Positions 1-64,000 are shown, numbered from the stretch's first letter. The stretch is 64,000 bases of DNA from Trichocoleus sp. FACHB-46 (GCF_014695385.1 NZ_JACJOD010000008.1:62001-126000), one strand, 5' to 3'. Numbers and translations are program-made. Notes: generated by a model not told the origin, from the letters alone.

Positions 1-125
1 ACTAGCTCATTGATTCAACCTTGTTAAGCTCTGCTCTGTAGAGGTTCTAGCTAGTTCATCTAACTCTCTCTAAGTATCAAAATAGCGAGTTAAAAAGTTT
101 GAGTTGTTCGGTTCTTTCTCAAGAA

Positions 126-133
126 GCGATCGC
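126..133. repeat. HIP1 octamer (one example of many)
   Basis: GCGATCGC, the highly iterated palindrome HIP1 typical of cyanobacterial genomes. This copy lies in the intergenic region before the TetR gene; many further copies occur inside genes and spacers across the whole window. The remainder of bases 1-424 shows no convincing gene. Confidence 0.9.
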
Positions 134-424
134 AATTACCGTACTGTAAAAGGCAGATTCTTTCAACTTTGTTGGTAGTCAATCGAAAGGTATTGTGGCG
201 AATGAAAAAATGCGTAAAAAAGCGAGTGTTTGGGTGACTCGCGCTCGCTGGTTTTTAGGAATTTCTTACTGACATTTAGTAGTAATCCTGAGTTAATGTT
301 CAAACGATAAATCACGAAGTTGCAACTTATGTAAGGTTATGTGAAAGTTTTACGGATTGATTGCTCACTTGATAGAAAATAACGATACTTGCTTTAACAG
401 CATGATCCCCATTTTTTAAGCTTT

Positions 425-1039
425 ATGCGAATTGGCAATCGACCGCCTCAATCGGAAGCAGAAACGCGAACTCGGATTCTGCAAGCTGCCCAACGATTAT
501 TCTCGCGCCAAGGTTACGACGGTACGACCACGCGAGATTTAGCTCAAGCAGCGGGTGTGGCAGAGGGGACGCTGTTTCGGCATTTTTCTAACAAGAAGGC
601 AATTTTGATTGAAGTTGCCACGCAGGGATGGATAGAGATTCTCACCGATTTGCTGACCGAGCTGAGTGAAATGGGTAGCTATAAGGCCGTGGCTCAGGTG
701 ATGCGACGACGGATGCTGAACCTGCACCAGAATATGGACATGCTGCGGGTTTGCTTTATGGAAGCGCAGTTCCACCCCGATTTGCGCGATCGCATCCAAC
801 TAGAAGTGGTCGATAAGATGACGGATGTGGCCGAAGCCTTCTTCCAGACCGCAATGGATCGCGGTGTTTATCGCCCCATGAATCCCAGAATAGTAGCTCG
901 TATCTTCTTGGGCATGTTTACGATCGCGGGTTTTAGTCAAGATACTGTGATGGGTGAGAAGGCTTCACCCAAAGCTATGCAGGAAATGGCCGAAGGTTTA
1001 GCCGATATTTTCCTCAACGGGGTTTTGGTTAAAGAGTAG
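425..1039 (+). CDS. TetR/AcrR family transcriptional regulator
   Basis: A 204-residue DNA-binding repressor-type protein. Residues about 12-60 form the TetR helix-turn-helix: the stretch RILQAAQRLFSRQGYDGTTT leads into an AGVAEGTLFRHF recognition helix and the usual FxNKxAIL end. The C-terminal 140 residues are helical and diverged, as expected for the ligand-binding and dimerisation domain, so the effector cannot be read. The ATG at 425 gives the normal family length but has no strong ribosome binding site. It ends 18 bases before the M24 peptidase, so the two are probably co-transcribed. The regulated genes are unknown; autoregulation is a common arrangement (inference). Confidence 0.9.
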   Translation: MRIGNRPPQSEAETRTRILQAAQRLFSRQGYDGTTTRDLAQAAGVAEGTLFRHFSNKKAILIEVATQGWIEILTDLLTELSEMGSYKAVAQVMRRRMLNLHQNMDMLRVCFMEAQFHPDLRDRIQLEVVDKMTDVAEAFFQTAMDRGVYRPMNPRIVARIFLGMFTIAGFSQDTVMGEKASPKAMQEMAEGLADIFLNGVLVKE

Positions 1040-1057
1040 AGCTGCTACGGTCTAGTT

Positions 1058-2443
1058 ATGCAAATTCCTAGCAATTCTGAAGCGCTTGCCAATGCCTTGC
1101 GCGATCGCCGTCAGCGCTTAGCCGCTTTGTTGGATGGCCCTGTGGTCCTGTGGTCTGGTGGCCGCAGTTCTCGTAACTTTCCCGCCAACGTGTATCCATT
1201 TCGGGCCAGTAGCCACTTTCTCTACTTTGCAGGCTTACCGCTGGAAAACGCAGCGATTCGGCTAGAAGCAGGGAAGCTGGAACTATTCATCGATGAAGGT
1301 ACGCCTGCGAGCGCGCTCTGGCACGGCTCCACCCTGACTCGTGACGAGATTGCTACAGCCATTGGTGCGGATGCTGCGTTTCCCTTAACCGATTTAGGGA
1401 TGCGATCAACTGGCGCGGCGACAATTCCGGTGCAAGATGCAGCCACTCGTCAGCAACAGGCGCAAATTCTGGAGCGATCGCTTCCTCCTGCCAATCAGCT
1501 CACCGGAAATGATTTGGCGCTAGCTCAGGCGATCGTGACTCTGCGGCTAACTCATGATGCTGCGGCGATCGCGGAGTTGAAGAAAGCAGCGGTGGCAACA
1601 GTAAATGCCCATCGTGTGGGGATGGCAGTCACCCCCGGTGCTAAAACCGAAGCGGCAGTCCGAGCTGCAATGGAAAGCGTGTTTGTGGCGCAGAATATGA
1701 CCTGTGCTTACAACAGCATTGTCACGGTGCAGGGTGAGGTGCTGCACAATGAGCAATATCACCACGCGCTGAAGTCAGGAGATTTGCTTTTGGCTGATGT
1801 AGGGGCAGAAACAACCAGCGGTTGGGCCGCAGATGTTACCCGGACTTGGCCCGTTTCGGGTAAGTTCTCACCCACTCAAAGAGTGCTCTATGAAGTGGTG
1901 CTAGCGGCCCATGATATTTGCATTGCCAAGCTAGAACCCGGAGTAGAGTATCGCGACATCCACCTCAGCGCTGCCTTGATCATTGCCGCAGGTCTACTAG
2001 ATTTAGGTATTTTGCGGGGCAAACCTGAAGATCTCGTTGCGATGGATGCTCATGCGCTGTTCTTCACTCACGGTGTGGGTCACATCTTGGGGATGGATGT
2101 GCATGATATGGAAGATCTAGGAGACTTAGCAGGCTACGAAACAGGGAGAAGCCGCAGCGATCGCTTTGGCCTCTGTTACTTAAGACTCGATCGCCCGTTA
2201 CGACCAGGAATGCTGGTAACAATTGAACCCGGTTTCTATCAAGTGCCTGCGATTTTGAATGACCCAGAGCGGCGATCGCGCTACAAGGATGTGGTGAATT
2301 GGGATCGGTTAGCTCAGTTTGCCGATGTGCGCGGGATTCGGATTGAAGATGATGTGTTGGTGACGGAATCAGCCTCTGAGGTCTTAACCGCAGCGCTCCC
2401 GACTAAAGCAGATGCGATCGAACAATTGGTCACGGGCGAATAA
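1058..2443 (+). CDS. M24 family aminopeptidase P-like metallopeptidase
   Basis: A 461-residue Xaa-Pro aminopeptidase-type enzyme, predicted to remove an N-terminal residue preceding proline from peptides in the cytoplasm. The N-terminal third matches the AMP_N domain (SSHFLYFAGLP). The C-terminal pita-bread domain shows the dimetal ligands in order: the two Asp of LLADVGAETTSGWAADVTR, the His of FFTHGVGHILGMDVHD, the Glu of TIEPGFY and the Glu of RIEDDVLV. All expected ligands are present, so it should be active. The length is normal. It follows the TetR gene by 18 bases. Naming it pepP is reasonable, but specificity within M24B is not certain. Confidence 0.9.
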   Translation: MQIPSNSEALANALRDRRQRLAALLDGPVVLWSGGRSSRNFPANVYPFRASSHFLYFAGLPLENAAIRLEAGKLELFIDEGTPASALWHGSTLTRDEIATAIGADAAFPLTDLGMRSTGAATIPVQDAATRQQQAQILERSLPPANQLTGNDLALAQAIVTLRLTHDAAAIAELKKAAVATVNAHRVGMAVTPGAKTEAAVRAAMESVFVAQNMTCAYNSIVTVQGEVLHNEQYHHALKSGDLLLADVGAETTSGWAADVTRTWPVSGKFSPTQRVLYEVVLAAHDICIAKLEPGVEYRDIHLSAALIIAAGLLDLGILRGKPEDLVAMDAHALFFTHGVGHILGMDVHDMEDLGDLAGYETGRSRSDRFGLCYLRLDRPLRPGMLVTIEPGFYQVPAILNDPERRSRYKDVVNWDRLAQFADVRGIRIEDDVLVTESASEVLTAALPTKADAIEQLVTGE

Positions 2444-2526
2444 ATACGGCGATCGGGCGATCGAAGTGTCATCAACTGCGATCGGTTCGCCCAATGATCA
2501 AATGTGTGGGGATTCGGATCAAGGAA

Positions 2527-3276
2527 TTAGCTAAACAGAGGCATTCCTTGAAGGTATTTTGAGAGCAGCATTGACGCAGGCAATATCCCGTAGGACCAGA
2601 CATTCATTGAAACAACCGTAGAGGCGAGTTGAGGACGAAGTTTTGGCATTAATAGCGAAAGAATCCAGCCTTCAACAATCAGATTAAACAAAAATCCAAT
2701 CAGCAATAAACCTGCAATGGGTGGTAAGAGCACATCTGGTTCTTGAGAAGTCTCAACAATGCGGTCTAGAGCCAAACTACCGTAGCTCATCCCAAGCAAT
2801 AAGATATAAACGCCTATTTGCCCTAAACCTTTGGTTAGCCCTAGAAAGTATCCTGTTCGGCGGCAAAACGTGGTCAGCATTAGTCCTAATATGACACCTT
2901 GAAATGCCAAAGTTATAAAACCGAAGGGTGGTAGACCAAAGGATATTACTGTCCCAAACACAACGGCAACCAACCCGCCAATATTGACTAGTAAAGATAA
3001 CCCAAAAGATTTGAGCCACCCCACTGACTCCTGATAGTGCAAGATTGCTGATTCAATCAGAAGGCTCAGCAGCAGAGGCAACCCGTAAAAAATTGCTGCA
3101 ACACCTAGAGGAAATGCAAGTAAAATCACAGCGCCTTCAGAACCACCTCCACAAGCTAAAACGGGCAAGGCAGTTGTTGCAACTAGTATCAATGCACCTA
3201 CTAGGGTTTTGATACTCGGAATAATGGGGCGACACAACAATGCCGTTAAGGTGTTTTTTGTAACAGTAGATTGCAT
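2527..3276 (-). CDS. Multi-pass membrane protein of unknown function
   Basis: A 249-residue hydrophobic protein that I do not recognise. About six transmembrane segments can be read, at roughly residues 22-44, 50-76, 86-110, 113-136, 148-168 and 180-205. The first is followed by a short Gly-rich ACGGGSEG loop; VLAC there could be a weak lipobox, but the continuing hydrophobic segments favour a plain integral membrane protein. It is convergent with the M24 peptidase. The sequence looks like genuine coding sequence throughout, without frameshifts. No enzymatic motif was seen. Confidence 0.7.
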   Translation of the reverse strand: MQSTVTKNTLTALLCRPIIPSIKTLVGALILVATTALPVLACGGGSEGAVILLAFPLGVAAIFYGLPLLLSLLIESAILHYQESVGWLKSFGLSLLVNIGGLVAVVFGTVISFGLPPFGFITLAFQGVILGLMLTTFCRRTGYFLGLTKGLGQIGVYILLLGMSYGSLALDRIVETSQEPDVLLPPIAGLLLIGFLFNLIVEGWILSLLMPKLRPQLASTVVSMNVWSYGILPASMLLSKYLQGMPLFS

Positions 3277-3414
3277 GACTGAATTTCTGGAATGGGTGGA
3301 GAGGTGAATACCTAAACTTCCCCCTTAGCAAGGGCTGAGCAAGGCGATCTCAACCCTAAACAACTTCTATACTGACTTCTGTGATTTCGGACAAGTATAA
3401 AAGCTTCTAAGCAC

Positions 3415-3444
3415 GTTTCAAGCATAAAGGTTTCAAGCATAAAG
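3415..3444. repeat. Perfect 15-bp tandem duplication
   Basis: GTTTCAAGCATAAAG occurs twice back to back (3415-3429 and 3430-3444) in the spacer between the divergent membrane protein and M3 peptidase genes. It is a simple direct duplication with no other visible role. Confidence 0.85.
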
Positions 3445-3579
3445 TTTGATTGCTGATTGGAAGGCGATCGCTTTTCTAACTGGAGGAGGGGCGATCGCAG
3501 ATGGGGTTTCCGCACTGGTTGTCTATGTCAGGCATTCGTTACAGTGAGGAGTAATAGATATGCCGAAGAAAAATAACTT

Positions 3580-5676
3580 ATGAGTGCAAGTGCCACCCTC
3601 ACCCAAAATCCCTTGCTGATTGGTAAAGGACTGCCCCCCTTTGATGCCATCAAGCCAGAGCATGTGGTTCCAGCCATTACCCAACTACTGCAAGAGCTAG
3701 AGCAAGAACTGGTGACTCTAGAAGCGAATGTGCAGCCCACTTGGAGCAGCTTGGTCGAACCCCTTGATCGTCTGAGCGATCGCATGGGTTGGAGTTGGGG
3801 GATCGTTGGGCACCTGATGGGGGTGAGAAACAGCCCAGAAATGCGGGAAGCCCATGAAACCATGCAGCCTCATGTGGTGCAGTTCTGGACCAAACTTGGT
3901 CAAAGCAAACCTGTCTATGAAGGCTTCAAAGCGCTGCGCGATAGTGATGCTTGGACTAACTTAGAACCTGCTCAAAAACGGATCGTCGAAGCTGCGATTC
4001 GGGAGGCGGAGCTGTCTGGTGTTGGGTTAGAAGGCGCAGCCAAAGAGCGCTTCAATGCCATTCAAATGGAAATGGCAGAGCTATCTACTCAGTTCTCTAA
4101 CCACGTGTTGGACGCCACCAAAGCCTTCAGCATGACGCTGACCACCCCGGAAGAAGTGGACGGGTTACCTCCTAGCTCGCTGAGTCTGGCTGCCCAAGCT
4201 GCCCGTGCCGCTGGAGAAGAAAATGCCACCGCAGAAAATGGCCCTTGGCGGATCACCCTCGACTTCCCCAGCTACGGCCCCTTCATGCAACACAGCACTC
4301 GCTCCGATTTGCGTGAAAAACTCTATAAAGCCTTCGTTAGCCGCGCTTCAGAGGGTGACCTCGACAATAAACCACTGATCGATCGCATCCTGACCTTACG
4401 GAAAGAGCAAGCCCAACTGCTCGGCTTTGATAACTATGCCGAACTCAGCTTAGCCAGCAAAATGGCTCCCAACGTGGCGGCGGTGGAGCAGTTGATGGAA
4501 GAACTGCGTCAAGTGAGCTACGATGCCGCAGTTAAAGATTTGGCTGACCTGAAAGCTTATGCCGCCTCCAAAGGAGAATCCGGCGAGCTGAAGCATTGGG
4601 ATGTCAGCTATTGGGCTGAGCGTCAGCGGGAAGAAAAATTTGCCTTCAACGACGAAGAACTGCGCCCCTACTTCCCCTTGCCCCAAGTTTTAGACGGTTT
4701 GTTTGGTCTCGCCAAGCGGCTATTCGGCGTCACCATCACCGCTGCCGATGGTCAGGCTCCGGTGTGGCACGAAGATGTGCGCTATTTTCAAATCTCCGAT
4801 GAGTCGGGAGAGGCGATCGCGTACTTCTACCTCGATGCCTACAGCCGTCCTGCTGAGAAGCGTGGCGGTGCCTGGATGGATGATTGCGTCAATCGGGCCA
4901 AGCTGACGGTGGAAGGGAAAGCTAGTACTCGTCTGCCTGTGGCTTACTTGGTCTGCAACCAAACGCCTCCCATTGACGGCAAGCCCAGCTTGATGAACTT
5001 CCGGGAAGTGGAAACGCTATTCCACGAGTTCGGTCACGGTCTCCAGCACATGCTGACCAAAGTCGATCACTCTGGAGCCGCTGGCATTCGCAACATCGAA
5101 TGGGATGCTGTGGAGTTGCCCAGCCAGTTCATGGAGAATTGGTGCTACGATCGCGCCACTTTATTCAGCATGGCGAAGCACTACGAAACGGGCGAAACCC
5201 TGCCAGAGCACTACTACGACAAGCTTGTGTCAGCGCGTAACTACATGAGCGGTAGCGGCATGTTGCGGCAGTTACACTTCAGCTTGCTCGACCTTGTCCT
5301 CCACGCCCACTATCAACCGGGTGGCAGCGAAACGGTGCAAGATGTGCGGCAACGCCTCGCTGAAACCACAACCGTGATGCCACCGCTCCCCGAAGATGAC
5401 TTCCTCTGCGCGTTTGGTCACATCTTTGCAGGCGGATATGCGGCTGGATACTACAGCTACAAGTGGGCGGAAGTCCTCAGTGCGGATGCTTTTGCAGCTT
5501 TTGAAGAAGCAGGCTTAGAGAACTCAGAGGCGATCGCAGATACAGGCAAGCGCTTCCGGGAAACTGTCCTAGCCCTGGGTGGCAGCCAACACCCGATGGA
5601 GGTGTTCAAAGCCTTCCGGGGTCGAGAACCCAGCACCGAGCCACTCCTCCGTCATAGTGGTTTAGTGGCAGCGTAG
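3580..5676 (+). CDS. prlC: M3 family oligopeptidase A-like zinc metallopeptidase
   Basis: A 698-residue thimet/oligopeptidase A family enzyme, predicted to cleave cytoplasmic oligopeptides. The zinc motif HEFGH starts at about residue 482 (LFHEFGHGLQHML), and the third ligand Glu lies downstream in VELPSQFMENW, so the active site is complete. The N terminus (PPFDAIKPEHVVPAI) is the typical start of this subfamily, which supports the ATG at 3580. The length matches the usual 680-700 residues, with no signal peptide. It is followed by a long hairpin at 5749-5783. The gene symbol is assigned by family resemblance. Confidence 0.93.
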   Translation: MSASATLTQNPLLIGKGLPPFDAIKPEHVVPAITQLLQELEQELVTLEANVQPTWSSLVEPLDRLSDRMGWSWGIVGHLMGVRNSPEMREAHETMQPHVVQFWTKLGQSKPVYEGFKALRDSDAWTNLEPAQKRIVEAAIREAELSGVGLEGAAKERFNAIQMEMAELSTQFSNHVLDATKAFSMTLTTPEEVDGLPPSSLSLAAQAARAAGEENATAENGPWRITLDFPSYGPFMQHSTRSDLREKLYKAFVSRASEGDLDNKPLIDRILTLRKEQAQLLGFDNYAELSLASKMAPNVAAVEQLMEELRQVSYDAAVKDLADLKAYAASKGESGELKHWDVSYWAERQREEKFAFNDEELRPYFPLPQVLDGLFGLAKRLFGVTITAADGQAPVWHEDVRYFQISDESGEAIAYFYLDAYSRPAEKRGGAWMDDCVNRAKLTVEGKASTRLPVAYLVCNQTPPIDGKPSLMNFREVETLFHEFGHGLQHMLTKVDHSGAAGIRNIEWDAVELPSQFMENWCYDRATLFSMAKHYETGETLPEHYYDKLVSARNYMSGSGMLRQLHFSLLDLVLHAHYQPGGSETVQDVRQRLAETTTVMPPLPEDDFLCAFGHIFAGGYAAGYYSYKWAEVLSADAFAAFEEAGLENSEAIADTGKRFRETVLALGGSQHPMEVFKAFRGREPSTEPLLRHSGLVAA

Positions 5677-5748
5677 TCTAAATCTAGTTAAACTTCTGGC
5701 AAATCAGATTTTTTGATGCTGCCAGCAGTCTATTGTTTCTCTTGAATC

Positions 5749-5783
5749 GAAGAGGGGTATCTATAGGTTAGATGCCCCTCTTC
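5749..5783 (+). terminator. Hairpin after the M3 peptidase gene
   Basis: A perfect 9-bp stem, GAAGAGGGG (5749-5757) with CCCCTCTTC (5775-5783), and a 17-base loop, 72 bases after the peptidase stop codon. The tail is not T-rich, so it may be a 3' stabilising hairpin rather than a canonical intrinsic terminator. Confidence 0.5.
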
Positions 5784-5957
5784 TCCGTATTTACCGGAAT
5801 ATCTAATCGAAAAACCGTCAAACAGCCGATCGAAATTCAGCTAATTTCACCGTCTCAGCCATCGATCTTTCAGATGAGACTAGAGCTAAAGCAAGCGAGA
5901 TCTGTAATCCAGACTGGCTGAGCGACAAAACTTAGCAGTGGCAGAAGGTGGGCAACC

Positions 5958-8741
5958 TTGGTAAGTCAAGCTCTTGATAATCAATCTCCGAAAACCCCAA
6001 GTATTAAAATGGCCCTGCCAACTTCCCCTGGTAAGCCCAGCCTCTGGTCAAACATGCAGCCCAAATGGTGGAAGGAGAGCCACCAGCTTTCTGCTTCCAA
6101 GCAACAAACAGCGGCTTTGCGGCGAAAAACTCTGTTGGCGGTTAGCTTGACGCTCACTAGTTTGCTAACTGTCTTGTATGCCGCCTCATCCACTGTCTTG
6201 ATGAGTAGCTTGCGTAAAGCAGAAGAACAAGATACTCGCTTAGCTTTGCATGGTGTCCTCGATACCATTGCTGGGACTGAAAATGACTTTAGCGGTCGGT
6301 TTACAGATTGGTCTGCTTGGGATGACACCTATAGGTTTGTAGAAGATGCTAATCCGCAATACATCAAAGCCAATCTAATTGCAGAGCAGCTCTCAGCTTT
6401 GAAAGTCAATGCAGTTGCTTTCGTCAACACAGCCAATCACATTGTTTACGCGACAGGCTTTGACATAGGCAAGCAGCAAAAAACCTTGCTCCCCCTCGCA
6501 CTACAGCAACAGCTATTTCCTGGGAGTGTACTCCTACAAGCTTTGCCACCAGGCGAGTATCGTCAAGGTCTGGTCTTATTGCCCAATGGACCGATGCTAG
6601 TGACGGCTCAACCAATTTTGCCTAGTAATGGAAAAGGGCCTAGACGGGGTACGGTCATCTTTGGGCGCTATTTAGATCTGACCAAGGTGAATCAATTCAC
6701 CCAGATCACTGGCTATCCGATCACGATTCATCGGATTGACGCAGCCCAACTCCCATCTGATTTTGCTTCGGCACGAGCCGCTTTATCTATTAAGAACCCC
6801 TCGCTAGTGCGCCCTCTGAACCAGGAAAAGGTGGCGGGCTATGCGTTGGTAAACGATATTTATGACCAGCCTGCCTTACTCGTGCGAGTTGAGTTAACTC
6901 GCAGCATTTATGAACAGGGGCATCGGCCTCTGTTTTACTTAGTTATCTTCTTGGTGGTGATTGGTCTGGTTTTCGGAGCTATTACTCAACTTTTGTTAGA
7001 AAAGCTAATTCTGTTTCAGCATGAGTGCCAAGAACGGGAGGCTCGCTATCGAGCGGTGGTGACTCAAGCGTCAGAAGGGATTTTTCTGATTGATGCTCAG
7101 ACAAAACAGTTTTTGGAAGCTAATGCGTCCTTTTTGCAACTGTTAGGCTACAGCGTTTCGCAACTCCTAGAACTCACCCTTTATGATGTTGCTGTTCTAG
7201 AGCGCGCGGCGCTAGACCAAGCCATGCAGCCTTTGCTGCAAGGAGAAACCCATCTCGCTAGCCAGCAACAGTACTGCGATCGCTGGGGTGGTCTGGTGCA
7301 TGTAGAGGTGAATGCCAATTTGATTGCCTATGCGGGTAGAGAAGCTTTTTGTATGGTGGTGCGAGATATCACTGAGCGTAAGCAGGCTGAGGATGCCTTG
7401 CGCGAGAGTGAACAACGTCTAGCTTGGCAGGCCAGCCATGATGCCCTCACTGGACTCGCCAACCGCCGAGAATTTGAGCGGTGTCTAGAGCAAGCCATTA
7501 CCAGTGTCTCGACGCAAGGCCAACAACATTACCTGTGTTATCTCGATTTGGATCAGTTCAAAATCATTAATGATACTTGTGGTCATCGAGCTGGAGATGA
7601 GTTACTGCGCCAGATTGCAGCGACTCTACAAGCTCAAGTGCGATCGACCGATATCTTAGCGCGGTTAGGCGGAGATGAATTTGGTCTGCTCCTGTATAAC
7701 TGTCAACTCGACCAAGCGCTCAAGATTGCCAATGCCTTGCGTTGGAGTTTGCAAGAGTTCCGGTTTCTCTGGCAAGGGCAAACCTTTAGCTTGGGGGTGA
7801 GCATCGGTTTGACCATGATCGACCAGAAAGAAGCGGACCTCAATAGCGTTCTTAGCGCGGCTGATGCTGCTTGCTATGCTGCCAAAAGCCGAGGCCGTAA
7901 CCGTGTTCACCTTTACCAAGCCGACGATATGGAGTTGGCAAAACAACAGGGGGAAATGCAGTGGGCCGTTCGCATTACTCAGGCTTTAGAGGAAGACCGT
8001 TTCTGCCTTTATTACCAGCCGATCGTGGCGACTCAACAGGCCCAGCTTCAGGAAGAGCACTACGAGGTTTTGCTGCGGCTCCGGGATGAGACAGGTAAAG
8101 TAGTGCCGCCAATGGCATTTCTTCCGGCTGCGGAACGCTATAACTTGATGCACTTGATCGATCGCTGGGTGATTCGCACGTTGTTTGCGGCTCAAGGGCA
8201 ACATTACCGTGCCGCTTGGCAGCGTTGCCAATCTGCTCCCGATCGCTGCCTTTATGCAATTAACCTCTCAGGCGCGAGTATCAATGACGATCAATTCATT
8301 GATTTTCTCCATGAGCAATTTGCGCTGCATCAGGTTCCACCTCAAGTCATCTGTTTTGAAATTACAGAAACAGTGGCGATCGCCAACTTGAACAAGGCAA
8401 TCCAACTGATGCGCGAACTGAAGCAGTTAGGATGCCGCTTTGCGCTTGATGATTTTGGTTCTGGTATGTCTTCATTTGCCTACCTGAAGAGCTTGCCCGT
8501 AGACTACCTTAAGATTGATGGCAACTTTATTAAAGATATTCTAGAAGACCCTACTGATATGGCTATGACAGAAGCCATCAACCAAGTAGGACACGTCATG
8601 GGCTTACAAACCATTGCTGAGTTTGTTGAGAACGATCGCATCTTTGAGGTGATTAAAGCGCTGGGAGTGGACTACGCTCAAGGCTACGGCATCGCCCACC
8701 CTCGGCCTTTTTCTACCGATCCCACCTCCGTTGAGGCATAA
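5958..8741 (+). CDS. CHASE4-PAS-GGDEF-EAL membrane protein (c-di-GMP turnover)
   Basis: A 927-residue membrane-bound cyclic-di-GMP protein. A transmembrane helix at about 57-80 and another at about 325-348 flank an external CHASE4 sensor (DFSGRFTDWSAWDDTYRF). A PAS domain follows (ARYRAVVTQASEGIFLI to DITERKQAE). The GGDEF domain has an intact RLGGDEFG near residue 571. The EAL domain reads EVLLR in place of EALLR but keeps FEITET, DDFGSG and YLKIDG. Both diguanylate cyclase and phosphodiesterase activity are therefore possible. The start chosen is TTG at 5958; ATG at 6009 is an alternative. It is monocistronic, with a 530-base empty spacer behind it. Confidence 0.92.
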   Translation: MVSQALDNQSPKTPSIKMALPTSPGKPSLWSNMQPKWWKESHQLSASKQQTAALRRKTLLAVSLTLTSLLTVLYAASSTVLMSSLRKAEEQDTRLALHGVLDTIAGTENDFSGRFTDWSAWDDTYRFVEDANPQYIKANLIAEQLSALKVNAVAFVNTANHIVYATGFDIGKQQKTLLPLALQQQLFPGSVLLQALPPGEYRQGLVLLPNGPMLVTAQPILPSNGKGPRRGTVIFGRYLDLTKVNQFTQITGYPITIHRIDAAQLPSDFASARAALSIKNPSLVRPLNQEKVAGYALVNDIYDQPALLVRVELTRSIYEQGHRPLFYLVIFLVVIGLVFGAITQLLLEKLILFQHECQEREARYRAVVTQASEGIFLIDAQTKQFLEANASFLQLLGYSVSQLLELTLYDVAVLERAALDQAMQPLLQGETHLASQQQYCDRWGGLVHVEVNANLIAYAGREAFCMVVRDITERKQAEDALRESEQRLAWQASHDALTGLANRREFERCLEQAITSVSTQGQQHYLCYLDLDQFKIINDTCGHRAGDELLRQIAATLQAQVRSTDILARLGGDEFGLLLYNCQLDQALKIANALRWSLQEFRFLWQGQTFSLGVSIGLTMIDQKEADLNSVLSAADAACYAAKSRGRNRVHLYQADDMELAKQQGEMQWAVRITQALEEDRFCLYYQPIVATQQAQLQEEHYEVLLRLRDETGKVVPPMAFLPAAERYNLMHLIDRWVIRTLFAAQGQHYRAAWQRCQSAPDRCLYAINLSGASINDDQFIDFLHEQFALHQVPPQVICFEITETVAIANLNKAIQLMRELKQLGCRFALDDFGSGMSSFAYLKSLPVDYLKIDGNFIKDILEDPTDMAMTEAINQVGHVMGLQTIAEFVENDRIFEVIKALGVDYAQGYGIAHPRPFSTDPTSVEA

Positions 8742-9273
8742 CCAATGAGCGGGATTTCGCGATCGCTGGCGCTATGGGCTATCAAATTTTACAGGTCACT
8801 GTTTTGCTTGCTACTGAGATGGGATCAAAATCAATCTAAAATTTTGAAGATTAAACCCAAAAACATGCTTAATTCAACAAAGGCAGCTCTTAGAACTTGA
8901 ACTAAATAGCGATCGTAGCCTGCTAAGATTCGGTCCTGAGAAATACGTAACGTTGTTGACTGTTTGGAGTTAAATCCATCCTCAAGAATGATTAATGTCA
9001 GCAAGAGCCCGGCCTATCCTAAAACAACTCCTGGCCTGAGGACCTGAACCGAAACTGAATTCCATGCTCATCAATGCTATTCAGCTTGCAGTCATGCCTT
9101 TAACCCAGACCAGTCTACAACAGTTGTAAATGAATCATGGAATTCATTAACTGAAGCAAGATTTTCTATTCCAATCAATTGCAGACCCAAATTTTGAGCT
9201 GTCTCAGAATCAATGGGGTGGTAACAAATCAGTTGTTTGATTGTTGAAAAGTTTTTATTGAGCTCTTTAAATT
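8742..9273. other. Intergenic region without a recognised gene
   Basis: About 530 bases between the GGDEF-EAL gene and the DUF1816 gene. No open frame with protein-like composition, tRNA or strong terminator was found. I checked by eye for the conserved Yfr1 motif ACUCCUCACAC and did not see it. Room exists for a promoter and leader or an unrecognised small RNA. Confidence 0.6.
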
Positions 9274-9561
9274 ATGTTTGGATTCTTTGTGTTTTTCGTT
9301 TTTTGCGTGGCGCTCTTCTTGCTGCTTAGTCGCAAGCAAGTTCAGAAAGATTCTGCTTGGTGGGTCGAGATTGTTACCTCCCAGCCTAAAGGCACCTATT
9401 ACTTTGGTCCTTTCAGCAATGTTGAAGAAGCCAATCACGCTCAATCTGGGTATGTGGAAGATCTAGAGGGAGAAGGCAGTAAGGTCATTGCAGTCCAGGT
9501 GAAATGGTGCCAGCCTAAAGAACTGACGATTGTGGAAGAAGAACAGTTGACTTATAGCTAG
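9274..9561 (+). CDS. DUF1816 domain protein
   Basis: A 95-residue cyanobacterial protein. A hydrophobic N-terminal segment (residues 2-18, rich in Phe and Leu) is followed by the compact DUF1816 pattern: WWVEIVT, TYYFGPF, EA near position 51, GYVEDLEGEGS, then a C-terminal CQPKELTI. The family is essentially restricted to cyanobacteria and has no assigned role. Here the N-terminal hydrophobic stretch could anchor it in a membrane. It converges on the CAP-domain gene with only 8 bases between stop codons, and no terminator separates them. Confidence 0.8.
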   Translation: MFGFFVFFVFCVALFLLLSRKQVQKDSAWWVEIVTSQPKGTYYFGPFSNVEEANHAQSGYVEDLEGEGSKVIAVQVKWCQPKELTIVEEEQLTYS

Positions 9562-9569
9562 GCGATCGC

Positions 9570-10175
9570 CTACTCGAACAGCGCAGGCAGACTGGGTGGA
9601 CGCAAAAACAATTGCGTGAAGTAGTAGCTCTCTCCCTGCTGCCAAACTCCCACCCCTGTCTCGCTATATGGGGCGGTGAGGATGTTTTCTCGATGGCCCG
9701 GGCTTTCCATCCACCCTTTAACAGCCACAGGTCCAGGGTTGGGAATATTGACGCTCTTAAATAAGTTCTCACCCACGATCCAATAGATAATGCCTGCGGC
9801 TTGAACTCGTTGCCCAACATTGCGGCCGTCGGGTCCAGTGTGGCTAAAAAAGTTTTTCTCGGCCATGAGGCGACTGTAATCGCGAGCGACCTGAGCCAAA
9901 CGGTCATTGTTTTGGAGCGGTTTTAATCCTTGCTCCTGCCGAATTTCATTAATGCGTTGTCGTACTGTTGTCTCCATCTCCGCGATCGCGGGTGATTGAA
10001 CCGTAGCAGATAAGTCCCCAGGAGACGGAGACGCAGAGGAAGCTGTAGGTAACTGAGTCGGAAAACTAGAGGGCAATGGCAAGTTGGGAAGTACTTGATT
10101 CAGCGACTCGCAGCCCATCAAGTTCAAGGCGATCGCTCCACCCATGAGCCAGATAGGTAATTTGTTAATGACCAT
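9570..10175 (-). CDS. CAP (SCP/PR-1-like) domain lipoprotein
   Basis: About 201 residues from the ATG at 10175; the frame extends upstream to 10214, but the signal sequence argues for the internal start. The N terminus MVINKLPIWLMGG runs into LNLMGC, a lipobox, so it is probably an exported lipoprotein. After a Pro/Ser-rich linker, residues about 75-195 form the CAP domain: QRINEIRQEQGLKPL, LAQVARDYSRLMAEKNFFSH, VGENLF, GWMESPGHRENIL and the final YYFTQLF. The CAP His and Glu residues are retained. The molecular role of bacterial CAP proteins is generally unknown. Confidence 0.88.
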   Translation of the reverse strand: MVINKLPIWLMGGAIALNLMGCESLNQVLPNLPLPSSFPTQLPTASSASPSPGDLSATVQSPAIAEMETTVRQRINEIRQEQGLKPLQNNDRLAQVARDYSRLMAEKNFFSHTGPDGRNVGQRVQAAGIIYWIVGENLFKSVNIPNPGPVAVKGWMESPGHRENILTAPYSETGVGVWQQGESYYFTQLFLRPPSLPALFE

Positions 10176-10360
10176 TGGCCTATGCAATTCAGTATGTCCC
10201 AGCAGCTTACTCATCAGTTCTTAGAGAAACAGTGCAAAGATTACGCGCCAATCCCTGCCCCTGCTGTAAGGCGGCTCCCAGCCTGGGAGCGGAATGCGGC
10301 TAACTTCAAATTTGTTGAGGTTTTCGTTTCGGCTCACCTATCCCCAGAAGGAGATTCGGT

Positions 10361-11293
10361 CTAGGTGGTTGCCAGCAGGCTCATGATGGCGCTTCTAGTC
10401 GGCAAAGCCGTTTGCGCCCCAAACCCTGTCGTGGCGATCGCTGCGGCGGCATTGGCAAAGCGCCCTGCCTCGGACCAAGGTTGATTCTCGGCTAGGGCAA
10501 CCGCGATCGCCGCTGCAAAAGCATCTCCTGCTCCCGTCGCATCAATGCTCTGCACAGGCACTTTGGGCAACCAACATTCTCCTTCTGGCCAAATCAGCAA
10601 ATTCCCCGCATCACCCGCTTGCATTGCCACGGCTCCCACACCTCGTTGCAGTAAGATACCAGCCGCTTGACGTGCCGAATCTGGATCTGTCACTTTAACG
10701 CCAGTGATCACTTCTGCTTCTGAGGAGTTGGGGCGAATCAAATCAACTTCTTGCAGCAGCTCGTTGGCTAGTGGTACCGCAGGAGCGGGATCAAGCACTG
10801 TCCGTGCCCCTGCTTCCCGACCTAAGCGAAACGCTGCCTGCACCACCTCTAAAGGAGCTTCTAGCTGAGCCAGGACAACTTTAGTCGAGGCGATCGCGGC
10901 TTGGGCTGCCTCGACATCCACAACTGCCAACTGATGATTCGCTCCAGGCGCGGTTAAAATCTGCTTTTCGCCGCCCTGCCCCACCATAATCAGCGCTACT
11001 CCAGTAGCAGCTTGCTCATCTTGCACCACATAGCTGGTATCAACGCCCTGAGCTTGTAGATTAGCCATCAATGCCTGGCCCCGCTCATCCTTGCCAATGC
11101 GGGCCACGAAAGCAACACGAGCGCCTAAACGTGCTGCCGCTACGGCTTGATTGGCTCCCTTGCCGCCGGGTGCAGCTAGAAAAGTTTCGCCTTGAATGGT
11201 TTCGCCAGGTAAGGGGAGTTTAGGGCCTCGAATCAAGTAGTCACTGTTGGCGCTCCCCACAACCACAATGTCCCAAGTCGTTGTTTGTGTCAT
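10361..11293 (-). CDS. rbsK: Ribokinase (PfkB family sugar kinase)
   Basis: A 310-residue PfkB-family kinase, predicted to phosphorylate D-ribose with ATP to ribose 5-phosphate in the cytoplasm. The family signature 1 is visible as GGKGANQAVAAARLGA near residues 43-58, and signature 2, with the catalytic Asp, as DATGAGDAFAAA near residue 252. The length is standard for ribokinase, and the N-terminal VVVGSANSDYL strand is typical. No ribose transporter or rbsD neighbour is present in this window. The exact sugar is inferred from overall resemblance. Confidence 0.9.
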   Translation of the reverse strand: MTQTTTWDIVVVGSANSDYLIRGPKLPLPGETIQGETFLAAPGGKGANQAVAAARLGARVAFVARIGKDERGQALMANLQAQGVDTSYVVQDEQAATGVALIMVGQGGEKQILTAPGANHQLAVVDVEAAQAAIASTKVVLAQLEAPLEVVQAAFRLGREAGARTVLDPAPAVPLANELLQEVDLIRPNSSEAEVITGVKVTDPDSARQAAGILLQRGVGAVAMQAGDAGNLLIWPEGECWLPKVPVQSIDATGAGDAFAAAIAVALAENQPWSEAGRFANAAAAIATTGFGAQTALPTRSAIMSLLATT

Positions 11294-11482
11294 GGTTGCT
11301 CCCTCGTGCTCAAACCATCAACCCGATTGTCATGATTCTATGAACGCTGCCTACTGCGGCTGTGGTCTGCCGTAGCTATGCCCAATAAACCACTGCTAAT
11401 TGAATTCTAGGAGCCAGCAACGTAGTCCCTGGGATAGGCGACAAAAATTATTTCTTTAGTTCAAGATGAAAACGTTATCGCT

Positions 11483-11713
11483 TTGGAGGCGGTTTTTAGT
11501 GTGATTTCCCCTTGGCGAAGTCCGCTCCCGTTGGAAGAGTACACAGCCAGTCAAGTTGTTGTCTACTTTTATAGCGGCAGATGGATTCCAATCATGTTTT
11601 GTCGTTTGGCAGAGGCGATCGCACTGCATCATAGAGCCTCATCATCGGGCAAAGAGCTATTCATCTTTCCCCCAGAGGTCAATCCTAGCGACTCTTCCCA
11701 CTCACTCCACTGA
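11483..11713 (+). CDS. Possible small hypothetical protein
   Basis: A 76-residue frame opening with TTG. The core (EEYTASQVVVYFYSGRWIPIM, then CRLAEAIALHHR) looks protein-like, but there is no good start or ribosome binding site, and the in-frame coding feel extends back to a stop at 11435. It may be a degraded or N-terminally truncated gene. No family was recognised. Confidence 0.3.
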   Translation: MEAVFSVISPWRSPLPLEEYTASQVVVYFYSGRWIPIMFCRLAEAIALHHRASSSGKELFIFPPEVNPSDSSHSLH

Positions 11714-11884
11714 CTCATCCAGAGTTTAACTAGGCGATCGCTCTAGTTAGCAGGCACTTTTCTAATTGTCTTTCTTTGAATTTAATAAAAAATTTATCTT
11801 TGTCAGCATCAGGCAGCTATCTATCTAGAGATAGAATCAACCACTCAATCAAGTTGGAAAAGTGCCAAAAGACCAAAAAACAAT

Positions 11885-11910
11885 GCCACCGCTTGCCTGA
11901 AGACGGTGGC
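11885..11910 (-). terminator. Intrinsic terminator of htpX
   Basis: GCCACCG (11885-11891) pairs with CGGTGGC (11904-11910) around a 12-base loop. Read on the minus strand it is followed by ATTGTTTTTTGG, a good U-tract, and it lies 70 bases beyond the htpX stop codon. The plus-strand side has a weaker T-rich tail. Confidence 0.8.
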
Positions 11911-11980
11911 TTTAATTATGGCTTAGGAACTTTTTTAGGAGCTTGCCAGATTGCAGGTCAAGTTACCGCAGACTAAAGAA

Positions 11981-12865
11981 CTAAACCAGAGCTGGAGCAG
12001 CTTGCTGTTTTTGTTGGGCCAGTTCTAGCAGGCGCTTAATGCGCTCCTCGGTTGGAGGGTGAGTGCGGAAAAGCGACTGTAACCCTTGAGCTGAAAGGGG
12101 ATTGATAATAAGTAGCGGAGACAGGGCAGGATTGCCGTTCATGGGAATTTGTAAACCGATCTTTTCTAGCTTTTCTAAGGCGCTAGCTAAAGCGGTTGGG
12201 TTACCAGTAATTTCCGCTGAACCTTGGTCGGCAGCAAATTCTCTAGTTCGAGAAATAGCGAACTGAATTAGACCTGCGGCCAATGGAGCCAAAATAATCA
12301 AGAACAAAATGGCAAATGGGTTGCCACCCCGGCGAGTATCACGAGTCACAGGGCCGTACAAAGCACCAAACGTGAGAATGCGACCCAGAAAGGTAATGGC
12401 TCCAGCCAGAGTACCTGCTACGGCTTGAGTCAGGGTGTCTCGGTTACGCACGTGAGTCAGTTCGTGGGCAATGACGCCTTCGAGTTCTTCGCGTGAGAGC
12501 AAGTCAATAATGCCCTGGGTCACCGCGATCGCCGAATGCTCTGGATCACGGCCTGTCGCAAAAGCGTTGGGTGATTGAGTTGGCACCAGAAACAACTTCG
12601 GCATGGGGATCTCGGCGCGATCGCTTAACGAAGCCACCATGTCGAACAGTTCTGGAGCTTCCTCACGGGCTAAGGGCTGTGCTTGATAGGCAGCCAGAGC
12701 AGCTTTATCAGAATAGTACCAAGAGCTAAAACTGGTAAAGGCGGCAATGCCCAAGCCTAAATAAAGTCCTTGCTCATCACCCACCAGATAATAAGCGCCT
12801 AAAACAATCAGTCCGCTCAGCAACCCCAGTAGAGCTGCTGTCTTAATTTGATTCGCCCCAACCAT
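11981..12865 (-). CDS. htpX: Zinc metalloprotease HtpX
   Basis: A 294-residue membrane M48B protease, expected to degrade misfolded membrane proteins with its active site facing the cytoplasm. Two N-terminal transmembrane segments (about 9-28 and 30-48) precede the peptidase domain. The zinc motif is HELTH in EGVIAHELTHVRNRDTL. Two more hydrophobic segments follow at about 150-170 and 185-205. The third ligand is in the SRTREFAADQGSAEITG stretch. The length and TM layout match the family. The gene stands alone on the minus strand with its own terminator at 11885-11910. Confidence 0.93.
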   Translation of the reverse strand: MVGANQIKTAALLGLLSGLIVLGAYYLVGDEQGLYLGLGIAAFTSFSSWYYSDKAALAAYQAQPLAREEAPELFDMVASLSDRAEIPMPKLFLVPTQSPNAFATGRDPEHSAIAVTQGIIDLLSREELEGVIAHELTHVRNRDTLTQAVAGTLAGAITFLGRILTFGALYGPVTRDTRRGGNPFAILFLIILAPLAAGLIQFAISRTREFAADQGSAEITGNPTALASALEKLEKIGLQIPMNGNPALSPLLIINPLSAQGLQSLFRTHPPTEERIKRLLELAQQKQQAAPALV

Positions 12866-13179
12866 AGTTTTCTACCAATCGTTTTGAAAAAATTGCTTGA
12901 GAGTTGTTTTTAAGGTGTCAAATTTTCGTCCCTTTCAGTCTCTATCAAGTGAAAGAAACTCGCCTCTTCCGGCAGTACGGTACTGCGCTACTACGCAATT
13001 GCTTCAATGTCAAAGTTTATCTAGCACCACCAGAGGCATTGCGATCGCAGTGGAAGATTAACTGCGGCACCCACAAGCGTGGCTATACAGAAGACCAAAC
13101 CAGATTTTGAATCAACGGAATCTTGATTCCACCCCTGCGATCAGCTTAGAACTCGATCGCGATATGGGAAGACCAGTTG

Positions 13180-13398
13180 ATGTGCTTCAAGTCGCAGGCC
13201 ACGCAAGCACAGGTCTATGATTTAGAAAAAATTCTGTGTCACGAAATGCCTCATTTTTGGCATGTCTGCAATCGAGGCGTTAACCCTGAGTTGGGCAAGA
13301 TTGCAGGGACAACAGGAGAAATCTTACAAAGTAACCCCTTAGCGCTAGCTCAACTGTTAATTGCTTATCACATGCTGGTTGCAGCTCAGGGGTATTAA
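13180..13398 (+). CDS. Small hypothetical protein
   Basis: A 72-residue frame from the ATG at 13180, preceded by a plausible ribosome binding site (GGGAAG, about 8 bases upstream); a TTG one codon earlier is also possible. The body (VYDLEKILCHEMPHFWHVCN, then a helical ALAQLLIAYHMLVAAQ end) is not low-complexity. No family was recognised. The frame continues upstream to a stop at 13147 without another start. The rest of 12866-13179 carries no convincing gene. Confidence 0.4.
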   Translation: MCFKSQATQAQVYDLEKILCHEMPHFWHVCNRGVNPELGKIAGTTGEILQSNPLALAQLLIAYHMLVAAQGY

Positions 13399-13415
13399 GC
13401 CATCACATACTTCCA

Positions 13416-13568
13416 TCAATTGAGCTGGCTATCAAAGGCTGCCACTCGATGGAGTTGGGTAAAAGCATCCAATACAATCGTTTTCTGCTCTGGAGTTAAA
13501 CCAGAAAGCGTCTCAACCCACAGCTGTAGTAGGTCCTTGCGGCTAATACTATTGGGCACGATAGACAT
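13416..13568 (-). CDS. Candidate 50-residue small protein
   Basis: A short open frame of 50 codons, with ATG at 13568 and TGA at 13416. A GGGAG ribosome binding site sits about 9 bases upstream of the start. The translation begins MSIVPNSISRKDLLQLWVET and continues with SGLTPEQKTIVLDAF, an amphipathic helical pattern that looks like a genuine small helical protein. No family was recognised. It lies between two other small or unassigned stretches, and the deaminase gene begins its 3' end 130 bases away. Confidence 0.5.
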   Translation of the reverse strand: MSIVPNSISRKDLLQLWVETLSGLTPEQKTIVLDAFTQLHRVAAFDSQLN

Positions 13569-13698
13569 GCTAAAAGCTCCCGATCGCTTCTTGTCCTAGC
13601 ATGCCCAAATTTACCAGATGTTGCCTGAGTCAGATTGCGGAAGTTATAAAACTCTTTTTATATCTATGTTGCTATGTCTTAGGTAGAAGCCACATATT

Positions 13699-14229
13699 CT
13701 AAGAACGTTTGTGCATTCGAGCCAATATAGCTTTGCCAGCTTCCCGCTTGACTCCAGCCACCAACTCTAATGGACCTCTGACCAGCGAAGAGTTGAGCTT
13801 ATCAATGCTGATGCCATGTGCTACCCACTGTTCCTCATTAGCATCCTCCGCTAAAGCAGAATAAACCACGCGCTTAATACCCACAAACGAAATAGCTGAC
13901 AAGCACATCAAACAAGGCTCTAAGGTGACGTAGATGCTCAGGTCTGCTTTTTCCTCTGCGCTCATTTGGCTTAAGCGTCTAGCAGCTTGGCGTAGCACCG
14001 TCATCTCACCATGAGCGGTCATGTCGCCTGTTTCTTCAAATGTGTTGTGTCCTAAAGCCAAAATCTCACCTCGCCATAAAATCATGGCTCCTACACCTGC
14101 CTTGCCTTGATCGATCGCTCGGTTGGCTTCTTCCAAGACCTTATCGATCATCTGCTCATCTAGATCTGTGGGAGCGTGCAGATTGGCTGACTTTAACTCC
14201 TCTGGCGGCATCGAATATTGAGTGGTCAC
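13699..14229 (-). CDS. Cytosine/cytidine deaminase-family protein
   Basis: A 176-residue zinc-dependent deaminase of the CDA/TadA fold. The zinc site is visible as AHGEMTV (His and catalytic Glu) and LEPCLMCLSAIS (PCxxC, two Cys ligands). The HGE form, rather than the more common HAE, is also found in yeast-type cytosine deaminase. The strand GVGAMILWRGEILALGHN before it is the conserved core. The substrate could be cytosine, guanine or another amino-heterocycle; motifs alone do not decide. No tRNA-type C-terminal signature was seen, so I do not call it tadA. Confidence 0.8.
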   Translation of the reverse strand: MTTQYSMPPEELKSANLHAPTDLDEQMIDKVLEEANRAIDQGKAGVGAMILWRGEILALGHNTFEETGDMTAHGEMTVLRQAARRLSQMSAEEKADLSIYVTLEPCLMCLSAISFVGIKRVVYSALAEDANEEQWVAHGISIDKLNSSLVRGPLELVAGVKREAGKAILARMHKRS

Positions 14230-14547
14230 TGACAGGCTCCTGAGTCGGTTTAATCAAGTAGAAATAAAAACGGCGCTAGATAGCTAAATAGTGATGAAGT
14301 AGCGATCGCGCTTCTTTTACTCAAACCTAGTTGCAATGAAAGCACTTCGGTCTCTAGGCGGAAGTTCCTAACCAGAGTGGTTTCAGTCTCAAGATTGATA
14401 GACAGGCTAATTAGGCACCAAGGGCTGAGTAGCCACTAGCTAACACTTAGCGTATTTTTGACCTCTCCTCGGTCACCCGCCTATGTAAGTTGAGCTGCCT
14501 GAATCGGGATAACTGGGAAGATAATGGTTGAGGGTGCAAACGTTTCT

Positions 14548-15279
14548 ATGACCTACTGCCTCAGGGTTGCCGATTTACCCACGAATGAACGCCCGCGCGA
14601 GCGACTCCTAATCCAAGGGGCTAAGGGTTTATCTACAGCGGAATTGTTAGCCATTTTGTTAGGGACAGGGCAGGGGCCAGGAAAGTTATCAGCGATCGGC
14701 CTAGGACAATACATTTTGCAAGAACTCAGCCAGCATCAGCGTGACCCCCTGGAAGTGCTGCGCGATGTGAATGCGCTGGATCTAACTAAAATCTCTGGCA
14801 TTGGTCCAGCCAAGGCAACCACAATTTTGGCCGCGATCGAGCTAGGCAAGCGAGCCTTTCAATCTCGCCCTGCAGAGCGCACCGTGATCGACAGTCCTGA
14901 ATCTGCTGCCGCTGCCCTCAGCCACGAATTGATGTGGCAGCACCAAGAACGCTTTGCGGTGTTGCTCCTTGATGTGAAGCATCGCTTACTGGGGACACAG
15001 GTAATCACCATAGGCACTGCCACCGAAACTTTAGCCCACCCTAGGGATATTTTTCGCGAAGTGATTCGCCAAGGTGCAACTCGCGTAATTGTGGCTCATA
15101 ACCATCCTTCGGGCAGCACCGAACCCAGCACAGAGGATATTACTTTGACTCGCCAACTGCTGATGGGAGCACAGTTCTTAGCGATTCCTTTGCTAGATCA
15201 CTTAATCATTGGCAACGGCGACCACCGTAGCCTTCGACAGACCACAGCCCTTTGGGACGAATACCCGCAAGGCATTTAA
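14548..15279 (+). CDS. radC: RadC family protein (JAMM/MPN+ domain)
   Basis: A 243-residue protein from the ATG at 14548, the start that matches the usual cyanobacterial form ([11 protein letters not shown]). The frame extends 8 codons to an ATG at 14524 with a GGGAAG upstream. Residues about 75-105 form a helix-hairpin-helix ([16 protein letters not shown]). The C-terminal domain carries the JAMM metal motif in [10 protein letters not shown] followed by the Asp of EDITLTRQL. The family is called a DNA repair protein, but its biochemical activity is unproven. The tRNA-Val gene follows 54 bases downstream. Confidence 0.92.
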
Positions 15280-15333
15280 TTCTTGCCGCTCTTATTGTTC
15301 CTACCCCTGGCCTGTGCTAAATTAGGAGTCCGC

Positions 15334-15405
<72 letters not shown>

Positions 15406-15469
15406 TCAGTCTCTCTAAACCCACTGTGTAGTCATTCAGAAAAGGTAAGGGAACCGTAGGTTAACTGCC

Positions 15470-15781
15470 ATGACCACGACTACCCAAAAGTTTAGCTTTG
15501 CAGACTATCTCATTTATGACGATGGTACAGGAACCCGTTATGACCTCGTCGAAGGGGAGTTAAGCTCTACCAAGTCGGCAGATTATCGGGCTAAGTACAG
15601 CGAGTATAGTGTTTTAGAAATTTCTGAATATTAGATTTTTGATCTGTTAGAGGCAAAGGTAACGATCTGTCAGTTGAATGAAGGTCGTTATGATGAGGCA
15701 GTCTTTACCGATGAATCTATCATTCAGTTTCCAACGTTTCTTGCTTTAAAGCTAACGGCTGCTCAGGTTTTGGCAGCGTAG
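15470..15781 (+). pseudogene. Uma2-family endonuclease remnant (internal deletion plus amber codon)
   Basis: A single frame of 104 codons from ATG at 15470 to TAG at 15781, interrupted by an in-frame TAG at 15632-15634. The N-terminal part (FADYLIYDDGTGTRYDLVEG) is the start of a Uma2/DUF820 protein. It then jumps to STKSADYRAKYSEYSVLEIS, normally about 80 residues later, so the core with the nuclease residues is missing. The TAG falls where the family has Trp in the EYWIxD motif, consistent with TGG changed to TAG. The C terminus (FPTFLALKLTAAQVLAA) is intact in frame. It was a restriction-like endonuclease-fold protein and is certainly non-functional as such. Confidence 0.85.
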
Positions 15782-15815
15782 TGATTGCGGTTTAAGAAGG
15801 CGATCGCACTTCAAC

Positions 15816-15923
15816 TCAACAAGCTCGACACCTCAAAATGTTGGCTTGGGCATAACCTTTGGCTTTGCGATCGCGATTGTAACTGAGGGTTGAATCAGCA
15901 ACCTCAACGAGCAGGTAAATATG
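15816..15923 (-). pseudogene. Uma2-family core fragment on the opposite strand
   Basis: About 35 codons on the minus strand read HIYLLVEVADSTLSYNRDRK and continue AKGYAQANI before a stop. This is the conserved PD-(D/E)XK-like core of the Uma2 family (LxVEVxDSTLxYDRxxK, YAxAxI). There is no start, and no N- or C-terminal part alongside. It is the remnant of a second Uma2 gene or of a rearrangement; the sequence resembles a different Uma2 subgroup from the plus-strand remnant just before it. Confidence 0.75.
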
Positions 15924-16180
15924 CGATGCTACTCATCAACTTATCTCAGCACCCACCATTAGAGACTTCCAAAGAGTAGAAATCACTCATTTGGGTGTTA
16001 TCCAATCTAATTACTCACCTATGTTGAACAAATAATTAATACCCGAATCTTCTATAGGTGAAGCTGATAGAAATTCTTTGCACATTTCTAAATACTTGGG
16101 CGGAAAAACTTAATTCCTGTTTGTAGGTTAATGATGTGAGCGACCAAACAAAAATCAAGCCTACATCAGGAGAAGTAATC

Positions 16181-16816
16181 ATGGAAGTATCGACTTTTGA
16201 ACTATTAGTCAAAGCGATCGCCCCTCGCAAGCCTTCTAACCCTGTCACAGATGAAGTTGCGCGTCGAGTTGTTCAGGGCTATTTCCTAACAGTAACCAAC
16301 TTAGAAAGCGAAGATCTCAAGCTTCAGATTGAGTTTTACATCAGCTTGCCAACCAAAGCGAATCCTAATCCCAAGCCCAGACTGCTAGAAGCGAATACCA
16401 TTTTGGTTTATGACATCGCTTTTGACCCCAATATCAAATTGGATGTTAAGCGTGTTGATACAGGCAACAAGAAGGTAGGAAAGTATATCGGTGAGTTTGA
16501 TTTGCCTGCGGGTCAAACTGCCTCGGTGCAACTTCTGCCAGATCTCGCTAATGGCATCCTTGGCAATCCTGATCCGCAACTCGAAATCCGGGGTTATGCC
16601 GCTTTGGTTAATGTCACACCTTCTAAGAACAAAGCACCTGTAAAAGTGCTACTCAGCCCAGAAATTCGCGGCACCTTCCTGCCCAATGCGCTTGAACCTG
16701 GCAAGCCTTTGGACTTTGATCAAATTGCTTATGCGCTGCCTCTCGCGAGTGGCAAAGCTCTCAACTCAATTGAGTATGCAGATGCTAAAGACAAGCCCAA
16801 AGAAACTGAGAAATAG
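16181..16816 (+). CDS. Hypothetical protein, beta-rich
   Basis: A 211-residue protein of no recognised family. I chose the ATG at 16181 because AGGAGA lies 7 bases upstream; the frame itself opens at a GTG at 16136. The body alternates short strands (VVQGYFLTVTNLESEDLKLQ, then QIEFYISLP) with loops, suggesting a beta-sandwich. No signal peptide or transmembrane helix is seen, and the C terminus is Lys/Glu-rich. It stands alone between the Uma2 remnants and the DUF1350 gene. Confidence 0.7.
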   Translation: MEVSTFELLVKAIAPRKPSNPVTDEVARRVVQGYFLTVTNLESEDLKLQIEFYISLPTKANPNPKPRLLEANTILVYDIAFDPNIKLDVKRVDTGNKKVGKYIGEFDLPAGQTASVQLLPDLANGILGNPDPQLEIRGYAALVNVTPSKNKAPVKVLLSPEIRGTFLPNALEPGKPLDFDQIAYALPLASGKALNSIEYADAKDKPKETEK

Positions 16817-16998
16817 AGCGATCGCGGCTGAGAGTTCCTGAATTTCGTCAATAGCAGAGTAACGCTTGAATTTGGCTACTGACTAACCGATTTTATCATC
16901 TTTCTAGTCAGTAGCCTTCTACTTAAAAAGCCTCTTAATTAAGGGGCTAAATTTTCATGCTTGAGTTTTGATTTCTTCTAAAATGAGAGGTTGTTTGG

Positions 16999-17943
16999 AT
17001 GCAAGCTGAGTTTAAGTTTCAACCTGTTTCTTTTAGTTGGGTGGCACTGCATCCTGAGCCAAAAGGTGTGGTTCAGTTTATTGGAGGCGCTTTCTTTGGT
17101 ACCTTTCCAACTATTTTCTATCGCTACTTCTTAAGAAAATTATTTGAGGAAGGCTATACGATTGTGGCTTTGCCTTTTCGGTTTAGTTTTCGGCATTGGT
17201 CGATCGCCGCTACTTTATTTGCTGAACAAAACACCTTACGCACCGAATTGACAACATTAGCTCAGCGCTACGGCTATCAACACAAGATTTATCAAGAAAA
17301 TTCTAAATATTCCTGGGTAGGACATAGCTTGGGTTGCAAGTATGTGGCACTGCTGGAGTTTCTGAGCGGCGATCGCTGGCAAGAAGTGGTGCAGCAGTGT
17401 GTCAATGCCAAAGAAGCGGCCCGGATTGAGCGTGCGATCGCCGAGATTGTGCCACCAGAGAAGATTTCGATTAAAGGTCAGCCTTCCTTGCTACTAGCCC
17501 CTGACATCAGCGATACCGAAAGCGCCATTCCCATCCGGGCTGTGGCTCGTTGGCTAGACAAGCTCAAGTTGGGGGTACTGCCTACTCGCGAACAAACTCA
17601 ATGCTGCGTTGCGTCTAGCAGCCTGTTTAACCTGACGGCTCTGATTTCTTTCCAAAACGATACGGTTGCAGGAAATTTAGGAGATAAAGACAGAAGCGAA
17701 GAAATCCAGAAAAACAGCGATGTCTTGTGGTTCTTTCGACAGCTCCAGAAGCGCCCACTGCCGTTACTGTGCAAGGAGTTACCTGGCAAACATTTAGAGC
17801 CGGTAGGGGTGCAAGTAGGGCCGTATGTGGTTGATTTGAATCCCTTAGACAAATTTATCGAACCGATCGCTCAACGTTGGTTAGAGAGAGTGGCGATCGA
17901 GTTTCTCAGCGAGTTGCGGCGACGAGAGCAGAACCTGCCTTAA
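16999..17943 (+). CDS. DUF1350 family protein
   Basis: A 314-residue DUF1350 protein, a family shared by cyanobacteria and plant plastids. It shows the typical opening SWVALHPEPKGVVQFIGGAF, then FYRYFLRKLFEEGYTIVALP and a GHSLGCKY segment resembling the nucleophile elbow of alpha/beta hydrolases. The fold is therefore probably alpha/beta-hydrolase-like. Whether it is catalytic is not settled by the sequence, although Ser in GHSLG is present. The length is normal. It is transcribed alone, with a 253-base spacer to the Rieske oxygenase. Confidence 0.85.
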   Translation: MQAEFKFQPVSFSWVALHPEPKGVVQFIGGAFFGTFPTIFYRYFLRKLFEEGYTIVALPFRFSFRHWSIAATLFAEQNTLRTELTTLAQRYGYQHKIYQENSKYSWVGHSLGCKYVALLEFLSGDRWQEVVQQCVNAKEAARIERAIAEIVPPEKISIKGQPSLLLAPDISDTESAIPIRAVARWLDKLKLGVLPTREQTQCCVASSSLFNLTALISFQNDTVAGNLGDKDRSEEIQKNSDVLWFFRQLQKRPLPLLCKELPGKHLEPVGVQVGPYVVDLNPLDKFIEPIAQRWLERVAIEFLSELRRREQNLP

Positions 17944-18196
17944 AGACGGATGCCAGCAAGCCTACTCATACAAGCCACAGAAGCTTGGGATCGCGCTATT
18001 GAGCCGCAGAATCTAAGATACAAATAATTCGATCTTTGCGGCTATAACTCTAAATAGGCGTAATCCATCGGGGAACGTTAGCAAGCTACTTTAGATTCAG
18101 TCACTCACCTAGGGATGGACGAAAGATTGACGAACTAAGGATGCAAAAGCTCAACAAGTTCCGAGGTTAGGCAGTACAGGCAGAGGGGCACAGTGA

Positions 18197-19351
18197 ATGG
18201 AATTGACGACAGCCTTAAAAGGGCAGACAGTGCGGAATGCAGTGCGAGAAGTTGGCATCAACCCTGACTATTGGTATGCGGTCGGCTGGGCTAATAAGCT
18301 GAAGCCGAATGAGGTGATGCCCGTCAAGATTTGGCAGCAGGCGATCGCGGTTTATCGAGATGCCACAGGCCAACTCCATGCCCTAGAAGATGCCTGCCCC
18401 CATAAAGGTGTAGCGCTGCACAAAGGTAAAGTGCATGGCACTAATTTGGCTTGTCGCTATCACGGCTGGGAGTTTGATGGCCAAGGGGACTGCGTCAAAA
18501 TACCTTATTTCCCCCCTGAACAAAAATTACCCTGTGCTCAAGCCCGCAGCTACCCCATTCAAGAAAAGTACAACATCATTTGGATTTTTCCGGGTGATCC
18601 AGCGCTGGCTGAAACGTGTTCTCTACCGGATATTGCAGAGTTTGATCACCCCGACTTTTTCATGGTGCCAGTCACCGGACACTTTAAATCTCATTTCTCT
18701 ATCTGCAACGAAAACTCAATGGATGTATTTCATGGGTTTTTACATGAAAATTTGCAGGGTTGGTTCGACCCCATCTTGACCAGCTTGCGAGAAACTGAGA
18801 ATAGCGTCTGTGCGGACTATCGGGTGTCTTACAAAGGCAAGCTGGCGAAATTTTTGGGCTTAGCCGAGGAAGCTGAGCAGGTGACGACCAAAACCGTTTC
18901 AGTAGAATATCGTTATCCGCACTATCAAAGCTCGTTGGAGGGCGTTTCTAGCCTCTATCTGATGCGATTGCCGATGGGTCCTACAGAAAGTGCTTCCTTT
19001 GCCTTGTTCTTTCTGCGTGTGAAGTTGCCCAAGTGGTTTTTGCGATCGCTAGAGCCTGTGCTACAACCCTTGCTGGAGCAGCACGTGTTCATGAAATTTC
19101 TCAATCAAGACATTGAGATGATGGAAAGTGAGCAGCGTCGCTACCTGGACAACCCGCAGCGTCGGTATGTGGAAGTAAACCCAGCCATCATTGCAGTGCA
19201 GCGATTAATTGTCCGGCAGTACGAACAATTTGTGCAAAAATCTAGTCAATCAGAAGATCCCCAAAGCGGGAACTCAGATAACTTTGTTTCTTTCTCTAAG
19301 GCTATGGCTTCTAGCCCAGCCGAGCTAACCACAGAAAGCCCAGTCGGATGA
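18197..19351 (+). CDS. Rieske non-heme iron oxygenase
   Basis: A 384-residue oxygenase alpha-subunit-type protein. The Rieske [2Fe-2S] ligands are visible as DACPHKGVALH (Cys, His) and ACRYHGWEF (Cys, His), residues about 66-95. The mononuclear iron facial triad begins at NENSMDVFHGFLHENL (Asp/His/His region, about 175-190). No transmembrane anchor like that of pheophorbide a oxygenase is clear, though residues 270-295 are hydrophobic. The substrate is unknown. It lies 230 bases upstream of an alpha-oxoamine synthase, GNAT and epimerase series and may hydroxylate that pathway's lipid product (inference). A separate promoter for the later genes is possible. Confidence 0.88.
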   Translation: MELTTALKGQTVRNAVREVGINPDYWYAVGWANKLKPNEVMPVKIWQQAIAVYRDATGQLHALEDACPHKGVALHKGKVHGTNLACRYHGWEFDGQGDCVKIPYFPPEQKLPCAQARSYPIQEKYNIIWIFPGDPALAETCSLPDIAEFDHPDFFMVPVTGHFKSHFSICNENSMDVFHGFLHENLQGWFDPILTSLRETENSVCADYRVSYKGKLAKFLGLAEEAEQVTTKTVSVEYRYPHYQSSLEGVSSLYLMRLPMGPTESASFALFFLRVKLPKWFLRSLEPVLQPLLEQHVFMKFLNQDIEMMESEQRRYLDNPQRRYVEVNPAIIAVQRLIVRQYEQFVQKSSQSEDPQSGNSDNFVSFSKAMASSPAELTTESPVG

Positions 19352-19451
19352 AGGCAACTATACCAGCCGTTCCTCAAACAGATGTAATCCGGAACCGTAC
19401 TTCAGCCTCTACCCAGTACTTTGGTTCACAAACAATTTGGTTGTATAAAGT

Positions 19452-19470
19452 AATCCAGACCCTCTGGATT
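19452..19470 (+). terminator. Hairpin after the Rieske gene
   Basis: A perfect 8-bp stem, AATCCAGA (19452-19459) and TCTGGATT (19463-19470), with a CCC loop, 100 bases after the Rieske stop. The tail is only mildly T-rich (GCTGGTGTTTGG), so termination would be weak. Confidence 0.4.
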
Positions 19471-19580
19471 GCTGGTGTTTGGTGTTGTATTAGACCTGGA
19501 TGATGGGCATTTTGCTAGGAAAATACACTGTTATGCCAGAGACGATAGACTATCTGGGAATAAGGTGAGGGGAGTTTACT

Positions 19581-20861
19581 GTGCAAGTTATTAAAGAATA
19601 CGTCCAGCGCTGGTATGACAGCGAACTTGAGCCAGATGAATACATCTGCCACGCCAAACAAGGAAATTTAGTTGAACTGGAAGATGCTAAAACAGGCGTT
19701 CGCTGCACAGCTTTAACCTTCTGTACCAATGACGTCTTGGGGCTGGTTCAATCCGAGTCAGTTAGACAAGCGGCGATCGATAGCATTGTGCAGTACGGCA
19801 CTTCCAATAGTTCCTGCTCTGTCTTGAGTGGTCGAATTGATTTACATCGTCAGCTCGAAGATGAAATTTCGGCCTTCAAACATCTTCCTCACACCCAACT
19901 CTTTCTGAATGCTTGGATGGCGATGCAAGCCTTAATGGATGCGTTTTGCCATTTAGCAATTCCGGTACCTGGTTTTCAGCATACGCGGGAAACGCTTATT
20001 CTCACCGATGTACTGAACCACGGTTGCATCGTTTCTGCGATCGCCAATGCAGGAACTCGCTCCGGTAAGCTCTTTGGTCATAGCCCCCGGGTGCGGGTTC
20101 GTGCTTACCGACACTGCGATGTCAACGACTTGGCCACCAAACTGCGCCGCTATGCCAGACCCGATGACCGCATCATGGTGGTTTCGGATGCAGTGTTCTC
20201 GATGGATGGCGACATTGCTCCCCTACCCGACATGCTCGACGTGATGCAGAATTACGAAGGCAGCGTCTTGATGATGGATGAAGCTCATGCCAGTGGTGCG
20301 ATCGGAGCAACTGGAAGAGGAATTTACGAGCACTTTAACCTCACTCCTCAGCAAGCGATCGAGCGTGGTGTTGTGCCGCTGATCATGACCACCTTCTCGA
20401 AGTTTGCAGCCTCGGCTGGTGCGGCGATTAGCAGCCATGTAGCTGAGCTGAAGCCGTTGCTGAATGTCTCTCCCACCTCAATCGGCACTATTTCTCTACC
20501 TGCACCCCTCACCGCTGCTGCGCTAGAGAGCATCAAAATAGTGCGACGGGAGCCAGAACGGGTACGTCAATTACAGGAAAATACAGCTTACTTGCGATCG
20601 CGCTTGACCGAGCACGACTTCCTGCCGATCGGCGAAACCAACGTCGTTCCCATTATTTTGCCGTCCGAAATCAATCCCAAGCTGTTTGGTCGGTTGCTGC
20701 TCGAAAACTACGGCATTTGGGTTTCGCCGATCTGGTTTATTGCCAAGCCCCGTTTGCGGGTGACTGTCAACGCCCTCCATACCAAAGAGGAAATGGATCG
20801 ATTGGTGGCAGGGTTAGTGGCAACTCGAAATGTGCTGTATAAACCCACCATTAGTGCTTAG
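19581..20861 (+). CDS. Alpha-oxoamine synthase family PLP enzyme (serine palmitoyltransferase/BioF-like)
   Basis: A 426-residue PLP-dependent acyl-CoA (or acyl-ACP):amino acid condensing enzyme. The GTG start at 19581 follows GAGGGGAG. Visible motifs are the fold-type I core (FCTNDVLGL, GTSNSSCSVLSGRIDLH), the PLP-Asp and His motif MMDEAHASGAIGATGRG, and the Schiff-base lysine near residue 274 in TTFSKFAASAGAAIS. The family includes BioF, KBL, ALAS and Spt. No biotin genes are near; instead a GNAT-like gene and an NAD epimerase follow, which is the Spt, bacterial ceramide synthase and CerR pattern. The function as a 3-ketosphinganine-type synthase is inference; another acyl-aminoketone product is possible. 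Confidence 0.85.
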   Translation: MQVIKEYVQRWYDSELEPDEYICHAKQGNLVELEDAKTGVRCTALTFCTNDVLGLVQSESVRQAAIDSIVQYGTSNSSCSVLSGRIDLHRQLEDEISAFKHLPHTQLFLNAWMAMQALMDAFCHLAIPVPGFQHTRETLILTDVLNHGCIVSAIANAGTRSGKLFGHSPRVRVRAYRHCDVNDLATKLRRYARPDDRIMVVSDAVFSMDGDIAPLPDMLDVMQNYEGSVLMMDEAHASGAIGATGRGIYEHFNLTPQQAIERGVVPLIMTTFSKFAASAGAAISSHVAELKPLLNVSPTSIGTISLPAPLTAAALESIKIVRREPERVRQLQENTAYLRSRLTEHDFLPIGETNVVPIILPSEINPKLFGRLLLENYGIWVSPIWFIAKPRLRVTVNALHTKEEMDRLVAGLVATRNVLYKPTISA

Positions 20862-20878
20862 TTTGATAAAATGCTGCG

Positions 20879-20901
20879 AGGGTAGAAAAATACTCTGCCC
20901 T
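20879..20901 (+). other. Intercistronic hairpin
   Basis: AGGGTAGA (20879-20886) pairs with TCTGCCCT (20894-20901), 8 bp with one G-U, loop 7, in the 73-base gap between the oxoamine synthase and GNAT-like genes. No U-tract follows, so it is more likely an mRNA stability or attenuation element than a full terminator. Confidence 0.4.
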
Positions 20902-20934
20902 TGCCATAAAATCTTTAGTTTCAAAAGTTAAAAA

Positions 20935-22086
20935 ATGGTGGCTACTCAGGCTTCGACGTATCAGATTCGGGCGGTCACAACTCCAGCAGATCAAGACCTG
21001 TTTCTGGATGTGCCAACGCGAGTTTATGCCAATGATCCGAACTGGGTACCGCCTTTACGCAGCAGTACTGCCAAGCAATTCTCACCTAGCAATCCCTTCC
21101 TGCAATACGGTAAACTGCAACCGTTTATCGCAGTCACTCAGGGAGCCAAAGGGCCAGAGGCGGTAGGGCGTGTGGTAGCAGCAGTGAACCAGCGCCTGAT
21201 CGAGCGAGAAGGGCAGCAGATTGGGTTGTTTGGTTTTTTTGAATGTATTGCTGATTTTGCGATCGCTCAAGCACTGCTCGATGCCGCCTCTGACTGGTTG
21301 CGTCAGCAAGGCATGACGGCAGTGCGTGGTCCCATCGATCTTTCAACCCATAACAGTTGCCTGTGGTTAGTTGATGGCTTTGACTCACCGCCAATGGTGA
21401 TGATGCCTTACAATCCCGCTTACTATCCCGAATTTGCCGAGCGGTTGGGTTGGCAAAAGGCTAAAGATGCCTACGCTTACAACTTTCCTTTAGACAAGCC
21501 TTTACCCACCGAGTTCGAGAAAGCCCATCGCATTGCTTGCAAATCCGGCGTAACCTTCCGACCGTTGCGAACGAAAGGGGAAGGTTTTGAGCAAGATTGC
21601 CTTAGCCTCTACCGCTTGTTCACCACCGCCTTTGCAGGCAACTGGAGTTCTACACCCCGCACCCAAGAAGAATTTCTGGAAGAAGCTAAAGAGCTGCAAA
21701 GCTTAGTTGATCCAGACGTATTCCCGATCGCGGAATATAACGGCGAAATGATTGGGTTCTTTATGGGCTTGCCCGACTACAATATTCCCCTCAAACAGGT
21801 GGGCGGCAAGCTCAATTGGCTAGGGATTCTTAAGTTTCTCTGGTATCGTCGCCAGATTAACCAAGGCCGAGTCATTGCTATCTGTTCTTTGCCTGAATAC
21901 CGTCGCAAAATGGTGCCTCTCGCCTTAATTTATTTGGGCATGAGCGGTGGCATCCAAAAAGGGAAACCTTATCAGCGAGCTGAACTCTCTTGGGTTTACG
22001 AAGATAACTTCCCGTCGTGCAAGTTGATTGAAGCGTCGGGTGGCAAGATTTATAAGACGTACCGCATCTACGAAAAAGCATTATGA
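20935..22086 (+). CDS. GNAT-superfamily-like protein (candidate bacterial ceramide synthase)
   Basis: A 383-residue protein of a large bacterial family annotated as GNAT-like or hypothetical. Recognisable conserved stretches are YANDPNWVPPLR (about 32-43), VGRVVAAVNQRLIE, GFFECIADFAIAQALLDAAS, the GPIDLSTHNSCLWLVDGFDS block and MMPYNPAYYPEFAERLGW, with a second acyltransferase-like half ending in QRAELSWVYEDNFPSCKLIE. bCerS of Caulobacter is a GNAT-fold protein that acylates 3-ketosphinganine; the placement after an Spt-like gene suggests the same role here (inference). Its stop overlaps the epimerase start by ATGA, so translation is coupled. Confidence 0.75.
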   Translation: MVATQASTYQIRAVTTPADQDLFLDVPTRVYANDPNWVPPLRSSTAKQFSPSNPFLQYGKLQPFIAVTQGAKGPEAVGRVVAAVNQRLIEREGQQIGLFGFFECIADFAIAQALLDAASDWLRQQGMTAVRGPIDLSTHNSCLWLVDGFDSPPMVMMPYNPAYYPEFAERLGWQKAKDAYAYNFPLDKPLPTEFEKAHRIACKSGVTFRPLRTKGEGFEQDCLSLYRLFTTAFAGNWSSTPRTQEEFLEEAKELQSLVDPDVFPIAEYNGEMIGFFMGLPDYNIPLKQVGGKLNWLGILKFLWYRRQINQGRVIAICSLPEYRRKMVPLALIYLGMSGGIQKGKPYQRAELSWVYEDNFPSCKLIEASGGKIYKTYRIYEKAL

Positions 22087-23054
22087 AGGCGCTAGTCACC
22101 GGAGCAAACGGCTTTACCGGATCTCACCTGGTTCGTCTATTGGAACAGCGGGGTGACCAGGTAGTAGGGCTGGTCCGTAAGTCGAGCAATTTGTCGCGCC
22201 TAGCTGACACTCAAGTGCACCTGGTTTATGGTGACCTCAGCGATCGCGAAGCCTTACGCACCGCCATGCAAGGGGTAGACATAGTATTTCACACCGCTGC
22301 CTATGTGGAGTTGGGTTTGGTGAATGCGGCTGAGATGGAGCGTGTGAACGTAGAAGGCACTCGCGCCGTGATGGAAGTAGCCAAAGAAGTGGACGTGGCC
22401 AAAGTGGTCTATTGCAGCACCATTGGGGTGTTTGGTGACACGCAAGGGCAAGTGGTGGATGAGACCTTTCAGCGCACTCAAAAAGACTTTTCCTCCGCCT
22501 ACGATCGCACTAAATATGACGCGCAAGTATTTGTGGATCAGATGGCGCAGCAAGGGCTACCCGTCGTGAGTGTGATGCCCTCTGGAATTTTTGGCGCGGA
22601 TGATCCGCACTTTATTCCGGTCTTGCGGCAATTTCTCAAAGGTGGACTGAAGCTCTGGGCCGGGGGCGATCGCGTCACGGGTGTAGTCCACGTTGATGAC
22701 CTGGCGATGGCCATGATCTTGGCTGCCGAGAGAGCGCCAACCGGAGAGCACTACATTATTTCTGCTGGGGATTTGACCACACGAGAAATGTTCCAAATTG
22801 TGGGTCAGCAAGCTGGGATTGCTGCTCCCACCGAGGCTCCCAAAGCTTTGGTTAGGTTAGTGGGGAATATCTTAGACCCCCTTGGTCGCTTGTTCTCCTG
22901 GCAACCACCTCTGAGCCGAGAGCGGGTTCACTACGTCTACGATCGCTGTGTGCGGGTTGATGCCGCTAAAGCCCGACGCGAATTGAATTGGCAACCCCGC
23001 TCCGTTGCTGACACCTTGACCGAAATCGCTCAAGCAGTCCAGAAGACGCTTTAG
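22083..23054 (+). CDS. NAD(P)-dependent epimerase/dehydratase (candidate ceramide reductase-like)
   Basis: A 323-residue extended short-chain dehydrogenase. The nucleotide-binding motif GANGFTGSHLVRLLEQRG opens the protein, YGDLSD and FHTAAYVELG follow, and the catalytic Tyr and Lys are in SAYDRTKYDA (YxxxK), about residue 140. It resembles the hopanoid-associated sugar epimerase HpnA group and, equally, the CerR ketoreductase of bacterial sphingolipid synthesis, both members of this superfamily. The ATGA overlap with the GNAT-like gene and the upstream oxoamine synthase favour the reductase role (inference). No hopanoid gene is in the window. A long palindrome at 23326 ends the region. Confidence 0.82.
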   Translation: MKALVTGANGFTGSHLVRLLEQRGDQVVGLVRKSSNLSRLADTQVHLVYGDLSDREALRTAMQGVDIVFHTAAYVELGLVNAAEMERVNVEGTRAVMEVAKEVDVAKVVYCSTIGVFGDTQGQVVDETFQRTQKDFSSAYDRTKYDAQVFVDQMAQQGLPVVSVMPSGIFGADDPHFIPVLRQFLKGGLKLWAGGDRVTGVVHVDDLAMAMILAAERAPTGEHYIISAGDLTTREMFQIVGQQAGIAAPTEAPKALVRLVGNILDPLGRLFSWQPPLSRERVHYVYDRCVRVDAAKARRELNWQPRSVADTLTEIAQAVQKTL

Positions 23055-23325
23055 CACGACTTCCACCTTGAAACTACCGCTAGTTTCTGTAAAACCCTAT
23101 TGGGGATGATCCCCAGGGGTAACTGGGTAGATTGCCGCTATGCGATCGCCCTGCCTACCAGGGAGAATACAGACATAGCAAACCAGCCAATTGGCATTTA
23201 ATACACCAAGCCTCACTTATATATAGAGGCTGACAGAAAATATGACGAGGCCAATCTGCTATCTCCGTAACTGGAGCAGCAACAGGCACTAGGTTCTCGA
23301 CAAACTTTATGGAATAAATTACGGG

Positions 23326-23351
23326 TAGGGGCGCAGCATTCTGTGCCCCTA
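23326..23351. terminator. Bidirectional terminator-like palindrome
   Basis: TAGGGGCGCAG (23326-23336) and CTGTGCCCCTA (23341-23351) form an 11-bp stem with one G-U and a CATT loop. It sits between the convergent epimerase and DevA-like genes, with a T-rich stretch (TCTAGTTTT) on the plus side. The GTAGGGGCGC core resembles a palindromic repeat that I recall being dispersed in cyanobacterial spacers. The rest of the 330-base spacer shows no gene. Confidence 0.65.
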
Positions 23352-23385
23352 TCTAGTTTTAAATAGCTTGAACTACAACGAAGGG

Positions 23386-24159
23386 CTAGGCAGCATATCG
23401 CTGATCGAGCATGCCATCTTCCAAGTTCACCACTCGGTCTGCCACATCCATAATGCGTGGGTCATGAGTCACCATCAACACTGTACGACCCCCCTCTTTG
23501 GCAAGGTTTCGTAGCAACTCAATCACTGCATGGCCGCTACGAGAGTCCAGAGCCGCAGTAGGTTCATCCGCCATGATTAGGGGTGGGTCGCCTGCTAAAG
23601 CTCGTGCGATCGCCACTCGTTGTTGTTGGCCACCCGATAGCTCTCGAGGTAGTAACTTTACTTTATCTTGCAGCCCCACCTGTTCTAGCAAGCTTTGAGC
23701 CTGCTGGCGACGGTTACTGCGCCCTCGAAGACCTTTGACCTTAAGTGCTAATTCCACATTTTCAAGGGCAGTCAGGGCAGGAAACAGATTAAATCCTTGA
23801 AAAATAAAACCAATATTTTCCAAGCGGAACTGGGATAGTTGGGTGCGAGACATTCTTGTAATTTCTTGCCCTAACAAATGAACACTGCCGCGGCTAGGTG
23901 TTAAGATCCCCGCTAGGATAGAGAGCAGCGTAGTTTTTCCAGATCCAGAAGGACCCATCAGCAAATAAATGTCCCCTCTCTGGATATCGAGATCAATATC
24001 TTTCAGGGCGTAGAAGCGTTCAGCACCGGATTGGAATACCATTTCCACCCCACGGGCAGCAATGGCATTGGTTTTAATTTGGGTAGAGCCTATTGCGGTA
24101 GAAGCAACCTGACTCTGAAGCTGGGCATATTCAGCAAAACGAATTTGAGAAGCAGTCAT
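23386..24159 (-). CDS. devA: DevA-type ABC transporter ATP-binding protein
   Basis: A 257-residue ABC ATPase of the LolD/MacB/DevA group. It has Walker A GPSGSGKTTLL, signature LSGGQQQRVAIARAL, Walker B LIMADEPTAALD and the switch His in VTHDPR. The N terminus is about 30 residues longer than usual before the MVFQSG core. With the DevC-like permease upstream on the same strand (182-base gap) it should power export across the inner membrane toward an outer-membrane TolC partner. In heterocyst formers DevBCA exports glycolipids; here the substrate is unknown. No devB is adjacent. Confidence 0.87.
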   Translation of the reverse strand: MTASQIRFAEYAQLQSQVASTAIGSTQIKTNAIAARGVEMVFQSGAERFYALKDIDLDIQRGDIYLLMGPSGSGKTTLLSILAGILTPSRGSVHLLGQEITRMSRTQLSQFRLENIGFIFQGFNLFPALTALENVELALKVKGLRGRSNRRQQAQSLLEQVGLQDKVKLLPRELSGGQQQRVAIARALAGDPPLIMADEPTAALDSRSGHAVIELLRNLAKEGGRTVLMVTHDPRIMDVADRVVNLEDGMLDQRYAA

Positions 24160-24341
24160 CCGCTTAGGTTTCTAATCAACATTGGTTAAATGGAAAGGAG
24201 TGGAGTGCGAACTTTGGACAACGATGCACTGGTAGATTCAGGTGCTTAAACGCCGAATCCAGATTTCATCGCTGTAGAGCCATACTATCTAGTGTATCCA
24301 GGTTCTCTAAGTTCTCCGTATTCCCCTCGAGAAGTTTAAGG

Positions 24342-25601
24342 TTATGCCTTAAACACGATGGCGGGGTCAACTCGAGTTACCTTCTGAATCGCGAACAAGG
24401 CAGAGCTGACACACATCACCACCGTGATGCCGAAAACTCCGAAGGCTGTTGCGGGTGTAATTAAAATCAGAATCCCCTGAGTTGCCGATGTCCATGTGCC
24501 GACTCCAAGACACAGGGCTAAGCTAGGCAGGTAACCCAAAACGGCCATCCATAAGGCTTGCTCGACAATCACGCTGTAGATTACCCAATCTGACGCGCCC
24601 ATCGCTTTGAGAGTTCCGAACTCTCGTAGGTGATCCGAGACAGAGGAGTACAGAATTTGGCCCACAATCACGATTCCCACAATGATGCCAACAGCAGCTC
24701 CTAGACCGAGAACAAAGCCAATGCCCGTACGTTTTTGCCAATAATTACGAGTTTTTGCCACCATTTCGGCTCGTGTATAGGCATGGGTATTGGGCAGAGT
24801 CGCTTCTAACCGTTTTTTAAGAATTGCTAGATCTTGGTTGGGTTGGGCCCGAATCAAAATATAAGTGATGGGGTCGCCTAAATTCAGGCGACGGGGGGCC
24901 GCAGGCGCAGGATTGACCGAGCCAGTGCCAGCAGGCGCTGTTTCATAGGTGTTGGTGCATTGCACCTCCTCGGAGCCAGTCTGCGATCGGCATTGCAGGT
25001 TAGAACGGATGGGGGAGTTTATATAGGCATTGGCATTTTCTAAAGAGGTAAATAGGAAGCTACTAGACACCATTGACTGAGTGCCGCGAGTGAGACCAAC
25101 GAGTCGAGCTGGAAGTGAGCCGATCGCGCCTTGAGCATTAAGGGTTTTAAGATTCAGTGAATCTGCATTGGTTTCATCCACCATCACCGAAAAAGGCTGC
25201 TTGAGGGCACTGAGGCTGCCTTGGGTGATGTTTTGGGGAGAAAATAACTGTCCTTGAGGATCAAAGCCGACGACTCGGACTGGCGCAATCTCGTCTTGAG
25301 AGTTACGCCAAATGCCTGGCCTAAAGATCAAGGCTTCCGCTCGCCCTACGCCTGGTACTTGTTGCGCGACCCTAAGCTGATCCACTGCCAGAGGTAGCGT
25401 CAGCTCAATCTGCACCATGTCTTTGGAAGCAACCCAAACATCAGCCTGAGATTGGTCAATCAGGAGGGTGGTAGAACGAGTAAACCCTCTGAGAATTCCA
25501 GTCTGAATAGTGACAAGGCTGACTGCAAACATGATGCCAGCTTGAGCCACCAGGAATCGAGGAATATCCTCAAACAAGTTTTTGCGGGCGATGGAAGCCA
25601 T
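24342..25601 (-). CDS. devC: DevC-type ABC transporter permease
   Basis: A 419-residue FtsX/MacB-type permease, matching DevC from its first residues (SIARKNLFEDIPRFLVAQAG). One transmembrane helix near residues 18-38 is followed by a large periplasmic domain and three helices near 295-320, 345-370 and 385-410. The periplasmic part includes an extra Cys-containing, Pro/Ala-rich insert at about 195-235 (two Cys pairs possible), longer than the typical 385-residue DevC. It lies 74 bases after glmS and before devA on the minus strand. The membrane-fusion subunit DevB is absent from the neighbourhood. Confidence 0.87.
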   Translation of the reverse strand: MASIARKNLFEDIPRFLVAQAGIMFAVSLVTIQTGILRGFTRSTTLLIDQSQADVWVASKDMVQIELTLPLAVDQLRVAQQVPGVGRAEALIFRPGIWRNSQDEIAPVRVVGFDPQGQLFSPQNITQGSLSALKQPFSVMVDETNADSLNLKTLNAQGAIGSLPARLVGLTRGTQSMVSSSFLFTSLENANAYINSPIRSNLQCRSQTGSEEVQCTNTYETAPAGTGSVNPAPAAPRRLNLGDPITYILIRAQPNQDLAILKKRLEATLPNTHAYTRAEMVAKTRNYWQKRTGIGFVLGLGAAVGIIVGIVIVGQILYSSVSDHLREFGTLKAMGASDWVIYSVIVEQALWMAVLGYLPSLALCLGVGTWTSATQGILILITPATAFGVFGITVVMCVSSALFAIQKVTRVDPAIVFKA

Positions 25602-25675
25602 GAAGGAAAGTAACAGTTGAGTGCCTTATTATCAGCCTAAAAGATGGCAGGGCAAACTTCTGCTCAAGCAACCAC

Positions 25676-27586
25676 TTACTCGACCGTCACAGATTTGGCG
25701 AGGTTTCTAGGTTGGTCTACGTCTAAGCCGCGACGGGCCGCAATGTGATAGGCCAGCAACTGTAGCGGAATCACAGCCAAAATCGGCGAGAGTAACTCTT
25801 CCACAACTGGCACAGGCAGCAAGTCATCGAAAATTTCGGCAGATTCGCTGGCCTCTAAGGGAGTCACACCGATGAGGCGGGCATCTCTGGCTTTCGCTTC
25901 TTGAGCATTGGAGAGCACTTTTTCGTAAACCAAACCTGGTGTGGCGATCGCGACGACAGGCACTTTGGCATCTAGTAGTGCGATCGGTCCGTGCTTCATT
26001 TCTCCAGCAGGATAACCCTCAGCGTGAATGTAGCTGATTTCCTTAAGTTTCAAAGCTCCCTCTAGGGCGATCGGGAAGTTGATCCCCCGTCCTAAGAAAA
26101 TAAAGTCTTGAGTTTCCGCGAAGTCGTGGGCCAGTTCTTCGATATAGCGCTCTTGGCTTTCCAGAATTAGCTCGATTTGCGCCGGAAGTTGCCGCAGTCC
26201 TAGCAAGATTTGTTCTAAACGAGTGGCTGATAGCGTTTGTTGGTGGTATGCCAGATCTAAAGCCAGAGCGTAGAATGCCATCAACTGCGCCACAAAGGTT
26301 TTGGTGGCAGCCACGCCAATTTCGATTCCTGCATGGGTATCGATTACCTGAGGCACCATGTGGCCCAAGGAGCTTTCGGGACGGTTGGTGATACCGAGCA
26401 AGCGTGCCTCAAACCGAGGGGATTGCCCAGCCCGTCGCTGCTTTTCCATTTCCAGTGCTGCTAGGGTATCTGCTGTTTCGCCCGACTGAGTCACGCCAAT
26501 GGTGAGGGTGTTGGGAGTCAAGGGCGACGGAGCATAGCGAAACTCTGAAGCATACTGCACCATTGTTGGGATGCCAGCCAACTGCTCGATCAGGTATTTG
26601 CCCACCAAGCTGGCGTGCCAACTGGTGCCACAAGCGACAATTTGCACCTGTTTCAAATCGCTATAGAGTTCGGGTGCCAGGTTGAGTTTAATGGGTGAAG
26701 TGGCAGATTCAGGACTCCAACTAGTATCGAGGTAAGCTTCTAGGCAAGCCCGCACCACTCCTGGTTGCTCGTAGATTTCCTTGAGCATGAAGTGCTTGAA
26801 GCCCTGCTTTTCTACCATGACAGGGTTCCAGTTGAGAGTGCGAGGGGTTTTCCGCAAGCGATCGCCCCCAAAGCTATACACCTCAACTCCCAAGGGCGTT
26901 AAACGTGCCAGTTCGCCATTTTCCAGGGTTAAGACGGCGCGCGTGTGGGGCACTAAAGCAGGAGTATCAGAAGCGCAGAAGAATTCCCCTTGACCGAAAC
27001 CGATGGATAGCGGTGCTTGCTGCCGCGCCACAATCAGTTCATCTGGGAAGTCAGCGCTAATTACCGCGATCGCAAAGGCTCCTTCTAAGTGGTTGACCGC
27101 TTGGCGCACAGCCTCTAGTAAAGGCGAGTGCTGGGCCAACGCAGGCATCGAACTAGGCTCAGCTTTGAGCTTCTCAAGCAGTTCAGCGATCAGATGCGGG
27201 ATTACTTCTGTATCAGTTTCAGAGCGGAAGGTGTGGCCTCTGGCAATTAAGCCTTCTCGCAATTCCCGATAATTCTCAATAATGCCGTTTTGCACCACCG
27301 CTAGGCGATGGGCTGTATCCATGTGGGGGTGAGCGTTGTACTCTTCTGGCTTGCCATGAGTTGCCCAACGGGTATGACCGATGCCAAGCTGGGCTGGGTT
27401 CTCAATGCCTTCGAGTTTTTCTTGAAGGTTGTGTAGCTTGCCCTTGGCGCGGACGCAGTGGATCTCGCCTTCCAAAACGGTTGCGATCCCCGCAGAATCG
27501 TAGCCGCGATACTCCAGTTTCTGTAACCCTGCCAACAAAATGTCACTTGCTGCTTGGGTACCGATATAGCCAACAATTCCGCACAT
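25676..27586 (-). CDS. glmS: Glutamine-fructose-6-phosphate aminotransferase (isomerizing)
   Basis: A 636-residue GlmS, making glucosamine 6-phosphate from fructose 6-phosphate and glutamine, the first step to UDP-GlcNAc for peptidoglycan and lipid A. The N-terminal glutaminase starts MCGIVGYIG with the Cys2 nucleophile and includes GHTRWATHG. Two SIS domains follow (CGTSWHASLVGKYL, FLGRGINFPIALEGALKLKE), with the AEGYPAGEMKHGPIAL motif and the C-terminal LAKSVTVE. The length is slightly above the usual 610, with a short insert in the glutaminase half around residues 130-165. DevC and DevA follow on the same strand. Confidence 0.97.
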   Translation of the reverse strand: MCGIVGYIGTQAASDILLAGLQKLEYRGYDSAGIATVLEGEIHCVRAKGKLHNLQEKLEGIENPAQLGIGHTRWATHGKPEEYNAHPHMDTAHRLAVVQNGIIENYRELREGLIARGHTFRSETDTEVIPHLIAELLEKLKAEPSSMPALAQHSPLLEAVRQAVNHLEGAFAIAVISADFPDELIVARQQAPLSIGFGQGEFFCASDTPALVPHTRAVLTLENGELARLTPLGVEVYSFGGDRLRKTPRTLNWNPVMVEKQGFKHFMLKEIYEQPGVVRACLEAYLDTSWSPESATSPIKLNLAPELYSDLKQVQIVACGTSWHASLVGKYLIEQLAGIPTMVQYASEFRYAPSPLTPNTLTIGVTQSGETADTLAALEMEKQRRAGQSPRFEARLLGITNRPESSLGHMVPQVIDTHAGIEIGVAATKTFVAQLMAFYALALDLAYHQQTLSATRLEQILLGLRQLPAQIELILESQERYIEELAHDFAETQDFIFLGRGINFPIALEGALKLKEISYIHAEGYPAGEMKHGPIALLDAKVPVVAIATPGLVYEKVLSNAQEAKARDARLIGVTPLEASESAEIFDDLLPVPVVEELLSPILAVIPLQLLAYHIAARRGLDVDQPRNLAKSVTVE

Positions 27587-27821
27587 TTAACCCACAACTC
27601 CTGCCAAGCGATTACGGTTTAGGTGCCATCTGCCTTTCAGCGCTCTGGCTGTAGTGCGATCGCGCGATCGCCTCTTGAGACAGATAAAACGCGAATATAA
27701 CAGTCTTTAGCGATCAACAGTGCTTCATCAAGTACTGAAACCAAAAAGTGATCTACGCCTTGGTTGGGCTGAAAACGGGATAGATAGCTCGTCTAGGCAC
27801 GTAAAGTTACCAAAAAAAATA

Positions 27822-27840
27822 GGGAGGCTGAACACCTCCC
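27822..27840 (-). terminator. psaC: Intrinsic terminator of psaC
   Basis: GGGAGG (27822-27827) and CCTCCC (27835-27840) form a stem with a 7-base loop. On the minus strand it is followed by a run of eight T (A-run at 27812-27819), and on the plus strand by GTTTTTT. It lies 67 bases after the psaC stop. The remainder of the 27587-27906 spacer shows no gene. Confidence 0.9.
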
Positions 27841-27906
27841 CTGTTTTTTGAACCCAAGTATATCGATAAACGCAGGATAAAAAAATGATGCGTTTAATGT
27901 CAGTTT

Positions 27907-28236
<330 letters not shown>

Positions 28237-28460
28237 CTAGAATCAACGCCAAGTTTACCGCAGTGCTAGAGATCGCTTCTGAGAAAGGCGGCAAAAATTC
28301 AAAGAATTTAATACACACCCTAATAGTGGAAATATTTTGGGAGAAAGCTTGATGGAGTAAGGTTTTGGGAGCCTCCCAATGGCCTTTTTGGGGGTTAATA
28401 TCTCCTCTTTTTGTAAAACGCTCGTTACAAAACGTAGGAAATTAGCTAGAAATTATTGCT

Positions 28461-29366
28461 CTAGAAACCAAGCTTTTCCAAAACTGAGCGAGTGGAAACA
28501 ATGTGATGGTTTAAGCCCAACTTTTCTGGGGCCACTCCTAAAGCCAAGGCAACCAGTTGAGGAAGGTGTAAAACAGGCAAGCCCAATTTCTGCCCAATTA
28601 CTTGTTCGACCTCTGGTTGGCGAGAGTCGAGGTTGAGGTGGCACAAAGGGCAGGGCGTGACCAAACAATCGGCTCCAGAGGCGATCGCGTCCTGAATATG
28701 GTTGCCTGCCATCTGAAACGCCTGATCGGTGGCGTAACTAGAGAGCGGCCAACCGCAGCATTGAGTGCGGCCTCGATAATAAATCGGTGTCGCGCCGATC
28801 GCCCGGAACACGTTTTCCATCGACTCTGGTTGGAAGGGGTCATCGAAGGGAATCGAAGTTTGGGCACGCAGGAGGTAGCAGCCATAGAAGGCGGCGCACT
28901 TCAGACCTGCTAGCTTACGGGTCACTTTGGCTTGCAGTGCTTCTAGGCCGTAGTCTCCTACCAAAGCCCACAATAGATGCTTGACTTCAGTGCTGCCTTT
29001 GTAAGGTGAGCAGCCTTCTTGCTTCAGTAAACCGTTGATTTGGTCGATGTAGTCAGGATTGTTTTGTTGGGATTTTTTTAACCGTTCATCTACATGACCG
29101 ATTACGCCTTGGCAAGTGCTGCAATGAGTGAGTAACGGTAGATTTAATTCTTCTGCTAGAGCAATATTGCGAGCATTAACGCTGTCTTCTAAGAGAGCAG
29201 ATTCTTCCTTAAACGTACCGGAACCACAGCAGGAAGCTTTTTTTAATTCGACTAGTTCAATTCCTAAAGCGCTAGTTAAGGCTGCGGTCGAGAGGTAAAG
29301 TTCTCGGCAGGCTCCTTGAGCCACACAGCCGGGGAAATAAGCGTACTTCAAAGACGGAGATGGCAT
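28461..29366 (-). CDS. HdrB-like CCG-domain protein (heterodisulfide reductase B / SdhE-type)
   Basis: A 301-residue protein with two CCG domains. Domain 1 shows YFPGCVAQG, ASCCGSGTF and THCSTCQG; domain 2 shows FYGCYLLR, RTQCCGWPL and TPCPLCHLNLD. In HdrB these Cys hold unusual [4Fe-4S] clusters. In cyanobacteria such proteins are annotated as CoB-CoM heterodisulfide reductase subunit B, and a homologous subunit serves as the membrane-attaching part of some succinate dehydrogenases. No coenzyme M pathway exists in cyanobacteria, so a redox role in respiration is more likely (inference). It lies upstream of psaC on the same strand but 260 bases away. Confidence 0.85.
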   Translation of the reverse strand: MPSPSLKYAYFPGCVAQGACRELYLSTAALTSALGIELVELKKASCCGSGTFKEESALLEDSVNARNIALAEELNLPLLTHCSTCQGVIGHVDERLKKSQQNNPDYIDQINGLLKQEGCSPYKGSTEVKHLLWALVGDYGLEALQAKVTRKLAGLKCAAFYGCYLLRAQTSIPFDDPFQPESMENVFRAIGATPIYYRGRTQCCGWPLSSYATDQAFQMAGNHIQDAIASGADCLVTPCPLCHLNLDSRQPEVEQVIGQKLGLPVLHLPQLVALALGVAPEKLGLNHHIVSTRSVLEKLGF

Positions 29367-29412
29367 AGCTAAGCGTGACTGAGTGGGTGTTCAGCTCCAG
29401 CAAACTTCAACT

Positions 29413-29442
29413 TAGGTCTAGCTAGGTCTGCCTAGATCTGCC
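29413..29442. repeat. Three 10-bp tandem repeat units
   Basis: TAGGTCTAGC, TAGGTCTGCC and TAGATCTGCC follow each other exactly (29413-29442), with a partial fourth unit TAGGAT. They lie just upstream of the HdrB-like gene, in the divergent acpP spacer. The 10-bp period matches the DNA helical repeat; regulatory meaning is unknown. The rest of the 29367-29759 spacer should hold the divergent promoters. Confidence 0.6.
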
Positions 29443-29759
29443 TAGGATTGAGGAGCTAACTCGCGACTGACCCTTCTATCATCGCTTTTTCGGCTGAGGA
29501 CTGTGGGGACAGAGGTTAACTTTTCGTTGAGTTTTGGCTCGGAATGTGTCAGTTCGGGAAAGCGCCCATCTAACGCGATCGCCGTCACGCTTTCAGATAA
29601 GATAGGAAATGCTCAGAGCTGATGTCTGCCTGGGATCAAATTCCAGCAAATTCATCTGTAAGATGTTTTGACAGCCTTTCTAGAGTAAGTTTTTCTAGAG
29701 CGCACTGACAAAAGCTGAAACCACTGAGTAAGTCCTAAAATAAGAAGCTAGGGGTTGTC

Positions 29760-30005
29760 ATGAATCAAGAAGAAATCTTTGCTAAAGTTCAAAAAATCGT
29801 TTCCGAGCAACTAGGTGTTGAAGCTAGCGAAGTTAAGCCAGCTGCTAGCTTTGCCAATGACCTCGGTGCTGACTCTCTCGACACGGTGGAGTTAGTCATG
29901 GCCCTAGAAGAAGAATTTGATATTGAGATTCCCGACGAAGCAGCCGAAGAAATCGCTACTGTGCAAAACGCAGTCGATTACATCAGCAACAAAGCAGCAG
30001 CTTAG
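29760..30005 (+). CDS. acpP: Acyl carrier protein
   Basis: An 81-residue acidic ACP of type II fatty acid synthesis. The phosphopantetheine-attachment Ser is in [11 protein letters not shown], with the preceding FANDLGADS typical. The start ATG at 29760 gives the standard [15 protein letters not shown] terminus. fabF follows after 110 bases, the classical acpP-fabF arrangement. In the operon gap a short hairpin (GGGCT/AGCCC, 30088-30101) followed by TTGAATTTT could reduce fabF relative to acpP expression. Confidence 0.98.
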
Positions 30006-30115
30006 ACTCTAAATCATTGGCAGCTCGGCACCGTACCAAGCTTGGGGGTGGGGAGATGCCAACTCAGAAACCTGTATTCTGCGTTCCGGGCTAGAAAGCC
30101 CTTGAATTTTACATC

Positions 30116-31369
30116 ATGACAAATTCTGACCGTAAGCGCGTTGTTGTAACGGGTCTCGGCGCGGTTACACCCATTGGCAACACCTTGTCAGAGTATTGGG
30201 AAGGGTTGGTGAGTGGACGCAATGGCATTGGCCCAATCACTCTGTTTGATGCAGCTCGGCACGACTGCCGAATTGCGGGAGAAGTTAAAGCATTTGATCC
30301 CTTCCAGTACTTAGAGCGTAAGGATGCGAAGCGGATGGATCGGTTTGCTCAGTTTGCCGTGGCAGCGAGTAAACAAGCGATCGCCGATGCTCAATTTGTC
30401 ATCAACGACCTGAACGCAGAACAGGTGGGTGTGATCATCGGTTCCGGGGTCGGTGGCATCAAGGTTCTGGAAGACCAGCAGGAAGTTTACCTGACCAAAG
30501 GCCCAGACCGTTGTAGCCCCTTCATGGTGCCGATGATGATCGCCAATATGGCGGCGGGCTTAACCGCAATTCACATTGGTGCCAAAGGCCCTAACTCTTG
30601 CCCGGTGACTGCTTGTGCTTCTGGTTCTAATGGGATTGGGGATGCTTTCCGGTTGATTCAAGGTGGCTATGCCCAAGCGATGATCTGCGGTGGTGCGGAG
30701 GCAGCAATCACTCCCCTTTCAGTTGCTGGTTTTGCTTCTGCTCGGACGCTGTCTACTCGCAATGACGACCCTGCTCATGCCAGTCGTCCGTTTGATCGCG
30801 ATCGCAACGGCTTTGTCATGGGTGAAGGGGCAGGAATTCTGTTGCTCGAAGAACTAGAGCATGCCCTCAGCCGTGGCGCTCGTATCTACGCCGAAATGAT
30901 TGGTTATGGCATGACCTGCGATGCCTACCACATGACTTCTCCGGTTCCAGGTGGCGAAGGGGCAGCTAGAGCGATTCAACTGGCGATGAAGGATGCTGGG
31001 ATTACGCCGGATCAAGTGAGCTATATCAATGCTCATGGCACTAGCACTCCCATGAACGACCCCAATGAAACGGCAGCGATTAAGACTGCTTTGGGCGAAC
31101 ATGCCTACAAAGTGGCGGTCAGCTCCACTAAGTCGATGACGGGACACTTACTGGGTGGCTCCGGTGGGATTGAAGGCGTGGCAACCGCTCTGGCTGTGGC
31201 TCACGACCAACTGCCGCCAACCATTAATTTGGAAAATCCTGACCCTGCATGTGACCTGGACTATGTACCAAATCACAGCCGATCCCATAAAGTTGATGTA
31301 GCTTTATCCAACTCATTTGGGTTTGGTGGTCACAACGTTACGGTAGCATTTAGAAAGTACGTTGGCTGA
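30116..31369 (+). CDS. fabF: 3-oxoacyl-ACP synthase II (KAS II)
   Basis: A 417-residue condensing enzyme that elongates acyl-ACP with malonyl-ACP. The catalytic Cys is in TACASGSNGIGDA, the first His in NAHGTSTPMND, the Lys in VSSTKSMTGHLLG and the second His in NSFGFGGHN. The N terminus KRVVVTGLGAVTPIG is canonical. It follows acpP and precedes tkt; a hairpin at 31408-31433 marks the probable end of the acpP-fabF transcript. Confidence 0.97.
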   Translation: MTNSDRKRVVVTGLGAVTPIGNTLSEYWEGLVSGRNGIGPITLFDAARHDCRIAGEVKAFDPFQYLERKDAKRMDRFAQFAVAASKQAIADAQFVINDLNAEQVGVIIGSGVGGIKVLEDQQEVYLTKGPDRCSPFMVPMMIANMAAGLTAIHIGAKGPNSCPVTACASGSNGIGDAFRLIQGGYAQAMICGGAEAAITPLSVAGFASARTLSTRNDDPAHASRPFDRDRNGFVMGEGAGILLLEELEHALSRGARIYAEMIGYGMTCDAYHMTSPVPGGEGAARAIQLAMKDAGITPDQVSYINAHGTSTPMNDPNETAAIKTALGEHAYKVAVSSTKSMTGHLLGGSGGIEGVATALAVAHDQLPPTINLENPDPACDLDYVPNHSRSHKVDVALSNSFGFGGHNVTVAFRKYVG

Positions 31370-31407
31370 GCTTGTAAAATTTAACCCAGTCTTTGGGATC
31401 GCGGGGT

Positions 31408-31433
31408 AACTCAGGTCTATAAACACCTGGGTT
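31408..31433 (+). terminator. Putative terminator after fabF
   Basis: AACTCAGGT (31408-31416) pairs with ACCTGGGTT (31425-31433), 9 bp with one G-U, loop 8. The tail TCTGCGTT is only moderately T-rich, so it may be a weak terminator. Confidence 0.5.
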
Positions 31434-31582
31434 TCTGCGTTAGTAGTTATTACCTATCCAATGCCATTATCAGCTACCATAATTGGTAATTCAGTAGGTA
31501 TATAAGCTTAGGGTGACCCGGAGCAACGTCACGATCGCTCACCCAGTCCAGTGCTAACTCGTAGTTCAACTAGATAGAGATT

Positions 31583-33592
31583 ATGGCTGTCGCAACCCAA
31601 CAATCACTCGACGAGCTTTGTATTAATTCCATCCGCTTTCTGGCGATTGACGCTGTAGAAAAGGCAAAATCTGGTCACCCAGGGTTGCCGATGGGCGCTG
31701 CTCCGATGGCATACGTGCTCTGGGATCGCTTTATGCGGTTCAATCCCAAAAATCCTTACTGGTTCAACCGCGATCGCTTTGTGTTGTCGGCAGGTCACGG
31801 TTCCATGCTGCAATACGCCCTGCTCCATTTAGCTGGGTACGACAGCGTGACGCTGGATGACATTAAGCAATTCCGTCAGTTGGACTCCAAGACTCCAGGC
31901 CACCCCGAAAACTTCATGACTCCTGGGGTCGAAGTCACCACGGGTCCTCTAGGTCAGGGGATTTGTAATGGTGTGGGCTTAGCAATGGCCGAAGCTCATC
32001 TAGCAGGCAAGTTCAACAAGCCTGATGCCACCCTGGTTGACCACTACACCTATGTCATCCTAGGTGATGGTTGCAACATGGAAGGGATTTCTGGCGAAGC
32101 TTGCTCCTTGGCAGGACACCTCGGCCTCGGTAAGTTGATTGCTCTCTACGACGACAACCATATCTCAATCGACGGTTCTACGGACGTTTCCTTTACTGAA
32201 GATGTCTCGAAGCGCTTTGAAGCTTACGGTTGGCATGTGCTGCACGTAGCTGATGGCAACAGTGACCTCGACGGCATTGCCAAGGCCATTGAAGAAGCGA
32301 AGAAAGTTACCGATAAGCCTTCCTTCATCAAAGTCACTACCACCATTGGCTACGGCTCTCCTAATAAAGCTAACACCGCTGGCGTTCATGGTGCGGCACT
32401 AGGTGGCGATGAAATCAAGTTGACCCGCGAGAACTTGGGTTGGAACTACGAACCCTTTGAAGTACCTCAAGATGCTCTGAACCACTGGCGTAAAGCCGTA
32501 GAGCGGGGTGCTCAACTCGAAGATGAGTGGAATCAAGTTCTAGCTCAATACAGAACCAAATACGCTGGTGAAGCGGCGGAATTTGAGCGCTTTATTAGCA
32601 ACAAACTCCCCGAAGGTTGGGAAAAGTCTCTACCGGTTTACACTCCCGAAGACAAAGCGATCGCGACTCGCCAAACTTCTGAGAAAACCCTGAACGCGAT
32701 CGCTCCTGCTCTGCCTGAGTTGATTGGTGGTTCCGCTGACCTCACCCACTCCAACCTCACCTACATCAAAGTGTCGGGTGACTTCCAGAAAGGCGCTTAC
32801 GAAAATCGCAACCTGCGCTTTGGCGTGCGTGAGCATGGTATGGGCGCAATCTGTAATGGGATTGCCCTGCACAACTCTGGCTTGATTCCTTATTGCGCCA
32901 CCTTCTTGGTCTTCGCAGACTACATGCGGGCAGCGATTCGTCTATCGGCGCTGTCTCAAGCGGGCGTAATTTACGTTATGACCCACGACTCGATCGCCTT
33001 GGGTGAGGACGGTCCTACTCACCAGCCGATTGAAACGATCGCATCTTTACGGGCGATTCCTAACCTGTTGGTTATGCGTCCTGCAGATGGTAACGAAACC
33101 TCTGGGGCTTACAAGGTGGCGGTAGAAGAGCGTAAGCGTCCTACCCTGATGGCTCTGTCACGCCAAGCCCTACCTCAGTTAGATGGTTCCTCCATTGAAG
33201 GTGTGTCGAAGGGTGCATACATCCTGTCTGGCGGCGAAGGTACCCCTGACCTGATCTTGCTGGCTACGGGTAGTGAAGTGCAACTTTGTGTCAAGGCCGC
33301 TGAGCAACTCCGGGCAGAAGGCAAGAACGTCCGCGTCGTTTCTATGCCTTGCTGGGAACTGTTTGATGAGCAAGATGCCGCATATCGCGAGTCAGTGCTA
33401 CCTAAAGCCGTGACCAAGCGCTTAGCTGTAGAAGCAGCCTCCAGCTTTGGCTGGTGCCGCTACATCGGCAGCGAAGGCGACATGATCAGCGTTGAGCGCT
33501 TTGGTGTGTCGGCTCCTGGTAACGTAGCGCTAGAGAAGTTTGGCTACACTGTGGACAACGTAGTGACCAGAGCAAAAGCACTGTTGGGTTAA
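31583..33592 (+). CDS. tkt: Transketolase
   Basis: A 669-residue thiamine-diphosphate enzyme moving two-carbon units in the Calvin-Benson cycle and pentose phosphate pathway. The N-terminal [16 protein letters not shown] is canonical. The ThDP/Mg2+ motif is [20 protein letters not shown] through DDNHISIDG, and the Pyr domain has [16 protein letters not shown] with [17 protein letters not shown]. The C-terminal domain ends [14 protein letters not shown] and so on. Length and all motifs are normal. A strong terminator follows at 33630. It is monocistronic. Confidence 0.98.
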
Positions 33593-33629
33593 GTTGGCAT
33601 CAGTTTGGCAAACTTAAATTGAACTTATT

Positions 33630-33651
33630 GACTCCCTAGAAATAGGGGGTC
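33630..33651 (+). terminator. tkt: Intrinsic terminator of tkt
   Basis: A 9-bp stem, GACTCCCTA (33630-33638) with TAGGGGGTC (33643-33651, one G-U), closed by a GAAA tetraloop and followed by ATTTTTATG. It lies immediately before the convergent ion channel gene's stop codon. Confidence 0.9.
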
Positions 33652-33655
33652 ATTT

Positions 33656-34447
33656 TTATGTCTTTGTTGATGGTCTTTTCAGACTAGTTCCACAGATTTT
33701 GCAGAACTGGGCATCAGGGTCATGCAAAGCCAAACCACAGCCAGAGCATTGCGTTTCTACTTGTGTGGAAGTTTTGACCAATCGTCGGATTAAGTCCCCA
33801 ATTTGCCAGGGAATTAGAGCAATGCCTGTCAAAATCATCAGTACGGTGAGCAATCGACCCGTTTCTGAGACAGGGGTGACATCGCCAAAACCAACAGTGG
33901 TCATGGTGACAACGGAGAAATAAAAAGCATCTAGAAATGTTTTAAATCCCGCTGCATTAATTGGGTGCTCAACTTGATAAATCAAGCCTGAATAGATAAA
34001 GATAATGGCAAATAAAGTGAATAGAATGCGGGTGAAAATAGCTCCATCTTCACTGCTCACTCGACCAAACAAAGCGGTGCCTTCCACAAAGCGAATCAAC
34101 CGTAGAATTCGGAACCAGCGCAGTAATCGAATAAAGCTAATATCAGTAACGCCGAGAAAAAATGGCAGAATAGCGACTAAATCTATGGCTGAGTAGAGGC
34201 TGAAAAAGTATTTAACTTTTTGCTCAGAGCACCAAAACCTAAGAACATACTCGACCGCAAAAACAACTAAAATAACCGAGTCAATTGTGTTTAGCCTTGT
34301 TCGAACCAGATCGGAAATTGGATAGGTTTCTGCAACAAAAATACCTGAAGACAATAAAACTAAGCTGGCGATCGCTAAGTTGATAAAGATGCCAACTGGC
34401 GTTTCAATGTCTTCTAAATAAAAAGAAACTTTTTGACGCAAAAGCAT
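33656..34447 (-). CDS. Voltage-gated-type potassium channel with C-terminal zinc ribbon
   Basis: A 263-residue six-helix channel subunit. Helices lie at roughly 17-38, 50-70, 83-100, a voltage-sensor-like Arg-rich S4 (LLRWFRILRLIRF, about 105-120), 140-158 and 200-222. The selectivity filter is TMTTVGFGDVTP (about 182-193), specific for K+. After S6, a CSGCGLALHD and QFCKICGTSL segment (two CxxC pairs) forms a zinc-ribbon at 235-260, an unusual cytoplasmic add-on for this family. It is a plasma or thylakoid membrane protein; location cannot be read. Confidence 0.88.
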   Translation of the reverse strand: MLLRQKVSFYLEDIETPVGIFINLAIASLVLLSSGIFVAETYPISDLVRTRLNTIDSVILVVFAVEYVLRFWCSEQKVKYFFSLYSAIDLVAILPFFLGVTDISFIRLLRWFRILRLIRFVEGTALFGRVSSEDGAIFTRILFTLFAIIFIYSGLIYQVEHPINAAGFKTFLDAFYFSVVTMTTVGFGDVTPVSETGRLLTVLMILTGIALIPWQIGDLIRRLVKTSTQVETQCSGCGLALHDPDAQFCKICGTSLKRPSTKT

Positions 34448-34553
34448 TGAAAATTAAAAGCAATTGATCGTTAAAGCTGCTTGACACAAACAGTTTATTA
34501 TCGCAACTTCTCATCTAACTTGCTGTGATCGCCCACTGAAGCTAGCACTGGAG

Positions 34554-36872
34554 CTAGGACTGTGAGAGCTGCGTGGGCAACGAAATAGTAAATGTTGTGT
34601 GTTCTGAATCACTCGTTACTTGAATCATCCCGCCTAAATGCTCGACCAATTTCTTGACTAAAGCTAAGCCTAATCCAGTTCCTCCTTGCTTCCAGCGATC
34701 GTTGCGAGGAATCCGGTAAAACTTTTCAAAGATGCGAGTTAGCTCAATGTCAGGAATTTCTGATCCAGAATTACTCACACTTAATTCTATATAAGGAGAG
34801 TTAAAACCAGCGATCGCCTTAATTTCACCACCAGGTGGGGTGTATTTGCAAGCATTGTTAAGGAGTTCTGCTAAAACTCGTTCCAAGCTGGGTTGGTCTG
34901 AAACTAACAAAGGTAATTCCGAAAGAATTTGAACTTGAACACTTTGCTGGCGATTGCTAGCTCGCTCTTTAAATGGCTCAACAAGTCGGGGTAGCCAATC
35001 ATTCAAATCAATCGTCTCTGGATTAAAAGGCTTGGCGGCGGCTTCTAATCGTTGCAGGTCTAATAAATCATTAATTAAGTTGATTTCGCGATCGCACTCG
35101 GCTTGCAGAATTCTGAAGTAATGATCTTCTTGTTCTTGAGTTTTAGCAATCTTGAGCATATAAATAGCCATTTTCATGTTAGCCATTGGGCTACGTAGTT
35201 CATGAGAAACGGTACTTAAGAAATCATCCTTAAGTAAATTCATGCGCTGTAGCTCTTGCATTTGATGGCTCAAATTTTCTTCGATTTGCTTCCTGGCAGT
35301 AATGTCTTCCAAGACCAGCAATAATCCATCCAGGTGGGGAGATTGTTTCGCAATTTCTGGCTCAACACTCCCATAAAGCAAAGGTTCTAGCTTTAGTTCA
35401 AACCAGGTGCCATCTTGGTGCAATTCATGGGGAGTGACTGGCTGCTGTTGCCTTAACATCTGTAAATCTGACTGCCATTGTCCTTGGCTCAACCAGCGAG
35501 GAATCAGTTGGGCATGGAGGCGATCGCCCACCTTAATCTCCAACCATTTAGCAGCCATCGGATTGCAAAACCACACCAAACCATCTAAGTCAGCAGCTAA
35601 CAAGCCAATGGAAAGACTCCGGGCGATCGCAGCTTGCGCCGATTGAGAGCGACCGAATTGCTTAGCTAGTAAAGCTAACTGAGCTACGGGCTGCATTGAG
35701 GCGGGCTGTTGGCCTGTTTGCCAGTGGGTTTGCTCAGAGCGCAGGATACTGTGGCTACGAGCAACGAGGTCTTGGTGGTGCGCTTGCCAAAGCTGCTTCA
35801 CTTCATGCTGAAGTAGGGCATTTTCGCGCAATCGTTCCTCAAGCAGGACGGTGCCAGTCGTGGTGCTAAATAGAATAATGGGCAGAACCACAGGCATTAA
35901 GTAGCCAGCGTGCAGCAACAGTAGGCTGGCAATGCTCCAAATGCCGCATAAACCTAGTCCTAGGGTGATTTGGCGTTCAGTCGACCACCGACTCAGCACA
36001 TAGCTTAATCCTGGTCCACCCAACAGAAATAGCCCTAATAGCCAGGGTTGGGGGGGTAGCCGCAGAGAGTTGTGCTGGAGCAGAGTGCTGATCACCGCCG
36101 CATGGAGATGCGTGCCACTGGCAGGAGGATTGCGATCGAAGGGGGTAGGCAGTGAGTCGAGCCCCGCCGCAGTTACTCCAACGACTACAATTTTGTCCTT
36201 GAAGGCTTGAGGGGAAATTTGTTGGTGGATTACATCTACAAACGAATAGTGCTGGAGCTGACGCACAGGCCCTGGCCAGTTGACCCAAAAAGGGGTTTGT
36301 AGGTTGGGCAGCTCCACGGGAGCTTGCACTAAGCTATACCCCTGAACGGCGGCTAAGCCTAGGGCAGGCACCCCCTGTAACTGCAAATCGATTTTTCGTG
36401 TGAGACCGTCAGAATCTTGTTTCTTGTAAACTTGGCCAACGGCGAAAGCAACTTTGCCGAGGGGAGGACTGGGGAGTAGAGGCCCCCCGATGCCGTCCCA
36501 AGCTTGGGCCAGAACCACACGCCCTTGTTGCTGCACTGCTGTCGCAAGTCGAGTATCTTGGGGGCCTTGATCCGTCAAGACTACATTTAAGGCAATCACA
36601 CTTGGCTCAGCTTTGGTGAGAACACTGAGCAGTTGAATATATTGCTGGCGAGACCAGGGAAAGGGTCCTAGGTCTCGTAAACTTCGGTCATCAATCCCGA
36701 CAATCACCACGCTTCGGTCCCAAGCGATCGCGCCCCGCAGTTGAAACAGCGTGTTGTAAGCAATTTGCTCCAAGGGCCGCCAAACTTCTAAAGCAGTCAA
36801 GCTGGCAATCACTAAGGCTGTGATTCCCCCTGGAAGCAGTCGCCATCCTAACTCCCGGAACTGCCGCTTCAT
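34554..36872 (-). CDS. CHASE2-PAS sensor histidine kinase
   Basis: A 772-residue membrane histidine kinase. A helix at about 12-30 precedes a large external CHASE2 domain (about 35-270; VVIVGIDDRSLRDLGPFPWSR near its start, IVVVGVTAAGLDSLPTPF near its end). Three helices follow at about 275-340. A PAS-like region lies at 400-520, then HisKA with FLSTVSHELRSPMANMKMAI and HATPase_c with LLNNACKYTPPGG and GGTGLGLALVKKL. No receiver domain is attached, so a separate response regulator must exist elsewhere. It is the last gene of a probable operon with ygfZ and the 168-residue protein. Confidence 0.92.
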   Translation of the reverse strand: MKRQFRELGWRLLPGGITALVIASLTALEVWRPLEQIAYNTLFQLRGAIAWDRSVVIVGIDDRSLRDLGPFPWSRQQYIQLLSVLTKAEPSVIALNVVLTDQGPQDTRLATAVQQQGRVVLAQAWDGIGGPLLPSPPLGKVAFAVGQVYKKQDSDGLTRKIDLQLQGVPALGLAAVQGYSLVQAPVELPNLQTPFWVNWPGPVRQLQHYSFVDVIHQQISPQAFKDKIVVVGVTAAGLDSLPTPFDRNPPASGTHLHAAVISTLLQHNSLRLPPQPWLLGLFLLGGPGLSYVLSRWSTERQITLGLGLCGIWSIASLLLLHAGYLMPVVLPIILFSTTTGTVLLEERLRENALLQHEVKQLWQAHHQDLVARSHSILRSEQTHWQTGQQPASMQPVAQLALLAKQFGRSQSAQAAIARSLSIGLLAADLDGLVWFCNPMAAKWLEIKVGDRLHAQLIPRWLSQGQWQSDLQMLRQQQPVTPHELHQDGTWFELKLEPLLYGSVEPEIAKQSPHLDGLLLVLEDITARKQIEENLSHQMQELQRMNLLKDDFLSTVSHELRSPMANMKMAIYMLKIAKTQEQEDHYFRILQAECDREINLINDLLDLQRLEAAAKPFNPETIDLNDWLPRLVEPFKERASNRQQSVQVQILSELPLLVSDQPSLERVLAELLNNACKYTPPGGEIKAIAGFNSPYIELSVSNSGSEIPDIELTRIFEKFYRIPRNDRWKQGGTGLGLALVKKLVEHLGGMIQVTSDSEHTTFTISLPTQLSQS

Positions 36873-36949
36873 ACTTTTGCTGTGTGCTTTCCTCCAGGGA
36901 TAGGATGAATAATGGCCGAGATTGAGGTGAAGGCCGCAATAAGTTATTT

Positions 36950-38005
36950 CTATTGTCGGTTATAAGTCAAAAAGGGAACAGGGACTACCTCCCCTTGAGC
37001 CGCACCCACTTGAACTTGTAAACCCGCGCCTCCCGCTTTAGTTCTAATGTAGCCAAGCCCAAATGCTTCCTGAGCAATGGTTGTCGAACTAGTGAGAACA
37101 CCGACTTTTTCGTCTCCTAAAGTAATGGTGCTTCCCGCCGCGACAGGTTCACTGAGACGGATGCCCCAAAGTTGTTGTTTGACTCCTTTATAGGTATCTA
37201 GACGCGCGATTGTTTCTTGGCCGATGTAACAACCTTTATTAAAGGAGAGAGTTTGCCACAAACCTGCTTCTAGTGGGTTGTAGTCTTCTGTGAGCTCGTG
37301 TTCTGGCACCGGACGGCCTTGCTGAACGCGCAGTTGTTCCCAGACGCGATCGCCCAAAGGAACCGCCCCGCCTTCCACCAACTGCTGCCACAAGCTCGCA
37401 GCTGACTCAGCCGCTAAGAACAAGGTATAACCAGGGATTGCTAAGCCACTCCCAACTGCGACTCGAACTTCACTGTCTCCTAGAGAAAACAAAGCATGAT
37501 TGCCATTGGGTTGGCCGATTAGAGAGCTTGCCCCCAATTTATTGAGTAGGGCATCGCTCTGAGGCCCAAGCAGACTAAAGGTTGCAGTGGTGTTTGTCAG
37601 ATTGGTGAGCTTGACGCGATCGGCAAAAAAGATGTAGCGATCGAGAAAATCCAATAAGCTCTGGCAGCGGTTAGGGGAAACCAGTAAAAGAATCGTTTCT
37701 TCTGTGACGTAGACACTCGCGAGATCCAGGGTGCGAGCCGTTGAAGTGACAAATACGGTGTCGCAGCCTTGACCTGGTTGCAAACGCTTGATGTCGTTGG
37801 TGCTTTGGTTGTGCAGGAAGTTTTGTCGATCGGCATCTGAGATTTGCATGCGACCCCAATGGGAGCGATCGCACAGCGCCACTCCTGTCCGAGCAGCCTC
37901 AAGAGCGGCGCTATCATTGCTAAAACTCACGGGGATAGTGGCTGAACCAATCTCTTCAAACGTAGCGCCAGCAGACGCTTGAAGTTGATGCAGGTCTTGA
38001 GTCAT
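36950..38005 (-). CDS. ygfZ: YgfZ/GcvT-fold folate-binding protein
   Basis: A 351-residue protein of the COG0354 family, which supports iron-sulfur cluster assembly or repair using folate. The hallmark motif is NKGCYIGQETIARLDTYKG (K-G-C-Y-x-G-Q-E), near residues 245-263. The N-terminal HNQSTNDIKRLQPGQGC stretch is the typical GcvT-type beginning. It is not GcvT itself, because the glycine-cleavage partners are absent and the YgfZ Cys motif is present. It lies 25 bases after the upstream 168-residue gene and 77 bases before the CHASE2 kinase. Confidence 0.9.
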   Translation of the reverse strand: MTQDLHQLQASAGATFEEIGSATIPVSFSNDSAALEAARTGVALCDRSHWGRMQISDADRQNFLHNQSTNDIKRLQPGQGCDTVFVTSTARTLDLASVYVTEETILLLVSPNRCQSLLDFLDRYIFFADRVKLTNLTNTTATFSLLGPQSDALLNKLGASSLIGQPNGNHALFSLGDSEVRVAVGSGLAIPGYTLFLAAESAASLWQQLVEGGAVPLGDRVWEQLRVQQGRPVPEHELTEDYNPLEAGLWQTLSFNKGCYIGQETIARLDTYKGVKQQLWGIRLSEPVAAGSTITLGDEKVGVLTSSTTIAQEAFGLGYIRTKAGGAGLQVQVGAAQGEVVPVPFLTYNRQ

Positions 38006-38030
38006 GGAATTTCAACAATGCCTCTAGAAA

Positions 38031-38537
38031 TTAGCGTGCAGGAAGGTTTGTAAAAACTTGCTCGATCAGCTGCCGAGCTTTGTCGTCCAAGCGGTTCCAA
38101 TCGACCTCTCCCATTTCATCATCAATCAAGCTGGTATCAATCTCAACCGCTTGCGGGTCAGAGCTATCTTGAAATACCAGATAGTTACGAAAACAAACTT
38201 GGTAACACAGCTCCCAGAGATCAATTTGGACTTGCTGATCTTGTTTTTCTAAGCACAAGAGATACCCAGGAAAAGGTGTAGGTAGATGCGCCAAGGCTTG
38301 TTCAATTTCAGCCGCTTGTTCTGGTGAAGCAGTAGCTAGCTCTGCTTGCAGGTGCTTGACTTGAGCTTGAATCGCCTCTGGTGTACCTTCTGGCCAAGTT
38401 TGCACATCTTGATAAGTCCCTTTCCAGTCCGATTGATCCAACTGCTTGCGGATATTATCTAGTAAACGAATAAAAGCAGGCTGCATCAGCAGCTCAGCTT
38501 GGACCCAAGCAACTTGATCTTGAAATTGCGGCTTCAT
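38031..38537 (-). CDS. Conserved-looking hypothetical protein
   Basis: A 168-residue soluble protein I do not recognise. It is mainly helical and rich in Gln and acidic residues (for example LQAELATASPEQAAEIEQAL). It carries a short segment with two Cys (LWELCYQVCFRNYLVFQ) that might be redox or structural. There is no signal peptide or membrane segment. It is the first gene of a three-gene minus-strand unit, 25 bases before ygfZ; a role connected with ygfZ is possible but not shown by the sequence. Confidence 0.7.
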   Translation of the reverse strand: MKPQFQDQVAWVQAELLMQPAFIRLLDNIRKQLDQSDWKGTYQDVQTWPEGTPEAIQAQVKHLQAELATASPEQAAEIEQALAHLPTPFPGYLLCLEKQDQQVQIDLWELCYQVCFRNYLVFQDSSDPQAVEIDTSLIDDEMGEVDWNRLDDKARQLIEQVFTNLPAR

Positions 38538-39334
38538 AAATAAAGTGAAATCTTAAACCTTAGAGCTGTTAAACCAGTGAGCACTAAACCTTTGAGGGCT
38601 TTTAGAGCGATCGCTTCCGTGCTCCTTATCACCACAGTAATCCAAACTATCCGCTGATTGTGATGCTGATTGTTTGATTGCTACAGGGGGAGACAACTCA
38701 GTTGAGCGATCGCTTCCGGCGCTACTGACTCCATATCGGCTAATTTTGATCTAAAGTTTGATGGGGTTGGGAGTGAATTTAATTCAGGAATCTACAGGAT
38801 AGACGTTACTAAGGAGTCTTATTAATGTCGCTATCCTCTGATGCTGACTGACTTTTAGACAAGCAGGAGCAATCAAACAGAGGTTTCTAGAGCCGCCTGT
38901 TGGCCTCAGAAATGAACAGGGATGCCTGCCATGAAATCTCAGAATATCGTCCTCAAGTGCAGTAGCGTACAGCGCCTGAAAATAACGTTTTAGTATATTT
39001 GATTGCAAACTCTGTCTGTAGCAAGCAGAGAGTTCAATGATTTAGCTGCACCGAAACAGTCATTGAGTTAAACCCGTTAAGTTGTTTTACCTTCCCCGTC
39101 TCAGCTAACCTGAGGGCTGATTTTTGGATTTAGCATCTATCTTTCGGTAGAAGCCAGTGGCCAGCCTTTGCACCGGATAATTGATCACAACTATCTCTGT
39201 TGGTCGTTGCACTCGTTAACTCTGCTCTCTCGTCCTTGACTGCTACTACAGGAGGTCTGGTTCGGCACAGATCTTGGCTGGTGGCGGCAACTCCCTAATT
39301 ATTCGTATCCTCATTGCTCTAAAAGGATCAGGCT
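38538..39334. other. Long spacer and leader before the poly-HAMP kinase
   Basis: About 800 bases between divergent genes. I see no convincing gene: the minus-strand frame at 38784-39008 has no ribosome binding site and poor protein character. A likely Shine-Dalgarno segment, AAGGATCAGG, precedes the kinase start at 39335. The promoters of both divergent units must lie here. Confidence 0.6.
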
Positions 39335-42300
39335 ATGCCCGCTGAACAAGTTACCAAAGATACCGAGAACTTGGACCTCAGACAGTTACTAAAGATACTC
39401 AGTGCCGTTAAGAAAGGTAACTTTTCAGTTCGCATGGCTGATGAGTACACCGGGATGGCAGGCAAGGTTGCTGATGCGATTAACGATGTCATCGAGCTGA
39501 ATGAGCGGATGACCAAGGAGCTAGAACGAATTGGCAAAGTTGTTGGTAAAGAAGGCAAAATCACTCAGCGAGCGTCGCTTGGAAATGCGGGCGGTTCTTG
39601 GGGCTCTTGCTTAGAGTCGATCAACAGCTTAATCAGCGACTTGGTGCAACCTACTGTAGAAACGTCGCGGGTCATCCGAGCCGTAGCGCATGGTGACTTG
39701 TCGCAAACCATCCCGACCGAAATTGAAGGTCGCCAGCTCAAAGGTGAGTTTTTACAAACGGCTCAAGTCGTCAACACGATGGTGGAGCAGCTTAGCTCCT
39801 TTGCCTCTGAGGTAACCCGTGTAGCTCGCGAGGTAGGCACCGAGGGTAAGTTGGGCGTGCAAGCCGAAGTCAAGGGTGTGGCAGGCACCTGGAAAGACTT
39901 GACCGATAACGTCAACTTGATGGCAGGCAACCTGACCGGACAGGTACGGAATATTGCCGAGGTTGCGACGGCGATCGCCAACGGTGACTTGTCCAAGAAG
40001 ATTACGGTAGACGTGAAAGGCGAAATTCTAGAGCTAAAAAACACCGTCAACACGATGGTAGACCAGCTTAACTCTTTTGCCTCTGAGGTAACCAGAGTCG
40101 CCCGTGAGGTGGGAACTGAAGGAAAACTAGGTGTGCAAGCCGAGGTGAAAGGCGTAGCAGGCACCTGGAAAGACCTCACCGACTCCGTGAACTTGATGGC
40201 AGGCAACCTGACTGCGCAAGTACGGAACATCGCCGAAGTGACGACAGCAGTGGCGAATGGTGACCTCTCGAAGAAGATTACGGTAGACGTGAAAGGCGAG
40301 ATTCTGGAGCTGAAGAACACCGTCAACATCATGGTGGACCAGCTCAACTCCTTTGCCTCTGAGGTAACGCGGGTGGCGCGGGAAGTAGGTGCAGAAGGAA
40401 AACTCGGTGGTCAAGCCGAAGTTCGGGGCGTCGCGGGCACCTGGAAAGACCTGACCGACTCGGTAAACTTCATGGCAGGCTCTCTGACAGCCCAAGTGCG
40501 GAACATCGCGGAAGTGACGACAGCAGTAGCGAATGGCGACCTCTCCAAGAAAATCACCGTAGATGTCAAAGGCGAGATTCTAGAGCTGAAGAACACGATC
40601 AACACGATGGTGGACCAGCTCAACTCCTTCGCTTCTGAGGTAACCCGTGTGGCGCGGGAAGTAGGTACCGAAGGAAAACTGGGCGTACAAGCTGAAGTGC
40701 GAGGCGTAGCAGGTACCTGGAAAGACCTGACCGACTCCGTGAACTCGATGGCAGGTAACCTGACAGCCCAAGTGCGGAACATCGCCGAAGTGACGACCGC
40801 AGTGGCGAATGGCGACTTGTCCAAGAAGATTACCGTAGATGTGAAGGGTGAAATTCTCGACCTGAAGAACACGATCAACACGATGGTGGACCAGCTCAAC
40901 TCCTTCGCCTCTGAGGTAACCAGAGTGGCACGGGAAGTAGGCTCGGAAGGGAAGCTCGGTGGTCAAGCCGATGTGCGCGGGGTGGCGGGTACCTGGAAAG
41001 ACCTGACCGACTCCGTGAACTTCATGGCGGGTTCGCTGACCGCGCAGGTGCGGAATATTGCCGAAGTGACGACGGCGGTAGCGAACGGTGACCTCTCCAA
41101 GAAAATTACCGTAGACGTAAAAGGCGAGATTCTAGAGCTGAAGAATACCATCAATATCATGGTGGATCAGCTCAACTCCTTTGCTTCTGAGGTAACCAGA
41201 GTCGCCCGTGAGGTGGGAACCGAAGGAAAACTCGGTGTGCAGGCGGAAGTACGTGGGGTGGCAGGCACCTGGAAAGACCTCACCGACTCGGTAAACTCGA
41301 TGGCAGGCAACCTCACCGCGCAAGTCCGGAACATCGCGGAAGTGACGACGGCGGTAGCGAACGGTGACTTGTCCAAGAAAATCACCGTGGATGTGAAGGG
41401 TGAGATTTTAGAGCTGAAGAACACCATCAACACGATGGTGGACCAGCTCAGCTCCTTTGCTTCTGAGGTAACTAGAGTCGCCCGTGAAGTGGGTACTGAA
41501 GGGAAACTGGGGGTACAAGCCGAAGTTCGTGGTGTAGCGGGGGTTTGGAAAGACCTGACTGACAACGTGAACTCGATGGCAGGCAACCTGACAGCCCAGG
41601 TGCGAAACATTGCCGAAGTTGCGACCGCGATCGCCAACGGTGACCTCTCCAAGAAAATCACCGTGCAGGTGAAGGGCGAAATCTTAGAGCTGAAAAATAC
41701 CATCAACATCATGGTGGACCAGCTCAGCTCCTTTGCTTCTGAGGTAACTAGAGTTGCCCGGGAGGTGGGTTCCGAAGGGAAACTGGGTGTGCAAGCCGAT
41801 GTCCGAGGCGTAGCAGGCACCTGGAAAGACCTGACGGACTCGGTAAACTTCATGGCGGGTTCTCTGACAGCGCAGGTACGGAACATTGCCGCAGTCACGA
41901 CAGCGGTGGCGAACGGTGACCTCTCCAAGAAGATTACGGTAGACGTCAAAGGCGAGATTCTAGAGCTGAAAAATACGGTCAACACGATGGTGGACCAGCT
42001 CAACTCCTTTGCTTCTGAAGTAACCAGAGTTGCCCGTGAGGTAGGCTCCGAAGGAAAACTGGGTGTACAAGCGGTCGTGCCGGGGGTTGCAGGTACCTGG
42101 AAAGACCTGACGGACTCGGTAAACTTCATGGCGGGTTCTCTAACCGCGCAGGTGCGGAACATCGCGGAAGTGACGACGGCGGTGGCCAACGGTGACCTCT
42201 CAAAGAAGATTACGGTAGACGTCAAAGGCGAGATTCTAGAGCTGAAGAACACGATCAATACGATGGTGGACCAGCTCAACTCCTTTGCCTCTGAGGTAAC

Positions 42301-45300
42301 TAGAGTTGCCCGCGAAGTGGGTACCGAAGGAAAACTGGGGGTACAAGCCTACGTCCGAGGGGTCGCGGGAACCTGGAAAGACCTCACGGACAATGTGAAC
42401 TTGATGGCAGGCAACCTCACCGCTCAGGTGCGGAACATTGCGGAGGTGGCAACGGCGATCGCGAACGGCGACTTGTCCAAGAAAATCACCGTGGATGTGA
42501 AGGGTGAAATTCTCGACTTGAAGAACACGATCAACACGATGGTGGACCAGCTCAGCTCCTTCGCCTCTGAGGTAACGCGGGTCGCCCGTGAAGTAGGCAC
42601 CGAAGGAAAACTGGGCGGTCAAGCGCAAGTCACCGGAGTTGCAGGCACCTGGAAAGACCTGACCGACAACGTGAACTCGATGGCAGGCAACCTCACTGCG
42701 CAGGTGCGGGGGATTGCGCGAGTGGTAACGGCGGTGGCGAACGGTGACCTGAAGCGCAAGTTGATGCTGGATGCCAAGGGTGAAATCGAAACCCTGGCCG
42801 ACACGATCAACGAGATGATCGACACGCTGGCCACCTTCGCCGACCAGGTAACGACGGTAGCCCGCGAGGTAGGGATTGAAGGAAAGCTGGGCGGTCAAGC
42901 GAAAGTACCGGGGGCTTCTGGAACTTGGCGCGCCTTGACCGACAACGTAAACGAACTGGCGGCCACTCTTACTACTCAGCTGCGAGCGATCGCCGAGGTG
43001 GCAACGGCGGTAACCAAGGGCGACCTGACCCGCTCGATTTCTGTGGCGGCGCAAGGGGAGGTGGCAGTCCTGAAGGACAACATCAACCAGATGATCGCCA
43101 ACCTGCGCGAAACAACGCAGAAGAACACCGAGCAAGACTGGCTCAAGACCAACTTGGCCAAGTTCACCCGGATGCTGCAAGGTCAGCGCGACCTGGAAAC
43201 CGTTTCCAAGCTGATTCTGTCCGAGTTGGCTCCGCTGGTTTCGGCTCAGCATGGGGTCTTCTACCTGATGGAACCGGGCGAAATGCATATTCCTTTCCTG
43301 AAGCTGCTCAGCACCTATGCCTACCGTGAGCGCAAGCACTTGGCAAACCGCTTTGGCATCGGTGAAGGTCTAGTGGGTCAATGTGCTCTAGAGAAAGAAC
43401 GGATTCTGCTCAGCGAAGTCCCAGACGACTACATCAAGATTAGTTCTGGCCTGGGAGAAGCCACACCTCGCAATGTGGTTGTCTTACCCGTGTTGTTTGA
43501 AGGCCAAGTGACTGCTGTGATCGAGCTGGCGTCCTTCCGGCAGTTTAGTGATATTCACCTCACCTTCTTCGACCAACTGACTGAAAGTATCGCCATCGTC
43601 TTAAACACGATCGCGGCCAGTATGCGGACGGAAGAACTGCTGAAGCAGTCTCAATCCTTGGCCGAAGAACTGCAAGTCCAGCAGAAGGAACTCACCGACA
43701 CCAACAAGCGCCTAGAGCAACAAGCGCAATCGCTGAAGGCTTCGGAAGAGTTGCTGAAGAACCAGCAAGAGCAATTGCAGCAGACCAACGAAGAACTGGA
43801 AGAAAAAGCCGAGTTGCTGTCGCTGCAAAACAAAGAGGTGGAGCGCAAGAACCGCGAAATCGAACAAGCGCGGCGATCGCTGGAGGAAAAAGCCGAGCAA
43901 TTGGCCCTCAGTTCCAAGTACAAGTCTGAGTTCTTGGCAAATATGTCCCACGAACTCCGGACTCCACTCAACAGCTTGCTGATTCTGGCTCGACTGTTAA
44001 CCGACAACAGCGACGGCAACTTGACCCAAAAGCAAGTGGAGTATATCCAAACCATCCACTCAGCGGGTACCGACCTCCTAGAGCTAATCAACGACATTTT
44101 GGACTTAGCCAAAATCGAATCGGGCACTATGTCGGTCGATATTGACCAGATGTTGTTCACCGATCTACGCGGTTACATCGATCGCACCTTTGGCCAAGTG
44201 GCTCAGGATAAGAGCTTGCAGTTCAACATCGAGCTGGATGAGCGCCTCCCCCGCGCCATCTATACCGATTCCAAGCGTTTACAACAAGTGCTGAAGAATT
44301 TGCTGGCCAACGCCTTCAAGTTTACCGAGCGCGGCTCTGTTACCCTCAGCATGACGGCGGCAGCCCAAGGTTGGAACCCAGAGAAAGAAAGCTTGAGCCG
44401 TGCTAATACGGTGATTGCCTTCTCTGTGACCGATACGGGCATTGGCATTCCAGCGGACAAGCAGAAGATTATCTTTGAAGCATTCCAGCAGGCAGATGGC
44501 ACGACCAGCCGCAAGTATGGCGGCACCGGATTGGGCCTCTCGATCAGCCGAGAAATTGCCCGTCTCTTGGGCGGTGAAATTAGGCTGACCAGCGCTCCGG
44601 GACAAGGAAGCACGTTTACGCTATACCTACCGCAGGCTTACCAAGCCCCACCCACTGCCGCTCCAGCACCTCAGATGCCCATTCGGGTAGAACTGGGACG
44701 GCGGGAAGCACCCAACGGAGATGGCCCAGATTTCGCTGCCACGACATTGGCGGCCAATATTGCCGCGCTGAATTTGACTGAGTCACCTCCTAGCTCAATG
44801 ATGCTGCCCTTGCCCGAACTCAGTGATGACCGCAGCAATATTGAACCGGGCGATCGCGTCTTGCTGATCGTTGAGGACGACCTCAACTTCAACCGCGTGC
44901 TAATTGACATGGCGCGTAACGAAGGCTTTAAGGTGCTAGTTGCTTTACGCGGCAGCATGGGCCTCTCTATGGCGCGCGACTTCAAGCCCGATGCGGTGAT
45001 GTTGGATATTCGCTTGCCCGATATGGATGGCTGGACGGTGCTAGACCGCCTAAAGCACAACCCAGACACCCGCCATATTCCAGTTCATATTTTGACGGTG
45101 GAAGAAGGGCGGCAACGCGGCTTGCAATTGGGGGCGATCGCCTACATGCAGAAGCCGATCTCCAGCGAAAACTTGACCAACGCCTTGACTCAAATCAAAG
45201 AATTTGTCGAGCGTCGAGTCAAGAACCTTCTGGTGGTAGAAGACGACCAAATCCAACGTCAAAGCATTGTCGAACTGATCGGCAATGGTGATGTTGAAAC

Positions 45301-46024
45301 TACAGCCGTTGGCTCAGGGGCGGAAGCTCTAGAAATGTTGAGAGACAACCACTTTGACTGTATCGTGCTCGATCTCGGCCTGCCTGACATGACAGGTTTA
45401 GAGCTGATTGAAGCCTTAAAACAGGAAGTGGGGCTAGCGAAATTGCCGATTATTGTTTACACAGGCAAGGAGCTGAGCCAGCAAGAAGAAACTGAGCTGA
45501 AACGGATGGCCGAAACCATCATCATCAAGGATGTGCGATCGCCCGAACGCCTCCTAGATGAAACGGCGCTATTCTTACATCGGGTGCAATCCGACTTGCC
45601 ACAACCCAAGCGCCAGATGCTAGAGCAACTGCGGCAAAATGACCCGATACTCGAAGGCAAAAAGGTGCTGATTGTGGATGATGATGTCCGCAATATCTTT
45701 GCCCTCACCAGCCTGCTAGAGCGGTATCAGATGCAGGTGTTGTACGCAGAAAATGGGCGCGATGGCATTACTGTGTTGCAAAACAACCCAGATGTAGACA
45801 TCGTCTTGGTGGATGTGATGATGCCAGAAATGGATGGTTACGAAACCATGCAAACGATTCGCCAGTTGAGTGTCTTCGATGCATTGCCGATGGTGGCCCT
45901 CACTGCCAAGGCCATGCAGGGCGATCGCGAGAAGTGTTTAGAGGCGGGCGCTTCAGATTACATCACCAAACCGGTAGATACAGAGCAGTTACTCTCTCTC
46001 CTACGTGTCTGGTTGTATCAATAG
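39335..46024 (+). CDS. Poly-HAMP hybrid histidine kinase with GAF and three receiver domains
   Basis: A 2229-residue soluble sensor kinase with no transmembrane helix. Residues 1-154 hold two diverged HAMP-like units. Twelve 92-residue units follow (about 155-1258), each opening [14 protein letters not shown] and ending in a HAMP helix ([18 protein letters not shown]). Units 1-10 are nearly identical; 11-12 diverge. Then come a GAF domain (about 1268-1430), a coiled coil (1430-1525), HisKA with His1539 in [10 protein letters not shown], HATPase_c (about 1649-1768), and three REC domains (about 1843-1958, 1964-2080, 2107-2226), each with its Asp ([33 protein letters not shown]). It resembles fungal group III (Nik1) osmosensing kinases, which also use HAMP arrays. 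CheR, CheB and another hybrid kinase follow. Confidence 0.95.
39797..43108 (+). repeat. Twelve in-gene tandem repeats, period 276 bp
   Basis: Units begin near 39797, 40073, 40349, 40625, 40901, 41177, 41453, 41729, 42005, 42281, 42557 and 42833, every 276 bases (92 codons). The first ten are very similar at DNA level, differing mostly at third positions and a few hypervariable residues (for example Asn/Ser before the second Val-Asn). Units 11 and 12 are more diverged. Antisense open frames in this region are by-products. Confidence 0.93.
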
Positions 46025-46038
46025 GTAGAAGGCAAAAT

Positions 46039-46080
46039 TAAAAGTGTAAAAACGAAAATCCTGGAGTTCTTACACTTTTA
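46039..46080 (+). terminator. Long-stem hairpin between kinase and cheR
   Basis: TAAAAGTGTAA (46039-46049) pairs with TTACACTTTTA (46070-46080), 11 bp, loop 20, in the 72-base gap between the kinase stop and cheR start. The T-rich 3' arm can act as a U-tract. It may end part of the kinase transcripts, lowering cheR-cheB expression. Confidence 0.55.
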
Positions 46081-46096
46081 ATAACTTCTATAGCAA

Positions 46097-46915
46097 ATGA
46101 ACAACCTTGAGGAACTAGAAATTCACTTACTGCTGGAAGGAGTATTCCGCCACTACGGGTTCGATTTTCGTAACTATGCCTTGGCTTCTATCAAAAGGAG
46201 GATTTGGAATACTATTCGCGCCGAACACCTAAAAAGTATCTCTGGTCTGCAAGAGAAAATCCTACACGAACCTGAATGCTTAGAGCGCTTCCTGCTGGGG
46301 CTTTCGGTGAATGTCACCTCGATGTTTCGAGACCCCAGCTTCTATCTAGCTTTTCGGCAAAAGGTGGTGCCCCTCTTACGCACCTATCCCTTTATTCGGA
46401 TTTGGCATGCTGGTTGCTCGACTGGAGAAGAAGTCTATTCAATGGCAATCTTGTTGCAGGAAGAAGGTCTGTATCACCGTTGCCGCATCTATGCCACAGA
46501 TATGAATGAATCGGTTCTGCGTCAAGCCAAGGTAGGCATTTTTCCACTACACCTGATGCAAGAATACACCCAGCTCTATCTCAAGGCAGGGGGGAAGCGA
46601 TCGTTCTCTGAGTACTATACGGCTGCTTATGACAATGCAATTTTTCGCGCGACGCTCAAAGAGAATTTGATTTTCTCCCAGCACAATCTAGCCACCGACG
46701 CTTCCTTTAATGAATTCAACGTCATCCTATGTCGTAACGTCTTGATTTATTTCAACAACACCTTACAGGAGCGGGTGCATAAGCTGTTATACGAAAGTTT
46801 GGGCAGGTTTGGCATTTTAGGAGTGGGCCATCAAGAATCTCTAAGACTGACGAAATACGAAGATTGTTATGAGGAGTTGGAAAGCCGTGAAAAGCTTTAC
46901 CGACGGATTAAATAG
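46097..46915 (+). CDS. cheR: CheR-type protein-glutamate methyltransferase
   Basis: A 272-residue SAM-dependent methyltransferase of the chemotaxis receptor family. The N-terminal helical CheR_N domain (residues about 1-75, YGFDFRNYALASIKRRIW) precedes the SAM site AGCSTGEEVYSMAI, the YATDMNES strand and the NVILCRNVLIYFN motif. No C-terminal TPR or pentapeptide-recognition extension is seen. Its usual substrate is a Glu on a methyl-accepting receptor; no receptor is adjacent, and the upstream gene is the poly-HAMP kinase. It overlaps cheB by 47 bases. Confidence 0.93.
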   Translation: MNNLEELEIHLLLEGVFRHYGFDFRNYALASIKRRIWNTIRAEHLKSISGLQEKILHEPECLERFLLGLSVNVTSMFRDPSFYLAFRQKVVPLLRTYPFIRIWHAGCSTGEEVYSMAILLQEEGLYHRCRIYATDMNESVLRQAKVGIFPLHLMQEYTQLYLKAGGKRSFSEYYTAAYDNAIFRATLKENLIFSQHNLATDASFNEFNVILCRNVLIYFNNTLQERVHKLLYESLGRFGILGVGHQESLRLTKYEDCYEELESREKLYRRIK

Positions 46916-47510
46916 TCGGCCCCCGCGCACCCAACCGTACTTCGAGTTGGTGGTCGTTGGGACTTCTTTAGGAGGGCTAAGTGCCCTAGAACTTCTACTT
47001 AAAAAACTACCTGTTACCTTTCCTGCTGCCATCGCGATCGTGCAACATCGACATAAAGACTCCGACACCAGCCTCAGTCAATTTTTGCAATCTTGTAGTG
47101 TGTTACCCCTGAAAGACGCAGAAGACAAAGAAGCCATTGTTCCGGGCCAAGTGTATCTGGCTCCCGCTGATTATCATTTATTAGTAGAGGATGTGGGTCG
47201 GTTTGCTTTGTCTACAGAGATGCCTGTGTCTTATGCCCGCCCGTCTATTGATGTGTTGTTTGAGTCAGCCGCTGATGCTTATGGGGCGCGGGGGATCGGC
47301 GTGATTTTAACTGGGTCAGGTCGGGATGGAGCGCAAGGTCTGGCTAGAATCAAGGCCCGTGGTGGCTTAGCCATCGTTCAAGACCCCAAAACTTCCGAAA
47401 GTCGGATGATGCCCGAAGCAGCGATCGCAACAACTGCCGTAGACTGGATTTTACCCCTGGCAGATATTGCTCCTCGTTTGATCCATCTTTGTCAGCCTGT
47501 CATAAGGTGA
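46869..47510 (+). CDS. cheB: CheB-type methylesterase (no receiver domain)
   Basis: A 213-residue CheB catalytic domain, which hydrolyses glutamyl methyl esters or deamidates Gln. The Ser nucleophile is near residue 33 in VVGTSLGGLSALELL, the His in IVQHRHKD and the Asp in TGSGRDGAQGLARI; all three are intact. No N-terminal receiver is fused, so it is not controlled by its own phosphorylation. ATG at 46869 overlaps the end of cheR; GTG at 46887, with GAGGAG upstream, is an alternative start. Its stop is 4 bases before the following hybrid kinase, so translation is probably coupled. Confidence 0.92.
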   Translation: MRSWKAVKSFTDGLNSRPPRTQPYFELVVVGTSLGGLSALELLLKKLPVTFPAAIAIVQHRHKDSDTSLSQFLQSCSVLPLKDAEDKEAIVPGQVYLAPADYHLLVEDVGRFALSTEMPVSYARPSIDVLFESAADAYGARGIGVILTGSGRDGAQGLARIKARGGLAIVQDPKTSESRMMPEAAIATTAVDWILPLADIAPRLIHLCQPVIR

Positions 47511-47514
47511 GCCC

Positions 47515-49581
47515 ATGTCGTCTGAACCCAAAGTTAATGTTCTCCTGGTTGACGATTATCCGGAAAACCTGTTGGCTTTAGAGGCAATTTTAGAAAGCTT
47601 GGGCCAAAACTTAGTCAGGGCGAGTTCCGGCGAAGAAGCCTTACGCTGCCTGCTCCATCAAGATTTTGCGGTGATTCTGCTAGATGTGCAGATGCCAGGG
47701 ATTGATGGCTTTGAAACTGCCACTTTAATTCGAGAACGGACGCGATCGCAGCATACCCCGATCATTTTCATGACCGCCTTTAGCAGTAGCGATTCCCTGG
47801 TGTTCAAGGGCTACTCTTTAGGCGCGGTAGACTACCTCCTCAAGCCAGTTAAGCCCGAAATTCTGCTCTCGAAAGTTTCCGTTTTCGTTGATTTGTTCAA
47901 GAAAACAGAAGAGGTGAAGCGGCAAGCAGCCCAACTCAGTGCCATCAATGCTGAGCTGAAGCAAAGTGAAGAACGCTTTCGCTCCCTCAGTGCCTGCTCG
48001 CCTGTAGGTATTTTTCTGACGGACATGGCAGGATGCTGCACTTACACTAACCCCCGCTATCAAGTGATTTGTGGTTTGGATGAAGCAGCTAGTTTAGGCG
48101 AAGGCTGGTTGCGATCGGTTTATCTAGAAGATCGACCTCGTGCTGCCCAAGAATGGTTGGCCTACACCAAGAAGGGCCGAGAATATTCTGATGAATTTCG
48201 CTTTCAGGCCCCCGATGGCACGATTCGCTGGACCCATGTGCGATCGTCTCCAATGGTTTCAGACCACGGCAAGCTGCTGGGCCACGTCGGCACCATTGAA
48301 GACGTGACAGAGCGCAAACAGGCAGAAGAAGCCAGAGCCCAGTTCATGCGCGAACAAATCGCTAGACAAGAAGCTGAGGCTGCCAATCGGATTAAAGATG
48401 AATTTCTCGCTATCCTCTCTCACGAACTGCGGACTCCTCTCAATGCCATGCTGGGCTGGGCTCGCCTCCTCCGCACTCGTAAATTTGATGAGGCGACCAC
48501 AACAAAAGCCCTAGAAACGATTGAGCGGAATGCCAAAGTCCAAGCGCAGTTAATTGAAGACATTCTGGATGTCTCGCGGATTATTCGCGGCAAGCTGCGA
48601 CTGGTAATTCGTTCCGTTAATCCCATTGGGGTGATTGAAGCCGCAATGGATACCCTGCGTCCGATGGCTGACAGCAAGTCTATTCAGGTTGAAACTAAAT
48701 TTGACCCACCAGGAGAGCTAATTTTAGGGGACCCCGACCGTCTCCAGCAGGTGGTTTGGAATCTGCTATCAAACGCGATTAAGTTCACCCCCGAGGAAGG
48801 CAAGGTGGAGGTGAGCTTATCCTTTGGTCAAGAGGATGTTGCCAGCGACAATGGTCAAGGCCAACCGCAACGCTATGCTCAAATCCAAGTGACTGATACA
48901 GGAATCGGGATTAGTCCAGAGTTTTTACCCTATGTGTTTGACCGCTTCCGTCAAGCCGATAGCACCACGACTCGGCCTTACGGTGGTTTAGGCTTAGGGC
49001 TGGCGATCGTGCGGCATTTGGTCGAACTGCATGGCGGTACGGTGGAGGCAGCTAGCAACCCAGACGGTCCGGGGGCGCGGTTTATTGTTAAATTGCCGCA
49101 AGCAGCTACCTTAATCGACCCACAAGATGCGGAGGAAGGCTATCCAATGACGCATCTTGCGGCTGTGAATACAGAGGTACCTTCGCTATCTAGTTTCCGG
49201 GTGCTGGTAGTCGATGATGATCCAGACACCAGAGAGTTTTTATCGACGGCCTTGGCGCAATACGGCGCGGAGGTGAACATTGTCTCCTGCGTGGCAGATG
49301 CGGTGACAGCCCTCGGCGATTTCAAGCCCAATGTGCTGGTGAGCGATATTGGCATGCCAGATGCGGATGGCTACCAGCTCATTCGCCAAATTCGCAGACT
49401 AGGGGCAGAGCAAGGAGGTAATATTCCCGCGATCGCCCTTACTGCTTATACCCGCGTGGAGGAACGTAAGCGCGCGATCGAAGCAGGGTTTCAGATGCAC
49501 TTAGCGAAACCTATAGAGCCAGGAGAGTTGGTCGCCGCTGTCGCTAAGTTGGTGCAACCAGCCTCGCAGCTTCAAGCTTAA
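47515..49581 (+). CDS. REC-PAS-histidine kinase-REC hybrid
   Basis: A 688-residue cytoplasmic hybrid kinase. An N-terminal receiver (about 5-125; NVLLVDDYPENLL, ILLDVQMPGIDGFE, LKPVKPE) is followed by a short coiled coil, a PAS domain (about 155-275, ending IEDVTERKQAEE), HisKA with [16 protein letters not shown] (near 302), HATPase_c with LLSNAIKFTPEEG and GGLGLGLAIVRHL, and a C-terminal receiver (about 560-680; LVVDDDPDT, LVSDIGMPDADGY, HLAKPIEPGE). It begins 4 bases after cheB, so it is the third gene of the cheR-cheB unit. It may take phosphate from the upstream poly-HAMP kinase through its N-terminal receiver (inference). Confidence 0.94.
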   Translation: MSSEPKVNVLLVDDYPENLLALEAILESLGQNLVRASSGEEALRCLLHQDFAVILLDVQMPGIDGFETATLIRERTRSQHTPIIFMTAFSSSDSLVFKGYSLGAVDYLLKPVKPEILLSKVSVFVDLFKKTEEVKRQAAQLSAINAELKQSEERFRSLSACSPVGIFLTDMAGCCTYTNPRYQVICGLDEAASLGEGWLRSVYLEDRPRAAQEWLAYTKKGREYSDEFRFQAPDGTIRWTHVRSSPMVSDHGKLLGHVGTIEDVTERKQAEEARAQFMREQIARQEAEAANRIKDEFLAILSHELRTPLNAMLGWARLLRTRKFDEATTTKALETIERNAKVQAQLIEDILDVSRIIRGKLRLVIRSVNPIGVIEAAMDTLRPMADSKSIQVETKFDPPGELILGDPDRLQQVVWNLLSNAIKFTPEEGKVEVSLSFGQEDVASDNGQGQPQRYAQIQVTDTGIGISPEFLPYVFDRFRQADSTTTRPYGGLGLGLAIVRHLVELHGGTVEAASNPDGPGARFIVKLPQAATLIDPQDAEEGYPMTHLAAVNTEVPSLSSFRVLVVDDDPDTREFLSTALAQYGAEVNIVSCVADAVTALGDFKPNVLVSDIGMPDADGYQLIRQIRRLGAEQGGNIPAIALTAYTRVEERKRAIEAGFQMHLAKPIEPGELVAAVAKLVQPASQLQA

Positions 49582-49586
49582 TTTTC

Positions 49587-49614
49587 GGGTTTGAACTTTT
49601 GGGTTTGAACTTTT
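49587..49614. repeat. 14-bp tandem duplication
   Basis: GGGTTTGAACTTTT occurs twice in succession (49587-49600 and 49601-49614), then GGGCCTAAACC begins a diverged third copy. It lies in the 70-base spacer between the convergent kinase and a minus-strand hypothetical gene. Confidence 0.8.
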
Positions 49615-49651
49615 GGGCCTAAACCTTAGCTCTGAGCTCTGAAATTCCGAA

Positions 49652-50158
49652 TTAAGAGCACAAAGCCGTAGACCAATTTTGGTGGCCCCGTCCTGGTTGG
49701 CACTTAGACTGTTTGCCAACCCAAACCACTTGCCATTGGCTACCGATGTCGCTGGGTTGCGGCTGTAATTCCACTCGGTATCTCACACCATTAACCGAAT
49801 CGTCTTGCCATCCTGTTTGGGTTAGTAGCGCGATCGCTTCTCCAGATGGGGAATAACTAATCTCAAGTTGCTCCAAGCCAAACTTAGATAATGGTTCCGT
49901 AGCCCCAAATAACTGAGCCACGATCGCGCTGGGCCGCTGTCCCGTTAGATTTTTGCCATTTTCGGTGAGCTGAGTCAGCACGACAGGACTGTAATCAGTT
50001 CTAGAATCTGGAGCGGCTGGTTGAGGCTGAGCGATCGCTTGGCTAATCAAAGGCTGCTGAGGGTGCCTAAACTGGGTCGCAACGCCTGTCAGCCCTACAA
50101 GAACGCCTGCAAATAAAGCTAGGTGCGTGACTCGGAACGAAGTAAGCATAAGTGGCAT
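49652..50158 (-). CDS. Membrane-anchored or secreted hypothetical protein
   Basis: A 168-residue protein with an N-terminal hydrophobic segment (about 10-29, LALFAGVLVGLTGVATQF) acting as a signal or anchor, then a Pro/Gln-rich linker and a C-terminal domain of about 110 residues ending in a two-Cys motif (SKCQPGRGHQNWSTALC). The C-terminal WQVVWVGKQSKCQPGRGHQ segment looks like a pattern I associate with secreted cyanobacterial hypotheticals, but I cannot name it. Those two Cys could form a disulfide in the periplasm. It lies between the convergent kinase and the divergent sigF. Confidence 0.7.
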   Translation of the reverse strand: MPLMLTSFRVTHLALFAGVLVGLTGVATQFRHPQQPLISQAIAQPQPAAPDSRTDYSPVVLTQLTENGKNLTGQRPSAIVAQLFGATEPLSKFGLEQLEISYSPSGEAIALLTQTGWQDDSVNGVRYRVELQPQPSDIGSQWQVVWVGKQSKCQPGRGHQNWSTALCS

Positions 50159-50584
50159 GACATAGAGCAGAGCAAGTTGTAAAAGCTCTAGTACTGATAA
50201 CTACAATTTTTCTGACTGAGGTTCCGGGCAGTTTGGCGCTTGGTGATGACCTTCGGGTTTACCCATCTGTAAATCTGTGTAACGTTGCATTCAGGCGTCA
50301 AAATGAGCTTTATGAAATCTTCAGGATAGGTTCTGAGTTGACCACAGCTCTTGCTAGACGGATATTTTCGCGGCTTGACTGCTGAAGCGATCGCCGTAGT
50401 TCACGGCTTTTCCAGCAGAAAAAGCAACATTTTAGAGGTTTGACTCAGCCTGAGCCAGAAAAGATAGGTCCGTGTTTCCCCTGATCGTACTTACTGGGGT
50501 GCAGAATATTCCCGTAAAACAACGATCCTCTTTATGGAGCGCGATCGCGAGAATGAGTTCAACTCTGATGCAAGGCTCTGTGTG

Positions 50585-51367
50585 ATGACTACCCAATCTT
50601 CCCCCCGCTCTCAAGTCATGGAACTCCTGGTTGCTTACCACCAGAATCCCTCCGTCTCGCGTCGCAACCAACTCGTCCGCCTCAACGCTGGACTGGTACG
50701 GAAGATTGCTCACCAAGTCAGCCATCAGTGTGCAGAACCCTACGAAGACCTCGAGCAAATCGGCCACCTCGGTCTCATCCGCGCTATCGAGCGCTTCAAC
50801 CCGTCCCAAGGTTGTGCCTTCAGCTCTTTCGCCGTTCCCTACATTCGCGGTGAAATGCTCCACTTCCTCCGCGATCGCGGCAACACGGTCAAGATTCCTC
50901 GTCGCTGGCAAGATTTGCAGAAGGAAGGCCAAAAGGTGCGCGAAGCGTTGATGAAAGACTTGGGACGGCAACCCCAGGACGCAGAAGTTGCCACTGAGCT
51001 AGGCGTCTCGGTCAACGAATGGAGAGAAATCAAACTCGCGGGCAAGAATCGCTCCTTGTTGAGTTTAGACGCCACAGTCTCACAGCAAGTAGACTCAACC
51101 GTGACATTGGGCGACATGCTCCCCGATGCCCACTACCAAACCTTGCAGTTACTCGAAGAAGACCGTCAGCAGTTGCAGAGAGCGCTGAGCCAACTAGAGG
51201 ACAAGACAAGAGCCGCGATCGAGCTTGTTTACTTCAGCGACTTGTCCCGCAAAGAAGTAGCAGAGCGAATTGAAGTCAGCCCGATGACAGTGACCCGCCG
51301 CATTCAGAGAGGCATCCAGCAGATGGTGGCCTATCTCCAGCCTCAAGAATTGCAAACTGACCCCTAG
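50585..51367 (+). CDS. sigF: Group 3 RNA polymerase sigma factor SigF
   Basis: A 260-residue sigma-70 factor of the SigF/SigB type. It shows region 2 (PYEDLEQIGHLGLIRAIERF, then AFSSFAVPYIRGEMLHFLRD), region 3 (PRRWQDLQKEGQ, LGRQPQDAEVATELGV) and region 4 with a helix-turn-helix (SRKEVAERIEVSPMTVTRRI). The start at 50585 (MTTQSSP) is preferred over the frame's first ATG at 50534, as the extra 17 residues look non-coding. In Synechocystis, SigF controls motility and type IV pilus genes; that role is inference here. A perfect 10-bp terminator follows. Confidence 0.93.
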   Translation: MTTQSSPRSQVMELLVAYHQNPSVSRRNQLVRLNAGLVRKIAHQVSHQCAEPYEDLEQIGHLGLIRAIERFNPSQGCAFSSFAVPYIRGEMLHFLRDRGNTVKIPRRWQDLQKEGQKVREALMKDLGRQPQDAEVATELGVSVNEWREIKLAGKNRSLLSLDATVSQQVDSTVTLGDMLPDAHYQTLQLLEEDRQQLQRALSQLEDKTRAAIELVYFSDLSRKEVAERIEVSPMTVTRRIQRGIQQMVAYLQPQELQTDP

Positions 51368-51436
51368 AATTTAGCTAATCTCAGATTAGCCATCTAAGTT
51401 AGCCATAGATTTTCCTACATCAGATCCTCCTGCATC

Positions 51437-51464
51437 TGCCAGATTGAACTTAATCAATCTGGCA
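51437..51464 (+). terminator. sigF: Intrinsic terminator of sigF
   Basis: A perfect 10-bp stem, TGCCAGATTG (51437-51446) and CAATCTGGCA (51455-51464), loop 8, followed by TTTTTG. It lies between the convergent sigF and chlD stop codons. Confidence 0.93.
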
Positions 51465-51490
51465 TTTTTGTTGCTGCTTGGTTTTCTGGC

Positions 51491-53551
51491 TTAGCGGGTT
51501 CTGACATCGGCGATCGCATTTCTGGCCATCGAGGCAATGGCGCGATCGGTCGCTTTGGGGAGATGGTAGTATTTGCCGCCTGCGTGCTTGGCTAGCTCTT
51601 TGGCGAAACCTGTGGAGATGAACTTGCTTTCTGTGTCGATCACCAGCAGTTGAATTCGCAGGCCGCGAATCTTTCCAGCGATTTCTAGCAATTCTCCTTT
51701 AATATCGGGCTTTTCGCCCTCTTGAATCGGTTCACCCAGCGATCGCGCCAGCGATACATTGCCGCGACCATCGGTAATCGCCACAATCACCACTTGACCA
51801 ATATCTCCTGACTGCTGAGCATTCATGCCCACCCGGACTGCTTGGGTTAAACCATGCGCTAAAGGAGAACCGCCCCCGCAAGGCATGCGATCGAGCCGTT
51901 TTCTGGCAGCCGCGATCGAGCGAGTAGGAGGTAGGAGCACTTCTGCCTGTTCGCCTCGGAAGGGGATCAGGGCAATTTGATCACGGTTTTGGTAGGCTTC
52001 GGTCAACAACTGCAAGACAGCACCTTTAGCCGACTGCATCCGGTTCAGCGCCATTGAGCCAGAAGCATCAACCACGAACACAACTAAGGCTCCAGCCTTC
52101 CGGGCTAAGCGCTTAGCCCGAATATCCGGTTGCTCCACAATTACCCGACGGTCGGGTTGACGTTGACGACGGGCTTTCTGGTAAGGGGCGGCAGCGCGTA
52201 GCGTGGCATCTACTGCAATCCGTCGGACTTGGCCTCTCGGCAACATCGGTTTGATGTAGCGGCCCCGATCTTCCGAGAAGATAATTGTCCGAGCGCCTGA
52301 CTTACCCTGCCGATTAGCCGCCATCTGGGCAAAGTACAGCACAGATGGGTCAAGAATCACACCTTCGGGGTCAAAGATAAACTCTTCCGGGACGTTGGGC
52401 GGTTCTTGCTCTTGCTCTGGTTCGTCCTGCTCGTCTTTTTCTTCCTGCTCGTCCTGGTCTTGCTCAGATTCGTCCTGCGGTTCGTCTTGATTTTGTTGGG
52501 GCGGTGGCGGTGGGGGCGCAGGGGGCTCTTCGGGCGGGGTTTGAACGACTGTGGATCGGGGCACAATCACCAGTTCTACAGCTCGCCGCAAATCCTCGGC
52601 ATTGACGCTGGCTCGACCTTCTAATGCGGCATGAGCCTTGGCGACTCGCACGGCAAACAGTTCCGCCCGGTGGCCTTGCACCCCGCCCCGTAGGGCTTCA
52701 TTGACGAGGTAGGCAACTTGCTCTGACTGAATTTGGACATCTTTTAGCCACTCGCGAGCTAAGACAATTTGCGTTCTCAGGCCATCTAAATCTTCGTCGT
52801 ACTGCTCTAAGAAAGATTGGGGAGAGTTAGCGTACTGAGTGGCTTGGTCTACCGCTTGCACCCGCTCATCAATCCCTAAAACGGCATCCGCAGAGAGGGC
52901 GATCGCAATTCTATCTAGCAAGTGCTCTCGTAGCGAACCTTCTTCGGGGTTGTAGGTAGCAATCAGCAACGGCTTGCAAGGGTGCTGGAAACTAATACCT
53001 TCCCGCTCCACTTGGTTGCGTCCTTCGGTCAGGGTGCCTAACAGGAGATTGGCAATTTGGTCGTCTAGGAGATTAATTTCATCGACATACATCACGCCAC
53101 GATGCGCTTCAGCCAACAATCCGGGCTGAAAAACGGTTTCCCCACGCTTGATTGACTGGCTGACATCAACCGAACCGAGCAAGCGGTCTTCAGTCACACC
53201 TAGCGGAATCTGGATAAAGGGTGAAGGAACGACTTCGGTGAAGGGAAGCGGCTGACCCCCGATTACAGGCATCTGACCATTGGCGGCTTCAAGCAGTAGT
53301 TGGTCATCCCACTCGCGGGGATTGTTGGGGTCGCAGTTGCAAGCGGAGCCTTTGACGATTTCAATGGGGGGTAACAGGGCGTGAATTGCCCGCGCCATGA
53401 CTGACTTGGCGGTGCCTCGACGACCTGCAATCACTACGCCACCCAAGCCAGGGTCAATGGCAGCTAGTAACAACGCCATCTTGATGGCTTCTTGGCCCAC
53501 AACAGCGGCGAGAGGAAAAGCAGTAATCGACGGGTTAGTCAGCGCAGGCAT
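51491..53551 (-). CDS. chlD: Magnesium chelatase subunit D
   Basis: A 686-residue subunit of the ATP-dependent complex that inserts Mg2+ into protoporphyrin IX for chlorophyll synthesis. The N-terminal AAA+ half resembles ChlI ([34 protein letters not shown]). A proline-rich and strongly acidic linker lies at about 343-393. The C-terminal von Willebrand A domain has MIDAS residues ([15 protein letters not shown]). ATG at 53551 ([12 protein letters not shown]) fits the family; the frame extends 4 codons upstream to a TTG. It is divergent from the transporter operon across a 650-base AT-rich spacer. Confidence 0.96.
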
Positions 53552-53774
53552 GGTTTCGATCAATAGCGAGTCCAGTGTTTCAGCATAACAAGGAACCGGG
53601 GCCAGAACTCACGCGATCGCTCTTGATCCTCAACGGAAATTTTGTCTAAATGCTCTCAAATTACTATAAATAAAAAGCGTGGTAGGAGTTACTAAACCTA
53701 GAGTTAGGGAGTTAATTCTTAATAGAATTACTCGTTCTTAATGGTAGGAAAATTAGTTTTATATTTAGTTGACT

Positions 53775-53788
53775 GTAGCTTTTACTAC
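53775..53788. promoter_or_regulatory. NtcA-like box GTAN8TAC
   Basis: GTAGCTTTTACTAC is an exact match to the nitrogen regulator NtcA consensus GTA-N8-TAC. It is 427 bases upstream of the transporter permease start. On the minus strand a TAATTT (TAN3T form) lies 19 bases beyond it, which fits chlD orientation, but spacing is slightly short. Such a 6-base match occurs by chance, so this is a candidate only. Confidence 0.3.
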
Positions 53789-53933
53789 TATCTTAATTAA
53801 CCTCTAACTGACTCCTGAAAGTCGCTCTTAGCCCTGGAATTCAATGATTTAGTAACAATTTTTTGCTTCCATCTCAAGAATGATTGCCGATCGCAAAAAC
53901 TAGTGATAGACTGCGGGGAATTCAATAAGTAAG

Positions 53934-54134
53934 TTAGCCTAATCCAGCGTCTAAAAGTGCGATCGCTTTATTTAAAGCCGGAAGCTTTAGAGTTAAGAAC
54001 TGGAGCGGAGGAACCAAAATTTGGGGCTTATCTTGAGCAAGCTTTATTTCTAAAAAGCAGCCAGGGGGGACATCTCTCAGTCCTAGCCCGTCAGCTAACT
54101 CCGTCGGCATTGGGAGGAGACTGAAGATCAGCAT
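53934..54134 (-). CDS. Possible AbrB-like small protein or remnant
   Basis: A 66-codon frame. The segment LLPMPTELADGLGLRDVPPG, continuing CFLEIKLAQDKPQILVPP, is reminiscent of SpoVT/AbrB antitoxin folds. The N terminus is short, no ribosome binding site precedes the ATG, and no toxin partner lies beside it. It could be a degraded antitoxin or a chance frame. Confidence 0.28.
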   Translation of the reverse strand: MLIFSLLPMPTELADGLGLRDVPPGCFLEIKLAQDKPQILVPPLQFLTLKLPALNKAIALLDAGLG

Positions 54135-54214
54135 TTTTTAATCTGGTCTTTTCAGTGTCCTTGGTTGGTATAGCGACGACTTACTTGTACCTGCCTCGAC
54201 TCTGAGATAAATTC

Positions 54215-55066
54215 ATGCTTCAACTCAATCTTGCTGCAATCGCGGTTGCAGGACAGGTAGCTTGGCGACGAGCTAAACCACTTTTAATTCGAGATACAGT
54301 TCTACTGCCCGCACTCGGGTTTTTAGGCATTATCTTGCTGTGGTGGTTGGCAGCCATCTTTAATCCTGACTTAATGCCGACCCCGCCAGAAGCTTTAGTC
54401 GCTAATTTGGATTACATTTTGCATCCATTTTATCGGCGCGGCCCAGGTGACTTGGGCATTGGTTGGTTACTCCTAGCTAGCCTACGCCGAGTGATCCTAG
54501 GGTTTTTCTTGGCAGCGATCGTAGCGATCCCAATTGGTTTTTTGGTGGGCATGTCTAAGCCCGCTATGATGGCGCTCAATCCGGTGATTCAAATCTTTAA
54601 ACCTGTCTCACCGCTTGCTTGGTTGCCGATCGCCTTGGCTATCTTTAACTTGGCTGATCCTTCGGCCATTTTCGTCATTTTTATTACCTCTTTATGGCCA
54701 ACCATTATTAACACTGCGTTGGGTGTTTCTAGCGTGTCCCAAGACTACATTGATGTGGCACGAGTCTTAGAGATGCCTCGTTGGCGGCGCATTACTAAAA
54801 TCATTTGGCCTGCGAGCCTACCCTATATTTTTACTGGCCTACGGATCAGTTTGGGTATCGCCTGGCTGGTGATTGTGGCTGTAGAAATGCTCACAGGTGG
54901 TATTGGGATTGGCTTTTTTGTCTGGGATGAGTGGAACCGCTTGAACTTGAACTCAGTATTCCTCGCGATTTTGGTCATTGGTGTCACAGGATTGTTGCTC
55001 GACTACGCCGTTAGCAAGGTAGAACAGCTGGTCACCCATCGCACTACACCGGGCACTAATTTCTAG
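54215..55066 (+). CDS. NrtB/CmpB-type ABC transporter permease
   Basis: A 283-residue inner-membrane permease of the nitrate/sulfonate/bicarbonate family. About six helices are visible, starting at residues 28-52 and 87-112. The EAA-type coupling loop reads DYIDVARVLEMPRWRRITKIIWPASLPYIFTGL across about residues 186-218. It is first in a permease, binding protein, ATPase order. The substrate (nitrate, nitrite, cyanate or bicarbonate) cannot be decided from the sequence, so no symbol is given. No nrtC-type fused ATPase is present. Confidence 0.88.
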   Translation: MLQLNLAAIAVAGQVAWRRAKPLLIRDTVLLPALGFLGIILLWWLAAIFNPDLMPTPPEALVANLDYILHPFYRRGPGDLGIGWLLLASLRRVILGFFLAAIVAIPIGFLVGMSKPAMMALNPVIQIFKPVSPLAWLPIALAIFNLADPSAIFVIFITSLWPTIINTALGVSSVSQDYIDVARVLEMPRWRRITKIIWPASLPYIFTGLRISLGIAWLVIVAVEMLTGGIGIGFFVWDEWNRLNLNSVFLAILVIGVTGLLLDYAVSKVEQLVTHRTTPGTNF

Positions 55067-55073
55067 ACCCTCA

Positions 55074-55092
55074 CCAATTCCCCCAGAATTGG
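55074..55092. repeat. Intercistronic hairpin with G/C runs
   Basis: CCAATTC (55074-55080) and GAATTGG (55086-55092) form a perfect 7-bp stem around CCCCA, followed by GGGG. It sits in the gap between permease and binding-protein genes. Similar AATTC/CCCCC/GAATTGGGGG spacer elements are familiar from cyanobacterial genomes; here it may influence mRNA stability in the operon. Confidence 0.5.
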
Positions 55093-55149
55093 GGGGCTAG
55101 GAGGCGATTTGAATAGTGAACAGCAGTCGTCAAATAGCCTCTGACCTAA

Positions 55150-56595
55150 TTGCTAAAAACTTTTTCGACTATGAGCGATACATTTGAGCATCAATGGACC
55201 CGACGAGATTTTCTTAAGGGGATGGGATCTGCTGCGGTAGGCACGACTCTTGCCTCCTGTAGCATTAGTGGCGATCGCAGTGCTAAAGGTTTAACCGAAG
55301 AAGCTTTAGCTATCAAACAGGTAGTCAGGCCAGAAGATCTAGAGAAACCGGATCTCACGGTGGGCTATGTGCCCGTGAATGACTGCGCGCCGTTTGCGAT
55401 CGCCTGGAAAAAAGGCTTTTTTCGGAAGTATGGTCTCAATGTAAAACTCAACCGAGAAGCCAGTTGGGCAACTTCTCGCGATGGCATCATCTTTGGCCGT
55501 ACCGATGCCGCTCCCGTGGTTTCTGGAGCCGTAACTAACGCCCGGATTGGCGCTGAGGGAGCCAGACATGCGCCGCTTTGTGCCGCGATGACGATTCATC
55601 GCCACGGAAACGCCATGACCATGAATCGCAAAATGTGGGATGCAGGCATTCGGCCCTGGCGAGACTACAACGGTGACCTAGAAGCCTTTGGCCGCGACTT
55701 CAGAAACTATTTTGAGAATCAACCCTCCGAGCAGCGGGTTTGGGCAGTGGTGCTCAGTTCTGCCATTTATGAATACTTTGTCCGCTATCTGGCCGCCGCC
55801 GCAGGAATAGACCCGCTAAAGGAATTTCGCGTCATCATTATTCCACCACCGCAGATGGTGAGCAATGTGCGGATTGGGGCAATGCAAGCATACATGGTGG
55901 CGGAGCCGTGGAATAGCCGTGCCATTAGCCCCTTGGGTAAAGGAAAGGAGGGCGTTGGATTTACCTTTGCTCAGGGAAAGGAGATCTGGTTGGGACACCC
56001 CGATCGCTTGTTGGGTGTGATGGAATCGTTCATCAACGAAAATCCCAAAACTTACAGATCTTTAGTCAAAGCCATGATTGAGGCTTGCCAGTATTGCAGC
56101 AAACCGGAAAATCGGGCTGAAGTTGCTCAACTCATTTCCGAGCGATCGTTTACGGGAGCGAAACCCAAATTCACCCGCCCTGCAATCATCGGGGAGTATA
56201 ACTATGGTGGTTTTGACGGCAAAGAGCGGATTGATCGTTCACTCGATACCACGATTTTCTTTGATATCCCTGACAATATCCCCAAGCAACCCAACGAACA
56301 CTCTACCTTCCCGTGGCGATCGCGTAGTATTTGGCTGATGACACAGGCAGCGCGTTGGGGACAAATCAAAGAATTTCCTAAGAACGCCGAAGAACTGGCC
56401 ACCCAAGGTTGGCGAGCTGATTTATATCGTGAGATTGCTGCTGAAATGGGGATCGCCTCTCCCCAAGAAGATTACAAAGTCGAGTCACCGGAAGTATTTA
56501 TTGATAAGAAGGGATTTGACCCCAGCGATCCCGTGGGTTATCTCAACAGTTTTGCTATTCGCGCTAACGCACCCCAACGATTTTTCCTCTCTTAA
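55150..56595 (+). CDS. NrtA/CmpA-family substrate-binding lipoprotein
   Basis: A 481-residue periplasmic binding protein. The N terminus carries a twin-arginine-type signal (TRRDFLKGMGSAAVGTTLAS) ending in a Cys (TLASC) that serves as a lipobox, so it is a Tat-exported lipoprotein. The mature part has the NrtA/CmpA fold features: LTVGYVPVNDCAPFAIAWKK, the substrate-site-like ASWATSRDGIIFG, and AYMVAEPWNSRA. Without its ligand residues compared I cannot choose between nitrate, bicarbonate and cyanate. ATG at 55180 (residue 11) is not needed, since the signal starts just after. Confidence 0.88.
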   Translation: MLKTFSTMSDTFEHQWTRRDFLKGMGSAAVGTTLASCSISGDRSAKGLTEEALAIKQVVRPEDLEKPDLTVGYVPVNDCAPFAIAWKKGFFRKYGLNVKLNREASWATSRDGIIFGRTDAAPVVSGAVTNARIGAEGARHAPLCAAMTIHRHGNAMTMNRKMWDAGIRPWRDYNGDLEAFGRDFRNYFENQPSEQRVWAVVLSSAIYEYFVRYLAAAAGIDPLKEFRVIIIPPPQMVSNVRIGAMQAYMVAEPWNSRAISPLGKGKEGVGFTFAQGKEIWLGHPDRLLGVMESFINENPKTYRSLVKAMIEACQYCSKPENRAEVAQLISERSFTGAKPKFTRPAIIGEYNYGGFDGKERIDRSLDTTIFFDIPDNIPKQPNEHSTFPWRSRSIWLMTQAARWGQIKEFPKNAEELATQGWRADLYREIAAEMGIASPQEDYKVESPEVFIDKKGFDPSDPVGYLNSFAIRANAPQRFFLS

Positions 56596-56634
56596 GGTTT
56601 TGTTCCTTACCTCGTAGCCGCTTCGGAGTTAATC

Positions 56635-57474
56635 ATGGTCAAATCCACTAGCCAGTTTGCTGAGTCTGATAGTCGCACCCCAACTCATCCGGGTGGTTTC
56701 TTGGTAATTGAGAACTTGGTCAAAGCTTATCCCACAGCGGGTGGGGGCGAGTCTGTCGTTTTAGATGGTATTGACTTGACCATTGGTGAAAATGAATTCA
56801 TCTCTGTCATTGGTCACTCGGGTTGCGGTAAATCAACCTTGTTGAAGATTGTTGCGGGTTTAGAAACGGCCAGTGGTGGGTCTGTTAGGCTAGAAGGCAG
56901 AGAAATCCGCAAGCCAGGAGCCGAGCGGATGATGGTATTCCAACACTACTCTTTGTTGCCGTGGCTGACAGTCCGGGAAAACATTCGCTTAGCAGTAGAT
57001 GAGGTGCTAAAGCGCGTCCCTGCTCGTGAGAAACAGCAGATCGTCAATGAACATTTGGCGATGGTGAATCTTACTGCTGCCGCCGACAAATATCCAGACG
57101 AAATTTCGGGTGGGATGAAACAACGAGTCGGGATTGCGCGGGCGATCGCGATTCGGCCCAAGATGCTGCTGATGGATGAACCGTTTGGGGCGCTGGATGC
57201 CTTGACGCGAGGCAAGTTGCAACGGCAAGTGCTGGATATTTGGGAGAACCAACGGCAGGCCGTAATGATGATTACCCACGATGTCGATGAGGCGCTTTAT
57301 ATGTCTGATCGCATCGTCATGATGACCAATGGCCCTGCGGCCAAGATTGGTGAAATTTTAGATGTCCCCTTTCCTCATCCCCGCGATCGCGCTTCAATGC
57401 GTAACTCTCGCGAGTATTTTGACCTCCGGAATTATGTGTTGAACTTCCTCGATCACTACTTCACTCAAGATTAG
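56635..57474 (+). CDS. NrtD/CmpD-type ABC transporter ATP-binding protein
   Basis: A 279-residue ATPase of the nitrate/sulfonate/taurine group. It has Walker A GHSGCGKSTLLKI, signature ISGGMKQRVGIARAI, Walker B MLLMDEPFGALDALTRG and the switch His in MITHDVDEAL. The N-terminal 25 residues are a poorly conserved extension. It follows the binding protein by 39 bases and forms the transporter with the permease, presumably as a permease homodimer since only one permease gene is present. An 81-residue gene follows after 19 bases. Confidence 0.93.
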   Translation: MVKSTSQFAESDSRTPTHPGGFLVIENLVKAYPTAGGGESVVLDGIDLTIGENEFISVIGHSGCGKSTLLKIVAGLETASGGSVRLEGREIRKPGAERMMVFQHYSLLPWLTVRENIRLAVDEVLKRVPAREKQQIVNEHLAMVNLTAAADKYPDEISGGMKQRVGIARAIAIRPKMLLMDEPFGALDALTRGKLQRQVLDIWENQRQAVMMITHDVDEALYMSDRIVMMTNGPAAKIGEILDVPFPHPRDRASMRNSREYFDLRNYVLNFLDHYFTQD

Positions 57475-57493
57475 AGCAGGAGTTGAATTAGCT

Positions 57494-57739
57494 ATGTTTA
57501 CGATTGGCGATTCCGTACAACATCAAATGACTGGGCAGTTAGGCAAATTAGTGGGCTATGGTCATCAAATCTCGGAGCAAGGCGCTTATCTACCCACGTT
57601 ACAAGTCCTAACGACTGATGAACTGGCGCTAACCCATCACCACGAAGTCCTCGAAGACCTCACCTCCGCCTGGGTAGTTCAGCCACTTACTCGCTCTGGA
57701 GAGACAATTCCTGGGGCAGCATCCCTTCAGCAGGTTTAA
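57494..57739 (+). CDS. Small protein linked to the ABC operon
   Basis: An 81-residue protein of no recognised family, 19 bases after the ATPase gene and so probably the last cistron of the operon. A compact beta-type N terminus (FTIGDSVQHQMTGQLGKLVG) and a TLQVLTT strand are followed by a His-rich turn (LTHHHEVLEDL). Its 3' end overlaps the 3' end of the convergent histidine kinase by 53 bases. It could be an accessory or regulatory protein of the transporter; this is position-based only. Confidence 0.7.
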   Translation: MFTIGDSVQHQMTGQLGKLVGYGHQISEQGAYLPTLQVLTTDELALTHHHEVLEDLTSAWVVQPLTRSGETIPGAASLQQV

Positions 57740-58922
57740 CCTCCAGTGGCAAAGTCACCGTGAAGGTAGAGCCAACTCCCACTTGAGAGGCCAACTCGAC
57801 CTCACCTTGCAGCAGTTTAACTAATCGCGCCACGATCGCCAGTCCTAAGCCTGTACTATTCGACAGATAGGACTGGTTATTGGGCATGACTCGAAAATAG
57901 GGATCAAAAATCTGAGTTTGGTTGTCAGGCTCAATCCCAACTCCTGTATCGCTAATCGCGATCGCCCAAGTTTGGTTGGGTTGGGTTTCACAGGTGATAT
58001 GAATCGAGCCTGTTTCGGTGTAGCGAATGGCGTTACTAAGCAGATTCATCAACACCTGCTGCAAGCGTAAAGCGTCAGTGACGACTTCTTCAGGAGCGCG
58101 ATCGCAGTCAACTACCAACTGCAACTCTTTGCTGCGGGCTAAAGGTTCAACAATTTCTAAAGTCTGCTGAATAATCCCTCGTATTTGAATCGGTGCTAGG
58201 TGCAGCTTCATCCTGCCAGCATCGTACCGAGAAATTTCTAAAGCATCGTTGATCAAGTGGAGCAACTGCCGACCGCTGCGGAGAATGCGCTCAATGTGCT
58301 CCAACTCTTGATAGTTATCTTTATCTTCCTCGGGCTGTCGGTGTTTACGTAAAAACAGATCCGAGTAGCCAATGATGGAAGTTAAGGGAGTTTTGAGTTC
58401 ATGGGCTAGGTGCGACAAATTCTCTTTGCTGGCCCGCACTAAACGAGTTAACTCTTGATTGGTGAGTTTCAGTTGCGTCTGTAGCTGCTCTAGTTCTTTC
58501 AGCCGTCCGTGGGTATAGCTCTTAAAACAACGAGCGATCGCTTCATCAATTACCGTGTCAATCAAGCGCACAGCTCGCAGTAGTTCTTTGGGGGAGCTTT
58601 GCAGCAATCCTGTCTCTAAAGTTTCAAAGATCACGGCGCGTAGTAGACGGTACTCACGGGCGATTTCGGCTGGGTCAAATCCTTGCTCGGCGCGGACGAT
58701 GCCATGTTCTAAACTGCTTTCGACTAGCTTTTGTAGGTCTCCTTCTCCGTCATTCGACAAAATGCTAGCCATTGCCTGCAAAACTTTGGGGAAGCTATTG
58801 CGCAGGGCTTTGTAAGTCAGCTCCTGAGCAATTTCGATTTGGCTATCCTGCCGTACAGCACTCACCCAATTTTGCTCAATGATCTCTATCTTGTCGGTCA
58901 GTAGTTGCCCAAAGTCCACCAT
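57687..58922 (-). CDS. RsbRD_N-type histidine kinase, copy A
   Basis: A 411-residue soluble kinase. Residues about 10-155 resemble the RsbRD_N domain (IEIIEQNWVSAVRQDSQIEI, FDPAEIAREYRLLRAVIFE) found in sigma-B-type stressosome proteins. A short coiled coil leads to HisKA (LSHLAHELKTPLTSIIGYSD, His near 175) and HATPase_c (LLSNAIRYTETGS, STGLGLAIVARLVKLLQG). No receiver is attached. It is adjacent to and clearly paralogous with the next gene (59053-60285), with matching domain layout. Its 3' end overlaps the 81-residue gene by 53 bases. Confidence 0.9.
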   Translation of the reverse strand: MVDFGQLLTDKIEIIEQNWVSAVRQDSQIEIAQELTYKALRNSFPKVLQAMASILSNDGEGDLQKLVESSLEHGIVRAEQGFDPAEIAREYRLLRAVIFETLETGLLQSSPKELLRAVRLIDTVIDEAIARCFKSYTHGRLKELEQLQTQLKLTNQELTRLVRASKENLSHLAHELKTPLTSIIGYSDLFLRKHRQPEEDKDNYQELEHIERILRSGRQLLHLINDALEISRYDAGRMKLHLAPIQIRGIIQQTLEIVEPLARSKELQLVVDCDRAPEEVVTDALRLQQVLMNLLSNAIRYTETGSIHITCETQPNQTWAIAISDTGVGIEPDNQTQIFDPYFRVMPNNQSYLSNSTGLGLAIVARLVKLLQGEVELASQVGVGSTFTVTLPLEVKPAEGMLPQELSLQSE

Positions 58923-59052
58923 ATTGCTGCTTGCCGTTTGGCTGCGATCGCCTGCTGATTAGAAGTAGCTTAACCAGCCCGCCTTGACTCTCGCCTCGTA
59001 CGAGGGAAAGAATTTTGCTGTCTTTGATTGGCTACCTCTTCAGCATTAAAGC

Positions 59053-60285
59053 TTACCTGACCAAGCTGGTAAGGCCGATAGACGGATTGGCGGCTGAAAT
59101 ATGTTGCGGAAAAACGACGGTGAAGGTAGAGCCTACATGCAACTCCGACACCAGTTGAATTTGACCCTGCAACAACTGCACCAATCGCGCCACGATCGCT
59201 AAGCCTAGGCCAGTACTCTCGGGCAATACCGAGGGGGAGTGATCGTTGACTCGAAAGTAAGGATCAAAGACTCGTACTTGATCTTCAGAACTAATGCCCA
59301 GCCCTGTATCAGCGATCGCGATCGACCAATGTTGATCGGGTAGGCTGTGACACTGGACATGAACTGTCCCTGTATCCGTATAACGAATCGCATTGCTAAT
59401 CAGGTTAGTAATGACCTGCTGCAAGCGGAGAGGATCGGTTGCGATCTTGGCAGGAGCCGCATCGTAATCAATGTCTAGGATCAGTCCTTTTGCTAGTGCT
59501 ACGGGTTCTAGCATTTCCATCACGCTATTGACGACTAAGCGCACATCAATTTCAGTCAGCTGAAGCTGCATGTTGCCTGCTTCGTAACGCGACAGCTCTA
59601 AAACATTATTGATCAAGCGCAATAGGCCGCGGCCATGCCGGAGCACCCGCTCAATATTCTCGATACTCGGGAAGTTATCTTTTACCTCAAATTGTTGCCG
59701 CTGCTGCTGACGCAAAAAGAGTTCTGAGTAGCCAATGATGGAATTGAGTGGCGTTTTGAGTTCGTGGGCTAATAAAGAAAGATTCTCTTGGCTGGTGCGG
59801 ACTAAACGGGTTAACTCTTGATTGGTGAGGGCAAGCTGGCTTTGGAGTTGGTCCAGTTCTCGGAGTCGCTCTTCTACATAACTCTTGAAGCATTGAGCGA
59901 TCGCCTCATCCACCACCACGTCAATCAGCCGGAACGCTCGAATGATGGCGGCGGGCTCTGCCTGTAGTAACTCAGTCTGTAAAGCTGTGAAAATTTCTGA
60001 GCGCAACAGGCGATATTCCCGCGCAATTTCTCTGGGGTCAAATCCTTGCTCCGCCCGCCAAATCCCATGATTAAGACTGGCAGCTACTAGCTCCTGCACA
60101 TTACTGTCCTGAGATTCACAAAGTACAGTAGCCATTGCGGCCAAGACGTGAGGAATATGATTGCGAATCGCTGTCGGAGAGAGGTCATCTGCACTTTCAA
60201 TGTGCTGATCTTGATGCACTGCTTCTACCCACTGCTCAACTATGGCCTCAGTCTTCTCAACCAGGATTCGCCCAAAATCTTTCAT
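59053..60285 (-). CDS. RsbRD_N-type histidine kinase, copy B
   Basis: A 410-residue soluble kinase with the same order as the neighbouring copy A: RsbRD_N-like N terminus (IVEQWVEAVHQDQHIES, FDPREIAREYRLLRSEIF), coiled coil (LDQLQSQLALTNQELTRLV), HisKA (LSLLAHELKTPLNSIIGYSE) and HATPase_c (LISNAIRYTDTGT, STGLGLAIVARLVQLLQG). It is upstream of copy A with a 130-base spacer. The two copies differ at many residues, so the duplication is not recent. Each could sense a different signal through its N-terminal domain; no output regulator is adjacent. Confidence 0.9.
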   Translation of the reverse strand: MKDFGRILVEKTEAIVEQWVEAVHQDQHIESADDLSPTAIRNHIPHVLAAMATVLCESQDSNVQELVAASLNHGIWRAEQGFDPREIAREYRLLRSEIFTALQTELLQAEPAAIIRAFRLIDVVVDEAIAQCFKSYVEERLRELDQLQSQLALTNQELTRLVRTSQENLSLLAHELKTPLNSIIGYSELFLRQQQRQQFEVKDNFPSIENIERVLRHGRGLLRLINNVLELSRYEAGNMQLQLTEIDVRLVVNSVMEMLEPVALAKGLILDIDYDAAPAKIATDPLRLQQVITNLISNAIRYTDTGTVHVQCHSLPDQHWSIAIADTGLGISSEDQVRVFDPYFRVNDHSPSVLPESTGLGLAIVARLVQLLQGQIQLVSELHVGSTFTVVFPQHISAANPSIGLTSLVR

Positions 60286-60432
60286 CGTTAGAATCCGGAG
60301 GAGTGGTAGAAAAATCTTCTCTCTCTGGTATGAAGCCAGTCTAACGATTACCCATCTATTCCGCTAGTCGTAGAAACCGGAGTGGGAGTGCAGTATTGCT
60401 GCATGGCGGCGATATTGTTGATATTTGTCGCT

Positions 60433-61344
60433 TCAGAGCATCACTTCATCAATGCGATCGAGGTTTACTAACCAATCTGCTACCGGAGCGACTGCTAAAT
60501 CACTAGAGTGACGCTGACAGCGGCCCGAAAACTGGCAATCGTCACAGCGTTCTATGGCTATGTTCACTTGGGGAAACGGTTCACCCTGCTGATATTGTTC
60601 AAGCCAGTCTGTGAGTTGCTGTAGCAGTTGCGTCAACTCTTGCCGTGTCTGCTCATGCCAGGTGGAACTGTAGGGGAAGGTGAGGCTTTGGGGTAACGGA
60701 GCCTTCGTTGGGTCATCCTGAGCTTGCACGAACCAGTAAGTCAAAGAAATTTGTTCTGGTAAATAGGCACTAGTTTCTGCCAGCACAAATGGATATAGAC
60801 GAGTTTGCCAATTGTGCGCCAGCCAATTTTGCTGCGGCGGACGAGGGTAAGTTTTCCAGTCTAGAATTCTGGCTTGTTGCTCCTCCAACATGACCAAGTC
60901 ATAAATCACCGTGATTGGATAGCCTTGTACACTGCAAGTCCGACGGTGCTCGCTTTGTCGCCAAGTAGCATCTGAAGGAGTAGCCAGCCCGACAATTTCT
61001 GGAACTGCGGCTAGCAAGGTACTGACACAGTGCTGCATCTGAGCATCTTCTGCCATGAGGGCGTCGATGGGTAGTCCCAGTTCCCGTTGCTGCATCAATA
61101 AGTGGAAGCGGCTGCCCCATGCCTGATGGGCTTGTTGTTCTGGGGTGGAGGGTGAGCCAAGTTGCTCTAGATAAATATGTTGAAACTTCCGGGGACAACT
61201 CTCTAGCAGGTTCAATTGCCCCTGAGACAGCCGCAACCTAGGCTCGGCGCTGTCAGCGATCGCCCCATTGACCGCAGCGTTACTGGCAATGTTACTCACA
61301 ACATTATTAGCAACATCGAAGTTAGTCTCCCAATGGCTCTGCAT
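60433..61344 (-). CDS. PD-(D/E)XK nuclease-family protein with Cys cluster motif
   Basis: A 303-residue RecB/Cas4-like nuclease-fold protein. The core shows VIYDLVMLEEQQARILDWKTYPR (D and DxK, about 148-170) as the PD-(D/E)XK active site. Four Cys suggest a [4Fe-4S] cluster as in AddB and Cas4: one in LESCPRKF (about 50) and three in CDDCQFSGRC (about 264-273). The enzyme is stand-alone, with no CRISPR or helicase partner. The start at 61344 is 2 bases beyond the fibrillin gene's stop, so the two are co-transcribed. A role in DNA repair is inference. Confidence 0.82.
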   Translation of the reverse strand: MQSHWETNFDVANNVVSNIASNAAVNGAIADSAEPRLRLSQGQLNLLESCPRKFQHIYLEQLGSPSTPEQQAHQAWGSRFHLLMQQRELGLPIDALMAEDAQMQHCVSTLLAAVPEIVGLATPSDATWRQSEHRRTCSVQGYPITVIYDLVMLEEQQARILDWKTYPRPPQQNWLAHNWQTRLYPFVLAETSAYLPEQISLTYWFVQAQDDPTKAPLPQSLTFPYSSTWHEQTRQELTQLLQQLTDWLEQYQQGEPFPQVNIAIERCDDCQFSGRCQRHSSDLAVAPVADWLVNLDRIDEVML

Positions 61345-61346
61345 GA

Positions 61347-61937
61347 TTACTCTCGCACTTTGGTCAAGACGAAAACGCTGCCTTCATTGCCCCGCCCGAT
61401 GCGTAAGTCGGCATCGAGATAAGTAATATCTAGCCAGCCTTTCTGATCGCGGTCGGCAATACTAAAGTCGATCGCGAAGAATTTTTCCCCAGACTCCAGC
61501 CGTTGCACAAATTGAGATGGCCACTGATAGCCAAGCAGCCGCTGTAACCCCAACACAGAGCGCTCAAACTTTACCTCAACCCGTCGCTCTGAAACTGCTT
61601 GGAAGCGGGCCGCAACACTGACCAAGCCTTCTAAGTAGGGCAAGCCATGCACTTCCGCTAAGTTATAGATCTTGGCTTCGGCAGCCCGAATGTATTGGTA
61701 AATCTGCCCCAACTTCAGCAAAGGAAATTGATCAATATTGAGTAGACCACGACTGGTTGTGTAGAGTAAACGCCAATTACCGTCTAAAAGATCACTGGCT
61801 TCCGTCGGCCGTGGGGTAGGATTGCGGTCTTCCAATTGAGCGATCGCTGCTAATATAGCCAGTTGATCGCGCTCTGTGGCGAGCAAACCTCGATTCTTCC
61901 CTGCGATCGCTTCTAATAACTCTGCCTTGCCTAACAT
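61347..61937 (-). CDS. PAP/fibrillin family protein
   Basis: A 196-residue plastid-lipid-associated protein (fibrillin) homologue. Family features are the opening KAELLEAIAGKNRGL, the PTEASDLLDGNWRLLYTTS segment and the C-terminal WLDITYLDADLRIGRGNEGS. The fold is a lipocalin-like barrel with a helical N terminus; members associate with thylakoid membranes or lipid droplets and influence photosynthetic stress tolerance. It has no signal peptide or membrane helix. It is the first gene of a two-gene unit with the nuclease-like gene. Confidence 0.88.
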   Translation of the reverse strand: MLGKAELLEAIAGKNRGLLATERDQLAILAAIAQLEDRNPTPRPTEASDLLDGNWRLLYTTSRGLLNIDQFPLLKLGQIYQYIRAAEAKIYNLAEVHGLPYLEGLVSVAARFQAVSERRVEVKFERSVLGLQRLLGYQWPSQFVQRLESGEKFFAIDFSIADRDQKGWLDITYLDADLRIGRGNEGSVFVLTKVRE

Positions 61938-62149
61938 CGGAGCTGACCTCTACTAGCTGGTCTGATCTTGATCGTGTTACAGCAACTTGATAAGTGTTAG
62001 AGCAACTTTACAAATCTTTTGAGGCCTTTCTTGACTTCAACCCAAATATCCGCTAGAGATGTCTTCACGAAATTCACCACTCGGTGGTAGACTCTGGGCA
62101 TCTCCGTTCGTCAGAATAAAAAAGTAGCTACTCTAGGCCGAACCTTAGC

Positions 62150-62386
62150 ATGTACAACCCTTCTTTGCGGCAGCACGCTCGTAGCGAACGCGCTCCCATC
62201 ATTCCATTACAGCAAGAGTCTTCAATTTTAGACTGGCTGGAGGCAAATGGTCGTCTGTTGGCTCGCGATAGTCAAGATTTCGACTACTCCGATAATGAGG
62301 AAGAAATCGCCGAGCTTATGGCGGTTGATGATGGCACCTATGACACCGATGACGATGACGACGATGCCCTCGATCTCGATGAATAG
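62150..62386 (+). CDS. DUF3134 family protein
   Basis: A 78-residue cyanobacterial protein. It begins MYNPSLRQHARSERAPIIPL and has the DUF3134-type core SILDWLEANGRLLARD, then a very acidic tail (TDDDDDDALDLDE). Charge suggests a soluble, possibly disordered C terminus. The function is unknown. It is 119 bases before mraY and in the same direction, but that gene has its own GTG start and probably its own leader. Confidence 0.85.
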   Translation: MYNPSLRQHARSERAPIIPLQQESSILDWLEANGRLLARDSQDFDYSDNEEEIAELMAVDDGTYDTDDDDDDALDLDE

Positions 62387-62505
62387 AGCGAGTTGGTATC
62401 GCTCTAAGTTTGGCAATCGCCCAAATGGGTAAAATTTTGTCCTGAATTTCCAAAGATCAGCTCGAAATCTTTGGCATGTGTGGTGTGAAGTGAGATGACA
62501 ATCCA

Positions 62506-63609
62506 GTGGACGCAAAACTATTTTCTGACCGATCCATCAAGCTGACTGGGACGATGCTGCTGCTAGCGCTGTGGACAGGACTAAGCTTTGCCGCCTCAGC
62601 GCTAGATTGGTTTGCCAACCGCCCCCTCTGGCAAGGGCTTTCGTTGACTTTGCCATTGTGGATTTGTGGCCTAGTAACCGCCGCATTAGGTTACTGGGCT
62701 GTACCCTTGCTCCGGGCGCTGAAAACCGGGCAATTTATTCGGGAAGACGGACCCCAAGGCCACTTAAAGAAAGCAGGCACCCCAACGATGGGTGGCATTT
62801 TCTTTGTGCCTGCGGCGGTAGCGATCGCGCTGCTCTGGTCTGGATTTAATGCCAATGTAGTAGCAGTCTCAGCCCTGACACTCGGCTACGGTTTCATCGG
62901 TTGGCTAGACGACTGGCAAGTATTACGCCGCAAGTCCAATAAAGGCATCTCGCCCCGAATGAAGCTCGCCCTGCAAGTCATGTTTGGCGGGCTATTCTGT
63001 CTTTGGCTGATGCTGACTCAAGGCGAAAGCATTACCACGGTGGCTCTCCCCTTTGGACTGGCACTGCCTTTAGGATTGCTGTTTTGGCCCTTGGCTTGGT
63101 TTGTGTTGGTGTCGGAGAGTAATGCCACCAACCTCACCGATGGTCTTGATGGCCTGGCAGGCGGCACCGGAGCGATCGCTCTCTTAGGGTTAGGTGCTTT
63201 GGTTGCACCGACTCATCCTGAATTAATGCTGTTTTGTGGTTGCCTCAGTGGTGGCTGTCTGGGCTTCTTAATGCATAACCGGAACCCCGCTCGCGTCTTC
63301 ATGGGAGACACGGGTTCCTTGGCCTTAGGGGGAGCCTTAGCTGCGATCGCTCTAATCACCAATACTCTGTGGGCATTGCTAATTCTCGGGGGCCTCTTCC
63401 TAGCGGAAACCCTATCAGTAATCGCGCAAGTCAGCTATTTCAAGGCGACTAAAGGCCCTGACGGAGTCGGCAAGCGCCTATTCAAAATGGCCCCTCTCCA
63501 TCACCATCTAGAGCTCTCCGGTTGGTCAGAAAACCAAATTGTGTCACGGTTTTACCTAACAGGGGGATGTTTGGTTCTAGTGTGTCTACTGCTTCACCTC
63601 TTTGTTTAA
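62506..63609 (+). CDS. mraY: Phospho-N-acetylmuramoyl-pentapeptide transferase
   Basis: A 367-residue integral membrane enzyme that makes lipid I from UDP-MurNAc-pentapeptide and undecaprenyl phosphate in peptidoglycan synthesis. About ten transmembrane helices are readable. Hallmarks are HLKKAGTPTMGGIFFV, YGFIGWLDDWQV, SNATNLTDGLDGLAGG, HNRNPARVFMGDTGSLALG and the His-rich APLHHHLELSGWSENQIV. The GTG start at 62506 gives normal length; it is not in a dcw cluster here. A strong intrinsic terminator follows at 63641. Confidence 0.96.
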   Translation: MDAKLFSDRSIKLTGTMLLLALWTGLSFAASALDWFANRPLWQGLSLTLPLWICGLVTAALGYWAVPLLRALKTGQFIREDGPQGHLKKAGTPTMGGIFFVPAAVAIALLWSGFNANVVAVSALTLGYGFIGWLDDWQVLRRKSNKGISPRMKLALQVMFGGLFCLWLMLTQGESITTVALPFGLALPLGLLFWPLAWFVLVSESNATNLTDGLDGLAGGTGAIALLGLGALVAPTHPELMLFCGCLSGGCLGFLMHNRNPARVFMGDTGSLALGGALAAIALITNTLWALLILGGLFLAETLSVIAQVSYFKATKGPDGVGKRLFKMAPLHHHLELSGWSENQIVSRFYLTGGCLVLVCLLLHLFV

Positions 63610-63640
63610 GCGTCTTCTAAAACTGGATTAAATCTAAAAG

Positions 63641-63666
63641 TTCGGACTCCTTGCCAGGGGTTCGAA
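63641..63666 (+). terminator. mraY: Intrinsic terminator of mraY
   Basis: TTCGGACTCC (63641-63650) pairs with GGGGTTCGAA (63657-63666), 10 bp with two G-U pairs and a 6-base loop, followed by seven T. It lies about 30 bases after the mraY stop. Confidence 0.92.
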
Positions 63667-63843
63667 TTTTTTTAGTACCAGCTCGATTCCTTAAAACGAG
63701 TGAGAGATAGTACGAAGAGGAGTTAAACCATTCGAGCTAGTAACCTAAAGATTAGGTAAACCGCTGGTTATATCTAGCTACTCTAAAGCCCATAGCGTTT
63801 ATGGTTGGGAGCATCTAAGCAATTTCCCCTGCACTTAGGGTTT

Positions 63844-64000
63844 ATGATGCAATACGCACCTTCCCGCCCCCAATTTGAAGTTTTTCAAGTTTCTGGTCAT
63901 CTCAATGGAATCAATGCCACTGATTTGCAGAACCAGTTGAAGCATAAAGTTGCTTCGACCCCCGCACAGGACATATTAGTGGACATGGCTCAAGTAGATT
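63844..64000 (+). CDS. STAS-domain protein (anti-sigma factor antagonist type), partial
   Basis: The gene runs off the end of the window; 52 codons are visible from ATG at 63844 (a second ATG follows at 63847). The translation includes FEVFQVSGHLNGINATDLQN and ILVDMAQVD, the first strands and helix of a SpoIIAA/STAS domain (normally VDLSxVxFMDSSGL next). The phospho-Ser region lies beyond the window. Partner-switching control of a sigma factor or kinase is typical for the family; sigF and the RsbRD_N kinases lie 3-13 kb upstream. Confidence 0.8.
   Translation, partial: MMQYAPSRPQFEVFQVSGHLNGINATDLQNQLKHKVASTPAQDILVDMAQVD

Follow-up and report, generated by a model that had tools for sequence, protein, structure and literature searches.

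A conserved cyanobacterial gene module as the predicted core of a ceramide-type lipid pathway variant

Bacterial ceramide synthesis is known to consist of three steps, catalyzed by Spt, bCerS and CerR (PMC11087976, PMC9386255). In Rhodobacteria, a dedicated ACP together with an acyl-ACP synthetase is a feature of this pathway. The yghO gene is listed as an orthologue of the bCerS gene CC_1154 of Caulobacter (PMC9386255). A Black Sea survey extended Spt-like genes to 40 phyla, with the word “cyanobacteria” found nowhere but among its references (PMC11334938). Reports of two ceramides, from Scytonema julianum and Moorea producens, came without genes (PMC8895605, PMC6272925). The only genetic test, carried out in Nostoc punctiforme, was negative: this organism had no sphingolipids, and its single alpha-oxoamine synthase (AOS) was inactive as Spt (PMC8895605).

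We analyzed a window of 64,000 nucleotides from Trichocoleus sp. FACHB-46 (stretch G000:C8:62001-126000 of a 6.56 Mb genome). A sequence-only reading of this window had stated that sphingolipids are not generally expected in cyanobacteria. To our knowledge, no genetic basis or pathway for these lipids is known in cyanobacteria; the two ceramides mentioned above mean that the lipids are not wholly unreported. Four genes on the plus strand form the core of the locus. The first (18197–19351) encodes a Rieske non-haem iron oxygenase (PF00355 and VanA_C; E = 1.5e-23 for PF00355 in Pfam) and lies upstream of, and on the same strand as, a gene with a GTG start (19581–20861) encoding an AOS of a separate cyanobacterial clade (Aminotran_1_2, E = 2.7e-30). 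These are followed by genes for a tandem-GNAT acyltransferase of the YghO/bCerS family (20935–22086; Acetyltransf_1, E = 1.5e-4) and an extended, HpnA/CerR-like SDR, a putative keto reductase (22083–23054; Epimerase, E = 1.1e-41). The reading frames of the last two genes share an ATGA overlap, the SDR frame starting at 22083 and the GNAT frame ending at 22086. The gene set and its placement, including the overlap and the upstream Rieske gene, had been described in the sequence-only reading and were borne out by ORF coordinates and Pfam families. The four-gene observation is real and larger than first described: the earlier coordinates were correct for the core genes and too narrow for the module, as a DevA/DevC-like pair downstream and a second locus lie outside them.

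With E. coli BL21 and Sphingomonas parapaucimobilis as reference ceramide loci, we found that the window GNAT aligned over its full length with E. coli BL21 YghO (29% identity, E = 1e-51) and matched the Spt-linked GNAT of S. parapaucimobilis with an E value of 7e-47. By homology, we assign it as a full-length YghO/bCerS-family protein, which agrees with the bCerS likeness originally proposed. The closest non-cyanobacterial GNATs found were those of Rubrobacter (36%), Nonomuraea (34%) and Streptomyces (33%), all located in AOS-GNAT-SDR trios, with the same gene order in Rubrobacter and Streptomyces. Two arginines, Arg209 and Arg312, were kept without exception in 13 cyanobacterial and 8 Spt-linked GNATs and differed in a small sample of 4 relatives from other contexts; further residues were also common to the window protein and the Spt-linked members. 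An AlphaFold2 model (mean pLDDT 69) showed a tandem GNAT fold and matched tandem GNATs in Foldseek (E = 1.6e-11). Two observations count against a ceramide reading here. The deep GNAT tree does not settle the grouping of cyanobacterial with Spt-linked GNATs, and family GNATs occur without an AOS of the window clade, for example in genome G079.

AOS, GNAT and SDR occurred in an identical set of 25 of 59 cyanobacterial genomes (71–100%, 59–100% and 63–100% identity to the window proteins, respectively), and this set was intact even in genomes with AOS and GNAT on separate contigs. The carriers spanned 13 of 29 sampled families, only one of which was mixed. If genomes are taken as independent, the probability of an identical 25-genome set by chance is about 3e-17, a figure that shared ancestry raises, as all co-occurrence counts are raw genome counts that ignore kinship. 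A Rieske orthologue was detected in 22 of the 25 AOS-positive and none of the 34 AOS-negative genomes, the latter having only distant paralogues (<50% identity). Besides, most AOS-negative genomes in this set have a BioF-like paralogue, and thus the profile does not simply reflect whether a genome has any AOS gene. In a wider sample of 194 genomes, all 68 AOS-positive genomes had GNAT; GNAT was found in 70 genomes in total, two of them without AOS, and one of these two matches was a fragment lying at the end of a contig. Scanning named genomes revealed at least 80 loci among 169 relatives. The carriers among the listed loci were mostly Leptolyngbyaceae, Oculatella, Chroococcidiopsis-like taxa, Symploca, Hormoscilla, Rhizonema and Spirulina subsalsa, and included one Scytonema MAG. 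Cultured carriers include Gloeocapsopsis crepidinum LEGE 06123, Aliterella atlantica CENA595 and Leptolyngbya sp. FACHB-321, whereas Nostoc punctiforme is a non-carrier. Of the 72 loci whose upstream sequence was long enough, 65 had the Rieske gene on the AOS contig, usually directly upstream, and GNAT was within 8 kb of AOS in 34 of 64 loci. Since AOS, GNAT and SDR share the same 25 genomes and the Rieske gene is so often linked to AOS, the arrangement is not due to chance; the genes do stay together as a set in relatives, and roughly one in three of the sampled cyanobacteria has the module. Linkage and genome profile also tie the Rieske enzyme to the module, and the substrate considered for it below is a predicted one.

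Several other genes recurred beside AOS loci, including those for an MFS transporter, a GH3 enzyme, a PF04116 fatty-acid hydroxylase, an Mpo1-like protein (PF06127), an amidohydrolase, an aspartyl-hydroxylase-family protein (PF05118) and a DevA/DevC-like pair. The PF04116 hydroxylase, the GH3 adenylating enzyme and the Mpo1-like protein were found in 23, 20 and 10 of the 25 AOS-positive genomes, respectively, versus none of the 34 AOS-negative genomes. The best PDB match of the hydroxylase, below threshold, was the yeast ceramide fatty-acid hydroxylase SCS7, and a literature search for bacterial Mpo1 found nothing. In the window's own genome, a second locus (contig C13, L200) carries GH3 (6498–8219, minus strand) and, on the plus strand, the hydroxylase (about 8461–8964), the Mpo1-like gene (9127–9453) and the amidohydrolase (9583–10980). 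At four loci (L124, L126, L128 and L141) a single joined cluster was observed in the order amidohydrolase, Mpo1, hydroxylase, GH3, MFS, Rieske, AOS, GNAT, SDR, DevA, DevC. That genes split over two loci here are fused in other genomes is strong evidence that they belong to one pathway. Downstream of the core genes, on the minus strand, are a DevA-like ABC exporter ATPase (23386–24159; 260.8 bits to TIGR02982, cut-off 295.8) and a DevC-like FtsX permease (24342–25601; 159.8 bits to TIGR01185, cut-off 290). This pair recurs beside AOS loci, rearranged loci included. DevC was considered as a marker of the module and rejected: its orthologue was present in 25 of 25 AOS-positive genomes and also in several AOS-negative ones, and we regard it as an associate. 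The neighbour screen covered ORFs of at least 90 aa, a size that ACPs fall under, and among these ORFs neither a dedicated ACP nor an acyl-ACP synthetase turned up next to the module, which counts against a ceramide reading.

We propose, with a probability of roughly 0.6, that these genes form the core of a cyanobacterial variant of the ceramide-type pathway, with a hydroxylated N-acyl aminoalcohol lipid as the predicted product. AOS would join an amino acid and an activated fatty acyl group into an aminoketone, whose amine would be acylated by the bCerS-family GNAT, and the SDR would reduce the ketone to an alcohol. The Rieske enzyme, the PF04116 hydroxylase of the second locus and, in some genomes, the Mpo1-like enzyme may oxidize or trim the chain, the GH3 enzyme may adenylate an acyl acid for amide formation, and the DevA/DevC-like exporter may carry the product to the cell envelope. 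This proposal draws on the families, the catalytic motifs of AOS, Rieske and SDR, the genome profile, the linkage and the homology of GNAT to bCerS, all of which are observed; from these we infer all substrates, the order of steps, the hydroxylation sites and export. A broader idea, more tentative and at slightly under even odds in our view, is that the module represents a widespread sphingolipid-like class in cyanobacteria, made by a new AOS subfamily and a bCerS-type GNAT, with Rieske and PF04116 hydroxylation and Mpo1- and GH3-type partners. Such lipids might be phytoceramide-like, in parallel with plant and fungal SUR2, FA2H and MPO1.

The AOS leaves room for other products. Its catalytic residues are kept, including the stacking His147, the Asp233/His236 pair and the invariant PLP lysine, Lys274, which lies within TTFSK (the sequence-only reading had placed the lysine in TFSK). 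It belongs to its own cyanobacterial clade (support 100/100) with 11-, 12- and 7-residue insertions and a shortened C-terminal active-site loop. In the best tree this clade was outside the Spt clade, which includes the Rubrobacter, Streptomyces and Aureispira enzymes (the S. paucimobilis Spt reference matches PDB 2jg2 over all 420 residues). Forcing the two clades together cost 0.5 lnL, with a p-AU of 0.45 when two cyanobacterial paralogues that fall inside the Spt clade were included and 0.006 without them; placement as sister to KBL (p-AU 0.36) or to cyanobacterial BioF (p-AU 0.15) was not rejected either. An AlphaFold2 model of AOS (mean pLDDT 59) was too poor for use. A closest kinship with biotin synthases would have spoken against the original reading, and a role as biotin enzyme was rejected: AOS scored 227.7 bits against BioF TIGR00858 (cut-off 426.45), and the same genome encodes a separate true BioF (464.5 bits), as well as a third AOS. 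Judging from these sequence comparisons, the label “Spt” is not earned, and the position of AOS outside the Spt clade in the best tree counts against a ceramide reading. As the clade also lacks the PATP-type loop length, its substrates may differ from those of Spt. With a short or non-fatty acyl unit as building block, the same chemistry could yield an acylated aminoketone or aminoalcohol that is a secondary metabolite and not a membrane lipid. The clade has loops of its own and is equally far from Spt, BioF and KBL, the GH3, MFS and amidohydrolase neighbours would suit a small-molecule cluster, and AOS clusters with other products do exist, such as those for PKS-derived sphinganines (PMC12134224). 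However, AOS and GNAT are strongly conserved (59–97% identity) over 13 of 29 sampled families, unlike the typical patchy spread of such clusters, GNAT is a bCerS-family protein, and lipids are the usual substrates of the hydroxylase and Mpo1 families; we therefore consider this explanation unlikely, although it deserves some weight.

The shortened loop may have a further implication. It corresponds to the serine/carboxylate-binding C-terminal region and is short in all clade members, and a cysteate acyltransferase is among the PDB relatives of AOS, suggesting that the enzyme might take alanine, glycine or cysteate in place of serine, with the later steps unchanged, to give a 1-deoxy- or sulfono-type sphingolipid analogue. 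No sequence feature seen picks out a particular amino acid, and this would be a substrate variant of the ceramide-type reading rather than a separate mechanism; we find it rather improbable.

The reductase and the oxygenase raise the question of terpenoids. The SDR has a GxxGxxG nucleotide motif and YxxxK, and showed 24–32% identity to CerR and CerR-like proteins (35% over one partial sequence), with a best E value of 5e-26 (Streptomyces), while CerRs were mostly nearer each other. Its best NCBIfam match was HpnA (TIGR03466; 211.4 bits, cut-off 367.65), followed in our comparison by SdmB (142 bits, cut-off 600). It appears weakly CerR-like and nearer HpnA, and the label “CerR” is not earned; the better match to HpnA, below its cut-off, counts against a ceramide reading. 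Thus, of the match to Spt, bCerS and CerR first suggested, GNAT and the gene order hold up, while Spt clade membership and CerR identity are not supported in the form first given: the pathway logic of a ceramide type is supported and the two names are not. The Rieske enzyme conserves its [2Fe-2S] ligands (CPH..CxYH) and mononuclear iron site (NEN-x-MD-xx-H-xxx-H), and was best matched by SdmA (234 bits, cut-off 600). These matches could point to a module in which Rieske and SDR modify terpenoids, like SdmA/SdmB or like HpnA on hopanoids, with AOS and GNAT belonging elsewhere. But the scores are far under the cut-offs, and the SDR shares its operon and profile with GNAT and AOS and not with a terpene gene, making this very improbable. 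SxtA contains GNAT and AOS domains and the saxitoxin pathway includes Rieske enzymes; a saxitoxin-like assembly was nevertheless rejected as having next to no chance, because the Rieske enzyme, whose alignments to SxtT and SxtDIOX reached about 83 bits, scored higher with dicamba monooxygenase (88 bits), the GNAT is free-standing and YghO-type, further sxt genes were not seen, and a third of the sampled cyanobacteria carry the genes.

If the ceramide-type reading is true, photosynthetic bacteria would gain a lipid class, the AOS enzymes a new subfamily, and bacterial ceramide chemistry a set of oxygen-dependent hydroxylases. The gene set predicts which cyanobacterial species carry the pathway and which do not, making the question testable; AOS presence should predict the lipid, and the Nostoc punctiforme result agrees with this picture.

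The kind of system is known, and the cyanobacterial variant appears new. With the DevBCA heterocyst glycolipid exporter the module shares an adjoining DevA-like ATPase and DevC-like permease, but this pair is below the DevA and DevC cut-offs, DevB was not found adjacent, and orthologues are present in AOS-negative genomes. With BioF and KBL the cyanobacterial AOS has the fold, PLP lysine and catalytic motifs in common, and differs by scores below the family cut-offs and clade-specific insertions. The trios of Rubrobacter and Streptomyces plasmids share the AOS-GNAT-SDR order and encode the nearest GNATs found outside cyanobacteria; in contrast, their AOS is in the Spt clade (support 100/99), and no Rieske enzyme or hydroxylases were seen in the stretches read. 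Finally, the bacterial ceramide pathway of Caulobacter, Sphingomonas and E. coli BL21 (spt/yghO) likewise brings together an AOS, a YghO-family GNAT and an extended SDR. Compared with it, the cyanobacterial module has an AOS outside the Spt clade and an HpnA-like SDR, shows no adjacent AcpR/AasR pair among the ORFs of at least 90 aa screened, and adds a Rieske oxygenase, a PF04116 hydroxylase, a GH3 enzyme and an Mpo1-like protein.

Two cyanobacterial AOS paralogues, L107 (G056:C1:112800-114200) and L108 (G005:C498:2100-3400), were placed within the Spt clade of the AOS tree, with the window AOS falling outside it. The L108 AOS is enclosed by an open frame of 1301 codons, and both paralogues may represent true Spt-like or megasynthase-linked AOS genes. 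Additional AOS-like domains were located within very long open frames of 2746 (G026:C1:2533700-2534734), 1157 (G024:C1:2009754-2010779) and 2760 codons (G079:C55:24275-25315), and these frame lengths suggest that the domains are parts of large multidomain fusion enzymes. In the apparently complete G079 genome, the module GNAT was present (G079:C20:10441-11553, 73%) and no AOS of the window's clade was found; this genome is a candidate for AOS replacement or secondary loss.

The entire cyanobacterial cluster also occurred in L125 (JACCVJ010000530.1), a contig of a MAG labelled Tatlockia, a gammaproteobacterium; the contig is most likely mis-binned. Distant YghO-family GNATs on Rhizobiaceae plasmids (L197:3794-7078 and L198:3937-7045) reside in ThiF-adenylyltransferase clusters, with no AOS near them at either locus, and represent the YghO family put to a different use.

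Within the 59-genome sample, the GH3-type enzyme was confined to AOS-positive genomes (20 of 25). Its representative in the second locus of the window's own genome (L200:6498-8219, G000:C13) scored 92 bits, against a cut-off of 620, in a weak match to the lyso-ornithine lipid synthetase OlsH, itself a member of the GH3 family.
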